Below are positions 1 through 57,774 of a stretch of 57,774 bases of DNA, piece by piece. Every line of letters starts with the position of its first letter. The stretch's first letter is position 1. Made by a program: the position numbers and the translations under genes. The notes beneath the pieces were generated by a model. The model was not told the origin of the DNA. It saw nothing but the letters and a program-made list of their open reading frames with translations, and ran no database searches. The stretch is from Lachnospiraceae bacterium. GTDB taxonomy: Bacteria > Bacillota > Clostridia > Lachnospirales > Lachnospiraceae. Where the stretch lies: assembly GCA_017449075.1 (NCBI GenBank), contig JAFSKG010000015.1:1-57774 (forward strand), written 5' to 3'.

Positions 1-1707
1 AGATGAGTAATTATACATTACCACCTTGCTGTTCTTAGCAATCATATCTGCTGTTTCTTCAGGGGTATATTTATTATATTTACAATACTCTTTAAGGAAA
101 TTGGTTATATCTACTTCTTCTGGCGTGTGGGCTTCTACATTGTCATTTATACCATCTTGATCAGTATCACAATCTTCACCATAACTATCATTAAGTTGTA
201 CTACCTGTGTGTCTGCAAGAAGTATTATGTTACTACTGTCATAGCCATATGTATGCTCCACTACATCCATATCGCAGGCATAGATGTCTGTTATATCTGT
301 AAATTGACTATTCTCACACATCTTCTTAGCCATCATATAAGATTTTGCCACATAGTTGAGATTACCACTATTATGATAAAAACTGCTATTCCCAAAGTAT
401 GCAAGTATCGTATTCCTAAATTTGCTCAATGCTTTATCAAAACTTATTTTGCTCTCAAATATGTCAGGGGTTAAGACACAGCCATAGTCAAGTAATATGT
501 CATTTGCTGTATCTTGACCATATAGTTGAAATGCTTTTTGATAGGCTTTCATGTAGATATCATACTCTTTTGCACTTAATATACTATATCCACCATTAAC
601 TAACTCCGCCTCTTTTAACCAACTTGCTAGTTTTAAATCATTATTCTTATATTTTACTTCTATCATGCAAGTATAAATCTTATCTGCTATAGTCATATGC
701 TCTAACTCTGTATCACTTAAATCTACAAGTGCTGCAAGCACATCACCAGTGCCTATGACTGGTATTGCATTACCACTCTCTACCCTTGCTGGATTTATCG
801 GTCTTCCTCCAAATCTCTCATACATCATTGATAGTATTGCTCCATAGTCACTATCACTTAATTCACTTGTGTCAAGCCCTATTGTATTCCTTATCTTATC
901 TACTCCTGGCTTTAGATATACATAGCACATGAATATATCTTGCAAATGTTCAAAAATGTTTTCAGTATTAGAAAGGGCTGTTCCTTCATATTCCCACTCT
1001 TTAGTGCACTTATCCCACACATCTTTTAATCCTGCATCTTTACTTGAATCTATATACGACACATTTGCATATTCTTCTAATAATTCCATTGGACATATTT
1101 TATTACTTGTAAGTCCTCTTGTGCTTAAATCTATCTCATTTTTACACCCAACTCGTGTCTCCCCAGAATTATTCTTATAAAAATCATATGCAAACTTTAC
1201 AAATGCTGTTAGGTTTTTACCCTGTCTTAAATTATACTTACCATAGCCTATCGCACTCTTATATGTATTGCCATAATCCATTCTTTCAACTCTTGCTTCA
1301 AATGTAGCTCTGTCATACTGCGTGGCATTTAATGTTTCATCATCCTCATAACTATAATCTATTGCATCATAGTCTATCTCGCCATAAACCTCATATACAC
1401 TATTCCCTGGGACAGCTAATATTGCTAAATCACGACTATTTTCTTCATTATAAAAAGGATTGTTCGCATCACCACCTGTATATTCACCATCTATTATAAA
1501 ATGACCAAACTTCCTAAACATCTGCCCTTTGGCATTTACTTCTATATTTAAATTTCCGAGTCTCCCCTCTTCTACAAATCGGTCATATTGAGCCGCTGTT
1601 AATGCATAAGTATCTTTACTACTAATACATATTAATATAACACAAATTGATATAAATAGCATCTTTTTCAACATATATTTTGTTAAGTTTTCAATTCGTC
1701 TTTTCAT
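1..1707 (-). CDS. Exported protein with C-terminal Ca-binding (TSP3-like) motif, partial; distal gene of T4SS-like operon
   Basis: Open from ATG at 1707 to the window edge (569 codons, no stop), so the C-terminus is missing. The N-terminus is charged then hydrophobic (KKMLFISICVILICISS followed by a TYA cleavage-like site, residues about 14-35), indicating export. The body has no family I recognise. Near residue 540 there is DTDQDGINDNVE, the Asp-rich calcium loop of thrombospondin type 3 repeats, also present in the gene at 3091-4797. It starts 4 nt after the stop of the Cys-rich gene, so it belongs to the same operon. A secreted surface partner of the secretion apparatus is an inference. 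The gene was found by reading the minus strand directly. Confidence 0.75.
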   Translation of the reverse strand, partial: MKRRIENLTKYMLKKMLFISICVILICISSKDTYALTAAQYDRFVEEGRLGNLNIEVNAKGQMFRKFGHFIIDGEYTGGDANNPFYNEENSRDLAILAVPGNSVYEVYGEIDYDAIDYSYEDDETLNATQYDRATFEARVERMDYGNTYKSAIGYGKYNLRQGKNLTAFVKFAYDFYKNNSGETRVGCKNEIDLSTRGLTSNKICPMELLEEYANVSYIDSSKDAGLKDVWDKCTKEWEYEGTALSNTENIFEHLQDIFMCYVYLKPGVDKIRNTIGLDTSELSDSDYGAILSMMYERFGGRPINPARVESGNAIPVIGTGDVLAALVDLSDTELEHMTIADKIYTCMIEVKYKNNDLKLASWLKEAELVNGGYSILSAKEYDIYMKAYQKAFQLYGQDTANDILLDYGCVLTPDIFESKISFDKALSKFRNTILAYFGNSSFYHNSGNLNYVAKSYMMAKKMCENSQFTDITDIYACDMDVVEHTYGYDSSNIILLADTQVVQLNDSYGEDCDTDQDGINDNVEAHTPEEVDITNFLKEYCKYNKYTPEETADMIAKNSKVVMYNYSS

Positions 1708-1711
1708 ATTC

Positions 1712-3091
1712 TTACCTAAATACCTTAAATGCTTCATCTAATAATTCATCTCTATATAGAACTTTTATTGTTACATTTATACTTGTATGTCCAAGACAGA
1801 GAACTATTTTGTGACCTGGACATTTATAGTGAGTAATATGTCCCATACATAATTTATAACCATCGCACCAATATTTACTCACTATCTCATCTTTCTCACA
1901 AACATCACTTATATGGGTCTGCAGTTCTTCCTCTATTTCACTAACTCTCTCACTAGCCTTTGTCACCCTTTCAGCATTGCTCTTACAAGTGCCACATTCA
2001 CCTTCTCCATCATAGTCACAAGTCTCAGAATGCATTTGCTCTGCCTCTTCTGCACTTTTCAGTTGAGTTTTCGCAGTCTTTAATTGTGTAGCTAAACTCA
2101 ATCTTGTACTACAATATTTGATATTCTTATAGTAATAACATTTAGTATCAGTTTTTGCTATCTTATGTCCTGATGATGGCTCTGATACTAAATAGATTGA
2201 ATCTATACTTTCAGGCACAACTTCATCTCCTACTTCACCATATATTATAGTTGTACTATCATCAACAACAAATGTTTTATTACAAGATTCAGAGGTTTCA
2301 TTACCACCACCATGGTAGCAAACTTTGCTTTCGTCCCATATACACCCTGCACCACTTTTGCCATGAACAGCACACTCACCTTCTGGGTACACTAATCTAA
2401 AATCTTCATCAGGGTCATATCCTTCATACTCTCTATGCTTTCTTACTGTAAATGGATCATATTTTAAATACCGTGTGCTTCTATAATCTGTATATACATC
2501 TGTACATTTATATGTATCTGCCACACACTCATGCTTACACGGATATAATTCAGTAGAGTCAAATGTATATGTATGTGATAACCAAAATAAATCTGTAAAT
2601 ACTTCTTTCATTTCATTTATATCTGCCAAATCCATTTTCTGGTCATATAACACCGCCATCACCGATATAATATCATTAAAATTAGATGCACCATCTTTTA
2701 TACTTGCATCTATCTTTTCATATTTAATGTTTGCTCCATTTACATAATCAGCATTCTTAAATGGATTAGCATTGTCTTTTCCATATACCCCATAATGATT
2801 AAGTGGCTGATTTGCTTTATTATTTCTATTAGCTTTACCTGTAATCAACTCATCAATCTCTCTCTCAAATCTATCGTTAAGTTGACTATAAAGTTGTCCT
2901 AGTTCTTGCAAATCATCATTTTTTATTATCGGTATATCGCTTGAACCAGCTTCTAAAATCGCTATATTTTCATCAAGTCCAGATTGAATTATGGTTATAG
3001 TTGCAATTGCTCCTATTACTACTGCCGATGCTAATGCAACAATTAATCCTTTACTATGTTCTATTATAAAACTATTTATAAACTTTCCCAT
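1712..3091 (-). CDS. Membrane-anchored Cys-rich protein with repeated CxGH motifs (T4SS-like operon)
   Basis: 459 residues. One N-terminal membrane anchor (about residues 13-36: GLIVALASAVVIGAIATITI) and a long outer portion. Cysteines are abundant from residue 185 on, including CKHECVADTYKC, and the C-terminus has three closely spaced CxGH motifs (CMGH, CPGH, CLGH, about residues 418-440). A helical, Lys/Glu-rich stretch near residues 335-400 could be a coiled coil. The pattern suggests metal binding or disulfides on the outer face; that is inference. Its ATG overlaps the stop of the upstream gene (TAATG), implying translational coupling. I do not recognise a named family. Confidence 0.8.
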   Translation of the reverse strand: MGKFINSFIIEHSKGLIVALASAVVIGAIATITIIQSGLDENIAILEAGSSDIPIIKNDDLQELGQLYSQLNDRFEREIDELITGKANRNNKANQPLNHYGVYGKDNANPFKNADYVNGANIKYEKIDASIKDGASNFNDIISVMAVLYDQKMDLADINEMKEVFTDLFWLSHTYTFDSTELYPCKHECVADTYKCTDVYTDYRSTRYLKYDPFTVRKHREYEGYDPDEDFRLVYPEGECAVHGKSGAGCIWDESKVCYHGGGNETSESCNKTFVVDDSTTIIYGEVGDEVVPESIDSIYLVSEPSSGHKIAKTDTKCYYYKNIKYCSTRLSLATQLKTAKTQLKSAEEAEQMHSETCDYDGEGECGTCKSNAERVTKASERVSEIEEELQTHISDVCEKDEIVSKYWCDGYKLCMGHITHYKCPGHKIVLCLGHTSINVTIKVLYRDELLDEAFKVFR

Positions 3092-4797
3092 TACTTATAG
3101 TTATCCTTCTTATAGGCTAATATATTATCTACATATCTATCTATATCAAGAACAAATACATAACCACTATTTATATTTGCTGTTATATTGTTTTCAGTTA
3201 GTGTTGTATCAAGCATCTTTACTTTGCCATTCTCATAAGTACATACTTTTAATGCCTCTTTCTTTAATGAATAATTACTTATGTCAAATGTTACATTTAG
3301 ATTTGATGTCTCATAGTCATTATCTATGAATGCTACTTTACCAAGTATTGAGTTCACATTATCTAGTGTTGCATTACTTCTCTCTTTTACTTCTATATGA
3401 TTCTCTATAAGTCCATAAACATCTCCACTAATTTTCATTTGTATAATATTCTCTTTGTAAAGTGATTGGTCAAAGTTATCTCTTGGTAGCTCTTGGCTCA
3501 TTGTATTAGTTTCATTTATACTACTTATATCACTTATACCAAGTTTCTTTGCAACCATAACTTCTTCATAATCTGACACACCATCATTATCTGTGTCGGC
3601 TTTTAGTGGGTCTGTGTGATATGCTTTTATTTCTTCATAATCTGATAAACCATCACTATCTGTATCAGTGCTATCCATATAAGTTCTTAAATCTCTCTCT
3701 TCTATGTTTGTAAGCCCATCTTTATCATAGTCTTCATCGCCATCGTCTTTGCCGTTATTGTCTGTGTCAGCTTTTAGTGGGTCTGTGTCTATAATATATA
3801 TCTCATCATAGTCGCTTATACCATCGTTGTCGGTATCAATACTATTTAAGTCGGTTATGAAATAAATCTCATAATTATCTACAAGTCCATCTCCATCGCT
3901 ATCTTGATTCTCTGGGTAGTTTGGTATCTCTCCTACATACTTATAACTAACTCTATATCTAAATGTAAAGGCTATACCTCCATGCCACACCTCACATGTA
4001 TAAGTATGGCTATATGTTGTATTACTTATAAATGTCTGCTGATTATATGCATAGGTATTAGTTTTACTAAATATGGTGCACAGGCTTATGATTATGGATA
4101 GGCCTATCATTAAGAGTATGTTATAAAAATCTTCATGGGTTCTTATATACCTTCTTATAAAGTAGATTGCTATTAAAACAATGAATACTACTATAAACAC
4201 CATCGCAAGTATCATTATAGTTCTTTTAGTTTCTTGCTGTTCTTTCTTCTTAATCTCTTCAAATTCTCTTTTTGTCTTTTCAATTTCTCTTATGTAGCGT
4301 TCACTTATATATGAGCTCGTTGCATGCTCACTATCTCTTGCAAATGCTATATCTTTCTTATACTTGACATTCTTTTTCTTTGGGTCATACTTCGTTGTTG
4401 GTTTATCAAAACTATAGTCAAATGATATATCTTCATTACTTCCTGCAGGTATTGTATACCTCTGATTTTTATTATAAGTTTTAAACTCTTCATGGCCTAT
4501 TGCTTCTATGTTAAACTCTAAATCAGAATATCTATTTAAATTCTCAACTTTTACATCAACCGCTACATATTCATCTTGGAAGTCACCATATTTATCAGAT
4601 TTGACTATCGTTACTTTTACACCTTCATTTGTATTCTCTGATTCTACAAATTTTGAGTAAAACTCATGTGCTTCTTCAATGGTGGTTTCGTTCTCTTGAT
4701 TATTACTAGCGGCTAAAGTTATGGTGCAACTAAATATTACAATGATAAACACGATAAAAAATATTATTTTTACTTTTTCTATAAATTTTAATTTCAT
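3091..4797 (-). CDS. Membrane protein with thrombospondin type 3-like calcium repeats (T4SS-like operon)
   Basis: The ATG at 4797 is chosen over an upstream in-frame start because AGGAAAAG precedes it and the extension is encoded by a REP repeat. It gives about 568 residues: signal or anchor segment near residues 10-30, an outer domain, a Lys/Glu-rich helix near 180-200, two membrane segments at roughly 200-220 and 225-248, then an Asp-rich region (about 295-415). That region holds repeated DTDNDGISDYDE, DTDSDGLSDYEE and DTDPLKADTDN motifs, typical TSP3/calcium-binding repeats. It lies directly after the VirB4-like gene. Calcium-stabilised surface adhesion or bridging to another cell is plausible for a secretion machine but unproven. 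Confidence 0.82.
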   Translation of the reverse strand: MKLKFIEKVKIIFFIVFIIVIFSCTITLAASNNQENETTIEEAHEFYSKFVESENTNEGVKVTIVKSDKYGDFQDEYVAVDVKVENLNRYSDLEFNIEAIGHEEFKTYNKNQRYTIPAGSNEDISFDYSFDKPTTKYDPKKKNVKYKKDIAFARDSEHATSSYISERYIREIEKTKREFEEIKKKEQQETKRTIMILAMVFIVVFIVLIAIYFIRRYIRTHEDFYNILLMIGLSIIISLCTIFSKTNTYAYNQQTFISNTTYSHTYTCEVWHGGIAFTFRYRVSYKYVGEIPNYPENQDSDGDGLVDNYEIYFITDLNSIDTDNDGISDYDEIYIIDTDPLKADTDNNGKDDGDEDYDKDGLTNIEERDLRTYMDSTDTDSDGLSDYEEIKAYHTDPLKADTDNDGVSDYEEVMVAKKLGISDISSINETNTMSQELPRDNFDQSLYKENIIQMKISGDVYGLIENHIEVKERSNATLDNVNSILGKVAFIDNDYETSNLNVTFDISNYSLKKEALKVCTYENGKVKMLDTTLTENNITANINSGYVFVLDIDRYVDNILAYKKDNYK

Positions 4798-4810
4798 AAT
4801 TCTTTTCCTC

Positions 4811-4857
4811 GTGCTCACATAGCTCGCACCTACAGTATGGGCGAGTTATACGAGCCC
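4811..4857. repeat. REP cluster (2 units) between virB4-like and TSP3 genes
   Basis: Two GGGCTC..CGCCC-type units of opposite orientation. Ends 3 nt from the virB4-like stop; starts 14 nt from the next start codon. Confidence 0.8.
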
Positions 4858-4859
4858 CT

Positions 4860-7304
4860 CTACTCCGCATCATAACTTGTATTGATAATTCTATATATGT
4901 AGTTACTCTTCTTAAACTCATTTTCAAATGGAACTACTGTCTGCTTCTTTATAGTTTTACTGGCGCCAAATACATAGATTCCTTCGCCTCTCTTCCTATC
5001 AGAGATATATTTTATCTCTTCATCAGTTAGTTTCCATATGTCCTTTACCAACTCTCTATCTCGTTCAAGCAGTGATAATAGTATAGAAAAGCTTGTATTA
5101 TTTATTACATTCCTCCCATCATCAGTAGATAGGACATCTTCAGGGTTTTGGGTTATACCAATAGGACAGCCAAGATGTTTCCTAAGCATCTTCCAATATC
5201 TTGCCATCCAAGAGGCTGTTGATTTGTCCTTAAACATTAGATGAAACTCATCTATTATTACATCAGTTGGCACTCTTCGCTCTTTAGTTTTACATATGCG
5301 AAGCCAGATTAAGTCGCATATTACTTCCATTGCAAGTGGTTTTAAATCATTGCCTAAATCCTTTAGGTTAAAACATATAAGAGGATTATTGATTTTAATT
5401 TGAGATTTACCTCTAAATATTTTACAATTACTAGTCTCAGAATAATACATTATTGCCTTAAGCAGTTCTATATCTTCATTATTTACAAAACTGCCATTGA
5501 CAAAGTTAGTATCAAGTAGATAGTTGATATTGGGCTCGCTGAGCTCTCCAGTACTATATTGTTTCTTTGAAAATATTATCTTTTTTAATTCATTAGCGAA
5601 ATCTTCAAGAGTTGGAACATTGTCTTCTACTTTATTTTCATCCCATTTCTTATATATGTTATTGACTGCTATTGATATGGTGGTTCTCTGCCCTGCTGTT
5701 AATTCTTTTCTAAGCATTAAAGCACATACTGATAATATAAACTCTTCTTTTTCTGCAAGTGGATTATCTCCATATGATTCATCTATGTCAAATAAATTGA
5801 TATTGATGTTTCCTGCTGCCTTCACATCTATTATCTTACCCCCAAGCTCAGTTACTACATCTCGCCACTCATTTTGTGGATCAAGTATTACTCCTTCTCT
5901 AAGTTCATTTCTAAGTCGTCTTGTTATAAGTTGAAGTTTCCCTATAAATGACTTACCTTTACCACTCATTCCAAGTATTAATTGTGAATAATTGTCTCCA
6001 TGCATTATGTTATACTTTATAATATTATTTGTAAGTTTGTTTTTGCCATAGTAATCTCCATCAGTTTCTATGACATCCATTGCATTAAATATATTAAATG
6101 CTCTTAATGATTCAGTATCAAATATCAAACTATATGGCGTCTGGTTTACACCATATGGCATTATACTATTATATATGTGTTCCTGCATCTCAGTCCCTGT
6201 TATAAATGTAAGGCCATATGACTTTGCCTTTTTTATAAACTTATATGAGTTATTTGATAGTTCATTAAGCGAGTCTGAACGAATGGCACAGTATATTGAT
6301 ACATTAAATAGGTTTTCATCTCTTTTCATAAGAGAATCGCTTATATACAACGCTTCTTCCCTTCTTTGTTTATAACTTCTTGGGACTAAGTCACTACTTA
6401 TACTTCTCTTTGAAAACTTGGTCTGAACATTATAAATATCACCTTCAACATTACCAAGTTCTCTTTTCGCCATCTTTATAGCTATATCTCTATCTATTTG
6501 ACGAATTTTTATACATATTGTCGTATCTGTTGTTTCATTAAGCAGACTTCTTGTGTCATTTATTATTTGATTAAGGCATGTAGCTTGTAAAGTCTTATTA
6601 GTTCTTCTTAAATATAGGCACCTTTCGTATGTTTCATTAAACTTTATGTGTTTGATTTTGATTTCCATGCTACTTGGTCTTATGACTTCCTTAATACTCA
6701 AATTAAGTGATTTTAGATTATCTGTAGCAAATAACCCTTTATTCCTTTTATAAACTTCTCTCTTATCTGGGTTATAATATAAATATAAAATCTTTATAAG
6801 ATTATCAACTTTTTCTTCTTTAAGATAACATCCACCGATCTCATAAAAATCACCTTTTATTATGTCATCTATAACTTCAAATCTTTTTATGGCACTATCA
6901 TCGCTCTTATCTTCTATGTCAAGTGCTATGTACTTTTTAATTATGTTGCACTTGCCATTTTTATATATGTTTTCTTTTATTGTTTCATTTATGGCACTTC
7001 GCAAGTTTAATAAGTTGTCATCTTTCTCTTCTACATAAAACTCATCTATGTTTTCTCTACGAGATAATATTATAGATATGCCTATGTCTTTATCGAGATT
7101 ATTAAATAAGTTCATGTAATTTAATAGTATTGATTCTTTACCTTCGCTATCAGATAACCTATAATTTATGTCTTCAATCTTGTATAATTTTACATACTTA
7201 TTATTAACACTTTTTATGATGTTTTCGCCAATTATCTTATCAAAATAAATACTATCTTCTATAGTATCAATACTCTCTTTTCTTATTTCATCCAAAAATG
7301 ACAT
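4860..7304 (-). CDS. VirB4/TraC-family type IV secretion ATPase
   Basis: 814 residues, normal for VirB4/TraE-type ATPases that power type IV secretion and conjugation at the inner face of the membrane. Walker A is GMSGKGKS near residue 448. Walker B is DVIIDEFHLMF near residue 685, followed by the typical RKHLGCPIGITQNPED segment. The N-terminal 430 residues form the usual VirB4 N-domain. The ATG overlaps the stop of the PrgI-like gene (TAATG). A short REP remnant (STGELSEP, about residue 588) lies between the Walker motifs, in a region that seems to tolerate insertion. This is the most secure assignment in the operon. Confidence 0.93.
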   Translation of the reverse strand: MSFLDEIRKESIDTIEDSIYFDKIIGENIIKSVNNKYVKLYKIEDINYRLSDSEGKESILLNYMNLFNNLDKDIGISIILSRRENIDEFYVEEKDDNLLNLRSAINETIKENIYKNGKCNIIKKYIALDIEDKSDDSAIKRFEVIDDIIKGDFYEIGGCYLKEEKVDNLIKILYLYYNPDKREVYKRNKGLFATDNLKSLNLSIKEVIRPSSMEIKIKHIKFNETYERCLYLRRTNKTLQATCLNQIINDTRSLLNETTDTTICIKIRQIDRDIAIKMAKRELGNVEGDIYNVQTKFSKRSISSDLVPRSYKQRREEALYISDSLMKRDENLFNVSIYCAIRSDSLNELSNNSYKFIKKAKSYGLTFITGTEMQEHIYNSIMPYGVNQTPYSLIFDTESLRAFNIFNAMDVIETDGDYYGKNKLTNNIIKYNIMHGDNYSQLILGMSGKGKSFIGKLQLITRRLRNELREGVILDPQNEWRDVVTELGGKIIDVKAAGNININLFDIDESYGDNPLAEKEEFILSVCALMLRKELTAGQRTTISIAVNNIYKKWDENKVEDNVPTLEDFANELKKIIFSKKQYSTGELSEPNINYLLDTNFVNGSFVNNEDIELLKAIMYYSETSNCKIFRGKSQIKINNPLICFNLKDLGNDLKPLAMEVICDLIWLRICKTKERRVPTDVIIDEFHLMFKDKSTASWMARYWKMLRKHLGCPIGITQNPEDVLSTDDGRNVINNTSFSILLSLLERDRELVKDIWKLTDEEIKYISDRKRGEGIYVFGASKTIKKQTVVPFENEFKKSNYIYRIINTSYDAE
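5532..5546. repeat. REP remnant inside virB4-like gene
   Basis: GGGCTCGCTGAGCTC only; encodes STGELSEP between Walker A and B. Confidence 0.45.
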
Positions 7305-8440
7305 TAGTATCTATTCTCCATTAAAAATAATAAACTGTCTTTCACCTTTTCTTCGCTAATTTCTTTATATAAAATATGATGTTTATCTAAAATTTCTTTA
7401 ACTTTTGTAGTGTTACTATTTATTTCTTCTTTAGTTCCTATCATATCTATAAACGTATCTACAAAACTCAAATCAGTAAAATCTATAACATTTTTATCCT
7501 TTGGTATTTCAACTTTTATGTGACTTGTTATATTACAAAACCCTTTTAATTCATTAAATATGTTTACATCAAATGGCGACTCATATAACAAAAACTTATA
7601 TACTTTTGTAAATTCATTATCTTTTATATCAATGATCCTATTTGTTAAGTAATCATATCTATCTTTTGTTTCTTCAAACTTTTTAAGTTTACTTAGTTTT
7701 GTTTTCAATACATATATGTTCTTTTTCTGCTTTTTGTTATATTTCTTATCTAAAAATTTTAGGGAATTTATATATATTCCAAAATTACTGATATCTACAT
7801 TTGAGATGTATTTTATGTCTTTATTAATTCTTAGGTAATCAAATAATTTGTCATAAAGGACTTTAGATAAATCTTCTACTTCTATTGTTAAATATACTTT
7901 GCTAAATAATATTTTTAGTTCAATATTTTTGTAGGGCATAATGGTATACAAATCATTCATCACTTGTTCTAATCCATTATACTGGGGCTCGTATAACTCG
8001 CCCATACTGTATGGATGAGTTCCATAAGCCACTCCGTACGGGCGAGCTATGCGAGCCCTCTCATCAACAATACAAATTGTTACTACATATTTATCTGCTT
8101 TACTCTTTATCTTTTTTAATATCTGTTTCCTATAAGACTTGTTATCAGATTTATTTTTCATTTTTATATAGTCAAGCACAGGTATATTATGTAATTTTAA
8201 GAATCCTAATGTAACTATAGGCACTTCAAATAATGCTAATACTATCAATATTAAAAACATATTTCTTATTGAAAGTGCTACAAGCATGACACTTAAGACA
8301 CCTATACCCACAACTCCTGCAATAAGTATAAATAGTATGTCTTTCAAATCAAATTTACCAATAATTGTGTTCTTATTGTTTCTTATATTAGAACTTATAT
8401 TTATGGTTTCTGTGAACTCATTTTTATCTCTATAAGTCAA
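7304..8440 (-). CDS. PrgI/VirB3-like T4SS membrane protein with C-terminal extension
   Basis: 378 residues. The start is TTG at 8440, supported by AGGAGC about 8 nt upstream within the end of the VirB6-like gene. The N-terminal ~100 residues have two adjacent membrane segments (about 33-78) followed by a short basic tail containing NIPVLDYIKMKN. This layout and its place directly before virB4 match PrgI/VirB3 proteins of Gram-positive conjugation systems. The remaining ~270 residues are soluble and lysine-rich, an extension I do not recognise. Three REP hairpins are inserted in frame at about residues 127-152, adding peptides such as ARIARPYGV and MGELYEP. Confidence 0.75.
   Translation of the reverse strand: MTYRDKNEFTETINISSNIRNNKNTIIGKFDLKDILFILIAGVVGIGVLSVMLVALSIRNMFLILIVLALFEVPIVTLGFLKLHNIPVLDYIKMKNKSDNKSYRKQILKKIKSKADKYVVTICIVDERARIARPYGVAYGTHPYSMGELYEPQYNGLEQVMNDLYTIMPYKNIELKILFSKVYLTIEVEDLSKVLYDKLFDYLRINKDIKYISNVDISNFGIYINSLKFLDKKYNKKQKKNIYVLKTKLSKLKKFEETKDRYDYLTNRIIDIKDNEFTKVYKFLLYESPFDVNIFNELKGFCNITSHIKVEIPKDKNVIDFTDLSFVDTFIDMIGTKEEINSNTTKVKEILDKHHILYKEISEEKVKDSLLFLMENRY
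7984..8058. repeat. REP cluster (3 units) inside PrgI-like gene
   Basis: Three units in alternating orientation, in frame (residues about 127-152). Confidence 0.8.
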
Positions 8441-9514
8441 TTATTTTGCTCCTAATAATCTCTTTGATAATGGGAATGTAAGCACTAAAAGCACAAACTT
8501 TGTAAAACTTACTGCTGTCACAATTATCGCCATACTGACAAATGACAAATCAGACTTGCCGCTTGCTATATTGTTAAGTATTCTATTCATATATGGATTA
8601 AGCATTATTTCTGATATATATATGACACCTATTATTACTACTTCTTCAACCGCTATTGCTGTTATAAACCGACTATATTTTAAGAAATTACTTGTTTTTA
8701 TATCGTTTAAGATATTAAATATTGATAAACTATAGTATGTCCCATAAACTATAAGAAGCGTGCTATTTAAGAATACTATTATGAGTTCCCCAACTTTACT
8801 AATCCATGTTAATATCCAAGGAAACATATACATAGAACGAAGTGATGCCTCTTTACTTCTTATAGCTACTTCTTGTATAAGAGAACCACTACCGACTAAC
8901 TGTGAATCCTGTAAAATATAGTATGCTACTGTTTTTGGTTTAATTGTGTTTGTTAGTGTTTCTACTGTTCCTAGGTCATTATTAGTTTTAAGTGTTATCA
9001 TCTTATCTACTAAGAATCTAAAGAATGATAATAAAAACTTAACATAATATTTAAGCAAAATAATAATGAGAAGTGCGAATACAAAGTAAACACAACTTCT
9101 CATTATCTCTTTAGTTATCATTTCATCTTCAAAATCAAACTGATTATCTTCGTATAGTTTAATCATGAAATTTATCATTAAAAATAATAATGCTAACCCT
9201 TGAATGTATCTATACATCGTAGAGTTTGTAAAATCATCAAACTTAACAAGTGCTGAGTCTATAAGTTCATATAATAAACTACCCGTATCATTAAGCGAAT
9301 TGTCTCCCATATGTCTATCAAATGAAAATATGTCAGTCATCATTTTAGCAAGTGTGTCGAAATTACTAAGTTCTGCGACTTGTGCTTCAGTAAGTTCTGT
9401 AGTCAAATCATAAGTCACAGTATCTGTCGCATCTGCGTATACTACATTTACTAATAAACTAAAACTTACCAATACAACCAAAGTAATTAAAACAATACTT
9501 ATACTTTTTCTCAC
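8441..9514 (-). CDS. VirB6/TrbL-like polytopic membrane protein
   Basis: 357 residues with a cleavable-type N-terminal signal (MRKSISIVLITLVVLVSFS, ending near VYADA) and about five to six further membrane segments between residues 105 and 350. Position between the pilin-like gene and the PrgI/VirB4-like genes fits the VirB6-type inner-membrane channel component of Gram-positive T4SS. Primary sequence similarity in this family is weak, so the call leans on topology and synteny. It abuts the following gene, whose Shine-Dalgarno is inside its last codons. Confidence 0.7.
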   Translation of the reverse strand: MRKSISIVLITLVVLVSFSLLVNVVYADATDTVTYDLTTELTEAQVAELSNFDTLAKMMTDIFSFDRHMGDNSLNDTGSLLYELIDSALVKFDDFTNSTMYRYIQGLALLFLMINFMIKLYEDNQFDFEDEMITKEIMRSCVYFVFALLIIILLKYYVKFLLSFFRFLVDKMITLKTNNDLGTVETLTNTIKPKTVAYYILQDSQLVGSGSLIQEVAIRSKEASLRSMYMFPWILTWISKVGELIIVFLNSTLLIVYGTYYSLSIFNILNDIKTSNFLKYSRFITAIAVEEVVIIGVIYISEIMLNPYMNRILNNIASGKSDLSFVSMAIIVTAVSFTKFVLLVLTFPLSKRLLGAK

Positions 9515-9571
9515 TCTGTCACTTAAGAAATCTATTACTCCCCTTTCAATAATAAATATTTTACTAATCTG

Positions 9572-9922
9572 TTAATCCAAATTAAATAATGTTTTTGTCC
9601 AGTTCATTATAGTAAATACTATAACTGCACCCACAAGACAAAATACACCAGCAAGTATCTTCTTTCCTACTTTTGAGTTTGCTTCACCACTTCCACCTTC
9701 TTCTTCATTTTCACGATATGCAAGAAAAGCCTGCACAAACTCAACTCCGCCAAGCACTACTGCAATGCCACCAAGTGCTCCAAAAAACATCTCAATTCCA
9801 TCCACTGCAACTGACTCCACCTTACTCTTATCAGGTGATGTGGCAAATGTTAACACATAGTTCATCAATAAAAATAACAATGTAAAAAACATAGTTTTAA
9901 TGTTTGATATCTTATTTTTCAT
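9572..9922 (-). CDS. Small two-TM VirB2/Maff2-like pilin candidate
   Basis: 116 residues: an N-terminal hydrophobic leader (residues 10-28), a Gly-rich membrane segment (FFGALGGIAVVLGGVEFV), a polar glutamate/glycine loop (ENEEEGGSGEANSKVG) and a second membrane segment (KILAGVFCLVGAVIVFTIM). This is the layout of VirB2 pilins and the small Maff2-type proteins of Firmicutes conjugative elements. Upstream of the VirB6-like gene is the expected position. A pilus subunit or channel component is likely; whether it forms a filament cannot be told. Confidence 0.65.
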   Translation of the reverse strand: MKNKISNIKTMFFTLLFLLMNYVLTFATSPDKSKVESVAVDGIEMFFGALGGIAVVLGGVEFVQAFLAYRENEEEGGSGEANSKVGKKILAGVFCLVGAVIVFTIMNWTKTLFNLD

Positions 9923-9931
9923 ATGACCCCC

Positions 9932-11530
9932 TTATTCAGTGTATATAATTTTTGATTTTCTTTTCCTATCTTTTATTTCACTTTTAGTTCCAACGATATC
10001 ATAATGTGGTCCGATTTTTCTTTTACTTAACTTCTTTAACTCTTCATCAAATGCTGGACCTGACTTCCTATCCATAAGTTCATCATAGTATTTATTTGAG
10101 TCAAATAAGTCTTCTAAACTTTTTACTTCATCATCTATCTCATCTATAATTTCACCATCTTCGTCTATTATGTCAAAATAACTGTCATCTTCTACATATA
10201 GACCTAAAGATTTAAGATAATCTATTTCTTCTTGTTCTTCTCTCTTTCTTGTCAGCTCTTCTATATAAGTTGATTTACTAAAACCATATTTTAAATCTTT
10301 AAAATAAACTGATCTATTTCTGTATTTTCCATCTACATATAGGACAAATACAAGCTGCTTTATGCTTCTATCAAATGTAAATGATATAGTCTTTTGCTCT
10401 GTATAATTAAACTCATCGTTATAGTATAAATATTCATCAAGATTACCTTTGTCATACTCAACTTTATCATATACAACTAATCTACAGCTTGTTTCTCTAT
10501 CAGAACTTATAGTTTCTTCCATTGTGATTTTACCAGTTATTTTGTTAAAATTATTGATATGATTTTCAAACACAATGTAGCTTCCATTACCTCTTAACTT
10601 TAGTGCCTGTTTCCACTGTCCATTTTTAAATGTATTGCCTTTAGCATTAGTTTGGTAACCACTGCCACCTACAATATACTTAGTCATATCTCTATCAATA
10701 AGAGTGTTAAATATCTTTTCTAACTTATTCCTAAATACAACTCCTTCAGTTATTATTACTTGTGAAGGTGTAGAATTAATGTTTCTAATTACATTCCCAT
10801 AATACACATCTTCTTTACTGTCATATGGCTTTTCGATATGCTCTATACTATAATCTTTATTTCCTATATAATATTCTACTGGTTTAAGTTCTGCATCTAT
10901 CTCACGACCAAGATTGTCAAGCACAGTATAATCTTTAGATATGTTATCAGTGATTAAATATCCGCTACTATCAAAATAATACTTATATGCTATATCACTT
11001 CCAGTTGCAATAGGAACAAGCACAAATGTATTCTTTACATAGGAATTCTTATCATATAAATCTCTAAGCCACTTGTATGCCACCTTTGTTTTCTTTGTTA
11101 CTTTCGCCTTTTTGCCATCGATCTTTTCAAAAAATGATAAACTCTCTTTTTCTTCACTTATAACTATTTCTTCAACTATCCAGTTAGATTGATAGTAATA
11201 GGTATTCTTTATTAAAACTCTATCATCATCAGCAATTAATAAATCAGTATTAAACACTTCATTCTTTTTATCGTTTACATTGTCTCTATCTTTATTATAA
11301 TCTTTTCCAAGGCTATGAGTATTGTTTTCATTATTATTTACTTTAAAATTCTTTTTGTCATTTGTTGAATTGTCATTTTTATTTTTAGTATTATCAATTG
11401 ACTCTTCAACTACATCATTTATGAGTTTGTCATTATGTTTTTCCTTTTTAATTACATTTAAAACAATTAAAAATATGAGTATTCCTATACCAATCACTAA
11501 TGATATGAATAATATGTTTTTAATCTTCAT
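9932..11530 (-). CDS. Exported protein, paralog of the gene at 11520-12542 (T4SS-like operon)
   Basis: 532 residues. One N-terminal membrane segment (about residues 5-24) followed by an Asn/Lys/Asp-rich linker. A central part reads like a choline-binding-type repeat (YKYYFDSSGYLITDNI), then a short YYGNVI segment, then a predicted beta-rich domain (LKLRGNGSYIVFENHIN, about residue 310 on), and a charged, Asp/Glu-rich tail. The same order of segments occurs in the preceding gene: NAWVWIDDNSDG / YRFNELGMLAI, then YLYGNVLI, then the beta-rich domain with MKGNRSSVKFLLN. The pair is therefore likely duplicated. The beta-rich domain resembles NPCBM-like carbohydrate-binding folds, a tentative comparison. 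The function is unknown. Confidence 0.72.
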   Translation of the reverse strand: MKIKNILFISLVIGIGILIFLIVLNVIKKEKHNDKLINDVVEESIDNTKNKNDNSTNDKKNFKVNNNENNTHSLGKDYNKDRDNVNDKKNEVFNTDLLIADDDRVLIKNTYYYQSNWIVEEIVISEEKESLSFFEKIDGKKAKVTKKTKVAYKWLRDLYDKNSYVKNTFVLVPIATGSDIAYKYYFDSSGYLITDNISKDYTVLDNLGREIDAELKPVEYYIGNKDYSIEHIEKPYDSKEDVYYGNVIRNINSTPSQVIITEGVVFRNKLEKIFNTLIDRDMTKYIVGGSGYQTNAKGNTFKNGQWKQALKLRGNGSYIVFENHINNFNKITGKITMEETISSDRETSCRLVVYDKVEYDKGNLDEYLYYNDEFNYTEQKTISFTFDRSIKQLVFVLYVDGKYRNRSVYFKDLKYGFSKSTYIEELTRKREEQEEIDYLKSLGLYVEDDSYFDIIDEDGEIIDEIDDEVKSLEDLFDSNKYYDELMDRKSGPAFDEELKKLSKRKIGPHYDIVGTKSEIKDRKRKSKIIYTE

Positions 11531-12542
11531 CTTTTATTTTTCTAAATCTTGCATTGTTTATAAATACTCGTTCAGATAAATTGCCATTTTTAATAGTTAG
11601 TTTTAATTCTAATGTTTTCTTACCATCTAAATCTAACTCTACAATTTGTGGCTCGCCGTCATAAAAATCATCTATCTCTTCAAGTAATAATCCATCAGCA
11701 TATATTGATAATGTCGCATCAAGCGGTCTTCTATATGTTTCATTTGTATGATTCTCATTACTTATTTCAAAATACATATAGTTATACTTATTAAGAAGAA
11801 ACTTGACACTTGATCTGTTGCCTTTCATTTCCATTGGATTTTCCCAAGTGTCGCCATTAAATATAATTACATCTTTCGCTTCTTTTTCAAACTTATTTGA
11901 TGATGAGATAAAGTTTACTGCGTTCTTGCCTGGTATTATCTTTCCATCTTTGCTCATCACTACTTTTTCGTCAGAGCCTTTGCTATATATAACCCCACTC
12001 TCTGGAACCACATCTGATAAGGGTTTATAAACTCCTGTAACTTTATCTATAACCTGTCCATCAATTGCTTCATCATTTGCTAAAGTCTCTGACCCTAAAT
12101 GCCATGTGTCATCTATCTTTTGTCTCTGCTTTTTGCTTATGCTCTTAGGAATTAAAACATTACCGTATAAATATTCTTCAGTTTCCTCTATTTTTGGTCC
12201 ATAGTCTATATCTTCATTGGTAATTACTTTCCCTGTACCTGTCATTCTTCTAACTACTACACCTTTTTCTAAAAGTTGCCCCTTATCATTAGTCATTTTC
12301 CCATCATAATGAGTATAATTTATAGCAAGCATTCCTAGCTCATTAAATCTATACAACTCTTCTATTCCGTCACTATTGTCATCTATCCATACCCATGCAT
12401 TCTTTGCTATTGTTCCATCATCAGTATGATAGGCTGTTACACCATCAACTGTTAATAAACGGCCTGCATCTACAAAATAACAACATTGAGTCACAAATAT
12501 AATAATTATAATAATTATTTTGCGAAAAACACATTTTTTCAT
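11520..12542 (-). CDS. Exported protein with cell-wall-repeat-like segment; first gene of T4SS-like operon
   Basis: The ATG at 12542 begins MKKCVFRK followed by a strongly hydrophobic signal segment (residues 8-22). The longer in-frame ORF from 12569 would start inside a terminator-like hairpin, so it is rejected. About 340 residues: a choline-binding-like repeat near residues 30-75 (AWVWIDDNSDGIEELYRFN), a linker, and a C-terminal beta-rich, possibly carbohydrate-binding domain (about 215-335). No Shine-Dalgarno is obvious before the chosen start. The 3' end overlaps the next gene by 11 nt. A surface or wall-anchored assembly factor is inferred from export and context only. Confidence 0.7.
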   Translation of the reverse strand: MKKCVFRKIIIIIIIFVTQCCYFVDAGRLLTVDGVTAYHTDDGTIAKNAWVWIDDNSDGIEELYRFNELGMLAINYTHYDGKMTNDKGQLLEKGVVVRRMTGTGKVITNEDIDYGPKIEETEEYLYGNVLIPKSISKKQRQKIDDTWHLGSETLANDEAIDGQVIDKVTGVYKPLSDVVPESGVIYSKGSDEKVVMSKDGKIIPGKNAVNFISSSNKFEKEAKDVIIFNGDTWENPMEMKGNRSSVKFLLNKYNYMYFEISNENHTNETYRRPLDATLSIYADGLLLEEIDDFYDGEPQIVELDLDGKKTLELKLTIKNGNLSERVFINNARFRKIKDED

Positions 12543-12550
12543 ATTTAGAC

Positions 12551-12581
12551 AAAAACAGACCATAATCACTTATATGGTCTG
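12551..12581 (-). terminator. Terminator/attenuator hairpin in leader of T4SS-like operon
   Basis: Perfect 9-bp stem (CAGACCATA/TATGGTCTG, 12556-12564 and 12573-12581) with an 8-nt loop. Read on minus it is followed at once by TTTTTG. It ends only about 10 nt before the start codon at 12542. It may terminate leader transcripts, or be the terminator of the gene at 12791-13261. Confidence 0.7.
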
Positions 12582-12654
12582 CCGAAATTTTATATTCAAT
12601 TTATTTATACTAATAATTTCAACAGAACACAAAACTGTTGTTTAATTAGTTATA

Positions 12655-12683
12655 ATATTACACTATAAATAGCACTTTGTCAA
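12655..12683 (-). promoter_or_regulatory. Candidate sigma-70 promoter for the T4SS-like operon
   Basis: On minus: TTGACA (12683-12678), 17-nt spacer, TAATAT (12660-12655). The predicted start is near 12648, leaving a leader of about 105 nt. The leader contains a small inverted repeat (CAACAG/CTGTTG at 12620-12640) and then the terminator-like hairpin. The rest of the 12543-12790 gap is plain AT-rich sequence. Confidence 0.55.
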
Positions 12684-12790
12684 TATCAAAACAATCATTT
12701 ATTGATATTAAAGATAATTTAAAATAAAATATCACTATAATTGAAAAAATTCTTGTTGTTGTATTTCTTATTGGTTAAAAGACAACTACA

Positions 12791-13261
12791 CTATTTAATT
12801 AATTTTTTTATTTCAGAAACTGACCTTGCCTCTGCCCTATTTTCACCATGAACTCTTACTGCATACTCATCATCAGAAAGCTTTCCGTTATATGGAAGGT
12901 CTGTGTTGCAGAAATTGTAAATCTCTTCTATTTCCTTCATATCCTTGGTATTCATTTTAGTGCAGATACTTAAATCAAGATGAATTTTATCAAGACTTGG
13001 ATCTGCCTTTGTCAATGAAAGAAAAATATTTTTTTTGCACTTTGATACTGCTGCCAAAACATGCATTCTTTTTTCAATCAAGTCAGCAGTTGGCTTTTCA
13101 AATACCATTATCTCATTATAATTTGAAATCACTGTCTTGCCATCTATTTCTTTTATAGCATTCTCGAGTTCTTCAAATGTATTTGGTTTAACTTCCTTAA
13201 GATCTAATTCCTTATACAAATTTTTGAGTTTAGAATTCTCGCCCTTTAAACCTATTACCAT
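12791..13261 (-). CDS. Hypothetical protein, 156 aa
   Basis: A complete ORF with a strong ribosome binding site (AAGGAGATAGAT before the ATG at 13261). It is soluble with no signal or membrane segment. The predicted alternation of strands and helices (for example KTVISNYNEIMVFE and KKNIFLSLTKADPSLDKIHLDLS) suggests a small alpha/beta fold. I do not recognise a family. It lies downstream of rsmE with about 75 nt between, and the T4SS-like operon follows. Confidence 0.7.
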   Translation of the reverse strand: MVIGLKGENSKLKNLYKELDLKEVKPNTFEELENAIKEIDGKTVISNYNEIMVFEKPTADLIEKRMHVLAAVSKCKKNIFLSLTKADPSLDKIHLDLSICTKMNTKDMKEIEEIYNFCNTDLPYNGKLSDDEYAVRVHGENRAEARSVSEIKKLIK

Positions 13262-13336
13262 ATCTATCTCCTTTTAAATATGTTAATTAATGCACCTTAT
13301 TTTATCATAACTTGATATTTTTTTCAATTTTATTAT

Positions 13337-14131
13337 TTATGATATCTCATACATGAGTATAGATAATGCCGTGACTGCTGCTGTTTCTGTCCTAAGTATT
13401 CTATCACCAAGTGAAAGGATATAAAGCCCCGAATTTCGAGCCATTTCAATTTCCTTTTCAGAAAATCCTCCTTCTGGTCCTATAATTACATTTATTTTTA
13501 CACTTGTGCCAGAAAGTACTTTTTGCTTCATTTCACTTATTATTCTTTTTGTTTCTGATATTTCTGATGCATTTTCATAGAACAATAAATTATATAATGC
13601 GTCACCTTTATTGGCATTGTCCTTAAGCAACTTCATTAAGTCATCATAATTCATCGGTTCTTTAACTTCAGGTATTATATGCCTTTTACTTTGTTCTGCC
13701 GCAGACTTTGCAATTTTATTAAACCGGTCAATTTTTTTATCACTTTTCTTGTCATCAATTTTTGCTATGCAATATTCAGTCGCAAGTGGGGTAATGCTAT
13801 TTACCCCAAGTTCCACTGCCTTTTCAACAATAAACTCTAACTTATCAGCCTTACTTATTCCCTGATATAGATTAATTGAAACCGGCAACTCTCTTGATTC
13901 CGTCTTTTCAAGTATTGTAAGCATAATTTTGTCATCATCTACATCCGAAACTTCACACAAATAATCAAAAGAAGTAGTAAACGGTACTATAGAACATAAG
14001 ACTTTTTCCTTTTCTTTTATTCTAAGCGACTTTACGAGATGGTTAAATGTCTCACCGTCATTTTCTATAGACAAGCTTATAGATTTGTTTGCCAAATCAA
14101 CTATATTTTCATTTACAAATATATGATGCAT
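13337..14131 (-). CDS. rsmE: 16S rRNA (uracil(1498)-N(3))-methyltransferase RsmE
   Basis: About 264 residues, standard for RsmE, which methylates U1498 of 16S rRNA using SAM. The SPOUT C-terminal signature is clear: IIGPEGGFSEKEIE followed by LGDRILRTETAAVTALSI, which forms the trefoil-knot SAM site. The PUA-like N-domain (MHHIFVNENI...) fits. ATG 14131 is preferred to the TTG two codons upstream because it begins the conserved MHHIF, though no clear Shine-Dalgarno is seen for either. Confidence 0.95.
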   Translation of the reverse strand: MHHIFVNENIVDLANKSISLSIENDGETFNHLVKSLRIKEKEKVLCSIVPFTTSFDYLCEVSDVDDDKIMLTILEKTESRELPVSINLYQGISKADKLEFIVEKAVELGVNSITPLATEYCIAKIDDKKSDKKIDRFNKIAKSAAEQSKRHIIPEVKEPMNYDDLMKLLKDNANKGDALYNLLFYENASEISETKRIISEMKQKVLSGTSVKINVIIGPEGGFSEKEIEMARNSGLYILSLGDRILRTETAAVTALSILMYEIS

Positions 14132-14169
14132 ACACAAATTATATCACAAATCCTAAATTACTACAAAAT

Positions 14170-14193
14170 AAAAGGGTGCTTTTGCACCCTTTA
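14170..14193 (-). terminator. Rho-independent terminator after divIC
   Basis: Perfect 9-bp stem AAAGGGTGC / GCACCCTTT (14171-14179, 14184-14192) with a TTTT loop. On minus it is followed by TATTTTG. It lies 3 nt beyond the DivIC stop codon and separates the hup-rqcP-divIC unit from rsmE. Confidence 0.85.
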
Positions 14194-14195
14194 TA

Positions 14196-14483
14196 TTAAT
14201 TTGGCCTTATTACGATTTCATCCTTTTTGATAAGTCCAAGCTCCTGCCTGGCAATAGCTTCAATATCTTCATTGGTTATGACGCTATTATCTTGCTTCTT
14301 CAATTGCTTTGTCTTTTCATCTTCGGCTGCTATCTGTTTTTGCAAATCCTCAATTCTGCTGACTTTATTTTCATACTCTGCCGTCTTATTGACATACGCT
14401 TTATATGAATAACCTATCATTGCGATCAAAACAACAAATGCAAGCACCATTAGGATTCTTTTAATTTTTCTTTTTCCGTTCAT
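14196..14483 (-). CDS. divIC: Septum formation initiator DivIC/FtsB family
   Basis: 95 residues: basic N-terminus, one membrane segment (about residues 10-28), a coiled coil (KTAEYENKVSRIEDLQKQIA), and the C-terminal NEDIEAIARQELGLIKKDEI segment typical of FtsB/DivIC. It acts in the divisome with FtsL and DivIB. It overlaps the end of rqcP by 16 nt. In spore formers yabP and yabQ normally separate yabO (rqcP) from divIC; here they are absent. Confidence 0.92.
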   Translation of the reverse strand: MNGKRKIKRILMVLAFVVLIAMIGYSYKAYVNKTAEYENKVSRIEDLQKQIAAEDEKTKQLKKQDNSVITNEDIEAIARQELGLIKKDEIVIRPN

Positions 14484-14676
14484 ATGGTAAGGTTACTACC
14501 TCGTGAGATATCTCATTATCCCCATATTTAATGGAAATCTTATCTCCAAGCACTACCTCGTATGAGGACTTTTTGACAACGCCATTTACGGATACCTTTT
14601 CGCTATCACATAGGGCATTTGCCACAGTTCTTCTTTTAATAATTCTTGCTTCCTTTAAGTACTTATCAAGTCTCAT
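14461..14676 (-). CDS. rqcP: RNA-binding S4 domain protein RqcP (YabO)
   Basis: 71 residues, almost entirely an S4 RNA-binding domain (RLDKYLKEARIIKRRTVANA, then SVNGVVKKSSYEVVLGDKIS). RqcP works with RqcH on stalled 50S-peptidyl-tRNA complexes, adding alanine tails in ribosome quality control. Location between hup and divIC matches Firmicutes yabO. It starts 3 nt after the hup stop. Confidence 0.92.
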   Translation of the reverse strand: MRLDKYLKEARIIKRRTVANALCDSEKVSVNGVVKKSSYEVVLGDKISIKYGDNEISHEVVTLPYERKKKN

Positions 14677-14679
14677 TAA

Positions 14680-14952
14680 TTAGTTCATCATGTCCTTAAA
14701 TGACTTTCCAGCTTTGAACTTTGGAGTCTTAGAAGCAGCAATCTTAATCTCCTCACCAGTTTGTGGGTTTCTGCCAGTTCTAGCCTTTCTATTAGATACA
14801 TCAAATGTACCAAATCCAGCTATAGCTACTTTTTCTCCACTCTTAAGTGATGATTGAATTGTCTCTACAAATGCATTTACAGATGCCTCGCTATCCTTCT
14901 TTGTTAATCCAGTAGCCTCAGCAATTTTCTCAATTAATTCAGCTTTATTCAT
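14680..14952 (-). CDS. hup: HU family DNA-binding protein
   Basis: 90 residues, full-length HU. It begins [20 protein letters not shown] and carries the DNA-binding arm signature ([20 protein letters not shown]). It is a histone-like nucleoid protein that bends DNA. An ideal Shine-Dalgarno (AGGAGG) precedes the ATG at 14952. It is the first gene of the hup-rqcP-divIC unit. Confidence 0.97.
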
Positions 14953-15019
14953 ATTATCCTCCTATATATAGGCTTATTGCCTATTGATTTTATTGGACTT
15001 TCACGCCCTCTAGACATAT

Positions 15020-15047
15020 ATTGTAATATAAAATCGCAAAAAGTCAA
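15020..15047 (-). promoter_or_regulatory. Sigma-70 promoter for hup
   Basis: On minus: TTGACT (15047-15042), 16-nt spacer, TACAAT (15025-15020), about 65 nt upstream of the hup start codon. It lies in the 148-nt gap after the FAD oxidoreductase gene. Confidence 0.6.
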
Positions 15048-15100
15048 GTAAAATCGGCATTTTTTTAAAAAAATATGACCACTATATATAGTAGTTATAA

Positions 15101-16846
15101 CTAGCCCAATTTTAGCGTTTTTTCGCATATTTTCATAGCTACATTTATGCCATCTGCCGCACAGGAAATGATACCACCCCCATGACCTAGCCCTTCTCCG
15201 CATGGATAGTAATTTGGCACATTGCACATATAATTCTCATCCCTATCAAGTTTCACCGGGCTGCTCGTCCTTGTTTCCACACCTGCAATTAAAAATGGTA
15301 AAGTAGTTTGTATGGGCGAAGCTTGCGAGCCCGAAAAAAATCCAGGAATAATTTTATTAAAATGTTTCAACGCCTTCTCTATATCTTCATTTATATTAAA
15401 CTTTAACCCCAAATCATCAAACACAGTTTTTAGTTTCTCACTATACTTCGCCTGCCCCTTAAAAACTTCCTCTGGGCAAATGTCGCTGCCCTCACTCGTC
15501 ACATATGGTATAAAACCTTTTTCAAGTTCAAATGCTCGTCTCTCAATCATTTCTTGAAACTCAATCATTTTCAACGCCTGTCTTTGTAGGGGACGACATT
15601 CTGTCGTCGCCTGTAGGGGCGAAGCTTGCGAGCCCAATATATCTTCCGGCGTTACAGTTTCAACTATCGCCGAATTTGCATATTTCCCACTTCTATCATT
15701 ATAACTCATACCATTTATAGAAAGCATACCTTTATAATTTGACGAATTGATGATATAGCCACCAGGGCACATACAGAAACTATAAACCGAGTGACCGTTT
15801 CCTACATCGTAAGTAAGTTTATAAGTCGCCGGTCCCAATTTATCTTCGTAGGGGCGAATGCTTGCAGAGCCCTCGTATGGGCGAGTTTTACGAGCCCCAC
15901 CATACTGTGCTTCATCAATCATCGATTGCCTATGTGCGACTCTATAACCAATTGCAAATGCCTTAGGTTTCAAATCAAAGCCATTTTCAATCAAGTCTCT
16001 AAATGTGTCGCGACTACTGTTTCCAATCGCCAAAACAATTGGTGTATCCTGCGACCCGGTGCACTTCCACTTCGTATTATAATGTATCTCTCCACCTAAC
16101 TTTATTATCTCATCACGAATATTTTTAATTACATCCACCAACTTATCAGTTCCGATATGTGGCATGTTCTCATAAAGTATTCTCTCATCAGCACCAAACT
16201 TTACAAAGGTCTCAAGTATGAAATGATAGATTCCTGTTTTATCTTTATTGTTTGTGTTTAATTTTCCATCCGAAAATGCACCTGCGCCTCCTTCGCCAAA
16301 GCAGACATTGGACTCTTCATCAAGTTCCATAGTATCAAAAAACTTCTCAACATCTTTAGTTCTTTCTTCAAGTGACTTCCCTCTCTCAACTATAATTGGT
16401 CTAAGTCCATTGAGTGCAAAAATGTATGAAGCAAATATGCCGGCGGGGCCGAAACCGACGACGAGCGGGCGGATGGTGTTGGGGCTCGTAGAACTCGCCC
16501 GTACGGATTGCGGGCGGATGGTATCCGTCCCTACAGTGGGCTCGCAATGTTTCGCCCCTACGATTGGGTTAAAGGAAACTGGCTCGTATCGTTTGAGCGG
16601 GCGGATGATATCCGCCCCTACTGCGGGCTCGCAGTGCTCGCCCGTACGGGCACCCACAAAATCAAAGGCAACATTATAGACAAATAAAATATTTTTTTTG
16701 TCGCGAGCGTCTATAGATTTATGCAAAATAATGAGTGTAGACCAATCAATATCGGCTACACCCACTTTAACTAATTTAGCGATTTTTGATTTGAAATCGT
16801 AATCACTATGATATATGTTTAGTTTTACTTGATTAAGCCTATACAT
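15101..16846 (-). CDS. NAD(P)/FAD-dependent oxidoreductase of the large uncharacterised dehydrogenase family, carrying many in-frame REP insertions
   Basis: 581 residues. The FAD dinucleotide motif VVGFGPAGIFASYIFA starts near residue 125, followed by RPIIVERGKSLEERTKDV. Next come the CFGEGGAGAFSDGKLNT segment and a C-terminal PCGEGLGHGGGIISCAADG motif, all characteristic of this family of FAD-dependent dehydrogenases whose substrate is unknown. At least five REP clusters are inserted in frame: about residues 66-127 (ahead of the FAD motif), 316-333, 404-417 and 505-512. They add peptides such as GEHCEPAVGADIIRP and ARKTRPYEGSASIRPYED. Core motifs remain intact, so the enzyme is probably functional. 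Confidence 0.85.
   Translation of the reverse strand: MYRLNQVKLNIYHSDYDFKSKIAKLVKVGVADIDWSTLIILHKSIDARDKKNILFVYNVAFDFVGARTGEHCEPAVGADIIRPLKRYEPVSFNPIVGAKHCEPTVGTDTIRPQSVRASSTSPNTIRPLVVGFGPAGIFASYIFALNGLRPIIVERGKSLEERTKDVEKFFDTMELDEESNVCFGEGGAGAFSDGKLNTNNKDKTGIYHFILETFVKFGADERILYENMPHIGTDKLVDVIKNIRDEIIKLGGEIHYNTKWKCTGSQDTPIVLAIGNSSRDTFRDLIENGFDLKPKAFAIGYRVAHRQSMIDEAQYGGARKTRPYEGSASIRPYEDKLGPATYKLTYDVGNGHSVYSFCMCPGGYIINSSNYKGMLSINGMSYNDRSGKYANSAIVETVTPEDILGSQASPLQATTECRPLQRQALKMIEFQEMIERRAFELEKGFIPYVTSEGSDICPEEVFKGQAKYSEKLKTVFDDLGLKFNINEDIEKALKHFNKIIPGFFSGSQASPIQTTLPFLIAGVETRTSSPVKLDRDENYMCNVPNYYPCGEGLGHGGGIISCAADGINVAMKICEKTLKLG
15310..15332. repeat. REP unit in FAD oxidoreductase gene
   Basis: Single GTATGGGCGAAGCTTGCGAG-type unit, in frame near the C-terminus. 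Confidence 0.8.
15596..15635. repeat. REP cluster (2 units) in FAD oxidoreductase gene
   Basis: A GGACGACA/TGTCGTC arm type followed by a GAAGCTTG type. Confidence 0.82.
15847..15897. repeat. REP cluster (2 units) in FAD oxidoreductase gene
   Basis: Two units head to tail, coding ARKTRPYEGSASIRPYE. Confidence 0.82.
16465..16648. repeat. Largest REP cluster (about 6 units), FAD oxidoreductase N-terminal region
   Basis: Alternating GGGCGGAT/ATCCGCCC and GGGCTCG/CGCCC types, with one degenerate unit. It codes about 60 residues just ahead of the FAD-binding motif. Confidence 0.85.
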
Positions 16847-16981
16847 TATTATGGATTCAGAGTATTAGTTATTGCAACTTAATAACATTGCCATAATCAA
16901 AAACTCGGCAAGACATCTTTTAAAATTACCCATGTCCTCACCTACAAAACAATAAAATCTTTGCACTTTAATTGTAGCAAA

Positions 16982-17010
16982 AATGCGTGAAAAACGCAAT
17001 TTCACGCATT
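16982..17010 (-). terminator. Rho-independent terminator after the MuF-C-like gene
   Basis: 11-bp perfect stem AATGCGTGAAA/TTTCACGCATT (16982-16992, 17000-17010). On minus it is followed by TTTTG. It lies 63 nt downstream of the stop at 17073. The rest of the 16847-17072 gap holds AT-rich sequence and a possible REP remnant near 17047. Confidence 0.75.
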
Positions 17011-17072
17011 GAAATATCGAAAATTTAATATATTTTTAATATTTTTAGGGGCGGGGGCTAAATTTGACAATT

Positions 17073-17663
17073 TCACATATATTGCTGTATAATAATATTA
17101 GATTCAAGAGATGACAAAGCATTGGAAACTTTTTTTCCCGTAAACTGGTCTATCTCTTGAATTTTTTCTTGATCATAATATAATATAGCATTTTCATTCA
17201 CCGCATTGTCTATTAAATCCTCTATATAATCATATCCCAAAATAGTAATTAAATAATTATTGATCCTCACATTCTTATAAATACCCTTTGTTGAATTAGC
17301 TTTTATGCTTACGACTATTGGATGTCCATCATTATCATAAGTATTGACTACTATAAGTATATCTCCAGAATGATTGACATTTATATCTTTTAATATAATT
17401 GCTGGGTCCTTAAGAAATTGTGGTATTTTATATATATGCTCTTTAACAGACAATCCTTTGTAATGTTTTTTATAATTCTTTTCTTTTATTGCCATATATA
17501 AATGTTTTCTAGAAAACAAAATTGGATAATCATTTAAGCCTACTGATTGTAATATTTGAGGTGTATTAGGGCAAACTAAAATATCAGAGTATTCAACTTT
17601 TTCTAACCCTTTTATCATGATTGCATAATTTATTTCATTTTCATATCTTTCTTGTTCTGTCAT
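17073..17663 (-). CDS. Orphan MuF C-terminal (barnase/EndoU/RelE-like nuclease) domain protein
   Basis: 196 residues, soluble. The body shows the order of segments of the phage MuF-C/PBECR-type domain: VGLNDYPILFSRKHLYMAI, then HYKGLSVKEHIYKIPQFLKD, PAIILKD, a strand-rich part with GHPIVVSIKAN, and a C-terminal LYYDQEKIQEI with FTGKK. These domains are thought to be nuclease-like toxins, usually at the C-terminus of phage head or large MGE proteins. Here it stands alone between mfd and the FAD oxidoreductase, with its own terminator. No obvious antitoxin gene is adjacent. Family call from memory; activity is inference. Confidence 0.65.
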   Translation of the reverse strand: MTEQERYENEINYAIMIKGLEKVEYSDILVCPNTPQILQSVGLNDYPILFSRKHLYMAIKEKNYKKHYKGLSVKEHIYKIPQFLKDPAIILKDINVNHSGDILIVVNTYDNDGHPIVVSIKANSTKGIYKNVRINNYLITILGYDYIEDLIDNAVNENAILYYDQEKIQEIDQFTGKKVSNALSSLESNIIIQQYM

Positions 17664-17686
17664 ATATGTTTTTGGCGAATTGAAAT

Positions 17687-20600
17687 TTATTGTAGTTTTA
17701 GTGAATTTATTATTGCCTCGGCGATTTTTAGAGATTTGTCGATGCTTGGGTTATCTTCCGGGTTTGCTCGATAAGTGAGCGACACCTGCTTTCCATTTAT
17801 AACTCTGATTGCTCCGCAGAATTTATTGACTATGTCGACAACCGACTGCCCATCAATCTTGTGGTGTTCTGCAAATGTGATGGTCACAAGTTTTCTCTTT
17901 ATATTTAAGTGAGTCACATAAAACTTGTGCGCCCTTATCTTGAGTTTTGCAATGAAGATTAAGTTCTCAAGTTCTTTTGGGAAATTGCCAAATCTATCTT
18001 TTAGTTCATCTTTCAAATCGTCAAACTCTTCTTCTCTCTCACACTTAGATATTTTTCTGTACACATCAAGTTTTGTCTCTTCATCTTCTATATAGGTATT
18101 TGGTATAAATGCATCTATGTCAATATCGACTATGGTGTCAAAACCATTTACAAAATCATCAACATTTACATTATCCACATTTTTTCCATCTTCACTATTT
18201 TCTCTTAGATATTTTACAGCCTCATTTAAAAGCTTGATATATAAATCATATCCAACTGCATCTATATGTCCGCTCTGAGAAAGTCCTAAAATATTTCCAG
18301 CACCCCTCATCTCAAGGTCCTTCATCGCAATCTTAAGTCCAGAGCCGAGTGCTGTATTTTCTTTTATAGCTTTTAGTCTCGCAAGCTCATCTTCGGTCAA
18401 CTCTTTATTTTTTCTATACATGAAAAATGCATACGCAGTTCTATTACTTCTACCGACACGGCCTCTAAGTTGATAGAGCTGCGACAGGCCAAACTGTTCT
18501 GAGTTATCTATTATCAATGTATTTGCATTTTGTATATCAAGACCTGTCTCTATAATAGTAGTTGTGACGAGCACATTAAATTTCTTATCTATAAAATCCA
18601 TCATTGTATCTGAAAGTTCGTCCTCTTTAAGTTTGCCATGTGCCACTGCAACTTTTGCATAAGGACAGAGCGCAGAAATCTTATCTGCAAATGCATAGAT
18701 GTCAGACACTCTATTATGAACTATAAACACCTGCCCATCTCTCTTCAACTCTCTATTGACTGCTTCTCTTATAAGTTCTTCATTGAATTCAAGCACATAG
18801 GTTTTTATCGGCATCCTCTCAGGTGGCGCTTCTGTAAGCATCGACATATCTCTTATACCCGATAGAGACATATATAGAGTTCTTGGAATTGGCGTAGCAG
18901 TGAGTGTGAGAACATCGACATTGTGGCGAAGTCTTTTTATTTTTTCTTTGTGACTAACTCCAAATCTCTGCTCTTCATCTATAATCAAAAGTCCTAGATT
19001 TTTAAACTCAACATCAGGCGACAACAATCTGTGAGTTCCTATTACAATATCCAAATCACCATTTTTAAGTTTGTCTAATATCAATGCATTTCCTTTTTTA
19101 GAGTTGAATCTTGATAAAAATGCAATTCTAACTGGGTACTTCGAAAACCTTTCAGTGAAAGTTCTAAAATGCTGCATACATAAAACTGTAGTTGGCACAA
19201 GATATGCCACCTGCTTTCCATCCTGCACTGCTTTAAATGCTGCACGGATTGCAACTTCAGTTTTTCCAAATCCAACATCACCACAGATGAGTCTATCCAT
19301 CGTTTTATCAGACTGCATGTCAGTCTTCACTGCCTCTATAGCAAGTAACTGGTCATAAGTTTCTATGTATGGAAATGTCTCTTCAAATTCTCTCTGCCAA
19401 ACTGAATCACTACTAAAAATATATCCCTTTGCCTCTTGTCTCTTCGCATATAGTTCTATCAAGTCTTTTGCAGTTTCTAATATGTCAATTTTAACTTTCT
19501 TTTTTAATTTTAAGAAATCATTGCTTCCGAGTTTATTGAGCTTTGGTACCTTTGCAGTTTTAGATGCGAACCTCTCAAGTGACTCAAGCTTAGTAGCTAG
19601 CACATATAAGAAACCACCATCTGCATACTCGACCTTCACGTAGTCCTTCTCTATGTCATCAGTTTCAAGACGAGTGATACCTTTAAATATTCCCACACCA
19701 TAATTTTCATGGATTACATAGTCACCAAGTTTCAATTCACCTAAATCATTTATAGGTGCGTAGCCTTCGCGATGTTTATTCTTTAATATTCTTCTCTTTC
19801 TCTCTGGCTCTATGCCAAATAAATCTTTTTCAGTAAATATAAAAAACTTATCAGTCTCATCTATAAATCCACTTGAAAGTTCCCCAACATAGATGCCTAT
19901 GCTACCTTCACTTATTTTTTCATCAAGAGTATTTGTTATGTAAGCTCTTATATCTTCAGCCTGCAATTCATTCGCAAGTCTTTCTGCCCTCGTGTGGGAA
20001 TTTAAAACTATGAGTCCTGCAAATCCTCTCGCAAGATATGATTTGATTTCTGCCTTGGTCTTTCCATAATCCTTTTTATCAAATATAGGAGTGGTCATCA
20101 TGAAATCAAAATCATAATCCCATGAGCCCTTCTGCAAACCGAACTTCTCTTCATTTACATAAGGCGAGTCATCAAGACTTGTAAGCTGTATACAATTCTT
20201 TTCAGTAAGTCTATCGAATACATATTTTGAATCAAATAGTTCTATAGGTTTTATCTTATCCTGGTCTTCATAGTCAATGTCTTTTTCTATAATCTGTCTG
20301 CTCTCATAGCTTTCTCTAAGCATATCAATTATGAGATTTACTCTATCACTAAGTCGCTTTGGCTCATCAAAAAATACAAGAGCATCATTTGAAAAATAAT
20401 CTAGCACAAAAGTATTTCCACTTTTCTTTTTATCATCAATTATCGGTAAAATGTCTATAGACTCAATAGTCTCCGTAGACCTCTTAGTTTCAATATTAAA
20501 ATATCTTATGCTCTCTATTATATCTCCAACAAATTCGACACGGATTGGGTCGTCATTTGAAACCTCATATATGTCTATGATGCCACCTCTGACTGCGAAC

Positions 20601-21094
20601 TCACCAGGAACCTCAACTTCGCCAACTCTATCATAACCAAGGTCGATTAGTTTGGTAATGAATTCATCATAAGGCACTTCTTTATTATGCGAAAGTTTAA
20701 TAATTCTATCCATCACATTGTCAAGTGAAGGAAGTTTTTCGAGACAGGCGGAAATTGTAGTGACCAAAGTTATGTTTTCTTTATTCAAAAGTTTTTTAAG
20801 AACTATGGTTCTATCTTTTAAAAGTTTTTCGTCATCAAGGCTTGCAGAAGCAAATAGCAAATCTTTCTCGCCGAAGTAGTAAATGTTTTTGTCATAAAAC
20901 TTACCATCTTCATAAAATAAAATAGCACTCCTCTCATCAGGGAGCACTACAAGTTTTTGCCTGTCGGCAAATGTTGCGACAAAATTAACCTTTGCGTTGT
21001 CACAAATATTGCGCACTAAAACAGATCTCGGATTTTCTCCGAGGCACTTTTTCAATTTTAAGTAATCTCGATTGCTATTTATATTATAGTACAT
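17687..21094 (-). CDS. mfd: Transcription-repair coupling factor Mfd
   Basis: 1135 residues, the usual length. Visible in order: UvrB-like N-domain, the RNA-polymerase-interacting domain (LKLGDYVIHENYGVGIFKGI, about residue 455), superfamily 2 translocase with Walker A GDVGFGKTE near residue 605, the DEEQRFGVSHKEK motif II, TATPIPRTL, and the TRG motif region with QLRGRVGRSNRTAYAF. Mfd removes RNA polymerase stalled at lesions and recruits UvrA. It lies 32 nt downstream of pth, the classical Firmicutes order pth-mfd. Confidence 0.98.
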   Translation of the reverse strand: MYYNINSNRDYLKLKKCLGENPRSVLVRNICDNAKVNFVATFADRQKLVVLPDERSAILFYEDGKFYDKNIYYFGEKDLLFASASLDDEKLLKDRTIVLKKLLNKENITLVTTISACLEKLPSLDNVMDRIIKLSHNKEVPYDEFITKLIDLGYDRVGEVEVPGEFAVRGGIIDIYEVSNDDPIRVEFVGDIIESIRYFNIETKRSTETIESIDILPIIDDKKKSGNTFVLDYFSNDALVFFDEPKRLSDRVNLIIDMLRESYESRQIIEKDIDYEDQDKIKPIELFDSKYVFDRLTEKNCIQLTSLDDSPYVNEEKFGLQKGSWDYDFDFMMTTPIFDKKDYGKTKAEIKSYLARGFAGLIVLNSHTRAERLANELQAEDIRAYITNTLDEKISEGSIGIYVGELSSGFIDETDKFFIFTEKDLFGIEPERKRRILKNKHREGYAPINDLGELKLGDYVIHENYGVGIFKGITRLETDDIEKDYVKVEYADGGFLYVLATKLESLERFASKTAKVPKLNKLGSNDFLKLKKKVKIDILETAKDLIELYAKRQEAKGYIFSSDSVWQREFEETFPYIETYDQLLAIEAVKTDMQSDKTMDRLICGDVGFGKTEVAIRAAFKAVQDGKQVAYLVPTTVLCMQHFRTFTERFSKYPVRIAFLSRFNSKKGNALILDKLKNGDLDIVIGTHRLLSPDVEFKNLGLLIIDEEQRFGVSHKEKIKRLRHNVDVLTLTATPIPRTLYMSLSGIRDMSMLTEAPPERMPIKTYVLEFNEELIREAVNRELKRDGQVFIVHNRVSDIYAFADKISALCPYAKVAVAHGKLKEDELSDTMMDFIDKKFNVLVTTTIIETGLDIQNANTLIIDNSEQFGLSQLYQLRGRVGRSNRTAYAFFMYRKNKELTEDELARLKAIKENTALGSGLKIAMKDLEMRGAGNILGLSQSGHIDAVGYDLYIKLLNEAVKYLRENSEDGKNVDNVNVDDFVNGFDTIVDIDIDAFIPNTYIEDEETKLDVYRKISKCEREEEFDDLKDELKDRFGNFPKELENLIFIAKLKIRAHKFYVTHLNIKRKLVTITFAEHHKIDGQSVVDIVNKFCGAIRVINGKQVSLTYRANPEDNPSIDKSLKIAEAIINSLKLQ

Positions 21095-21126
21095 GTATCA
21101 ATTTTAAGGCGAGCGGCATGTTTGAA

Positions 21127-21693
21127 TTATAACCCATTGTAGTCATTCATAGTTTTATCAATACCAACTTCTATTATACTGAAGATGGCATCCACCGCCC
21201 TATCAATATTTTCTTTCTGCGCTTTTAATTCTTCTGGTGTATATTTCATCAACACAAAATCTATCTGACTAATAAATGGTTTATCATCTTTTATGCCAAT
21301 TCGAACTTTGATAAACTTTTCTGTGCCAAGATTTGCAATTATAGATTTGATTCCATTGTGCCCTGCGGCTGAACCTTCTTTTGTAACTTTTACTTTTCCG
21401 ATTGGAAGTGCAAGTTCATCATATACTACTATAATATCTTTTGCTTCTATCTTGTAAAAATCTGCGAGTGGTCTTATGAACTCTCCACTCAAATTCATAT
21501 ATGTCATCGGCTTTGCTATTATCACATCTTCATCGCCGATTTTTGTTTTTGTATATAGACCTTTGAATTTATCTTTGTCTAATTCTACATTGCCAAGTCT
21601 GTGAAGCAATTCATCTATCGCAAGAAAACCAGTGTTGTGCCTGGTGAATGCGTATTTTATTTCTGGATTTCCTAAACCTACGATTAATTTCAT
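21127..21693 (-). CDS. pth: Peptidyl-tRNA hydrolase Pth
   Basis: 188 residues. The signature begins VGLGNPEIKYAFTRHNTGF with catalytic His (RHNTGF). Substrate-binding residues follow in KPMTYMNLSG and VYDELALPIGKVKV, and GSAAGHNGIKSI is intact. It releases peptides from prematurely dissociated peptidyl-tRNA. It sits directly upstream of mfd and 19 nt downstream of the CapA-like gene. Confidence 0.98.
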   Translation of the reverse strand: MKLIVGLGNPEIKYAFTRHNTGFLAIDELLHRLGNVELDKDKFKGLYTKTKIGDEDVIIAKPMTYMNLSGEFIRPLADFYKIEAKDIIVVYDELALPIGKVKVTKEGSAAGHNGIKSIIANLGTEKFIKVRIGIKDDKPFISQIDFVLMKYTPEELKAQKENIDRAVDAIFSIIEVGIDKTMNDYNGL

Positions 21694-21712
21694 AAATGAT
21701 ATTTTAATTTAT

Positions 21713-23059
21713 TTATTGCGATTTTTCAATACTACTTAACGCCTCTGCCACCTGCTCCATGGTGAATACATATCCGTTGTCACCTATGTAACATGTGCTG
21801 CTTTTATCTTGCAACTCTTTTATCTTTGCTGCAATCTCATCCTTCTTCCAATCTTTTCTAACCTTTTCATAATTAGAAAGCCCTGGGTAGACTGCAAGCT
21901 GCATCTGACCATTTTTATCTATGCTATAGTCAAATGTGGCAGTCACAAGTATAGTATCTCTCATTGTCCCACCATAAATAAAATTTCCAAGACTATATAT
22001 TATAGGAACATTTTTATAGTACTCAATTTCTTGCACCATGTGTGGGTGAGCTCCCACTATCAAGTCAGCACCTGCATCAACTATTCTTCTCGCATACTGT
22101 TTTTGCCATGTATTTGACACAGTTTCAAGTTCTCTACCCCAGTGCATGTAGACAATGACTTTATCTACAAATGGTTTTACATTTCTAACTTCATCGCAAA
22201 GTTCTGAAATGTCATAGCCATTGAATACTCCCGCTCTATCATAAGTTGCCTTCCAGTTATCAGATGGTAGGACAGCCGACGCTGATAAAAAAGCATATCT
22301 CTTTCCTTCTATCTCTTTTATGTATGCTCTCTTTGCCTCTTCAATATTTTTTCCAGCGCCAATATGTATAAAATCATTTTCATCGAGGACCTTTATAGTG
22401 TTCATCATAGAATCCACTCCATAGTCAAGTATGTGATTGTTTGCAAGTGTAAATAAATTAAAACCTACTTCTTTTAGTGGAGTCACATACTCTGTAGGCA
22501 GTGCAAATGTAAATGTTTTGTCTTCAGCATTTTCAGTGTCGTCAGTTATAGAGCACTCAAGATTTGCAATGTTGAAATCACTATCTTTCAATAATTTGAG
22601 ATATCCATCATCAATAATCCCCGGAAGTCCAAACTCATCATATGCAGTTCTTGGTTTCTTAGATAAGAATACATCTCCGACAAAGCAAAATACATCTTTC
22701 TTTTCTCTTATATCTATTTTTACAAAGTCATTTGATGCCTTATATTTTTCTTCTGGTGTTAAATAAATTATTTCGATATTTGAATTTGATTTTTTGTCAT
22801 CAACATTTTCAACGTTCTCATCATTTGCTTCGCCACTATTTTCTTCTGCGATGTCACTTGCTGACGCTTTATCATTCATGCCACCTAAGTAAATGCTTAT
22901 CTTTTGAGTTGTATCAAGAAGCATTTGCTCATTGTTCTTTGCATTTTCATTAGAGCCTTCGCCATCTTTATTTCCATATAAAACAATCATCACTGCCGCA
23001 AAACAGATGACTACAAGAACTGAAACTACTATTATAATATTTCTATATACTCTTAACAT
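21713..23059 (-). CDS. CapA-family protein (metallophosphatase-like, poly-gamma-glutamate type)
   Basis: 448 residues. N-terminal anchor (residues 7-29), a low-complexity Asn/Glu/Lys linker to about residue 95, then the CapA fold: CFVGDVFLSKKPR, NIANLECSITDD, LANNHILDYG, IVYMHWGRELE, VGAHPHMVQEIEYYKNVPIIYSLGNFI. These motifs supply the dinuclear metal ligands. CapA proteins are involved in anionic polymer export or capsule, but isolated homologs like this have unproven roles. No capB/capC is nearby. The start overlaps the aroC stop by 17 nt. Confidence 0.9.
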   Translation of the reverse strand: MLRVYRNIIIVVSVLVVICFAAVMIVLYGNKDGEGSNENAKNNEQMLLDTTQKISIYLGGMNDKASASDIAEENSGEANDENVENVDDKKSNSNIEIIYLTPEEKYKASNDFVKIDIREKKDVFCFVGDVFLSKKPRTAYDEFGLPGIIDDGYLKLLKDSDFNIANLECSITDDTENAEDKTFTFALPTEYVTPLKEVGFNLFTLANNHILDYGVDSMMNTIKVLDENDFIHIGAGKNIEEAKRAYIKEIEGKRYAFLSASAVLPSDNWKATYDRAGVFNGYDISELCDEVRNVKPFVDKVIVYMHWGRELETVSNTWQKQYARRIVDAGADLIVGAHPHMVQEIEYYKNVPIIYSLGNFIYGGTMRDTILVTATFDYSIDKNGQMQLAVYPGLSNYEKVRKDWKKDEIAAKIKELQDKSSTCYIGDNGYVFTMEQVAEALSSIEKSQ

Positions 23060-24035
23060 TTATATTTTGAAGATAGTAATCGAGAATTGTCATTGCTACC
23101 ATTGATTCTACAACAACTACAACTCTATCAACTATACATACATCATTTCTTCCTTTTAATTCTACTTCTGTCTCATTGCCATATATGTCGATGGTTTTTT
23201 GTGTCTTGGCAATCGTAGGTGTTGGCTTTATCGCGAGTCTTATGACTATGTCATTTCCATTGCTGATGCCACCTAAGATGCCACCTGAGTTATTTGACAA
23301 AAACTTTTCGCCAACTGTCATCTGGTCGTTATTTTCTGAACCGAGCATATTTGCTACATCAAAGCCTGCACCAATTTCAACACCCTTCACTGCACCGATT
23401 GACATGCAAGCCTTCGCAAGTTCTGCATCAAGTTTGTCAAACACTGGCTCGCCAAGTCCAGCAGGACAGCCTTTCACCACACACTCAACTATGCCTCCAA
23501 TTGAATCGTCGACATTTTCATAATCAACTTCGTCTGCGCCATTTGCAAGTCGTGACAAATCATAATTTCCGCGAGCTGTAACTGTAATATTTTTTTCTTT
23601 CAAAACTTTTATTGCGACAGCACCACCAATGACACGGCCAATAGTTTCTCTTCCCGAAGATCTACCACCACTTCTATAATCTCTGATACCATATTTTTTT
23701 TCATAGGTATAGTCGGCATGTCCAGGTCTAAAAATATTTTTTAGAACGCCGTACTCTGACGTGCCTATGTCCTCATTTCGAACAATCGCACAAATTGGTG
23801 TGCCAAGTGTCTTACCTTCAAATACACCTGACAAAATTTCAACTTTGTCTTTTTCTTTTCTTGGAGTTGATAACTCAGAATCGTTTGGTCGTCTTCTGTT
23901 TAAATATAATTGAATATCTTCCTCGCTAAGTGAGACATTGCTTGGGCAGCCGTCGATGATGGCGCCGAGAGCAGCACCGTGGGATTCGCCGAAGGTGGTG
24001 ACTTTGTAAAGTTTTCCAAAAGTGTTTCCTGACAT
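23043..24035 (-). CDS. aroC: Chorismate synthase AroC
   Basis: 330 residues. It begins with the classic FGKLYKVTTFGESHGAALGA. RPGHADYTYEKKYGIRDYRSGGRSSGRET and SNNSGGILGGISNG-type segments are intact. It makes chorismate from EPSP with reduced FMN, the last shikimate pathway step. It overlaps the CapA-like gene. A MITE-like element occupies the gap upstream. Confidence 0.97.
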   Translation of the reverse strand: MSGNTFGKLYKVTTFGESHGAALGAIIDGCPSNVSLSEEDIQLYLNRRRPNDSELSTPRKEKDKVEILSGVFEGKTLGTPICAIVRNEDIGTSEYGVLKNIFRPGHADYTYEKKYGIRDYRSGGRSSGRETIGRVIGGAVAIKVLKEKNITVTARGNYDLSRLANGADEVDYENVDDSIGGIVECVVKGCPAGLGEPVFDKLDAELAKACMSIGAVKGVEIGAGFDVANMLGSENNDQMTVGEKFLSNNSGGILGGISNGNDIVIRLAIKPTPTIAKTQKTIDIYGNETEVELKGRNDVCIVDRVVVVVESMVAMTILDYYLQNINVKSI

Positions 24036-24071
24036 ATTATTTCCTCGCTATATACTGATTACTCTTATGTA

Positions 24072-24257
24072 GCAAATTCCTCTTCAAGAAAACAGGTCGC
24101 AAAAACAAGATTTTCTATCAAAGCGTTGTCTCGCTTTTTGCAAGATTTTTGCAAACTCGCTACGCTCAAACAATGCTAAAAATCTAAGCAAAAAGCTTCG
24201 CCATCATTTGAGAAAATCAGTTTTTGCTCCAACTATTTTCTTGTTCGAGGTATTTGC
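24072..24257. mobile_element. MITE-like element, copy 1
   Basis: About 185 bp with imperfect terminal inverted repeats (GCAAAT...CAAGAAAA... at both ends). It shares most of its sequence, in inverted orientation, with 53632-53820. Inside are further nested inverted repeats (GATTTTTGC/GCTAAAAATC flanking CTCGCTACGCTCAAACA). It has no coding capacity. It fills the gap between yigZ and aroC. Confidence 0.8.
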
Positions 24258-24295
24258 CACACTTTACAATCATAATTAACACATTAATATATATA

Positions 24296-24955
24296 TCATA
24301 AGTAAACTACTTTATTAGCTTTAAAATAATATGTCAGTTTGGAGTCGTTGTCTAAGGCGACTTTCCCTTTAGTTAAATTTGTAATTTCTTTTTTGAACTT
24401 TTCGAAAATGCTGACATCTACTAAGTATTTTAATTTTACTACATCTTCAAATGTTTTATCAAGTGAATAAATGTTATCTATTCCGTCATTTGTATTATAA
24501 TTTTGAATCAATTTTTCTATCTTACCATAGTCATCGTAGCTCACGTCAAATGCAACTTCATATGCATTTTTAATCTCGGCTAGTTTTGCATTTGCAATTG
24601 CAGCCTTTAAACTTTCGCTATATGCTCTCACGAGCCCGCCAGTGCCGAGAAGTGTGCCTCCAAAATATCGAGTGACGATTGCAATGCAATTCGTGAGTTC
24701 GTTGCCCTTCAAAATATCAAGCATTGGATGGCCGGCGGTACCCTGTGGCTCACCGTCATCACTTGATTTTACTTGCTCACCGTTTGTTCCAATAACATAT
24801 GCGAAGCAATTGTGTTTGGCATCATAATATTTCTTTTTTATTTCTGCAAGTTTCTCTTCTGCTTCTTCAACATTTGCAGCATAAAAGATGTTCGCTATAA
24901 AGCGGGATTTTTTTTCTACGATTTCTGCGGTTGTTGGTTCTATAATAACATTCAT
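24296..24955 (-). CDS. yigZ: YigZ/IMPACT family protein (UPF0029)
   Basis: 219 residues. It carries the IMPACT N-domain signature: KKSRFIANIF, AYVIGTNGEQVKSSDDGEPQ, GTAGHPMLDIL and VTRYFGGTLLGTGGLVRAYS. The C-terminal ferredoxin-like domain is present. The family may bind nucleic acid or act in translation regulation; the biochemical role is not settled. A REP hairpin lies 13 nt upstream of the start. Confidence 0.93.
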   Translation of the reverse strand: MNVIIEPTTAEIVEKKSRFIANIFYAANVEEAEEKLAEIKKKYYDAKHNCFAYVIGTNGEQVKSSDDGEPQGTAGHPMLDILKGNELTNCIAIVTRYFGGTLLGTGGLVRAYSESLKAAIANAKLAEIKNAYEVAFDVSYDDYGKIEKLIQNYNTNDGIDNIYSLDKTFEDVVKLKYLVDVSIFEKFKKEITNLTKGKVALDNDSKLTYYFKANKVVYL

Positions 24956-24968
24956 AATATCGTGCAGT

Positions 24969-24995
24969 GTAGGGGCGGATGATATTCGCCCCTAC
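24969..24995. repeat. REP unit between rmuC and yigZ
   Basis: Nearly symmetric GTAGGGGCG...CGCCCCTAC; 4 nt past it lies the rmuC stop, and 13 nt separate it from the yigZ start. Confidence 0.85.
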
Positions 24996-24998
24996 GGG

Positions 24999-26213
24999 TT
25001 AGTCTTCTATCTCAAGTATGTTGTTTGACTCTTCGATTCCTATGGCATCGAAACCTTTCAACTTACTGGTAATCATTGAGTTTCTCTTTGATAGTTGCTC
25101 CGTAGACTTAGCAGCCGAGTCAATACTTCTCTTTGTCTTTTCAATTTCTTCTTCGAACTTTCCATATTGGGCTTTGATGGCTTGAAGTATTTCGGCAATC
25201 TTTTTACTATTTTTATTTATCTGCAAAAATCTAAAGCCGACACTGAAACTATTTATAAGCGCCGTGATCGTAGTAGGACCTGCGAGTAATACTCTAAACT
25301 TTTTTTGGCAGTCATCAGCGAGTGAATCTATACGGAGACATTCTGCATAGAGACCTTCTGTTGGTAGAAACATTATTCCAAACTCTGTGGTGATAGGTGG
25401 CTCAATATATTTTTCCGAAATGCTTCTTGCCTGTTTCAAAACTTCCTCTTTCAATTTTTTCACAGCATCTGCAATCGCTGCCTCGTCTCTTCTATTTGAA
25501 GCCTCAACTATTGCCATATATCTATCATTTGGAAACTTCGCATCAATTGGAAGATAGACGAAACCAGTATCATCTTTATTTGGAATCTTTACAGCAAAGT
25601 CAACCATCCTATCAGAATTATCTTTTATCATGAACTGAGTTTCGTACATATTGCTTGTAAGAATGTTTTCAAGAATGCTCTCAAGTTGCTTTTCGCCAAA
25701 TACACCACGAGCCTTCACACTTGATAGAGATTGTTGAAGGTCGGTGATTGTACCCGACATGCTGAGGAGTTGCCCATTTGTCACTTGCAAGCTTTGTAGC
25801 TGCTCGCCAATAGTTTTAAAACTGTTGTCAAGTCGCTCATTTAAAGATTTGTCAAGTTTTTCATTTATGTTTCTTTCTATAATACCAAGTTTTTCTTCAT
25901 TTGCCGAACGTATCTCATTTAATTTTTTCTCATTTGTATTATTTATCTTGTCAAGAGACTCTTGCATACCCTTGGTCAAGTTACTTGAGTTAATCTGATT
26001 TTGGTTTAATATTTTTACAAAATTTTCATTTGATTCTTTTATTACATTTTTTTCGAGCTCACCTATCATGCGAGCAATGTATCTTGATTCATCTTTTCTT
26101 TTATTGTTATTTACTAACTCAATAATGACCAGTATTAAAACTACTGATAGCAAAATAAATAATACCAATATTGGTATAAATAATTCGTTGCTAAAAAAAT
26201 TAACTGATTCCAT
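24999..26213 (-). CDS. rmuC: DNA recombination protein RmuC family
   Basis: The start ATG 26213 (MESVNFFSNEL) is preceded by GAGG; the upstream TTG is less likely. About 404 residues: an N-terminal membrane segment (8-30), a long coiled coil (to about residue 150), then the RmuC nuclease-like core with SVKARGVFGEKQLESILEN, LPIDAKFPNDRY and PTEGLYAECLR. RmuC limits inversions at short repeats, which is notable in a repeat-rich genome. It is divergent from the YihY gene, with 78 nt between them. Confidence 0.93.
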   Translation of the reverse strand: MESVNFFSNELFIPILVLFILLSVVLILVIIELVNNNKRKDESRYIARMIGELEKNVIKESNENFVKILNQNQINSSNLTKGMQESLDKINNTNEKKLNEIRSANEEKLGIIERNINEKLDKSLNERLDNSFKTIGEQLQSLQVTNGQLLSMSGTITDLQQSLSSVKARGVFGEKQLESILENILTSNMYETQFMIKDNSDRMVDFAVKIPNKDDTGFVYLPIDAKFPNDRYMAIVEASNRRDEAAIADAVKKLKEEVLKQARSISEKYIEPPITTEFGIMFLPTEGLYAECLRIDSLADDCQKKFRVLLAGPTTITALINSFSVGFRFLQINKNSKKIAEILQAIKAQYGKFEEEIEKTKRSIDSAAKSTEQLSKRNSMITSKLKGFDAIGIEESNNILEIED

Positions 26214-26291
26214 GTTGTTACCTCGCAAATGTTTTTTTAATTTATTAATAAGTTGTTGAAAAATATGTATTTATAATGTAAAATATTATCT

Positions 26292-27314
26292 ATGCGCGAA
26301 AAGCTTAAAAAAATATATAGAAAATTGCCAAAATGGCTACAGTCAATTATAAGGTTTGTAAAGAATGTTGTTGCACTCTACATGTCAAATGACATACCTA
26401 TCTATGCAGCGAGTTCGTCTTTCTTCCTTATAATATCTAGTATACCACTATTCATGCTTATTTTCTCAACTATTTCATATATACCTCAGGTTAGCATTGA
26501 CGATGCAATAGAAAATATCACTTTGCTATTTCCAAATTTGCCTTACATAACTCAGATAGTCAATCATACTCTTTCTATCGCCAGAGACCTATCAAGGTCA
26601 AATGTCATCTACATCAACATAATTACCGCATTGATAACTGGCTCTACCTGTTTATTTGCATTTATAGTTGGCATCAGAAAAATTCATGATATAGATTATA
26701 CTAGTAATTACGCATTATTGAAAGTTCTTACTATAGTAAATATGTTTATACTCTACCTTTCGGTTATTGTGACATTTATTTTGCTGATACTTGGCGGTAT
26801 GATTATTGAGCTTGTGAAAATGTATATACCGTTTGACATTGAAATAATTGACCAAATACTAAGTTATAAATATCTTGTATCAAGTATATCGCTCATCATT
26901 CTCACGATGTCGCTCTACACGTCGACTACAAACTTTGAAAGGCGATTCTTCAAAAACATTTATGGTGCAGTTTTTACAACTTTTGCATGGATATTTGTGT
27001 CAAATTTATTTTCAGTTTACTTTACAAGATTTCCTATGAGCCAAAGTACATACGGATCACTAACTGGTATCATGATTGTACTTCTATGGATTTTCATTTG
27101 TATAAATATCGTATTCATAGGCGCCTGTGTAAATGAAGTCATCTATCCTCAACAAAGAATTATTAATGAGAATAAGATCAAACTTCGAAAAGAAATTGAA
27201 TCCGGCAAAATTCAAGAAGCTGATGAAGAAATTAAGAGAAGATCAAATATCACTAAAATATTCAAATTTCAAAGACCTAAACTCAATAAAGAAGACAAAT
27301 ACAACGATGACTAA
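26292..27314 (+). CDS. YihY/virulence factor BrkB family membrane protein
   Basis: 340 residues, plus strand. Six membrane segments with the family's DIPIYAASSSFFLIISSIPLF opening, LITGSTCLFAFIVGIRKIHDI, the YGSLTGIMIVLLWIFICI signature and a charged C-terminal tail. The family was once called RNase BN in error; the role is unknown, possibly transport. No Shine-Dalgarno is visible ahead of the ATG. A TATAAT lies about 20 nt upstream, so the leader is short or absent. Confidence 0.9.
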   Translation: MREKLKKIYRKLPKWLQSIIRFVKNVVALYMSNDIPIYAASSSFFLIISSIPLFMLIFSTISYIPQVSIDDAIENITLLFPNLPYITQIVNHTLSIARDLSRSNVIYINIITALITGSTCLFAFIVGIRKIHDIDYTSNYALLKVLTIVNMFILYLSVIVTFILLILGGMIIELVKMYIPFDIEIIDQILSYKYLVSSISLIILTMSLYTSTTNFERRFFKNIYGAVFTTFAWIFVSNLFSVYFTRFPMSQSTYGSLTGIMIVLLWIFICINIVFIGACVNEVIYPQQRIINENKIKLRKEIESGKIQEADEEIKRRSNITKIFKFQRPKLNKEDKYNDD

Positions 27315-28199
27315 TTACTTGATTGAGTTTTTGAAATGTCCCCGGGTAAAACTCTCGGGGATTTTTTTATTTAAAATGTCGCGGACTTCGTTTTCTGTTT
27401 CGAAACTGAAGTCAATCCTGTATGATGGCTCGTTAAGTTCATCGATTTTGTCGAGTAAGTATAGAGGTTCGGTGTTAAAAATTTTGTTGTAGCAATATTT
27501 GCAGTATGTTTTGTAGTGCAACTTTTTGCCCTTTCTGTCAATTATATAGGAAGAAAAGTCGTGGACGTTTTCAAAGTTGAAGCGATTTTTACAGGCGGGC
27601 TCGCAGTGCTCGCCCATACGAGGCGTTCGGATGGTATCCACCCCTGCGAGATTTTTGCGGAGGCAGTTGGCAGTTACCATTGTGTCAATATAACTATAAA
27701 CTATGAATGTGTCGTATCCTACTTCTGACAACTCATAAATGTTTAACTCTACTGGCGCTGTAAAAAGAAGTAGAACTTCGCCTGCATTTTTTCTTTTTTC
27801 ATTATATAAATTCTCATGTACCAATTTTGTCTCAGCATTATAACAATTCATTGTGTAATTTAATTCAACCTTTAATTTTTCATTTGCTGCCTTATTGATT
27901 TTGCGAAGTGTGTAAGCGAATGAGTCGAGGTTTTGAATTATGATACCGTCGAGATTTTTAATTTCGAAAATTTTGTCGGTGCTTGTTCGTAAATCAGCGG
28001 GCTTTTCTTCGTATCGGGAGATTCGCTCCATTAGTATCCAGGGTGATTTGCCTTTAGACTTTATTTTATCAACTAACTTTGGCAACTCTTTTTCAGCAAA
28101 GGAATCACGTGAAAGGATAATTTCTTTCACGCTGTCGTGCTGAAGGGCAATGTTTAGTTGCTGGGTGTTTTCAATTTTTACCTTGAAAGTTGTTTTCAT
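27315..28199 (-). CDS. C-terminal half of a split U32-family protein
   Basis: 294 residues. It resembles the second half of the long U32 proteins of Clostridia, ending with a Cys-containing motif (FENVHDFSSYIIDRKGKKLHY then TYCKYCYNKIF) and PLYLLDKIDEL. It begins 2 nt after the stop of the catalytic-type half at 28202-29152. The two probably work together. Two REP hairpins are inserted in frame at about residues 183-202 (RTPRMGEHCEPACK). It converges with and directly abuts the YihY gene, whose terminator lies in this reading frame. Confidence 0.75.
   Translation of the reverse strand: MKTTFKVKIENTQQLNIALQHDSVKEIILSRDSFAEKELPKLVDKIKSKGKSPWILMERISRYEEKPADLRTSTDKIFEIKNLDGIIIQNLDSFAYTLRKINKAANEKLKVELNYTMNCYNAETKLVHENLYNEKRKNAGEVLLLFTAPVELNIYELSEVGYDTFIVYSYIDTMVTANCLRKNLAGVDTIRTPRMGEHCEPACKNRFNFENVHDFSSYIIDRKGKKLHYKTYCKYCYNKIFNTEPLYLLDKIDELNEPSYRIDFSFETENEVRDILNKKIPESFTRGHFKNSIK
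27341..27369 (+). terminator. Terminator of the YihY gene, embedded in the convergent U32 gene
   Basis: CCCCG/CGGGG stem (27341-27345, 27357-27361) followed on plus by ATTTTTTTATTT. It lies 26 nt past the YihY stop and inside the last codons of the minus-strand U32 gene. Confidence 0.7.
27595..27650. repeat. REP cluster (2 units) in U32 C-terminal gene
   Basis: GGGCTCGCAGTGCTCGCCC then a decayed GTTCGGATGGTATCCACCC unit, in frame. Confidence 0.8.
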
Positions 28200-28201
28200 T
28201 A

Positions 28202-29152
28202 TTATCTCTCGTACCTTTGAATCATGTCTGGGCTATTGTGTGTGTCGTAGTAGTTGGTGAAGCCGCCTTTGTTGTATAGTTGTAGGAAATATTTTTCGTC
28301 GTTTTTGATGTTGGGTCCAACAGGTTGCGAGTCGATGATTGCATCTAAATATTTTCGGTATGTTTTGGTGACGCCGTATACATAGTCTGCTTGACGCATG
28401 CGGCCTTCGATTTTAAATGATGTGACGCCGGCATTTATAAGACCTGAGAGTGAGTTGAGGGCGCACATGTCTTTCATTGATAGGATGTATGGTGCGGGCT
28501 CGTGAACTTCGCCCCTACGATAAGGTAGGCGGCAAGGACCTTTGCAGCGGCCACGGTTTCCTGATTCGCCACCAATTAAACTTGACATAAGGCATGCGCC
28601 ACTATAAGAGTAACACATGGAACCATGAACGAATGCTTCAAGTTTTATATCGTCACCAACTTCTTTTTTTATCGCTTTAATTTCTTTTATGCTAAGTTCT
28701 CTTGCTAAAACTACTTGAGTAAAGCCAAGTGGCTTAATTAGATTTATCGCTTTGCTTGATGTGATTGTCATTTGGGTAGATGCGTGGAGTTCTACATTTG
28801 GATATTTATTTTTTAGAAGCATAGCAACGCCTAAATCTTGAACTATAAATGCATCTACACCCATATCAACTATCGGATCTAAAAATAAAAAAATCTCTTT
28901 AAGTTCTCGTTGCTTAAAGAGAGTATTAATTGTAAGATAAAACTTTTTGCCATTTTCTTTGACAAATTTTATTGAATCTATTATTGAGTCATCACTGGTT
29001 GATTTTGCAAAAGCTCTTGCGCCATATTTTGCTCCGCCCATGTAAATAGCATCGGCGCCAGCATCAACTGCAGCTTTCGCACACTCAAAACTGCCGGCTG
29101 GGGAAAGTAATTCTAACTGTTTAGCTACAATAATATTATTTTCAATATCCAT
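28202..29152 (-). CDS. U32 family peptidase-like protein, N-terminal half
   Basis: 316 residues. Typical U32 sequence: LELLSPAGSFECAKAAVDAGADAIYMGG, ELHASTQMTITS, VLARELSIKEIKAIK, and the signature EAFVHGSMCYSYSGACLMSSLIGGESGNRGRCKGPCRLPY with its cysteine cluster. Relatives modify RNA (RlhA, TrhP), and the protease role is doubtful. It stops at the point where long U32 proteins continue into the next domain. One REP is inserted in frame right after the Cys cluster (YRRGEVHEPAP, about residues 211-219). Confidence 0.88.
   Translation of the reverse strand: MDIENNIIVAKQLELLSPAGSFECAKAAVDAGADAIYMGGAKYGARAFAKSTSDDSIIDSIKFVKENGKKFYLTINTLFKQRELKEIFLFLDPIVDMGVDAFIVQDLGVAMLLKNKYPNVELHASTQMTITSSKAINLIKPLGFTQVVLARELSIKEIKAIKKEVGDDIKLEAFVHGSMCYSYSGACLMSSLIGGESGNRGRCKGPCRLPYRRGEVHEPAPYILSMKDMCALNSLSGLINAGVTSFKIEGRMRQADYVYGVTKTYRKYLDAIIDSQPVGPNIKNDEKYFLQLYNKGGFTNYYDTHNSPDMIQRYER
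28497..28519. repeat. REP unit in U32 N-terminal gene
   Basis: GGGCTCGTGAACTTCGCCCC, coding RRGEVHEPA. Confidence 0.8.
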
Positions 29153-29172
29153 AATACAACATTCTATAAAAA

Positions 29173-29514
29173 CTATCTATTTTCATTAAGAATTTTTTGT
29201 AATTGTTCTCTCAATACTGGAAAATCTTCACTTACTGTAACATATACATCCTTTATATTTAGTGCCTCGTATTTATGTGCAGCAACATCTCTAAAACCAG
29301 TTATTGCTTTCCAAGGTATTTCTTTATGTTTCAATCTTACCTCATCTGATATAATTTTCATCAATTCACCAACATTTATTGCTGTCATACAAACCGCTCT
29401 TTTAATCGTTTCGTTTTCTACAAAATTTTCATACGAAATATTATCAAATATTTTAATTCCTGTGTTTATTTCACTGATAATTTTTTTTATTACTATTTCA
29501 TCCCTATGCTTCAT
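29173..29514 (-). CDS. hepT: HepT-like ribonuclease toxin
   Basis: About 113 residues from the ATG at 29514 (an upstream ATG at 29541 is possible). It is an all-helical HEPN domain with the RNase motif Rx4HxY as RDVAAHKY. HepT toxins cleave RNA and are neutralised when the MntA partner adds AMP to the Tyr of this motif. It overlaps the mntA 3' end by 11 nt, giving the standard pair. The order here is mntA first, then hepT. Confidence 0.88.
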   Translation of the reverse strand: MKHRDEIVIKKIISEINTGIKIFDNISYENFVENETIKRAVCMTAINVGELMKIISDEVRLKHKEIPWKAITGFRDVAAHKYEALNIKDVYVTVSEDFPVLREQLQKILNENR

Positions 29515-29791
29515 ATATTGGTATTTCCTTGTCAATTTCAATTATAGATTCTTTAGGTATTGGTGCATGAATCAAATCTACTCCCAGTCCAAGTTTTTCT
29601 TCAAGCGCAATTTTGAGTCCCGAGAGCATAATAAGTCCCACTTTATCACATGAGAATTCACACAATAAATCGACATCGCTATTTTCTTTATTGTCTCCTC
29701 TTGCACGCGAACCAAATAAAACTACCTTCTTCACTGGATAGTCTTTAACTACATCTGCTATATTAGTTTTTAATTCACCAATACTATACAT
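29504..29791 (-). CDS. mntA: MntA-like minimal nucleotidyltransferase antitoxin
   Basis: 95 residues. The nucleotidyltransferase motif GSRARGDNKENSDVDLL (GSx10DxD) is complete, with a downstream acidic region. MntA adds AMP to HepT to silence it. Together with the overlapping hepT it forms a type VII toxin-antitoxin pair, placed between ruvB and the U32 genes. Confidence 0.88.
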   Translation of the reverse strand: MYSIGELKTNIADVVKDYPVKKVVLFGSRARGDNKENSDVDLLCEFSCDKVGLIMLSGLKIALEEKLGLGVDLIHAPIPKESIIEIDKEIPIYEA

Positions 29792-29835
29792 ATATTTATT
29801 ATATCATATTTCATTTAAAAAAGAAATTATAGTAT

Positions 29836-30843
29836 TTATAGATAAGAAGATTGATATGGCATATCCATATGTTTATATGCTAGGTCGGTTGCGACCCTAC
29901 CCTGCTTTGTTCTCTTTATGAGACCTTTCATAATTAAAAATGGCTCGTAGACTTCTTCTATCGTTCCAGCATCTTCTCCGAGAGTAACGGCAAGTGTCTC
30001 TATACCTACTCCTTTGCCATTTGAATTACTGATTAAAACTTGCAAATATTTTCTGTCATTTTCATCAAGGCCAAGTTTATCTATATCAAGTGTGTCGAGA
30101 GTTTCGTCTGCAACTTTCTTTGTGATTACTCCATCATATCTTACTTCTGCAAAATCTCTGATTCTTTTTACAAGGCGATTTGCAATTCTTGGTGTGCCAC
30201 GAGAACGCATACCAATTTCTTTTGCGCCGTCTTTATCTATTTTCACATTTAAAACTTTTGCTGTTCTATTTGCAATTTTTTCAAGTTCTGAATCTTCATA
30301 GTATTCAAGTTTTGAAATGATTCCAAACCTATCACGCAGTGGTGCTGATAAAAGTCCTGGCATAGTTGTCGCGCCTACAAGTGTAAACTTCGGAAGATCA
30401 AGGCGGACAGAGTGCGCTGTTCCCTCACTGCCTAGCACTATATCTATGTAAAAATCTTCCATGGCAGAATACAAAACTTCTTCCACGGCAGAATTTATTC
30501 GGTGTATCTCATCTATAAAAAGCACATCTCCTTCTTCAAGGTTTGAAAGGATAGATGCTATGTCAGCAGGCTTTTCAAATGTTGGACCGCTTGTAGTTTT
30601 AATATTTACACCCATCTCGTGAGCAATTATAAATGCGAGAGTTGTCTTACCAAGTCCTGGTGGGCCATAAAAAAGACAGTGGTCAAGTTGGTCTTTTCTC
30701 TTTTTTGCCGCATCTATGTAGATGCTGAGTTGACTTTTTAATTTCTCTTGACCAATGTATTCATTTAAAGTGGAAGGGCGAAGCTGAGCGTCGTCCTTTC
30801 TGTCGTCGGGGGTGGTATTCACATTTAATATTTTCTTTTTCAT
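29836..30843 (-). CDS. ruvB: Holliday junction branch migration helicase RuvB
   Basis: The start is placed at ATG 30843 (MKKKILNVN). The longer ORF from 30930 is only translated REP sequence (GANACGALVCASF) and overlaps ruvA. About 335 residues: RPSTLNEYIGQEKLK, Walker A GPPGLGKTTLA, Walker B LFIDEIHRI, sensor GATTMPGLLSAPLRDRFG and a winged-helix C-terminus. RuvB drives branch migration with RuvA. A REP cluster sits 11 nt upstream of the start. Confidence 0.97.
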   Translation of the reverse strand: MKKKILNVNTTPDDRKDDAQLRPSTLNEYIGQEKLKSQLSIYIDAAKKRKDQLDHCLFYGPPGLGKTTLAFIIAHEMGVNIKTTSGPTFEKPADIASILSNLEEGDVLFIDEIHRINSAVEEVLYSAMEDFYIDIVLGSEGTAHSVRLDLPKFTLVGATTMPGLLSAPLRDRFGIISKLEYYEDSELEKIANRTAKVLNVKIDKDGAKEIGMRSRGTPRIANRLVKRIRDFAEVRYDGVITKKVADETLDTLDIDKLGLDENDRKYLQVLISNSNGKGVGIETLAVTLGEDAGTIEEVYEPFLIMKGLIKRTKQGRVATDLAYKHMDMPYQSSYL

Positions 30844-30853
30844 AATTTTTTTC

Positions 30854-30946
30854 GGGCTCACGAAACTCGCACATACAAGGGCTCCGCAAGCGTTCGCCCC
30901 TACGATGTGGTGAGGTGTAGGGGCGGACATTTTGTCCGCCCTTACG
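30854..30946. repeat. REP cluster (3 units) between ruvA and ruvB
   Basis: Includes a strong GGGCGGACA/TGTCCGCCC hairpin that holds the ruvA stop codon. 11 nt from ruvB ATG. Confidence 0.88.
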
Positions 30947-31544
30947 ATTTGAGGGCGAGCTTTAGAATTTCACTTGTGCTTTCGTCGCCACTAATATCAA
31001 GTGTTGAAAGGATTTCGCGGGCGCGGCTTTCTTTGAAGCCAAGTTTCACCATTGCCTCTACTACCTCATCTTTAAGTGCATTTATCTTTTGATTCTCGGT
31101 GTTATTTTGTTTTATGATATCAATCTTGCCGTCAAAACTCATTTTTCGAACTTTGTCGCCTAGTTCTATGCAAATTTTACTTGCTGTCTTTGCTCCTATA
31201 CCTTGCACAGATGATATGAGCTTACTATCTTCACTTGCTATTGCTTTCATAAGTGTCGAAAAGCCAAGGGTCGAAATGATATTTAGTGCGCCCTTTGGTC
31301 CTACACCATTTACAGTTAGAAGTTTTAAAAACATTTCTCTATCTTCTCTTGTAAGGAAACCATAAAGGCTCAATTCGTCCTCTTTTACATTGGTGTAGGT
31401 GAAAACTTTTATATCATCATCGATTGCTGGTAGGTTTTTGAAGTTGGAAGCAGGAAAGAAAATACCGAAGCCAACGCCGTTGGTTTCTACTACGATGCTG
31501 TCTTGCAAAATTTCTTTCAATTTTCCACTGATGAAACTTATCAT
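30942..31544 (-). CDS. ruvA: Holliday junction DNA helicase subunit RuvA
   Basis: The start at ATG 31544 (MISFISGKL) is the conserved RuvA N-terminus; the upstream MLAEP extension is REP sequence. About 200 residues with the OB fold, helix-hairpin-helix motifs (TVNGVGPKGALNIIS, SVQGIGAKTASKI) and a C-terminal UBA-like domain. The stop codon TAA falls inside the next REP unit. ruvA-ruvB operon. Confidence 0.97.
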   Translation of the reverse strand: MISFISGKLKEILQDSIVVETNGVGFGIFFPASNFKNLPAIDDDIKVFTYTNVKEDELSLYGFLTREDREMFLKLLTVNGVGPKGALNIISTLGFSTLMKAIASEDSKLISSVQGIGAKTASKICIELGDKVRKMSFDGKIDIIKQNNTENQKINALKDEVVEAMVKLGFKESRAREILSTLDISGDESTSEILKLALKS

Positions 31545-31553
31545 AATATTTGC

Positions 31554-31620
31554 GGGCTCTGCAAGCATTCGCCCCTACGGGACGACAGGATGTCGTCCCC
31601 TACAAAACATTCGCCACTAC
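31554..31620. repeat. REP cluster (3 units) between yhaM and ruvA
   Basis: Includes GGGACGACA/TGTCGTCCC. The yhaM TAG stop is in the last unit's foot; 10 nt from ruvA ATG. Confidence 0.88.
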
Positions 31621-32579
31621 GGGTTGAGTTTGGATTCGCGGAAGTTGGTTCCGAGGAATTTATTGGTTATGAAGCCATTTGAATCCATTTTGTTTGTTAT
31701 CTTGGCATTTGCTATATTTTCTCTCATGAGTTCAAGCTTCGCGTCGGTGTTGTCAGCCTGCGAAACTATATAGGCTTCCATAAGCATAGGCTGCTTTGGT
31801 GAGCCAAACTCTGGTGTGCCATGGTGAGATAGTATGCAGTGCAAAAGTTCATACTTCTCGACCTCAGAAAAACCTCCAAGTTCATCTATCTTTTTACTTA
31901 TAATCTCATATCCTAAAACTATATGTCCAACGAGCATACCTTCGTCAGTATACTCGTTTATTGGATAAGGTGCTATCTCATCAATTTTTGCGATGTCATG
32001 AAGTAATGATGTGGTTATGACTAAATCAAGATTTATATCATCGTAATTATTTGCAATCGCGATGGCAAGTTTAGTCGTGGAAATAGTGTGCTCCACCAAG
32101 CCGCTAACAAATGAATGATGCACTGTCTTTGCGCCTTGATGAGATAAAAACTTTTCTCTAAACTTTTTGTCATCTATAAAAAATGATTTGAGCAATTTAC
32201 TATAATTTTTATTTTTAACATTAGCAATTAGCGAGTCCAGTTCTTTTGCCATATCTTCTTTTTTGTATTTAGATGTGGCAAAATAATCTTCATTGTTGAA
32301 CTCATCCTTATCTGCGATACGAAGTCTTGACACCTTTACCTGAAGTTGATTATTGTATGATATCACATCGCCTTCTACAGTTACAAAGTCGCCCGCTTTA
32401 AATTCCTCAATACCTGGTGCATTTACATCCCAAATTTTTGCGTCAATAGTTCCTGTCTTGTCAGAAAGGCAGACATTGAAGTATTCTTTTCCTGTCTTGG
32501 CGGTAGCTTGTGATTTAATTTTTACATGGTAAACTGAGTTGAGTTCGTCGCCGTCTTTTAGTTTATTTATAAACTGCAT
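31617..32579 (-). CDS. yhaM: 3'-5' exoribonuclease YhaM family
   Basis: 320 residues: an N-terminal OB fold (VYHVKIKSQATAKTGKEYFN) and an HD domain with KTVHHSFVSGLVEHT and TSLLHDIAKIDEI. YhaM degrades RNA and ssDNA from the 3' end. Its stop codon TAG is the GTAG foot of the following REP. It lies upstream of ruvA and downstream of the SH3 protein gene, likely one operon. Confidence 0.93.
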   Translation of the reverse strand: MQFINKLKDGDELNSVYHVKIKSQATAKTGKEYFNVCLSDKTGTIDAKIWDVNAPGIEEFKAGDFVTVEGDVISYNNQLQVKVSRLRIADKDEFNNEDYFATSKYKKEDMAKELDSLIANVKNKNYSKLLKSFFIDDKKFREKFLSHQGAKTVHHSFVSGLVEHTISTTKLAIAIANNYDDINLDLVITTSLLHDIAKIDEIAPYPINEYTDEGMLVGHIVLGYEIISKKIDELGGFSEVEKYELLHCILSHHGTPEFGSPKQPMLMEAYIVSQADNTDAKLELMRENIANAKITNKMDSNGFITNKFLGTNFRESKLNP

Positions 32580-32603
32580 TTTAATTCCTCTCTTTTATAA
32601 ATT

Positions 32604-32644
32604 GTGGCCGACAAGATGTCGACCACTGCAGCGGGCTCTGCCCC
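32604..32644. repeat. REP cluster (2 decayed units) between SH3 gene and yhaM
   Basis: GTGGCCGACAAGATGTCGACCAC arm type, then a truncated GGGCTCTG unit. Confidence 0.65.
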
Positions 32645-32649
32645 ACATA

Positions 32650-33639
32650 TTATTGTTCTTCGAAGACTGGAGAAAGAGATTCGTCTTTTTTAATATATCT
32701 TCTTGAGATGTAGGCGTCCTTTCCTTCAAACAATATTACTGCCCAATCTGAATTATAGAATGATTTGACTTGAACTTTTCCACCACGGCTTACTGTGCCA
32801 AGTACTTTAGATCCTTCTGTAGTTGCTGCATCTCTAATCTTGACAAGATCACCCGTTACATCATAGTATCCTGCTTCTGGTGGAAGTGGTGGTGTAGTTG
32901 GCTCGGTCTCTGTAGTCTCTGGCTCTGTAGTCTCTATAATAGGTGCAGTAGTTTCTTGCACTCTTCGTGATGGCTTTTCGCTAAAGAACATTCCGCGAAC
33001 TACAAACACAATCAATAAAATTAAAACTATAGGAATAATAATTGCAACGAGCTTTGATTTTTTTCTTCCAACTTTTTTTCTTTCACTTTCAAGCATCTGT
33101 GCTCTCATGCGTTCTTTTTTTCTAAAGTCACCATCGTCACCCTTTTGCATGAATGCAGGTGTAGAACCTTCAACTGTCATATCCTTACTAAAATCACCAG
33201 GATAAGGTTCTTCATCTTCATCGTATTCAAACACTGGTTTATCAGTATTTGCATTGAACTTTGATTTTTCTTCCAAATTTTCAGAAAATGAAGGATTTAT
33301 ATCATCATTTTTAAATATAACATCTAATTCATTTGTAAGAACTTGAAGTGCCTGTTCAGCGTGCTCCTTTGGAATGTCAACACCATTATGTGCTTGAACT
33401 CCACTTATAATAAGTGTCTCGAAATTATGCGCAGTGTCATCTGCAATGATTCCATTTGCACGAAGTGTTTTCAAATCCTCCTCATACCCTTTGGACACTA
33501 TAAGCGCCTCATCAGTGAGATGCTCAATCATATCCATAGTAATCTGAGCCATGAGCATCATGGCTTCATTATACTTTCCGAGAATTAAATGTTCTCTCAC
33601 TTCACCTAAAGCTTCTTGAATTCTATTTTTATTGGCCAT
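32650..33639 (-). CDS. Membrane protein with C-terminal bacterial SH3 domain
   Basis: ATG 33639 is chosen because GGAGG lies 6 nt upstream; an earlier ATG is part of that site. About 329 residues: an alpha-helical cytoplasmic N-domain (1-110) like other clostridial helical-bundle proteins of this type, an acidic linker, a membrane segment (about 198-215), a Thr/Pro/Glu-rich stalk, and a C-terminal SH3b domain (VKIRDAATTEGSKVLGTVSRG...DAYISRRYIKK). The SH3b probably binds peptidoglycan. A cell-envelope sensor or scaffold role is inference. Confidence 0.82.
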   Translation of the reverse strand: MANKNRIQEALGEVREHLILGKYNEAMMLMAQITMDMIEHLTDEALIVSKGYEEDLKTLRANGIIADDTAHNFETLIISGVQAHNGVDIPKEHAEQALQVLTNELDVIFKNDDINPSFSENLEEKSKFNANTDKPVFEYDEDEEPYPGDFSKDMTVEGSTPAFMQKGDDGDFRKKERMRAQMLESERKKVGRKKSKLVAIIIPIVLILLIVFVVRGMFFSEKPSRRVQETTAPIIETTEPETTETEPTTPPLPPEAGYYDVTGDLVKIRDAATTEGSKVLGTVSRGGKVQVKSFYNSDWAVILFEGKDAYISRRYIKKDESLSPVFEEQ

Positions 33640-33718
33640 ATGAGCCTCCATTCTTTATTAACTGAATATATTATACAAAAAATCTAGTTTTTTAGCAAAT
33701 ATTATAGACCTTGCATCG

Positions 33719-34264
33719 CTATTCAAAAATGTATGGTTTGACAACCAATGCAATGCCTACAACTGAAACCAGCACTACAAATATGCGGTTAAATATCACA
33801 AAAAATTTGCTATCTATATTGAGTTTGCCATCAAGCACTCTTGTAAATATGTATAATATGCCGCAGAGCACTAGCGCAAATGGTATACAGAATATGAATC
33901 TCTCTCTCATGAATATAATAGAAACAATACCAATAACAAGAGAAACAAGTGACACAACTACTTTAGTAACTTCACTCATATCTGATGTCAATATAAAATG
34001 GTAAATTGAAAGTGCAAAAAACAATGTAAAATGAATTGCAAAAATTCCAATGTTATCCACCACCATAGAAAATACTTTTTCTTCTGTGGTTACAGTTCCC
34101 AGCAAATATGATCTAAATGTAAGCATGCTAACTTCTAAAATTTCGTCTCCATTTATAAATGCGAAAACTATTTTAGTTGCCAAAACTAAAACGAAACTCA
34201 CAAGATAAAAAATTAGAATGTCTCGTATAATTGTTTTTAATGTTTCTGATTTATCATTCAACAT
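33719..34264 (-). CDS. Hypothetical polytopic membrane protein, 181 aa
   Basis: Five hydrophobic segments (about 14-36, 55-85, 85-103, 105-125, 127-147 and a C-terminal one near 160-178), no motif I recognise. It follows the glycosyltransferase gene by 2 nt and so is likely coupled with it, possibly an accessory membrane factor for surface glycan synthesis. Confidence 0.75.
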   Translation of the reverse strand: MLNDKSETLKTIIRDILIFYLVSFVLVLATKIVFAFINGDEILEVSMLTFRSYLLGTVTTEEKVFSMVVDNIGIFAIHFTLFFALSIYHFILTSDMSEVTKVVVSLVSLVIGIVSIIFMRERFIFCIPFALVLCGILYIFTRVLDGKLNIDSKFFVIFNRIFVVLVSVVGIALVVKPYIFE

Positions 34265-34266
34265 AA

Positions 34267-37254
34267 TTAGCCCACCTTCCTATAGATTTCTGCTTTTGTT
34301 CCTACTGCACTTGCATCTCCAATTTTTTCGTAGCCATTTTCAAGAGCCGAATAAACTTTTGACTTAAACTCTTCATCATTTTTCATACTTCGTTCAAATG
34401 CTACTATGATAAGTTCTTCGTTGCCTCTCTCTATCCTTCGTATGATAGCATTATATGGTTCTCCATACTTTTTTCTTGACACTACTGGGGTAGCAAAATG
34501 TTGTTCATTTGGTAACACTCCAAATGCTTCATATAGATATGGTGCGTAACCAATGACAAGCATCTTTGGTTTATTCTTTGCACCATCTGTTCCCTTATAC
34601 ACCTTCATAACTTGACTTGCCAATCTCTCTTGGGCATAGCCGTTTAAATTAGACAATTCAGTAATAAAACTATATGATAATATATTTATAAGAAGTAAAA
34701 CTACTACTGATACAACAGTAAATGCCTTTGACTTCAACGCAAATACATTATCAAACAATATTTCAAAAAAGATAACAATCGGTATGATATAAAATAACAA
34801 ATAATTCAAATAATTTGTATAAGGTCTCACAGACATAAACACCGAATAAATATTAATCACAAGTGATAAAATGTAAAACGTCATTGCATTCGTCTTCGTT
34901 TCTTTATCAAAATTTTTAATTATATAATAGAATACTGGCACACTTAAAATACATATAAGCACAAACTCCTTAAATTCCATAATGGTTTCAATAAATGAAA
35001 GCGACAATGAATCAAGCGATGGAAGTCCTGTGCCTGTGTATAAGAAGTTTATGACAAATGCACCTTCAATCATATCAGCTAAACTGTCAGTAACTATGCA
35101 GTATATTATCGCAGGTAAAAGTGAAATAACAAATCCGATAAACCCGAATAGAATATTTTGCAGTAAGTTACTAATTTCTTTTCCTCTAATAAGTATAATC
35201 AATAGGGTAATTGCAATTGGAACAAATCCTAAGATACCATTTGCTTTTATAAAGAATGAAACTCCTGCCAATGCACCATAAATTAAAGAGTGCTTAGGGC
35301 TATGTATAAGTTCTCCGCTAAATAGATATTTTATAAATATGTAATATGCAACAAGCATAAGTGCAATTATAAACACTTCTGCACTTATAGTTCCAAAGCT
35401 CAAATAATAACTTGAACTGATAAAGTAAATAATAAATCCAGAAATAAAGCTAAATATTGTTTTCTTCTTCTCATCAAAGTCTGTAACTAAACTCAGTGTT
35501 AGATAAGTGATCTTATACGAAAATAGTGCAATAATATAATAAAATGCAAGTGCGACTAGATAAAAACTTATATGTTTAAACTCTATAACATTTGCAAGTG
35601 CAAAGAAGAAGAACAAATACGGTCCTTTGTGGTCTAAAAGTTCAGCATATGGCACCATGCCTTTGGTCATGCCCTTTCCAATTAGGTAATATAGCCATTC
35701 GTTGTACTGCATATTCATGATGCTGTGGATTGGTGAGACGGATGAGAAGAGAAATAGGTTGACTGCAACCACAATTAATAGTACGATTCGAGGCTTGAGG
35801 GCTCCGCAAGTGCGAAACAGTCCAGTGAACTGTTTCGCCCCTACACGGGACGACAGAATGTCGTCCCCTACAATGTCGTGTGTGTGGTGTAGGGGCGGAC
35901 ATTTTGTCCGCCCGTGGGACGACAGAATGTCGTCCCCTACGTTTTTGGATGCCCCTACGCTTTTTGTCACGTTGATGAACATACATATGATACTTCCAGC
36001 AAGTCCGAAAGTGATATATGCTACATATCTCCAATTTGAGTTTGGAGAGTTTGGATATTTTAAGTTGAATGATAGAAATGCAATGAATGCAAGGAAGTAT
36101 AACATGAGCGAAATATTTCTCAAGTTTCTTACATTTTCAGGTCCTCTGAATTTTCTTAATATCATCACTACCGTATTGTAAATTATAGATATAGTTCCTA
36201 TAAACCAATACACTATGTTTAAGAACCACACTACATAAAGAGCTGGATATATGTTATCAAATCTAAATTGGAATTCGTCAAATGCAGATGTCTTAACCAA
36301 GTCAACCCAGATATTATATTCTGTCCAGTCGTGGAAGATATCATATCTACCATCATAGAGTTTTCCAAATGCAAAAGTAAGATATCTCTCTGCAAAGGTG
36401 AAATTTTTTAATCTCATGTCTAAAGCCGATCCCTGAACAATATCCGATATCTCTCCAAAGCCTTGACCAAAAACTATATAATTTCTTATAGAATATGAAA
36501 GTCCAAGCGGAAACACAATTAATGCAAATATGATGAGTTGAACTGTGATGCTTGGTTTTACTTCATATGCTTGTAGACCCTTCTTATTTGCAGTTAGAGA
36601 TTTAATCCATATTATAAACATCATAGGTCCAACAATAAAAGCTACAAGTCCCACTGACACCTTCGTAAGCATGCCAAAACCAATTGATAGTGCAAGGCAT
36701 ATGATGGTTGATAGTTTTTTTGTTTTTGCCCATTTTATACCAAGATACAATGACAAGTAAAAGAACAAATATGAAAGGCAATCATTACTATACTGAGTAG
36801 TCATAACTATAAGACCTGGGTAAAGCGCCATGATAGCAAGAAAAATGTTACTTGCTATCTTAGGAAGATCAAACTCTTTTATAATCTTGCAAATTATAAT
36901 CAAAGTTAACACAGAGTATATGAAGGTAAGTATCTTGCAATAAGAATAAAGTTGCATATAGTCATCGCCAAAATCCTTAAAGAGTGATACTATCTTCATA
37001 CAAAGTGCTTGCAATGTAGCATTTATAGGCGGCTGTGCAAATTCATAATAGTTAGTGTCTGCAAGTCTCCAATTTTTGAAAATATACACAGCATAGTCAA
37101 GATGTCCATCTTTACCACCTAATCCTTGAACATCATGCTGAAATATATAAGGCTTAGCAAGTATGCATGCCATAAGCCTTGCAAATATCCCCAGCGCCAA
37201 TATTATAATTGTTGGCAAATTCGATTTATTTAATTTTGTTTTTTCCTTTTCCAT
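34267..37254 (-). CDS. Double GT-C (GT39/ArnT-like) glycosyltransferase joined by a REP-encoded linker
   Basis: 995 residues, about twice the normal length. Residues 1-430 form a polytopic GT-C protein (KPYIFQHDVQGLGGKDGHLD in the first outer loop, then PPINATLQALCMKI). Residues 486-995 form a second one with its own first loop (NMQYNEWLYYLIGKGM...VPYAELLDHKGPYLFFF). Residues about 431-485 are encoded entirely by five to six REP hairpins (VGDDILSS, GRTKCPPLHHTHDIVG, RTCGALKP). GT-C enzymes move sugars from lipid carriers to outer-face acceptors. The frame is open throughout, so a fusion protein is expected, though translation could also restart. Confidence 0.85.
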   Translation of the reverse strand: MEKEKTKLNKSNLPTIIILALGIFARLMACILAKPYIFQHDVQGLGGKDGHLDYAVYIFKNWRLADTNYYEFAQPPINATLQALCMKIVSLFKDFGDDYMQLYSYCKILTFIYSVLTLIIICKIIKEFDLPKIASNIFLAIMALYPGLIVMTTQYSNDCLSYLFFYLSLYLGIKWAKTKKLSTIICLALSIGFGMLTKVSVGLVAFIVGPMMFIIWIKSLTANKKGLQAYEVKPSITVQLIIFALIVFPLGLSYSIRNYIVFGQGFGEISDIVQGSALDMRLKNFTFAERYLTFAFGKLYDGRYDIFHDWTEYNIWVDLVKTSAFDEFQFRFDNIYPALYVVWFLNIVYWFIGTISIIYNTVVMILRKFRGPENVRNLRNISLMLYFLAFIAFLSFNLKYPNSPNSNWRYVAYITFGLAGSIICMFINVTKSVGASKNVGDDILSSHGRTKCPPLHHTHDIVGDDILSSRVGAKQFTGLFRTCGALKPRIVLLIVVAVNLFLFSSVSPIHSIMNMQYNEWLYYLIGKGMTKGMVPYAELLDHKGPYLFFFFALANVIEFKHISFYLVALAFYYIIALFSYKITYLTLSLVTDFDEKKKTIFSFISGFIIYFISSSYYLSFGTISAEVFIIALMLVAYYIFIKYLFSGELIHSPKHSLIYGALAGVSFFIKANGILGFVPIAITLLIILIRGKEISNLLQNILFGFIGFVISLLPAIIYCIVTDSLADMIEGAFVINFLYTGTGLPSLDSLSLSFIETIMEFKEFVLICILSVPVFYYIIKNFDKETKTNAMTFYILSLVINIYSVFMSVRPYTNYLNYLLFYIIPIVIFFEILFDNVFALKSKAFTVVSVVVLLLINILSYSFITELSNLNGYAQERLASQVMKVYKGTDGAKNKPKMLVIGYAPYLYEAFGVLPNEQHFATPVVSRKKYGEPYNAIIRRIERGNEELIIVAFERSMKNDEEFKSKVYSALENGYEKIGDASAVGTKAEIYRKVG
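35799..35959. repeat. REP cluster (5-6 units) in the double glycosyltransferase linker
   Basis: Contains four arm types including GCGAAACAGT/ACTGTTTCGC and two GGGACGACA units. Open in frame for the whole length. Confidence 0.88.
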
Positions 37255-37275
37255 ATTACATTACCTCTTTGCAGA

Positions 37276-37300
37276 GGACGACAAAATGTCGTACCCTACG
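37276..37300. repeat. REP unit upstream of double glycosyltransferase gene
   Basis: GGACGACA/TGTCGT type; 21 nt before the start codon. Confidence 0.75.
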
Positions 37301-37337
37301 AATTGTTTCCTCGCAACCTTCCTTATACATTTCGCTT

Positions 37338-38951
37338 TTACGAATTATATTGTAGCACAACATATTTTTTAAAATACTTAATATTAAAATCAGAGTTATC
37401 AAAATACTGACCCAATTCCCTCGGCAAGATGTAGGCGATGTTGGCGTCCTCTTCTATCATATCGCTACTCATTTCCCATTCAAAGACCCATTTATCAAAC
37501 ACTTTAACATTATTATATGCTTCTTCTTCATTAATAAGCTCTTTTGTTTCAATATAAAGCTTAGGATCTGCTTTTGTATAGTACAATACATAAATATAAG
37601 GTTCAGCAGATACTCCAAACATATGTATCTCACTTGCATCTAATGTATCAGCATATAGTATAGGTTCTTCGAGTTCGTCGTTAAAACAATCATAATCAAT
37701 AGTGTTAATGTTCTTAATCAAAATATTATTTTCTTTTAATATATTTAAATTTACATACTTATAAGCAAAGAATCCAAAACCAACTAAAAGCACTATGAAA
37801 GAAACAACGGTCAACGTTTTTTTGCAAAAAAATATTTCAAATCCCTTTAAAACAAAATATATTAATGGAATAATCATATAATTTAGATGATTGATATTGA
37901 CATCCTTAATCATACATACTATAACAATACTTGATATGAGCCACATCATAAAAACAACATCAGCCATTGACTTTTTTCGTATTGCAAAACTGATTATTCC
38001 TACAATCAAAATCGGGAAAGAAAACAAATAGTATATTCCACTACCTATGACTCTATTCCAATAGCAAGGGTCCACTTGGATTACGAGAAGTTTTAATGTA
38101 CTTAAAATATTATTAAATATAGAATAAAAAATATTTGAATTCGCAATAATTGATTCTTCACTCATTCTATTAACTCTTAGCATTGAAATTGACAAAAATG
38201 GCAAATTTATATCACCAAGTTTAAAAATATTTATAATTACAAATAAGATAAGCGGCCAATCAATCAGCAAAACAATAGCAAATGTTATAAATATATTCTT
38301 AAATGAAATGATTTTGTTCTTGATGCCATAGATATAAAGCAGTATACAAAATAATGTAATCCCCGGCACTGCAACTATATAGCTATAGGCGGAAACGGCA
38401 AGTAAAATAAACCCAATATAGAAATGTTTTTCTTTCTTTTCATAAATAAATTTAAGTATAAAATATATAGAGAAAAGAACCATATCAGGCAAGATATTGC
38501 AGTCTAGCCCCCACCTACTCTTCATTATATGCCATGGATTTAAAACAAAAAAGAGTAATGCAAAAACATTAAAGAATTTATTTCTCTTATCAATATCTAT
38601 GAGATTCAGCATCTTATAAAATACAATAAGGCTTATTGACGAAATGATAACCATCGGAAGTCTTGTCGCAAAAATATTTAATCCAAGCAATTTTATAAAT
38701 GGTATGCTTAGATACATATAAAGTGCACTTTGACCGCTACCCCAGGCGAGTGGATAAACTGGCAAGATGTTACCATTTCTATCGCAAAGCGTATTTAATA
38801 TCGCATATGCATCATATGATGTCGATGCTTCATCGCAGTTAAGACCTACTGGGAATCTTCCAATAAAAAGTAATCGCAGCAATATGCCTGTTGCGATAAT
38901 AATCCATGAAATTAACTTGTATTTACTTACTTTTTCTTTCAACGCTGTCAT
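37338..38951 (-). CDS. GT39-type membrane glycosyltransferase
   Basis: 537 residues with about ten to twelve membrane segments. The first outer loop carries the acidic catalytic pair typical of GT-C enzymes (VGLNCDEASTSYDAY), followed by WGSGQSALYMYLSIPF. A soluble C-terminal part follows residue 420. The acceptor is unknown; surface polymer or protein glycosylation is likely. It is separated from the double GT-C gene by about 80 nt containing one REP. Confidence 0.87.
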   Translation of the reverse strand: MTALKEKVSKYKLISWIIIATGILLRLLFIGRFPVGLNCDEASTSYDAYAILNTLCDRNGNILPVYPLAWGSGQSALYMYLSIPFIKLLGLNIFATRLPMVIISSISLIVFYKMLNLIDIDKRNKFFNVFALLFFVLNPWHIMKSRWGLDCNILPDMVLFSIYFILKFIYEKKEKHFYIGFILLAVSAYSYIVAVPGITLFCILLYIYGIKNKIISFKNIFITFAIVLLIDWPLILFVIINIFKLGDINLPFLSISMLRVNRMSEESIIANSNIFYSIFNNILSTLKLLVIQVDPCYWNRVIGSGIYYLFSFPILIVGIISFAIRKKSMADVVFMMWLISSIVIVCMIKDVNINHLNYMIIPLIYFVLKGFEIFFCKKTLTVVSFIVLLVGFGFFAYKYVNLNILKENNILIKNINTIDYDCFNDELEEPILYADTLDASEIHMFGVSAEPYIYVLYYTKADPKLYIETKELINEEEAYNNVKVFDKWVFEWEMSSDMIEEDANIAYILPRELGQYFDNSDFNIKYFKKYVVLQYNS

Positions 38952-39024
38952 ACTTATACTTTCTTTTCTATTTTAATTTTGGATTTATTTGCCATATAAT
39001 GCCTTCTTCTAATTTAAATTAAAA

Positions 39025-39501
39025 TTATGGAATATATAATTTACACTTTTCTTCTAAAAGTTTAAAGTCACAGCAATTAATAATATACGTTTGTTGATTA
39101 CTAATTCTTTTTTCATACACACTTTTAGCTTGTTTTAATATTTTATCAATATTTCTATTAACATAATTTAATTCTTTTCTCAAAAAAATTTGGTTTTGAG
39201 TCGTTTCTTTTGAAAAATCTTTTAAAGTTAAAACCTTATTTTTTATCGTTGTTGGAACAGGAAACATAAAACAAAATCTTATAGAGCTTAATGCTTTATT
39301 GTCATAATCTCTAATTATAAAATTAGTTCTTTGTTTTATATTAAAAGATGAAACAGGGGCATAATATTCATAATTGCTAATACTTAATAGAATGCCAGTA
39401 ACAAATTTGTTGTTTGAAACATATCTCACATTAGGAATTTTGCTATCAAATTTTTTTAGATAATCTATATATTTTTCATCAATATCATAAAACTTAACCA
39501 T
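39025..39501 (-). CDS. toxN: Type III toxin-antitoxin endoribonuclease, ToxN/AbiQ family
   Basis: 158 residues. The order of segments matches ToxN/AbiQ: FYDIDEKYIDYLKKFDSKIPNV, FVTGILLSI...YYAPVSSFN, SSIRFCFMFPVP, FSKETTQNQIFLRKELNYVNRN, and the C-terminal NCCDFKLLEEKC. The RNase cuts cellular and phage RNA and its own antitoxin precursor. AAGGAGA precedes the ATG at 39501. The gene lies directly behind a terminator and a 36-nt tandem repeat array, the diagnostic type III layout. Such systems protect against phage by abortive infection and stabilise DNA. Confidence 0.93.
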   Translation of the reverse strand: MVKFYDIDEKYIDYLKKFDSKIPNVRYVSNNKFVTGILLSISNYEYYAPVSSFNIKQRTNFIIRDYDNKALSSIRFCFMFPVPTTIKNKVLTLKDFSKETTQNQIFLRKELNYVNRNIDKILKQAKSVYEKRISNQQTYIINCCDFKLLEEKCKLYIP

Positions 39502-39514
39502 TCTTCTCCTTTAC

Positions 39515-39541
39515 AAAAAAAGGCGAAGATTTCTCTCCGCC
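39515..39541 (-). terminator. Attenuating terminator between antitoxin RNA and toxN
   Basis: GGCG/CGCC stem with inner AGA/TCT pairing (39522-39541). On minus it is followed by seven T residues. In type III loci such a leaky terminator sets the ratio of antitoxin RNA to toxin mRNA. Confidence 0.85.
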
Positions 39542-39649
39542 TGTATTATAGTTCGCACTTACGGTGGCGAAACACACTGTATTATAGTTCACACTTTCGG
39601 TGGTGAAACACACTGAATTATAGTTCGCCTTTACAGAGTAGCGATAACT
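39542..39649 (-). repeat. 36-nt tandem repeat of antitoxin RNA (2 full + 1 degenerate)
   Basis: Units at 39542-39577 and 39578-39613 differ at three positions (G/A, A/T, C/T on plus). The unit at 39614-39649 keeps the ATTATAGTTCGC core but diverges after it. Two of the changes fall on the facing GCG/CGC-like arms (TTCGC...GGCGAA vs TTCAC...GGTGAA) and keep pairing, consistent with a folded RNA. Confidence 0.9.
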
Positions 39650-39669
39650 CGCATATTTTTCTCACTTAT

Positions 39670-39698
39670 TTTATACCATAAAATAAATTAATTGTCAA
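39670..39698 (-). promoter_or_regulatory. Sigma-70 promoter of the toxIN locus
   Basis: On minus: TTGACA (39698-39693), exactly 17 nt, TATAAA (39675-39670). Near-consensus, as expected for a strongly expressed antitoxin RNA. Confidence 0.85.
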
Positions 39699-39712
39699 TA
39701 ATAAAATTTAAC

Positions 39713-39746
39713 AAAAAAATCCCGACCCGAAGGTCGAGATTTTTTA
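39713..39746. terminator. Bidirectional terminator behind the 729-aa surface protein gene
   Basis: CGACC/GGTCG stem (39724-39728, 39732-39736) with T-runs on both sides (seven A before, six T after). It lies 20 nt downstream of the stop at 39767 and upstream of the toxIN promoter. Confidence 0.85.
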
Positions 39747-39766
39747 TATTAACCAATCGTTATAAA

Positions 39767-41956
39767 TTAACGATGGCTATACTTCTTAGCGCCACTATAC
39801 CATAAGCAGTTTAAGAAGTGATCATTGTTTGGTTTTACAAGATACTTATCTATAATTCTTGTAGCCTCTTCCTCAGTCATACCCCATTCAGTTTCACATG
39901 CATCTTGAACCTCTAAGAATCTTGTTGTTACAGTACCACCAGCGTTATCAATCATACCCATTGGGATGTATTTATTCTTCTCGCCGTAATCTGTCTTATA
40001 GCCATATCCTGACCATTGATATCTATATACAAAGTGAACTGAATCACGTCCATTATCTCTTGATTCGATTACACATCTCCATCTAGGAGCATTGAAATCT
40101 GCTTCTGAATCAGGAAGAGCTAATTTAAGTTCTGACATTGTTGCATCACAGATATCGTAGTAAGCACCATTCACAAGTGTCATACCATCTGGAATTTGAA
40201 CTGTTTTTGTAACGAAAGAGTTGAATGATCTTGAGAAATTAACCTCACGATCCCAAATACCTCTTAAGTAGTTTCCATCACCTTTGTGAATTAACCAATA
40301 GTTTCCATCAGCATCCTTCTTAGCACCGTTGTTACCCTTTTGAAGAGCACCACCAGTAGTAAGAACTTGGTAAGTGTTATTCTCTAAGTTCCACTTATAA
40401 AGACCTAAACCTTTACCACTATCTGTGCTTTGGAATTGGAACATACCATATTCTTGACCAGCAGCATTTACTGATGCAGAAGAAGCAGTGTTGTAGATAC
40501 CATATCTGATATCTGGATCTGCCTTAAGTTGAAGTCCTAATGCATAGTATTTCTTTTGTCTTGCACCTGATACATAGTTACCACCAGTATTAGATCCAAA
40601 TGTATAAGTTTTGTCATTGAACTCTATAGTATTTGATGAACCAGTCTTTCTTGCACCGTCATCTCCGAATAAGTGTAATTTTAATTCATCGGCGCCTACA
40701 GTTAATCTTGCATTACCTTGATCAGCCTTGTTTGTATCAAATACATACTCAACTACACCATTTTCATCAACTTGGATATATTGGCTAGCATCTGTTTGTA
40801 AAAGACCCCACTTAGCTATATCATCACCTTCAGCATAGTCGCTATCAACTGTGTTGATAAACTTAACAGAACCAGCTTCTCCATTAGGGAAACTAACAGT
40901 AGCATCTTCTGTCTCAGCTGGACACCAGATAACTAATCCAGTCTTCATTATGCCTTTTTCATTGAATGCATACCACTTACCATTGATTTTCTTAAATTGA
41001 TCTCTTACAGAATCACCTGATGATAAGAAATACATATAAACTTCTTCGTCATCATCGTGTTTACTAGAATCAATAGATCCAGATGGAACTGCATATACCC
41101 ATCCCTTCTTAACTTGGTGACCATCATCTTCACCTGAGAAGTAAACTACTTTACCATCTAAGTTGTCCCATCTACCATCTTCGTATACATCCCATTGAGA
41201 AATCATAACACCTTCATTGTTGAAAGCATATGTTCTTCCATTGATTTTCTTAGTAACGAATTCACCTTCTTGGTCACTTGAATTCCATCCAGTCTTCTTG
41301 CAACTTGAAGGGTTGAAATAGAAATAAAGGTTAGTGTAGTCTACAGCTGCAGAGAAATCTCCTTGATCGCTGTAACCATCATAATATGTTAACCAACCTG
41401 TACGAAGAACTCCATCATTGTCTCCGCCTGCATAATATACAGCGTTTGCAAATGGGTTCTCTTCATCTTCTGCGAAAGTCTTTCCATCTTCGCCGAACCA
41501 ACCAACAGCCATTTGTCCGTACTCATTGAATACGTACTTCTTTCCATCGATTGTTGCTTTCTTTCCTTTTTCTCCAGTACCTTTCATAGCTTTTCCTGAA
41601 GCTTGGAAATAATACCAGTAATTATCTGGTACATAATCATCAGTGTTACCTACTCTTGTAGAATCAATAGCTACCCATGTGTTAGTAACCATGGCACCAT
41701 TTGTTCCAAAGTAGTAAGTGTTTTCATTGTAATCCTCAAGGAAGTAATCTCTTTGCATAGTTCCATCTTCACCAAGATAGAATTTAGAGTTTCCTGAAGA
41801 TTGGATAGTATCAGTTACATACTCACCGTCATTATTTACATAGTACCAGTCAGCACCATTTTGTACCCAACCTCTTGCAGATACAAGTGAAGCAACTGAA
41901 ACAGAAATAACGGCTGCTGCAGCTAAAACTAAGCCGAGTTTTGTTTGTTTCTTCAT
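39767..41956 (-). CDS. Secreted choline-binding-type repeat protein, 729 aa
   Basis: Signal peptide (KKQTKLGLVLAAAAVISVSV, cleavage near SARG), then repeated aromatic/Gly cell-wall-binding motifs from residue 29 to about 350 (DWYYVNNDGEYVTD, KFYLGEDGTM, YYFGTNGAMVTNTW, KYVFNEYGQMAVGW, YAFNEKGIMKTG). The C-terminal half has further motifs and an unrecognised domain. Such repeats dock on phosphocholine or related wall polymers. It has its own promoter, a strong Shine-Dalgarno (AAAGGAG) and a terminator. It is paralogous with the next gene, and has no visible enzymatic domain. Confidence 0.88.
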   Translation of the reverse strand: MKKQTKLGLVLAAAAVISVSVASLVSARGWVQNGADWYYVNNDGEYVTDTIQSSGNSKFYLGEDGTMQRDYFLEDYNENTYYFGTNGAMVTNTWVAIDSTRVGNTDDYVPDNYWYYFQASGKAMKGTGEKGKKATIDGKKYVFNEYGQMAVGWFGEDGKTFAEDEENPFANAVYYAGGDNDGVLRTGWLTYYDGYSDQGDFSAAVDYTNLYFYFNPSSCKKTGWNSSDQEGEFVTKKINGRTYAFNNEGVMISQWDVYEDGRWDNLDGKVVYFSGEDDGHQVKKGWVYAVPSGSIDSSKHDDDEEVYMYFLSSGDSVRDQFKKINGKWYAFNEKGIMKTGLVIWCPAETEDATVSFPNGEAGSVKFINTVDSDYAEGDDIAKWGLLQTDASQYIQVDENGVVEYVFDTNKADQGNARLTVGADELKLHLFGDDGARKTGSSNTIEFNDKTYTFGSNTGGNYVSGARQKKYYALGLQLKADPDIRYGIYNTASSASVNAAGQEYGMFQFQSTDSGKGLGLYKWNLENNTYQVLTTGGALQKGNNGAKKDADGNYWLIHKGDGNYLRGIWDREVNFSRSFNSFVTKTVQIPDGMTLVNGAYYDICDATMSELKLALPDSEADFNAPRWRCVIESRDNGRDSVHFVYRYQWSGYGYKTDYGEKNKYIPMGMIDNAGGTVTTRFLEVQDACETEWGMTEEEATRIIDKYLVKPNNDHFLNCLWYSGAKKYSHR

Positions 41957-42011
41957 AAGATTTAAATCTCCTTTTTTTAATTTCTAAGCTGTACACTTAG
42001 TTGATATGGTA

Positions 42012-42040
42012 ATAATAGTATACGGAGTGCCTTTTTTCAA
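42012..42040 (-). promoter_or_regulatory. Promoter of the 729-aa surface protein gene
   Basis: On minus: TTGAAA (42040-42035), 17 nt, TATTAT (42017-42012), about 55 nt upstream of the start codon at 41956. The intervening leader contains a small inverted repeat (AAGTGTACAGCTT region). Confidence 0.65.
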
Positions 42041-42080
42041 TATATTTTTTTATAAGATTTACTTACAATTTTCTTACATG

Positions 42081-42108
42081 AAAAAAGAGGCTTAAAAGCC
42101 TCTTTTTT
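42081..42108. terminator. Terminator of the 624-aa surface protein gene
   Basis: GAGGCTT/AAGCCTC stem flanked by six A and six T residues. It starts at the stop codon of the gene at 42107-43981. It can work in both directions. Confidence 0.88.
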
Positions 42109-43981
42109 AGTCGGTAAAGCGGAAATTTAGGCAGTAAGTATCATCTAGTCTTAACGCATAGTCACCTGGGTCAATTTTGCTGTATTTACATGTTTTGTCA
42201 TATTCGTCCTTAGTGCCAAATTTTATCCACTGAGTCCTTACTTTTGCCTTAGCATTTAAGCTGCTCTCACTCTTGAATTGCCAACCTTCCTGTCTATTAT
42301 ATCTTATAGGGACCTCATATACATTAATAAGCATACCATCTTGTCCTATAAGCCAATATCTTCCGTTTTTGTCTTTTTTTACTCTATTTGACCTATTGAA
42401 TCTTGTACCCTTTGGGTTTACAGCCATAAAGGCAGGTACTACGCCATAATCATTATATAATTTTTCAAAATCTTCACTAACTATATAATCGCTCAATATA
42501 TTGTTATGGTTAGTATCTGGATTAGCCCACGCATTTGTTGAATTATTGTACTGAAGAGGTTCGTCTATCGTCTCACCTGTAGTACTCTTTGAATATCCTA
42601 CAAGCACCACACCCATGTTGATAGTTGGATCCGGTTGAAGAAGCATACCGGCCTGATAATATCTCTTGCTCTTTAATCCTTCATATTCTCCGCTTGAACG
42701 ACTTACGAACTTATAATCATCATCTCCGAAAGCTACATCCGACTCGCCAAGTTTTCTCTTTCCAAAGTTTGCTTTATCCTCAACCTCATCATCTCTAAAG
42801 AAAAATAATATTTGTTCTTTGTCATCAAATATTTCAAACTCTTTTGCATTTGAAGTCTTATCTGTACTTATATAGTGCCTGCTTATAATGAAATCTTTAC
42901 CATCTGTTCTTTCCGCATCTATGCTATCTACATACTCTCTTGTCTGCTTATTGATGACACAGAGTCCAGATTTCATGATACCTTCTTTATTGAACACATA
43001 ATAGTCTTTGTTGACTTTTTTCATTATTCCTTTTAATACTTCACCACTACCTTGTGCGTAGAACCATCTCTCTATTTCTTGATCATGATCATCAAGATTT
43101 TGCTTCATAGAAGGCACTGCAAAGAACCACTCTCTCTTAGTATTACGTCCCATATCGTCGCCTTCTTCTTCTACATAGTACTTTTTAGATCGTATGCTAG
43201 AATCTTCATTATTAACATCAAGAAGGTCTGAATCCCATCCTACTGCCATGACACCTTTGTCATCGAAGGCATAAGTTCTACCATTTATTACTTTTGTCTT
43301 TAATTCATTTTCATTTTCAGCTTGAATTTTTTTATTATCTGTACTCTTAAAATAGAACCAAAGAGTTAACTTCATATAGTACTTATCCTGTACAGATCCA
43401 TCTTCATATGATGTCCAACCTTCACGAAGAACTCCGTCAGTCTCATCTCCTGCATAGTAACAGAACCCATCAAAAGGATCATCCTCTGATTGATACTCAT
43501 CCCATCTTTCACCTTCTTCATTTATCCATCCAGAGAGCATTTGTCCATTTTCATTAAACAAATATTTCTTTCCATCAATAGTATATCTTTTTACACCTTG
43601 TCTTGACTTATATGCCTTACCATTTGCCCCAAAGTAATAAAGATAAATTGTTGGAGGGTTATCCATAGGATTATAAACTTGAGATGGTTCAACTGCAACC
43701 CAAGTATTTGTAACCATCTTACCAGTATCATCAAAATAGTAAATTGCATCGTTATAATTCTCTAATAGATAGTCTCTTACCATTATGCCAAATTCATCAA
43801 GATAATATTTATCATTGCCTGAAGCTTTTATCGTTTCAGTTACATAAAATCCTTCTCTATCTACATATGACCAGTTTCCGCCTCCATCATCAACCCATCC
43901 TGCTGCATGCGAAACTAATGTACATAAAAATACAAATGAAATCGCAAATAAAATTGTCAGAAATAATCTTATCTTTTTCAT
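42107..43981 (-). CDS. Secreted choline-binding-type repeat protein, 624 aa (paralog of 39767-41956)
   Basis: Signal peptide (residues 5-26, ending near SHAAG), then the same repeat order as the downstream gene: WSYVDREGFYVTETI, KYYLDEFGIMVRDYLLENY, IYYFDDTGKMVTNTWVA, KYLFNENGQMLSGW, YAFDDKGVMAVGW, YYVFNKEGIMKSG. The C-terminal ~200 residues align in pattern with the paralog (KRYYQAGMLLQPDPTINMG vs KKYYALGLQLKADPDIRYG), so a shared, unnamed C-terminal domain exists. Tandem duplication is clear. Confidence 0.88.
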   Translation of the reverse strand: MKKIRLFLTILFAISFVFLCTLVSHAAGWVDDGGGNWSYVDREGFYVTETIKASGNDKYYLDEFGIMVRDYLLENYNDAIYYFDDTGKMVTNTWVAVEPSQVYNPMDNPPTIYLYYFGANGKAYKSRQGVKRYTIDGKKYLFNENGQMLSGWINEEGERWDEYQSEDDPFDGFCYYAGDETDGVLREGWTSYEDGSVQDKYYMKLTLWFYFKSTDNKKIQAENENELKTKVINGRTYAFDDKGVMAVGWDSDLLDVNNEDSSIRSKKYYVEEEGDDMGRNTKREWFFAVPSMKQNLDDHDQEIERWFYAQGSGEVLKGIMKKVNKDYYVFNKEGIMKSGLCVINKQTREYVDSIDAERTDGKDFIISRHYISTDKTSNAKEFEIFDDKEQILFFFRDDEVEDKANFGKRKLGESDVAFGDDDYKFVSRSSGEYEGLKSKRYYQAGMLLQPDPTINMGVVLVGYSKSTTGETIDEPLQYNNSTNAWANPDTNHNNILSDYIVSEDFEKLYNDYGVVPAFMAVNPKGTRFNRSNRVKKDKNGRYWLIGQDGMLINVYEVPIRYNRQEGWQFKSESSLNAKAKVRTQWIKFGTKDEYDKTCKYSKIDPGDYALRLDDTYCLNFRFTD

Positions 43982-44000
43982 GATTTTTCCCTTTTACAAT

Positions 44001-44022
44001 AAAAACATGGCGGTTTTACCGC
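44001..44022 (-). terminator. Weak terminator after the lipoprotein gene
   Basis: GCGGT/ACCGC stem (44010-44022); on minus it is followed by CATGTTTTT. It lies about 50 nt past the stop at 44073, in the leader of the 624-aa gene. Confidence 0.5.
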
Positions 44023-44072
44023 GCCTACTAATGATACACTATTTTTGAGCCTTTTGCAAGTGTTTTTAGCCA

Positions 44073-44657
44073 CTAATTATTGACCATTTCAGCCTTTCTT
44101 TCCTTAAGAGGCAGGATTTCTATCTGCTCAACCACTAAAAATAGAAATTTCTGGAGTTCGCCCTCTGAATCAGTATGATCGTACAGAAAGGGCTTGCCTT
44201 TTACCCTTATCCAGTCATTTAGGTGATAGGCGTCTTGATTGATATTAACTAGATAAAAACCTCCATATTGATCATCGCCATATTCAGCTGGACCATTTCT
44301 ATAAACCATAGGAAATTCGAAAGTTTCGTCCCATGATTTATACCATCCATACATGCCTTCTACTATAATACTTGAGTTAGCAAATTTGTCGATGTTGTTA
44401 TATATATAGTTAATTTTTGTAAGGTACTGTTTTTCTCCTATCACAACCTCAAGGTCTGGTGATAGTTTAAAATCTGCAGGATACTCTCTATGTGCCTTGG
44501 TTGGCTCCTGCGTCTCAACCATAGTTTCCTTGTCAACTGCAAATTGGTTTGCGGGTTCCAACATAAATGTAGGTGACTCTTCTAAGTCACTGACTACTTT
44601 GCTGGTGCAGGAGGTTGAAAGAATTACTAATAATAAAATTGTAAATAATTTTTTCAT
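44073..44657 (-). CDS. Lipoprotein, unknown function
   Basis: The start at ATG 44657 begins a classic lipoprotein signal (MKKLFTILLLVILSTSC, lipobox LSTSC); the longer ORF upstream is REP sequence. About 194 residues. The C-terminal domain (NSSIIVEGMYGWYKSWDETF ... NDWIRVKGKPFLYDHTDSEG) looks like a small beta-barrel, OB-type, similar in style to other clostridial lipoproteins; no function is known. It is probably co-transcribed with the amidase upstream. Confidence 0.8.
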   Translation of the reverse strand: MKKLFTILLLVILSTSCTSKVVSDLEESPTFMLEPANQFAVDKETMVETQEPTKAHREYPADFKLSPDLEVVIGEKQYLTKINYIYNNIDKFANSSIIVEGMYGWYKSWDETFEFPMVYRNGPAEYGDDQYGGFYLVNINQDAYHLNDWIRVKGKPFLYDHTDSEGELQKFLFLVVEQIEILPLKERKAEMVNN

Positions 44658-44676
44658 AATATATTTTTTTTTATGA

Positions 44677-44703
44677 GGGCTCTGCAAGCATTCGCCCCTA
44701 TGG
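44677..44703. repeat. REP unit between amidase and lipoprotein genes
   Basis: GGGCTCTGCAAGCATTCGCC type; directly abuts the amidase stop. Confidence 0.82.
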
Positions 44704-45696
44704 TTATGGGGTGAAATAATTATCGATGCCGCGGGCGAGACCTTCGGCAAAAATTTCTGCCTTCTCTTTTGTAACTTCTGTTTTTCTGTCGCCAAGTTCT
44801 ATATCAACACTCGCATTTGTAGAAAACGAAAGTTGAGTTAAATCTCCTTGCAAAGTTCCTCTATCCTTCCAAATCTTTTCTCCCATATCTTTATAGGCTT
44901 TTATGATACTATCTCCGAGTGCTTTTATATTTTTTGCATTTGATTTTAATGGTTCCATATTGAGATAGTTTGCATCATTATATGGAACTATATAAAATAT
45001 TCCTTTATCATTGGTTGTAGAATCAAAATGAATTGACACGTGCGCATCTGCATTTTCATTTGCTATTACAGTTCTCGCTATGTTGTCAAGTCGGCAGTCG
45101 TCATTTTCTCTTATCATAAGAACTGAGTAACCATTATCAAGAAGTTTATCTTTAAGCAGATATGCTACTACAAGATTTGCATTCGCCTCTGTCATTCCAT
45201 TTTCAAATGTCATTCCTGCAGAGACCGCTGCCGATAAGATGGAGCCTGCTGCATTCGAACCGCCAGTAACTTTTGGAGAAAAATCCGGATGAGCAAATGT
45301 CTTAACAGTAGCACCACCTTTAGTGCCGTGGCCTGCATTTACTGCGATGGTTTTATTTTTATAATTTGAAACTTTATTCTTCTTAAGTTGATAGAGAACT
45401 GCATAGCCGTCATTTATTATAGAGTAGGTGGCGTAGGGAGCTGTAAAGTCGAGGTAAATCTTGTGGGTGGTGTAAATTTCAGATTTATCACTTAAATCGT
45501 CAGAATCTGTTTCTAAGTTTTCTATAGTATTATTGACATTATTATCATCATTACTCTCAATGAGAAATGTTTCTGTAATTTCATTTTCTTGCGATAAAGT
45601 AATTTCACTTCTTCTATTATTTGAGCAGGAAATGAGGGTTGAGCAGAGCAAAGAAGTTACTATTAATATTATAATTTTTACATTAAATTTATTCAT
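44704..45696 (-). CDS. N-acetylmuramoyl-L-alanine amidase, lipoprotein
   Basis: 330 residues. Lipoprotein signal (IIILIVTSLLCSTLISC). An Asp/Asn-rich linker, then an Amidase_3 domain: IAVNAGHGTKGG (zinc His), MTEANANLVVAYLLKDKL with the Glu ligand, SVLMIRENDD, NADAHVSIHFDS (second His), and a C-terminal ELGDRKTEVT with the catalytic-type Glu. It cleaves the amide bond between MurNAc and the stem peptide. Notably its stop lies next to one REP and its start is 10 nt from another. Confidence 0.93.
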   Translation of the reverse strand: MNKFNVKIIILIVTSLLCSTLISCSNNRRSEITLSQENEITETFLIESNDDNNVNNTIENLETDSDDLSDKSEIYTTHKIYLDFTAPYATYSIINDGYAVLYQLKKNKVSNYKNKTIAVNAGHGTKGGATVKTFAHPDFSPKVTGGSNAAGSILSAAVSAGMTFENGMTEANANLVVAYLLKDKLLDNGYSVLMIRENDDCRLDNIARTVIANENADAHVSIHFDSTTNDKGIFYIVPYNDANYLNMEPLKSNAKNIKALGDSIIKAYKDMGEKIWKDRGTLQGDLTQLSFSTNASVDIELGDRKTEVTKEKAEIFAEGLARGIDNYFTP

Positions 45697-45705
45697 ACTC
45701 TTTTC

Positions 45706-45771
45706 GGGCTCCGCAAGTGCGAAACAGTCCTGTGAACTGTTTCGCCCCTACTACTTTAGTATCCGCCCCTA
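45706..45771. repeat. REP cluster (2-3 units) between mnmA and amidase
   Basis: GCGAAACAGT/ACTGTTTCGC type plus a partial unit holding the mnmA TAG stop; 10 nt from the amidase ATG. Confidence 0.83.
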
Positions 45772-46956
45772 AATTATTATGCCACCGAACATCACTCTGC
45801 CATCTTCATCATAGAATACTGCCGACTGGCCAGGTGTGATGGCGCGGACTGGAGACGAGAGGTGGCAAGTAAGTATATTGGGCTCGCGTAGCTCGCCCAT
45901 ACGACGCGGGCGGATGGTATCCGCCCCTACGAGGGCTCCGCAAGCGTTCGCCCCTACAATTTCGCAGAGGGTGCCATCATGACGATACCTAAGTTTTGCA
46001 TAAAACTTTTTACCTATGACATTTTCATCATGACCGCTGTAAACTACATCTCGTATAGTAAAATCTGACGACATGAGGTCGTCATTGCCACCAAGTATAA
46101 CTTGGTTCTTTTCCGCATCTATTCTTACAACGAATTTTCTCTCGCCAAAAGCTATATTTAAACCTTTTCTTTGACCTATAGTGTAGTTGATGATGCCATT
46201 GTGGAATCCCAACACATTACCTTCTAAATCTACAAATTCACCTTTTTTAAAATACGGTCTACTTAGTATCTCTTCTTCTTTCAGAAGACCTCGAGCGATT
46301 TTCTCTTTGTAATCGTCGCCGAATTCGTAGCGTTTGATAAATTCTTTGTAATCAGTGTCATTTATAAAGCAGACATCTTGCGAGTCCTTTTTATTTGCGA
46401 CTTTAAGATTGAGCTCTGTCGCAATCTTTCTTACATCAGTTTTATCCATGTTACTGAGCGGGAATATTATATGAGATAATTGCTCTTGATTAAGTCGGTA
46501 GAGCATGTAGGATTGGTCTTTTTGTTGATTAGTACTTTTTTTAATACAGTAGCGGTGCGGGCTCGCAAGCTTCGCCCCTATGGTTGTATCCGCCCCTACG
46601 ATGTCGATATTGGCATAATGGCCGGTGGCAACCATGTTGCAGTTTTCTTCTTTCATAACTTCAAGTAGTTTTTCAAACTTCATAGTCGCATTGCAAATTG
46701 CACATGGATTTGGAGTTATGCCGCGTTCATAATCTTCTACAAATGATTTTATAATTTTGTCACGAAATTCAGAGCGAAAGTCGCAATATATAATTTTGAT
46801 GCCGAGGGTGTGGGCGATGTCTTCTAACTCGGGCTCGCAAGCTTCGCCCCCTACGAAATTAAAATGTACGCCAACAACTTCGTAACCTTGTTTTTTTAGT
46901 ATGTGAGCGGTGACAGTTGAGTCAACACCGCCTGACATCGCTACAAGTATTTTCAT
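45769..46956 (-). CDS. mnmA: tRNA-specific 2-thiouridylase MnmA with three in-frame REP clusters
   Basis: 395 residues against about 355-365 usual. PP-loop MSGGVDSTV at residues 7-15, catalytic cysteines in NPCAICNATMKF and SQDVCFI, MATGHYA and IGQRKGLNI present. MnmA makes s2U34 in Glu, Gln and Lys tRNAs. The extra length is REP-encoded: about residues 34-42 (VGGEACEPE), 119-133 (VGADTTIGAKLASP) and 333-359 (VGANACGALVGADTIRPRRMGELREP). All active-site segments are intact, so the tRNA modification enzyme probably tolerates the insertions. The stop TAG overlaps a REP foot. Confidence 0.95.
   Translation of the reverse strand: MKILVAMSGGVDSTVTAHILKKQGYEVVGVHFNFVGGEACEPELEDIAHTLGIKIIYCDFRSEFRDKIIKSFVEDYERGITPNPCAICNATMKFEKLLEVMKEENCNMVATGHYANIDIVGADTTIGAKLASPHRYCIKKSTNQQKDQSYMLYRLNQEQLSHIIFPLSNMDKTDVRKIATELNLKVANKKDSQDVCFINDTDYKEFIKRYEFGDDYKEKIARGLLKEEEILSRPYFKKGEFVDLEGNVLGFHNGIINYTIGQRKGLNIAFGERKFVVRIDAEKNQVILGGNDDLMSSDFTIRDVVYSGHDENVIGKKFYAKLRYRHDGTLCEIVGANACGALVGADTIRPRRMGELREPNILTCHLSSPVRAITPGQSAVFYDEDGRVMFGGIII
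45880..45957. repeat. REP cluster (3 units) inside mnmA, 3' region
   Basis: In frame; three arm types in a row (GGGCTCGCG, GGGCGGATGG, GGGCTCCGC). Confidence 0.85.
46558..46600. repeat. REP cluster (2 units) inside mnmA, middle
   Basis: GGGCTCGCAAGCTTCGCCCC plus a half unit, in frame. Confidence 0.82.
46831..46855. repeat. REP unit inside mnmA, 5' region
   Basis: Same type as 46558 but with an extra C before TACG, which keeps the reading frame. Confidence 0.82.
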
Positions 46957-47876
46957 TATTGTGGACCTGCAGTTGATCCTGCTTTCAAAGGTTGTCTTTG
47001 CTCATACTCTTGTTGGAAACTTGTGATTCCACCATACCCAGCTCCACTACCTGGTGACACTCCAATATTTACACCATAAACTGATTCTGTACCTTGTATG
47101 CCAAGTAATCCAGTTGATGAATAATTTGTGTTACCACCCAAATTACCTATAAATGAATCTTGATTCTTACTTATACATCTTCCTTGTGAATCAAATGTAT
47201 AATATGATCCACCTATTTGCAGAGTTGTATTTACAGCTAGGCTTCCATCAACTTCTGATAAATAATATTCATTTCCACTTTGGTCTTGAATCCATCCCTT
47301 TGTAAGAGATCCATTGCTTACATTGAAATAAAACATCTTTCCATTTGAATTCACCCAGCCTGTATCCATCGCACCATTTACTCCAAAGTGATACCAAATT
47401 CCATTTACTGCTGCAAATGTATCAACGAGGCATTTGCCATCATAGAAATAAAACCATGCATTTCCGATTTTATTCCATCCAGTAAACATAACTCCATCAT
47501 CTCCAAAATAATAATAATCTAATACTCCATCTGTATAAGTTTGTACCCATCCAGTTACCATCTGGCCATCACTTGGATTCAAATAATATTTCTTTCCGTT
47601 TGATTCAATAAATCCAATTTGCATCAAGCCATTCTCATCAAAAAAATAATATTTTCCATTTATAAGATACCAGCCTGTAACAGCATATCCATATGCATCA
47701 AAATAGTAGAAGCCATTACCTGTCTGCAGCCAATTGTTTACGACATATTGGCCTGCTGCAGAATTAAAATATTTATATTTATTATTATCTTTATACCAAT
47801 CTGCAAAGACAGCACTACTGAGTGTAATGACTGAAAATAAAATTGCAGTTGTAAGAACTAATAATTTTTTTCTCAT
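46956..47876 (-). CDS. Secreted choline-binding-type repeat protein, ~306 aa
   Basis: ATG 47876 (MRKKLLVLTTAIL) with AAAGGA upstream is the real start; the MLAEP extension is REP sequence. A signal peptide is followed by about ten repeats (KYKYFNSAAGQYVVNNW, GFYYFDAYGYAVTGWYLING, YYFDENGLMQIGFIES, YYFGDDGVMFTGW...). A Gly/Ser-rich C-terminus carries GNLGGNTNYSSTG. It is nearly all binding repeats with no catalytic domain. It overlaps mnmA's start by 1 nt, an odd partner. It sits directly downstream of the LicC-LicA gene. Confidence 0.88.
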   Translation of the reverse strand: MRKKLLVLTTAILFSVITLSSAVFADWYKDNNKYKYFNSAAGQYVVNNWLQTGNGFYYFDAYGYAVTGWYLINGKYYFFDENGLMQIGFIESNGKKYYLNPSDGQMVTGWVQTYTDGVLDYYYFGDDGVMFTGWNKIGNAWFYFYDGKCLVDTFAAVNGIWYHFGVNGAMDTGWVNSNGKMFYFNVSNGSLTKGWIQDQSGNEYYLSEVDGSLAVNTTLQIGGSYYTFDSQGRCISKNQDSFIGNLGGNTNYSSTGLLGIQGTESVYGVNIGVSPGSGAGYGGITSFQQEYEQRQPLKAGSTAGPQ

Positions 47877-47888
47877 AATTTTCCTTTC

Positions 47889-47914
47889 GGGCTCTGCAAG
47901 CATTCGCCCCTACG
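47889..47914. repeat. REP unit upstream of ~306-aa surface protein gene
   Basis: GGGCTCTGCAAGCATTCGCC type; 13 nt from the ATG, adjoining the AAAGGA site. Confidence 0.83.
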
Positions 47915-47945
47915 ATATTATAGCATAAGTTTTAATAAGATTCAC

Positions 47946-49739
47946 TTATTTATGTGAAATTTTTGTGATTAGATTTTTGAATGCCCTATAACCATTCATT
48001 CCAAATGTTCCATAATCAGCCTCACCGAGAGCTCCTCTAACTATGGCCCAGACTGCATTGTAGAAACCGCTAAGTATCATATAGTATGCGATTAATATTT
48101 TTGCATCCTTGTCACTTTTTGGCAAGAAACTGCTCTTTCCTTTTGCCTTTTTATACATCTTGTAAAGTTCAAATGTCTTCTCTTCATCAAAGCCCACATA
48201 TACGCCAAAAAGTGCAATGTCAGAAATTGGATCCGCCATGCCACCATACTCAAAATCAATTAATTTCATGCTGTCTTTTGTAACAAGGACATTATATGGA
48301 TTTGGGTCACCGTGACATAAGGTCTCAGGTCTTTTCATTTTAGTTAGTCTCTTTTTTATCTCCTGCTCTTCTTTTACTATTTTATCAAAATCTTCGTATG
48401 GCACTATGATATTTTTTTGTTTTATAATATTTAAATACTCGTCAATTTTAGTAGTCATATTGCAAGTTGCTTTTACCTTTATACCAAGAGAGTGAAACTT
48501 TCTATATAGCGCCATGCATTTTTCAAGTTCTTTTTTGTTTTCTATGTTGAGGTTTCTTGCATTTTTAATACTCTTTGATATTTTGTATCCAGTCTTTTTA
48601 TCAAAATAAATCACCTCTTCTGTAATGCCTTTACTTTGAAGTTTGTCTAATATCTCTCCTTCACTTTTCCTACTTATAAACTCATCTGTATTGTCGCCTG
48701 GTACTCTTGCAAAATACTCTGTCCCATCATAGGTAAATCTATATGAGCGATTGGTCATGCCCTCTTTTACGCAGGTAATATTTTTAACTTCACTATCTTT
48801 TATATGAAATGTCTCTGAGACAAATGATACTGCCTTTGAGCCATAGGACTCTATTTCGTGATCAAAGTTCTTTATATCTTGCAAAGTATCAAACTCAAAA
48901 ATAATACCTTTATCAAGTTTATATAAATACATCTTTGGTAACTTTGCAAAATTTTGAACCAGTACATCTTCCCAATAGAAATTGTCTGTGGATGTCTTAT
49001 TATAGTACGTTTCTATCATCGGTATGAATTTATGAGAAAATTCCTTTGTCAAAAAGCATGGTCCGACAAGACAATAATCGTTCTTTCCACCAACTACAAC
49101 TGACTTTATCTCATTCTTGCTATTTACTATGTATCGCCATTCATTTTTACAGTCTTCATAAAATGCACCTATATAATATGGCTCCACCTCGTATCTATGA
49201 TAAATATTTTCTTCTATATATACATCAGAAACGCAGATATACATATTTTTATTTCTTAGAATCTCTCTTGCCACATAGAAAGTTGATAAAGTATTTTTGT
49301 ATTTGTATTCTCTATTATAGACAAGTTTTACTCCGTACTTATCTATGAGATAATCGAATTTTTCTTTTAGGTACCCCACCATTATAGTTATGTCGCTAAT
49401 GCCAGCTTCTATCAACTGTTCTATTTGTCTTTCAATCATTCGCTTGCCTTTTATGGTGATAAATGATTTTGGCGTATCATAAGTAAGTGGGGCAAGCCTA
49501 ATTCCCATGCCGCAAGCAAATATAACAGCGCCATCAACTTTATGTTTTTCAAGAAAGTTTTTTCCGCTCGCAGTAAGCTTATAATTATCATCCTTTTTAA
49601 CTATAAGTTTGTCATCTACTAACTCTTTCATAGTCAAATTTATCTTTCCAAGCGAAACCTTGAACTTGCTCGAAAGTTCTCTCTGGGTTATGTTGCTATT
49701 TTCAAATATTGATCTTGTTATTAAAAATTTTAAATTCAT
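47946..49739 (-). CDS. Winged-helix regulator fused to phosphocholine cytidylyltransferase and choline kinase (LicC-LicA)
   Basis: 597 residues in three parts. Residues 1-65: winged helix (ITQRELSSKFKVSLGKINLTMKELVDDKLIVKK). Residues 70-300: LicC-type nucleotidyltransferase (AVIFACGMGIRLAPLTYDTPKSFITIKGKRMIERQIEQL, then VSDVYIEEN), where MG.R replaces the more usual GxGxR. Residues 310-597: LicA-type choline kinase (MTNRSYRFTYDGTEYFARVPG, LCHGDPNPYNVLV near 475, LIDFEYGGMADPISDIA). It would convert choline to phosphocholine and CDP-choline. Divergent from a BCCT transporter, with matched operators in between, suggesting it also represses both promoters. No licD is in the window. Confidence 0.9.
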   Translation of the reverse strand: MNLKFLITRSIFENSNITQRELSSKFKVSLGKINLTMKELVDDKLIVKKDDNYKLTASGKNFLEKHKVDGAVIFACGMGIRLAPLTYDTPKSFITIKGKRMIERQIEQLIEAGISDITIMVGYLKEKFDYLIDKYGVKLVYNREYKYKNTLSTFYVAREILRNKNMYICVSDVYIEENIYHRYEVEPYYIGAFYEDCKNEWRYIVNSKNEIKSVVVGGKNDYCLVGPCFLTKEFSHKFIPMIETYYNKTSTDNFYWEDVLVQNFAKLPKMYLYKLDKGIIFEFDTLQDIKNFDHEIESYGSKAVSFVSETFHIKDSEVKNITCVKEGMTNRSYRFTYDGTEYFARVPGDNTDEFISRKSEGEILDKLQSKGITEEVIYFDKKTGYKISKSIKNARNLNIENKKELEKCMALYRKFHSLGIKVKATCNMTTKIDEYLNIIKQKNIIVPYEDFDKIVKEEQEIKKRLTKMKRPETLCHGDPNPYNVLVTKDSMKLIDFEYGGMADPISDIALFGVYVGFDEEKTFELYKMYKKAKGKSSFLPKSDKDAKILIAYYMILSGFYNAVWAIVRGALGEADYGTFGMNGYRAFKNLITKISHK

Positions 49740-49751
49740 AATTGTTCACAA

Positions 49752-49787
49752 TGTTCATATATCTCAAAATTTTATGTGCTATGAACA
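49752..49787. promoter_or_regulatory. Operator 1 (licCA side), TGTTCA-N24-TGAACA
   Basis: 36 bp. Read on minus: TGTTCA starting inside the -10 box, N24 containing AAAATTTTGA, then TGAACA. An extra TGAACA half site adjoins it (49744-49749 region). Same length and centre as operator 2. Confidence 0.8.
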
Positions 49788-49814
49788 TTATAGCATAAGT
49801 ATATTATATGTCAA
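49787..49814 (-). promoter_or_regulatory. Sigma-70 promoter of the licC-licA fusion gene
   Basis: On minus: TTGACA (49814-49809), 16 nt, TATAAT (49792-49787). The last T of the -10 box begins the operator TGTTCA. Leader about 40 nt, with no clear Shine-Dalgarno. Confidence 0.85.
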
Positions 49815-49845
49815 TAAAGGCAGCATATTTCTTAAAATATAATCA

Positions 49846-49874
49846 TTGACAAAAATATGGAGTTTTGCTATAAT
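49846..49874 (+). promoter_or_regulatory. Sigma-70 promoter of the BCCT transporter gene
   Basis: TTGACA (49846-49851), exactly 17 nt, TATAAT (49869-49874). Fully consensus. As on the other side, the final T of the -10 is the first base of TGTTCA. Confidence 0.88.
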
Positions 49875-49909
49875 GTTCAAAAATAAGAAAATTTTGATTA
49901 TTTTGAACA
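49874..49909. promoter_or_regulatory. Operator 2 (BCCT side), TGTTCA-N24-TGAACA
   Basis: 36 bp, extended as an imperfect palindrome (ATGTTCAAAA(A)TAA / TTATTTTGAACAT). It contains the same central AAAATTTTGA as operator 1. Placed over the -10 and start point, it would block initiation. Confidence 0.82.
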
Positions 49910-49959
49910 TAAGTGATTAACAACATTTTATAAAGTCAAAATGAGTTTTAGGAGGTTCT

Positions 49960-51480
49960 ATGAATTTTAAAGAAGAGTCAAAGAAACTTGACTTACCAAT
50001 CATCATTGTGCCATTTGCTCTCATACTCCTCATATGTCTCTTTCTATTTTTAAGGCCAAATGAGACCAATGAATTTTTCACAATACTCAATCCATTTTTT
50101 AGAGATAAGATGTCACTTGTATATCTCTTTGTGAGCTTTGCATTATTTTTAATTGCAATCTTCTTATCATTCTCTAAATATGGAAATATCGTTCTTGGCA
50201 AGCCAGGCGAAAAGCCAGCATTTTCTTTCTGGGGTTGGGGTGCCATGATGTTTTGCTGTGGTATGGCTGCCGACATACTCTACTATGGATTTACTGAGTG
50301 GCTTAACTATTCGCAGGAAGCCTACATCATATCAAAAGGCAACCCATTTGATTTTTCAAATGTCTATTCATTTTTCTTTTGGGCAAACTTCTGGGAATAT
50401 CTTGTAGTTGGAACTTGCTTCGCATTTATGATGCATGTAAGAAATAGAAGTAAACAAAAATATAGCGAAGCTATAAGACCACTCATCGGAAAATATGCTG
50501 ATGGAGTTATAGGAAAAATTATAGATATATTTGCAACTATGGCAATAATTGCTGCCGTGGCTTGCTCTCTTACTTTCACAGTGCCAGTAATCACTGTTTG
50601 CTTAAATAGTTTATTTGGCATACCTGCCAATCATATAACTACAATCGTTTTACTTATACTTATTTGTGTCATATATAGTATCTCTCTTGCAAATGGTCTA
50701 AGAGGAATCAAGTTTTTATCAAGTATTTGTATTTATGTATTTCTTGTTTTCATTCTCTATGTATTTTTACTTGGCGGCCAGGCTCAATTCATTCTTGAGA
50801 ACACATTTAAACAAATCGGACTTCTATGTCATAATTTATTCCTAATATTTACTGATATTGACCCAACAAGACAGAGTACATTCGTCCAAGACTACTGTGT
50901 TTTTTATAATGCATTCTGGCTCACTTGGGCAATTACTGTTCCATTTTTCATCGGAGTCATAAGTCGTGGTAGAACTATAAGGCAAACTATACTTGGCGGT
51001 CTGGCATTTGCTATGCCAGGCTCAGTGCTCTGCTTCTCAGTTCTCTCAAACTACTCTGAGTCAATACAAATTTTCAACAAGATTGATTTGATAAATATCT
51101 ACAACACAACCGGCAATGCCTACAATGTAATTAGTGAAATCATAAATACATTACCATTCCCAAAAGTTGCACTTCTTATACTTATAATTTCAATGATATG
51201 TTTCAACGCTACAAGTTTTGACTCAATATCTCTTACTTGCTCATACTACTCATATAAGAACCTGTCAAATGATGAAGCACCACATAGTTTTATAAAGCAG
51301 CTTTGGGCAATCTTACTTATCCTCTTCCCTGTGGCACTTATTTTCTCGGAAGGGACTGCAAATAATTTGCAAAATGTCGCGGTAATATTTGGTTTCCCTG
51401 GTGCAATACTTGTCATGCTCGTTGTAATATCATTCTTTAAGGATGTAAATAACTATCAAAAAGAGAAACAATGTGAATAA
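49960..51480 (+). CDS. BCCT-family transporter (choline/betaine type)
   Basis: 506 residues, twelve membrane segments. BCCT hallmarks: FWGWGAMMFCCGMAADILYY (about residue 88) and AFWLTWAITVPFFIGVISRGRTIRQ (TM8 and loop, near residue 320). It imports quaternary ammonium compounds such as choline, carnitine or betaine using ion gradients. The divergent licC-licA gene and shared operators point to choline. Strong Shine-Dalgarno AGGAGG before the ATG. A bidirectional terminator follows. Confidence 0.92.
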   Translation: MNFKEESKKLDLPIIIVPFALILLICLFLFLRPNETNEFFTILNPFFRDKMSLVYLFVSFALFLIAIFLSFSKYGNIVLGKPGEKPAFSFWGWGAMMFCCGMAADILYYGFTEWLNYSQEAYIISKGNPFDFSNVYSFFFWANFWEYLVVGTCFAFMMHVRNRSKQKYSEAIRPLIGKYADGVIGKIIDIFATMAIIAAVACSLTFTVPVITVCLNSLFGIPANHITTIVLLILICVIYSISLANGLRGIKFLSSICIYVFLVFILYVFLLGGQAQFILENTFKQIGLLCHNLFLIFTDIDPTRQSTFVQDYCVFYNAFWLTWAITVPFFIGVISRGRTIRQTILGGLAFAMPGSVLCFSVLSNYSESIQIFNKIDLINIYNTTGNAYNVISEIINTLPFPKVALLILIISMICFNATSFDSISLTCSYYSYKNLSNDEAPHSFIKQLWAILLILFPVALIFSEGTANNLQNVAVIFGFPGAILVMLVVISFFKDVNNYQKEKQCE

Positions 51481-51518
51481 ACTATCATGGGGGACAGCAG
51501 CCTGTCTCAAAACAAAAA

Positions 51519-51545
51519 AATAGGAGTCAATGCTCCTATTTTTTA
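51519..51545. terminator. Bidirectional terminator between BCCT and rfbG
   Basis: AATAGGAG/CTCCTATT stem (51519-51526, 51533-51540) with seven A before and six T after. It serves the convergent genes on both sides. Confidence 0.9.
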
Positions 51546-51547
51546 TT

Positions 51548-51557
51548 GCCCCTACGA
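51548..51557. repeat. REP fragment at the rfbG stop codon
   Basis: GCCCCTACG only; the TAG on minus is the rfbG stop. Confidence 0.5.
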
Positions 51558-52727
51558 TATGTAATCTTTTATAACTTCTATAATGCTTTGATAAATATTT
51601 TTCTTATGAAGCATATCGGAGTACACCTTTGTAGTACACCTCATGGTGCTGTCCATGTCAAATATCTCTTTATAATTAAATGTCTTTTTGATGAGTGAAT
51701 TGTCGAGGCGAAGAAATTTGGATTCGTGAGGGCTCGTAAACTTCGCCCCTACGGCAACATTCGCCCCTACGGCAACATTCGCCCCTACATTATGAATCCA
51801 TGCGTCAAAGAATTTTTTTGTTAGTACTTCTGTAGTAAGGCAAGCTTTCTTATCAGGTCCTATGTTGTAATTTCCTTCATACTTTTTGTTTTTCTTTTGC
51901 ATTGCCATGATGTTTAGGTATAAAATAAGTGGCTCAAGAACAAATTGATATGGTCTTATGCTTTTAGGATTTCTTATAACCATTTCTTTTTTATTTTTAA
52001 TTGAGCGATAGCAATCAGGTATTATTCTATTTTCATTTAAGTCTCCGCCGCCTATTACATTACCTGCACGAGCTGTCGAAATTCTAAAAATGTCTTTGTT
52101 ACTAAAAAATGATTTGTCATACGCATAGGTCACAAGTTCTGAGCAAGATTTAGAATTAGCATATGGGTCGCGACCACAAAGTTTATCATGCTCTTTAAAG
52201 GCATAGTTTGATAGGTCGTTGTTTTCGTAAACTTTGTCGGTAGTGACATTTAATATCGATACGGGATCGCAAACTTCGCCCCTACGATGAATTTTTGAGA
52301 GTATGCCATGTCTAGAAAAAGTTTGGCGGATGGCTTCCATTAGGTTTACTGTGCCAATCACATTTACTTCATATGTATATCTTGGTTCTTCATAGCCCTT
52401 TAGTACAAGTGGCTGAGCTGCCATATGAAGAATATAATCAGGCTTTACTTTTTTAACAAATGCTGTAAGTTTTTTTGCATCGCGGATGTCGGCAAAAGTT
52501 TCACCTGCGACGAGCGGACCGCGAAGTTCAGCACTACGATATTTTTTTGCACCTTTTTGAATTAACTCGTATAGACTTCCCTTCTCAGGTTTCAATGAGT
52601 AGCCGTAGACTTTCGCACCAAGGTATTTGAGAAGCACACACATGTATGAACCCTTGAAACCTGTGTGGCCGGTTACTAAAACTTTCTTTCCGTTATAATA
52701 TTTTTTTAATTCTGAAAATTTTAACAT
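51552..52727 (-). CDS. rfbG: CDP-glucose 4,6-dehydratase with in-frame REP insertions
   Basis: The start at ATG 52727 (MLKFSELKKYY) has AAAGGA upstream; the longer ORF upstream is REP sequence. About 391 residues. Rossmann motif VLVTGHTGFKGSYMCVLLKYLGA, HMAAQPLV, TTDKVYENND and the catalytic DPYANSKSCSE (YxxxK). It forms CDP-4-keto-6-deoxyglucose for surface sugars. REPs add RRGEVCDPV (about residue 148) and an 18-nt tandem repeat coding GANVAVGANVAVGAKF (about 314-333). The stop TAG coincides with a REP foot. Confidence 0.93.
   Translation of the reverse strand: MLKFSELKKYYNGKKVLVTGHTGFKGSYMCVLLKYLGAKVYGYSLKPEKGSLYELIQKGAKKYRSAELRGPLVAGETFADIRDAKKLTAFVKKVKPDYILHMAAQPLVLKGYEEPRYTYEVNVIGTVNLMEAIRQTFSRHGILSKIHRRGEVCDPVSILNVTTDKVYENNDLSNYAFKEHDKLCGRDPYANSKSCSELVTYAYDKSFFSNKDIFRISTARAGNVIGGGDLNENRIIPDCYRSIKNKKEMVIRNPKSIRPYQFVLEPLILYLNIMAMQKKNKKYEGNYNIGPDKKACLTTEVLTKKFFDAWIHNVGANVAVGANVAVGAKFTSPHESKFLRLDNSLIKKTFNYKEIFDMDSTMRCTTKVYSDMLHKKNIYQSIIEVIKDYIS
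51730..51788. repeat. REP-derived tandem repeat inside rfbG
   Basis: One full unit, then two copies of an 18-nt fragment (GGCAACATTCGCCCCTAC), six codons each. Confidence 0.85.
52263..52286. repeat. REP unit inside rfbG
   Basis: GGGATCGCAAACTTCGCCCC, in frame. Confidence 0.78.
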
Positions 52728-52738
52728 TTGTTCCTTTC

Positions 52739-52765
52739 GGGCTCCGCAAGCGTTCGCCCCTACGG
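52739..52765. repeat. REP unit between rfbF and rfbG
   Basis: GGGCTCCGCAAGCGTTCGCC type; 12 nt from the rfbG start, 3 nt from the rfbF stop. Confidence 0.83.
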
Positions 52766-52767
52766 AC

Positions 52768-53538
52768 TTACCACACCTTCCAAGGTGCTTTGCCCTCATT
52801 CCATAGTTGATTTAGAAGCTTCATCTCCCTCTGCGTATCCATACACTGCCAGAAACCTGTGTGTCTGAAACTCATAAGCTGTCTATCAGCTGTGAGTTTT
52901 TCAAAAGGTTCTTTCTCAAGCGCGGTGCTGTCCCCAGCTATGTAGTCTTTTATCTTTTTATTTATAACCATGTAGCCACCATTTATTATGGCTGCATCAT
53001 TGTCTTGTTTCTCTCTAAATGAAGTGATCACACCATTATCATCTATATCAAGCACACCTTTCATATTTGCTATAGACACTGTGGAAATAGTTGCAATTTT
53101 ACCATGTGACTTATGGAATTCTAAAAGTTTATTTATATCTATGTTTGAAAGTCCGTCGCCATAAGTAAGTAGGAAATTATCGTCAGGTATATAGTCAAGC
53201 ACTCTCTTGATACGGCCACCTGTCATAGTGTTGAGACCTGTATCAATCAAAGTTACTTTCCACTTCTCTCCATTTTTATTTAGAACTTTTAACTCATTAT
53301 TTTCTAAATCAATAGTAACATCTGAAGTGTGCAAAAAATAATCAGCAAAAAATTCTTTAATCACATACTGTTTGTAGCCAAGGCAAATGATAAAATCATC
53401 AAAGCCAAAACTACTATAATATTTCATGATATGCCAAAGGATAGGCATGTCGCCTATCTCAACCATTGGTTTTGGTTTTAGATGGCTTTCTTCGCTAATG
53501 CGTGTGCCGAAGCCACCGGCTAAAATTACTACTTTCAT
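52768..53538 (-). CDS. rfbF: Glucose-1-phosphate cytidylyltransferase
   Basis: 256 residues. MKVVILAGGFGTRISEESHLKPKPMVEIGDMPILWHIMKYYSS is the diagnostic N-terminus, with YGDGLSNID and the C-terminal GFWQCMDTQREM motif. It makes CDP-glucose, the substrate of the next gene product. AAGGA lies 9 nt upstream of the ATG, followed outward by a REP pair. Start and stop are normal. Confidence 0.96.
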   Translation of the reverse strand: MKVVILAGGFGTRISEESHLKPKPMVEIGDMPILWHIMKYYSSFGFDDFIICLGYKQYVIKEFFADYFLHTSDVTIDLENNELKVLNKNGEKWKVTLIDTGLNTMTGGRIKRVLDYIPDDNFLLTYGDGLSNIDINKLLEFHKSHGKIATISTVSIANMKGVLDIDDNGVITSFREKQDNDAAIINGGYMVINKKIKDYIAGDSTALEKEPFEKLTADRQLMSFRHTGFWQCMDTQREMKLLNQLWNEGKAPWKVW

Positions 53539-53550
53539 TTTAATCCTTTC

Positions 53551-53601
53551 GGGCTCGTAAACTTCGCCCCTACAATGGGCTCTGCAAGCATTCGCCCCTA
53601 C
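53551..53601. repeat. REP cluster (2 units) upstream of rfbF
   Basis: Two direct units; the first is 13 nt from the ATG and adjoins AAGGA. Confidence 0.83.
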
Positions 53602-53631
53602 TCTCTATTACTATAAATATTTTTTCTATTA

Positions 53632-53820
53632 TATTTGCAACTCTCTCAAGAAAATAGTTGGAGCAAAAACTGATTTTCTCAAACGATGACGAAGTTTTTT
53701 TGCTTAGAGTTTTAGCACTGTTTGAGCGTAGCGAGTTTGCAAAACTCTTGCAAAAAACGAGGCAGCGCTTTGCTAGAAAATCTTGTTTTTGCGACCTATT
53801 TTCGAAGAGAGTTGCAAATA
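53632..53820. mobile_element. MITE-like element, copy 2
   Basis: About 185-189 bp. Terminal inverted repeat of about 15 bp (TATTTGCAACTCTCT at the left, its complement at the right), longer than in copy 1. The interior closely matches the inverted 24072-24257 element. It ends about 4 nt from the stop codon of the membrane protein gene at 53824. Confidence 0.82.
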
Positions 53821-53823
53821 TTA

Positions 53824-55656
53824 TTATTTAAAGATATTTAAGTGCTGCTTTTTGAGGGTATAGAGCGCCGAGCGGATGTGGTCGGGATTTCTCCTATACT
53901 CAAATGCATTCTCCAACTCTTCGTCAGTTAATTGAGTATAATTTTTTGCCTTCTCAACTAAATCAGTATAGACTATCTTTCTATAGTCTGCTTTAAATAT
54001 CTCATCGGTAGTTGTAGTGATGTGGCCAAATAATAAGAATCCTACGGACACTACGCTTATGATTAAAACCACCACATTGAATTTTGATACCTTAGGTTCA
54101 GCAACTTTGATTTTCCCTTCTTCTATAAGTTTTTCTCTTCTCTTAAGATAACTCTTGGAAAGTTTTAACTCTTTTTTGTTTATTATATAATAATTCTTAT
54201 AATATACTGTTCTATCTATAAATAGTGCCAGTATAAGTATAATTCCAATCGTGAAAAACATATACTGTATGCCATAACGACTTGACATGCCATATTCATC
54301 CCTTACAAATGGATATCTTGCCAAAAATACCAAAGCATAGTTTGCAGCACCATATACGACAAACATTAAAGGAAAAATATTGTTGTATGAATTCAAATCA
54401 AAAATATTCATTTTTGACGAATCTCTTGAGAAAATATTTACCACAAGAACAAATATAGTTATAAATATAATTAGCACATATATTGCACCAATGAGTAAAA
54501 TCATTTTTTCGTCTATAGTTTTAAATGCTATAGCATAGTCAAAAGTCTCAACACCTATAACACTACTTGCAAGACTCTTTAACAAAAACCTAATAGGGAA
54601 CTTTGGGTCTTTTGCAATAAGTTCCAAAAGTGTTATATCTTGGAATCCTACAGGTATTAGTGCCTCACCAGTATTGTTACTCTTAAAATAACACGAAAGG
54701 CAGATAATAGATATTATTATAAGTATAAGGAATTTAAAAAATATTTTGAAGGTTGATTCATTGTTTACTGTGCTATATTTTTCACCTTTAAACTTACCAA
54801 AGTTTCTTATTTCTTGATTATTGTACTGCTCTTTAAAACCTTCATACAAATCTTTATCTGAGTCAAACGCATCCATCTCGCCCTTATTATATTTATTTCT
54901 AATTGCTATAAATGTAAAAATTTCTATTGCCGAAAAGAAAATTAGTGTGCATAAAAATGACACTGAATACGAACCACCAAAGCAGAGCGATCCTACTGCC
55001 GTCAAAAGATATACAAAAAAATGTGCCCTTAGGTTCTTTCTTTGAAGTTGACTTGTGTCAATAAGTGCCACCATATTACTTAATCGATTGTTCTCTTTTT
55101 TATTCCCATAATACTTTAAATCTGAACTATCTATATTTTCAAGTGTCATGATGGTCTTTGTTCTCTTGCTAATTCTATCAAATAAATAAAATACAAGTGC
55201 AATTATTCCCACCATGAGAAAATGTGCATAACCAGTACCATTTAGAATCATCTCCCAAGACATAAGTGAAAACGAGATAAATGTCACTACAACACTTGCG
55301 ATTGACTTTATGAGTCTTGATTTAAATGTATTTAATATATACTTTACAACTACAAAATTGAATAACACTAGCCCAAAAATTCCAAGTATCCTATCAAAGT
55401 GAACTGAGTACTTAAAGTATGTGACATTTATATATCTTGCGAGAAAGGTAAATGGAATTCGAGATATGCCTTCCCAAGACAAGAGATATTTTAAATCGGT
55501 TACATCTTCAAGATAGTAATTGATAATTCTTATGTAGTCACTAGCAACCACGTCGAGTGAGGCGCGGAAGATGTAGTAGACTAAAAAGGCGAAGCCTAAG
55601 AGACTTAGGCCTAAAGCTATTAAATTATTTTTTTTGTTATTTTCGTTATTTATCAT
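53824..55656 (-). CDS. Large polytopic membrane protein, probable GT-C/GtrII-like surface glycan enzyme
   Basis: The start at ATG 55656 (MINNENNKKNN) is chosen because the upstream MLAEP is REP sequence. However, no Shine-Dalgarno is visible, and the REP's AGGGGCG-ATG could itself act as a start site. About 610 residues with at least eleven membrane segments and a cytoplasmic loop near 175-225 and 265-300. The N-terminal outer loop has RIINYYLEDVTDLKYLLSWE, as in GtrII/DUF6056-like proteins. Neighbouring CDP-glucose genes suggest surface polysaccharide assembly. Confidence 0.72.
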   Translation of the reverse strand: MINNENNKKNNLIALGLSLLGFAFLVYYIFRASLDVVASDYIRIINYYLEDVTDLKYLLSWEGISRIPFTFLARYINVTYFKYSVHFDRILGIFGLVLFNFVVVKYILNTFKSRLIKSIASVVVTFISFSLMSWEMILNGTGYAHFLMVGIIALVFYLFDRISKRTKTIMTLENIDSSDLKYYGNKKENNRLSNMVALIDTSQLQRKNLRAHFFVYLLTAVGSLCFGGSYSVSFLCTLIFFSAIEIFTFIAIRNKYNKGEMDAFDSDKDLYEGFKEQYNNQEIRNFGKFKGEKYSTVNNESTFKIFFKFLILIIISIICLSCYFKSNNTGEALIPVGFQDITLLELIAKDPKFPIRFLLKSLASSVIGVETFDYAIAFKTIDEKMILLIGAIYVLIIFITIFVLVVNIFSRDSSKMNIFDLNSYNNIFPLMFVVYGAANYALVFLARYPFVRDEYGMSSRYGIQYMFFTIGIILILALFIDRTVYYKNYYIINKKELKLSKSYLKRREKLIEEGKIKVAEPKVSKFNVVVLIISVVSVGFLLFGHITTTTDEIFKADYRKIVYTDLVEKAKNYTQLTDEELENAFEYRRNPDHIRSALYTLKKQHLNIFK

Positions 55657-55665
55657 AATACATTT

Positions 55666-55719
55666 GGGCTCTGCAAGCATTCGCCCCTACGATGCGGACG
55701 GATGATATCCGCCCCTACG
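55666..55719. repeat. REP cluster (2 units) between dctA-like and membrane protein genes
   Basis: Second unit is GCGGACGGATGATATCCGCC type. 10 nt from the start and 6 nt from the preceding stop. Confidence 0.83.
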
Positions 55720-55724
55720 GGTTG

Positions 55725-56972
55725 TTATTTTTTGGTTTCGAGGGCTGAGACACAGAGAGCGCATGCTGAGTCACCTGTTATATTAACTACTGTTCTACCC
55801 ATATCAAATATTCTATCTACACCAAGCACAAGTGCTATACCATCTACTGGAAGACCTACTGCTTGGAGAACCATAGCGAGCATGACAACTCCTGCTCCTG
55901 GCACACCGGCAGTACCGATTGAAGCAATAGTTGCCGTCACTATAACAGTTAAAATTTGTGACATAGAGAGGTTTACTCCATAGCAAGTTGCTATAAATAC
56001 TGTACACACTGCTTGGTAAATTGCTGTTCCATCCATGTTGATTGTAGCACCAAGTGGAAGTACAAATGAAACTATATCTTTTCTACCACCAAGTTTTTTT
56101 GTGCAATCAATGTTGAGTGGTAAAGTTCCTACTGATGATGCACTTGAAAATGCCATAACCATGGCTGGCGCGATGCCTCTAAAGAATTTCACAGGGTCTA
56201 CCTTTGCAATTCCTGCCACCATGATTGAATAAGTTATGAGCATATGAAGTGCATAACCTACATAGGCAATACCAATTACAAGTGCAAGTGAACCAATTAT
56301 CTTTGGACCATTTTCTGCTATAACTGGTGATATGAGACATATGATGCCTATTGGTGAGAAGTGGATTATCATGTCCATTACTTCTATAAATACTGCATTT
56401 GCTGATTCTACTAAATTAGCAAATGGTTGTGCTTTCTCTCCTGCTATGATAATAGCAAATCCTACAAAAAGTGCTATAACAATAACTTGAAGCATAGATG
56501 CATTTAAAAGTGGAGCAACTATATTTGTAGGGAACATATCTGCAATGACTTTTATAAAGTTTTGAGCTTCTTTTGCTTGATACTCAGCTCCTGTTGTATC
56601 AAGAATTACAAAACCTTTTTTGAAAATAGTTGCAATGATAGTTCCTATAACAAGCGCCACGAAAGTTGTGCAAAGATAAAACAAAATAGTCTTTATACCT
56701 ATAGACCAAACTTTCTTTATGTCGCTCAAACTAATGATTCCTGTGATTATTGATAACAAAACAATAGGCACAACTACAAACTTAAGTAAGTTTAAGAAAA
56801 TGTCTCCTATTGGTTTTATGTATTCTTTAAGCAGGTTGAGTGCTGAACCAGCATTGCCTGTAAAAATAGTTGAATCAAGTATGCCTCCTTCGACACTTAT
56901 GAGTCCGAGTATGACTCCAATTAAAAGACCTGCAAATATTTTTACTGAGAGTGGTAATTTTTTATTTTTCAT
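55725..56972 (-). CDS. Dicarboxylate/amino acid:cation symporter (DAACS, GltP/DctA-like)
   Basis: The start at ATG 56972 has AAAGGA upstream. About 415 residues, eight membrane segments and two hairpins. Family motifs SSASSVGTLPLN (serine-rich hairpin), LPLGATINMDGTAIYQ and GTAGVPGAG, with DRIFDMGRTVVNITGDSAC at the end. It transports glutamate/aspartate, serine or C4 dicarboxylates with Na+ or H+. The NMDGT motif is shared by all. Exact substrate is not determinable. Confidence 0.94.
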   Translation of the reverse strand: MKNKKLPLSVKIFAGLLIGVILGLISVEGGILDSTIFTGNAGSALNLLKEYIKPIGDIFLNLLKFVVVPIVLLSIITGIISLSDIKKVWSIGIKTILFYLCTTFVALVIGTIIATIFKKGFVILDTTGAEYQAKEAQNFIKVIADMFPTNIVAPLLNASMLQVIVIALFVGFAIIIAGEKAQPFANLVESANAVFIEVMDMIIHFSPIGIICLISPVIAENGPKIIGSLALVIGIAYVGYALHMLITYSIMVAGIAKVDPVKFFRGIAPAMVMAFSSASSVGTLPLNIDCTKKLGGRKDIVSFVLPLGATINMDGTAIYQAVCTVFIATCYGVNLSMSQILTVIVTATIASIGTAGVPGAGVVMLAMVLQAVGLPVDGIALVLGVDRIFDMGRTVVNITGDSACALCVSALETKK

Positions 56973-57042
56973 AATTAATCCTTTCACCCCAAGGGTACTT
57001 TGTCGCATTTCCTTCGCTCCGCTCGGAAAAAGCGCTCGGGCG

Positions 57043-57067
57043 CGGGCTCGCAGTGTTCGCCCCTACG
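57043..57067. repeat. REP unit upstream of the symporter gene
   Basis: GGGCTCGCAGTGTTCGCCCC, preceded by GC-rich CCTTCGCTCCGCTCGG inverted repeats at 57011-57035. Confidence 0.8.
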
Positions 57068-57100
57068 ATATTATACACAATATTTGGAATTACTGCAATA

Positions 57101-57125
57101 AAAAGGGGCGGTGTGCCCGCCCCCA
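57101..57125 (-). terminator. Terminator of the right-edge surface protein gene
   Basis: GGGGCGG/CCGCCCC stem (57105-57111, 57117-57123). On minus it is followed by TTTTTATT. It lies 8 nt past the stop codon at 57131. Confidence 0.9.
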
Positions 57126-57130
57126 TATAG

Positions 57131-57774
57131 TTATTGAACTGTTAGCATTTGTTGCTGTTGTAATTGAAGTTGTTGTAAGTGTTGAATTCTTACTGCTTGT
57201 ATATACTGCCAGAAGTTTGTTGTGTTTACAAGTGGCATTGCATCTTCAAGTCCACCACCCATGGTTGCTGTAAGTGCTGATACATTAGTTGCTAAGCCTA
57301 TTCTTGCTCCATTTGCATCTACAACATATCCATCTGGGGTTGTTCCATTTACAACCAATCTTCCATCATTGCCAAAGTAGTAATAATTTCCATCTATGAA
57401 TACCCATCCTGACATCATCGCACCAAATGTGCTGCTTGTTGGATCTTCATTTAAGTAGTATACGCCTGATTGTTCAACTTGCCATCCAGTCAACATCTTA
57501 CCTCTCTCATCGAACTTGTACCAAGCATTATTTCCTACTGAATTTGATACTAAGTAGTAACCATTTGCTGCTGTTCTATTTCCTGATGTAACAATTGCAA
57601 AGTTACCTGTTAATTCAAATGACCAAGAATCATCAAGTGGGTTATAGAACCAACTTCCTTGTGCAGAACTTCCGTTTGCGTTGAGTGCGTTTGCGATTGC
57701 TTGGTTGTCTTTGGCTGTTGTGCTGCCGCCACCTGAAAGTGGGTTAATGCCGCCGCCAGCACCACCGCCGCCGC
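57131..57774 (-). CDS. Choline-binding-type repeat protein, partial (start beyond right edge)
   Basis: Open to the edge. The visible 214 residues begin with a Gly-rich stretch (GGGGAGGGINPLSGGG), then wall-binding repeats (QGSWFYNPLDDSWSFELTG, GYYLVSNSVGNNAWYKFDERGKML, GVYYLNEDPTSSTFGAMMSGW, YYYFGNDGRLVVNG) and a Gln-rich C-terminus (HLQQLQLQQQQML). It is the fourth such protein in the window and has its own terminator. The N-terminal function is not visible. Confidence 0.85.
   Translation of the reverse strand, partial: GGGGAGGGINPLSGGGSTTAKDNQAIANALNANGSSAQGSWFYNPLDDSWSFELTGNFAIVTSGNRTAANGYYLVSNSVGNNAWYKFDERGKMLTGWQVEQSGVYYLNEDPTSSTFGAMMSGWVFIDGNYYYFGNDGRLVVNGTTPDGYVVDANGARIGLATNVSALTATMGGGLEDAMPLVNTTNFWQYIQAVRIQHLQQLQLQQQQMLTVQ

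Follow-up and report, generated by a model that had tools for sequence, protein, structure and literature searches.

Trifunctional NadR of the Enterobacterales carries, in this order, an HTH domain, a nucleotidyltransferase and a kinase (NMN adenylyltransferase and ribosylnicotinamide kinase), and, in the sections of the source consulted, is described as repressing genes of NAD synthesis and uptake such as pnuC in response to NAD and ATP (PMC12421817). BirA, a group II biotin protein ligase, likewise bears an N-terminal HTH on an enzyme. Its dimer forms with bio-5'-AMP, the intermediate of its own reaction, according to the portion of the report consulted (PMC4016012), and binds a long two-arm site, given in the part of the source consulted as TTGTAAACC-N14/15-GGTTTACAA, so that one base of variation is tolerated between the arms (PMC545781). 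For choline, a cytidylyltransferase and a choline kinase are joined in the LicCA protein of Treponema denticola, which was compared by description only; the text consulted mentions no DNA-binding part (PMC8590670). Import of choline or betaine is regulated by the MarR-type proteins GbsR and OpuAR, which, as presented in the excerpt consulted, are not enzymes and are released by choline (PMC6207618).

The window, i.e., the whole stretch of 57,774 bp that was analysed, contains a minus-strand gene (47946..49739) for a protein of 597 aa in which, by domain and structure matches, a winged-helix (wHTH) domain precedes a LicC-type cytidylyltransferase and a LicA-type choline kinase. Pfam detects HTH_24 (residues 9–46), NTP_transferase (71–178) and Choline_kinase/APH (322–532), and the score of 59.4 bits against PF01633 (cut-off 29) places the protein within the choline kinase family. 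By HTH_24 and alignment, the winged-helix domain takes up approximately residues 1–66 (49542..49739, minus strand). The LicC-type domain (residues 70–294; 48858..49532, minus strand) is homologous over its whole length to the solved LicC structure 1jyk (E 1.6e-40), and the choline-kinase domain, supported by PF01633, matches the bacterial choline kinase structure 4r77 over residues 316–590 (47970..48794, minus strand; E 1.4e-18). None of the NCBIfam matches exceeds its cut-off among the 25 of 28 that were listed. Residues Q19, R20, G31 and N34 of the winged helix are invariant in all 36 rows of an alignment, two of which (L033 and L104, from genome G201) are the same locus, and Pfam recovers HTH_24 in 35 of 36 fusions. 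The N-domains of 21 out of 21 fusions match NCBIfam MarR_EPS (TIGR04176), a MarR family of EPS-associated regulators, but the window domain, at 32.6 bits, stays below the curated cut-off of 88 and cannot be assigned to that family, the members of which are stand-alone regulators.

A DNA-binding domain and enzymes of one pathway are present in a single chain, as is characteristic of enzyme-repressors. The domain order is that of NadR, but the pathway, the enzyme families and the operator differ: the domains are LicC- and choline-kinase-like, rather than NMN adenylyltransferase and ribosylnicotinamide kinase, and a winged helix is paired with a two-arm site of 36 or 37 bp. The fusion resembles BirA in its N-terminal HTH and in a long two-arm site that tolerates one base in length, but the ligase fold, the ligand and the letters of the site are different, and there is no biotin protein ligase domain among its Pfam domains. 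Most likely, it is a new enzyme-repressor that works like NadR and BirA while belonging to neither family. No description of the fusion as a regulator was found in the literature searched, a search whose reach left out most subscription journals.

The fusion gene is divergent from a BCCT transporter gene (49960..51480, plus strand), and the gap between them holds two 36 bp operators of the form TGTTCA-N24-TGAACA, one on the fusion side (O1, 49752..49787) and one on the BCCT side (O2, 49874..49909). An additional TGTTCA half-site lies 3 bp from O1 (49743..49748). Both promoters agree with the consensus at 12 of 12 positions and have an extended TG; that of the fusion gene is TTGACA-16-TATAAT (49787..49814, minus strand) and that of the BCCT gene TTGACA-17-TATAAT (49846..49874, plus strand). 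The last base of each -10 box is also the first base of an operator (49787 on the minus strand for O1, 49874 on the plus strand for O2). A sequence-only reading of this DNA had described the twin operators, their start at the last -10 base and the two flanking genes, a BCCT transporter and a winged-helix/LicC/LicA fusion, all of which proved accurate; the additional half-site was no part of that description. It had also pointed to a central AAAATTTTGA, which is indeed common to O1 and O2, at the same offset if both are read in the direction of their genes, but spacers are not conserved across genera; AAAATTTTGA is not kept at the other sites and was therefore left out of the operator definition. 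The exact pattern occurs in the genome (1.64 Mb, 76% complete) only at O1 and O2, and the pattern read backwards, used as a control, occurs once. With two mismatches allowed, matches within the window are not above chance (three against 4.69 expected), so that the argument depends on the exact sites and their conservation.

Conservation beside orthologs, the check suggested by the sequence-only reading, gave a strongly positive result. The non-redundant, de-duplicated set comprised 64 wHTH fusions, 19 homologs without an aligned wHTH and 51 BCCT rows (some cut by the ends of their loci), and up to 300 bp of upstream sequence was examined (203 bp for one fusion of the window's clade). Exact half-sites spaced by N24 or N25 were found upstream of 29 of the 64 fusions (23 N24, six N25) and 25 of the 51 BCCT genes (22 N24, three N25), and with one mismatch allowed these numbers became 41 and 26, counts in which related genomes are not independent. 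When all 4096 hexamers were tried as arms, the runner-up reached 2/64 fusions and 1/51 BCCT genes. Reordering the letters of the hexamer into its 119 other permutations gave 0/64 and at most 1/51, and, over spacings of 0–60, every other exact spacing gave at most 1/64 and 2/51. Within the genus, 13 of 15 BCCT genes have the site. The homologs without an aligned wHTH had one site among 19, a control that means no more than its name, since three of its members (L162, L164 and L178), read by eye, begin like diverged HTH domains; it also includes L045, which has no upstream sequence. A protein with wHTH and LicC domains only (L019, 361 aa), lacking a site, was kept outside the 64. The single site among the 19 is an exact N25 site that spans the start of a gene for a LicC-only protein without wHTH or kinase (L047 in G208, 1447–2358, minus strand), possibly an extra member of the regulon.

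The site thus precedes genes of the same pathway across genomes. Recent common descent of the DNA alone does not explain this, as spacers vary between genera while the half-sites, their spacing and the phasing to the -10 box are retained, and a chance palindrome is ruled out by the upstream test together with the genome-wide counts given below. Sequence comparison thereby supports the site as an operator that many genera conserve at their fusion and BCCT genes, also where the two genes lie apart.

Exact N24 sites were searched across 50 fusion-bearing genomes, chosen by protein match and not by site (12 of the genus and the 38 better matches among 56 other matching genomes of the family; a few, e.g., G177, matched without a wHTH), and across 50 fusion-lacking genomes drawn from 143 of the family. 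N25 sites, such as that of L154, are missed by these searches. The fusion-bearing set has 68 sites in 40 of its 50 genomes. For 45 of these sites, a fusion or BCCT match begins no more than about 320 bp downstream (a fusion alone for 20, a BCCT gene alone for 21, both for four), against about 0.02 expected if genomes are taken to average 3.0 Mb. The fusion-lacking set has 23 sites, of which two stand at BCCT genes, and by this measure the remaining 23 of the fusion-bearing set look like background. The reversed pattern gave 22 sites in the fusion-bearing and seven in the fusion-lacking genomes. BCCT genes themselves are present in 41/50 fusion-bearing versus 8/50 fusion-lacking genomes (Fisher p 2.8e-11, kinship ignored), and six of the latter eight have no site. 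Outside the genus, 12 of 13 site-bearing BCCT genes are on another contig than the fusion or at least 27 kb from it, and the remaining one, in G016, is approximately 4 kb away. Extra high-scoring BCCT copies in G117, G005 and G191 (L120–L122) lack a site.

Several sites have less obvious partners. Exact sites in L189 (G207, 144–179) and L190 (G205, 115–150) are followed about 250–310 bp on by the next gene, and an ORF of more than 3500 aa that runs off the locus is the next gene in L189 and the second in L190. Large surface-protein-like genes occur about 250–350 bp past the sites in L094 and L095/L189, and as the second gene in L105/L190. These sites may be chance occurrences. A MatE gene near a site of G046 (L088) was set aside because it ends before the site.

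Among 200 genomes sampled in the family, 57 have homologs of the fusion (E up to 1e-20), as do all 12 of the genus, the window's own being counted in both. At E up to 1e-50, homologs are found in 15 of 391 genomes sampled across the class, again including its own and some from outside the family. A scan of contigs for relatives gave one close match, L033, the G201 locus mentioned above. In a maximum-likelihood tree of the 64 fusions, the site is present in all 18 members of one clade (support 89/81), in 18 of 26 members of a second (100/100), in three of 12 in the window's clade (100/100) and in two of seven in an outlying clade (99/99); the remaining row, L169, has none. Members of the second clade often have the BCCT gene after the fusion gene, with a site at the first gene only. 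In all, 23 of 64 fusions have no site in the upstream stretch examined, nine of them among the 12 of the window's clade. In three loci of that clade (L100, L101 and L104), a run of genes starting at sites shared with a BCCT gene has the fusion at its end. In three others (L107, L108 and L109) the fusion comes close behind other genes, and the BCCT genes in those three genomes are site-bearing (L099, L167 with one mismatch, and L106). Since BCCT genes have sites where fusion genes have none, control of the transporter appears to be more general than control of the fusion by itself. The sequence-only reading had proposed an autorepressor, one that might sense choline, phosphocholine, CDP-choline or CTP. 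The idea of an autorepressor agrees with the conserved operator at fusion and BCCT genes and with the fusion being the sole match to a profile of its wHTH in four genomes, but it does not hold as a general rule, given the nine fusions of the window's clade without a site of their own.

The run of genes in L100, L101 and L104 encodes 2-oxoacid:ferredoxin oxidoreductase and CoA-ligase-like proteins (Pfam matches of L100). A run of this kind starts opposite the BCCT gene at the shared sites in L097 and L103 as well, and closes with the fusion in the former three.

Other types of transporter are found with the outlying fusions. Cytosine/purine-type permeases (PF02133; L022, 3507–4679; L028, 3–1400; L154, 3813–5444) lie beside three of them, and an exact N25 site (5496–5532) precedes the permease gene of L154. 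In L026 (G098), an outlying fusion has downstream of it a sodium:solute symporter gene (PF00474), the start of which is covered by an exact site (3514–3549). Tandem exact sites in L188 (G046; 5953–5988 and 6030–6065) precede an ABC operon, the best NCBIfam matches of which are UgpA, UgpE and UgpB, each below its cut-off; going by the ligand of UgpB, this operon could presumably import glycerophosphocholine as a source of choline. These few cases suggest that the transporter is exchanged under a regulator and operator that persist.

The BCCT protein of the window belongs to PF02028 (356.2 bits, cut-off 27) and falls short of the narrower NCBIfam family TIGR00842 (343.2 versus 407.55). Its shared operator and its neighbours point to choline as the substrate, and it is presumed to be a choline importer. 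Next downstream of the fusion is a gene for a choline-binding-repeat protein (46956..47903, minus strand; PF19127, PF01473), and LicD genes turned up in 30 of the 34 fusion-bearing genomes examined for them, including that of the window, a gene content that fits decoration of the cell surface with phosphocholine. A PP-loop gene, resembling that of a tRNA 2-thiouridylase, is repeatedly seen near the fusion in the genus (window, 45769–46956; L109, 5501–6667; L112, 7437–8534; L113, 3333–4409). A small divergent gene of about 170–210 aa, lipoprotein-like as judged from its start, lies beside the operator-bearing BCCT or fusion gene in eight loci (L084, L085, L087, L089, L090, L091, L093 and L117), with no match to Pfam (L093, L117) or NCBIfam (L117, L085).

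How the sites act can be judged in part from their position. In the 50 sites lying away from the assigned start codon, an extended -10 box can be read in the bases before TGTTCA: position -8 is T in 40 sites, -7 is G in 36, -5 is T in 40, -4 is A in 42 and -1 is A in 41, and TGnTAnnn directly adjoins the left arm in 33 of them. In 17 further sites, the element spans the ribosome-binding region and the start codon, and the right arm is partly coding; as it mostly reads ATGAACA, coding may help to keep this arm. Either position would be apt for a repressor that prevents initiation or promoter escape. The 17 start-region sites could also pair in RNA, and an element that is a hairpin in the leader instead of a DNA operator would suit them. 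At the promoter-type sites, the left arm precedes the expected start of transcription and would not be transcribed, so a hairpin is rejected for most sites, and as a general explanation it is scarcely credible. Activation by the bound fusion is also very improbable, because in the window both promoters match the consensus fully, with the sites placed on the -10 box and beyond it. Nothing argues directly for activation, the nearest indication being a second site or half-site over the -35 region in some genus mates (L100, L102).

With a wHTH profile (E up to 0.01), the fusion is the single match in the window's genome and three genus mates (G000, G210, G204 and G200), and several of nine other genomes searched contain further, weaker matches. 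This, and the co-distribution of sites and fusions, makes the fusion by far the best candidate, and it very probably binds the sites. A separate, unlinked factor, with the winged helix directed to another DNA target or to none, would account for G063 and G048, which keep perfect operator-promoters at their BCCT genes (L185, 1637–1672; L186, 3340–3375). These drafts are 89% and 93% complete, and searches with the whole protein (best E 1.5e-7, confined to the nucleotidyltransferase part) and with the wHTH profile (best 1.6e-6) found no fusion in either; it may have been lost, be missing from the draft or be replaced by another regulator. Such a factor would also fit L154, where the HTH has diverged (E 0.0095) and yet an exact site precedes the transporter gene. 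It is nonetheless improbable, as the sites track the fusion across genera, being found at its own gene in 41 of 64 cases, and the four genus genomes have no second close wHTH of the fusion type, unrelated types of regulator being outside that search. It is equally improbable that the substrate is a related amine or a betaine. BCCT substrates do vary, and permeases of the cytosine/purine type adjoin the outlying fusions, but among solved structures both enzyme domains match choline enzymes best, or nearly so, a choline-binding-repeat gene is adjacent and LicD is in the genome. A more serious variant retains the enzyme-repressor and has choline act as inducer, freeing the protein from DNA. Choline is an expected ligand of the kinase domain, and GbsR, in the part of the source consulted, is a choline-released repressor of choline import (PMC6207618). 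NadR and BirA are closer in architecture, however, and there the product or a reaction intermediate is the corepressor, as far as the consulted parts of those reports describe it (PMC12421817, PMC4016012), so that induction by choline is considered unlikely.

The favoured reading, to which a probability of about 0.8 is given, is that of a choline enzyme-repressor, a counterpart of NadR and BirA; it takes the computed domains, sites, spacing and regulon as its base and adds binding, repression and sensing as proposals. An N-terminal winged helix is joined to the two predicted enzymes that turn choline into CDP-choline, and a dimer would hold one DNA-binding head on each TGTTCA half-site, the centres of which are 30 or 31 bp apart, a distance presumably set by the enzyme core. 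As the site in the window overlaps the last part of the -10 box and the bases transcribed first, the bound dimer would block RNA polymerase at the transporter promoter and at its own, and from this position the fusion is probably a repressor. The catalytic domains would most likely set DNA binding, with CDP-choline favouring it and CTP or empty sites disfavouring it, so that uptake and activation would stop once CDP-choline suffices; the choice of CDP-choline as corepressor is a tentative one, at slightly less than even odds. With similar reserve, it may be proposed that self-regulating CDP-choline synthases govern choline scavenging in Lachnospiraceae and other Clostridia, with CDP-choline as corepressor, the dimer as a ruler for the 30–31 bp and a varying transporter (BCCT, sodium:solute symporter, cytosine/purine-type permease or Ugp-like ABC importer).

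In phosphocholine-decorated bacteria, the supply of choline sets the chemistry of the surface and the docking of choline-binding proteins. If the proposal is true, one protein would both spend choline and decide on its import, a very direct form of feedback. The 36/37 bp signature provides a searchable mark of choline-scavenging genes, and the fusion would add a new chemistry to the few enzyme-repressors of the NadR and BirA kind.
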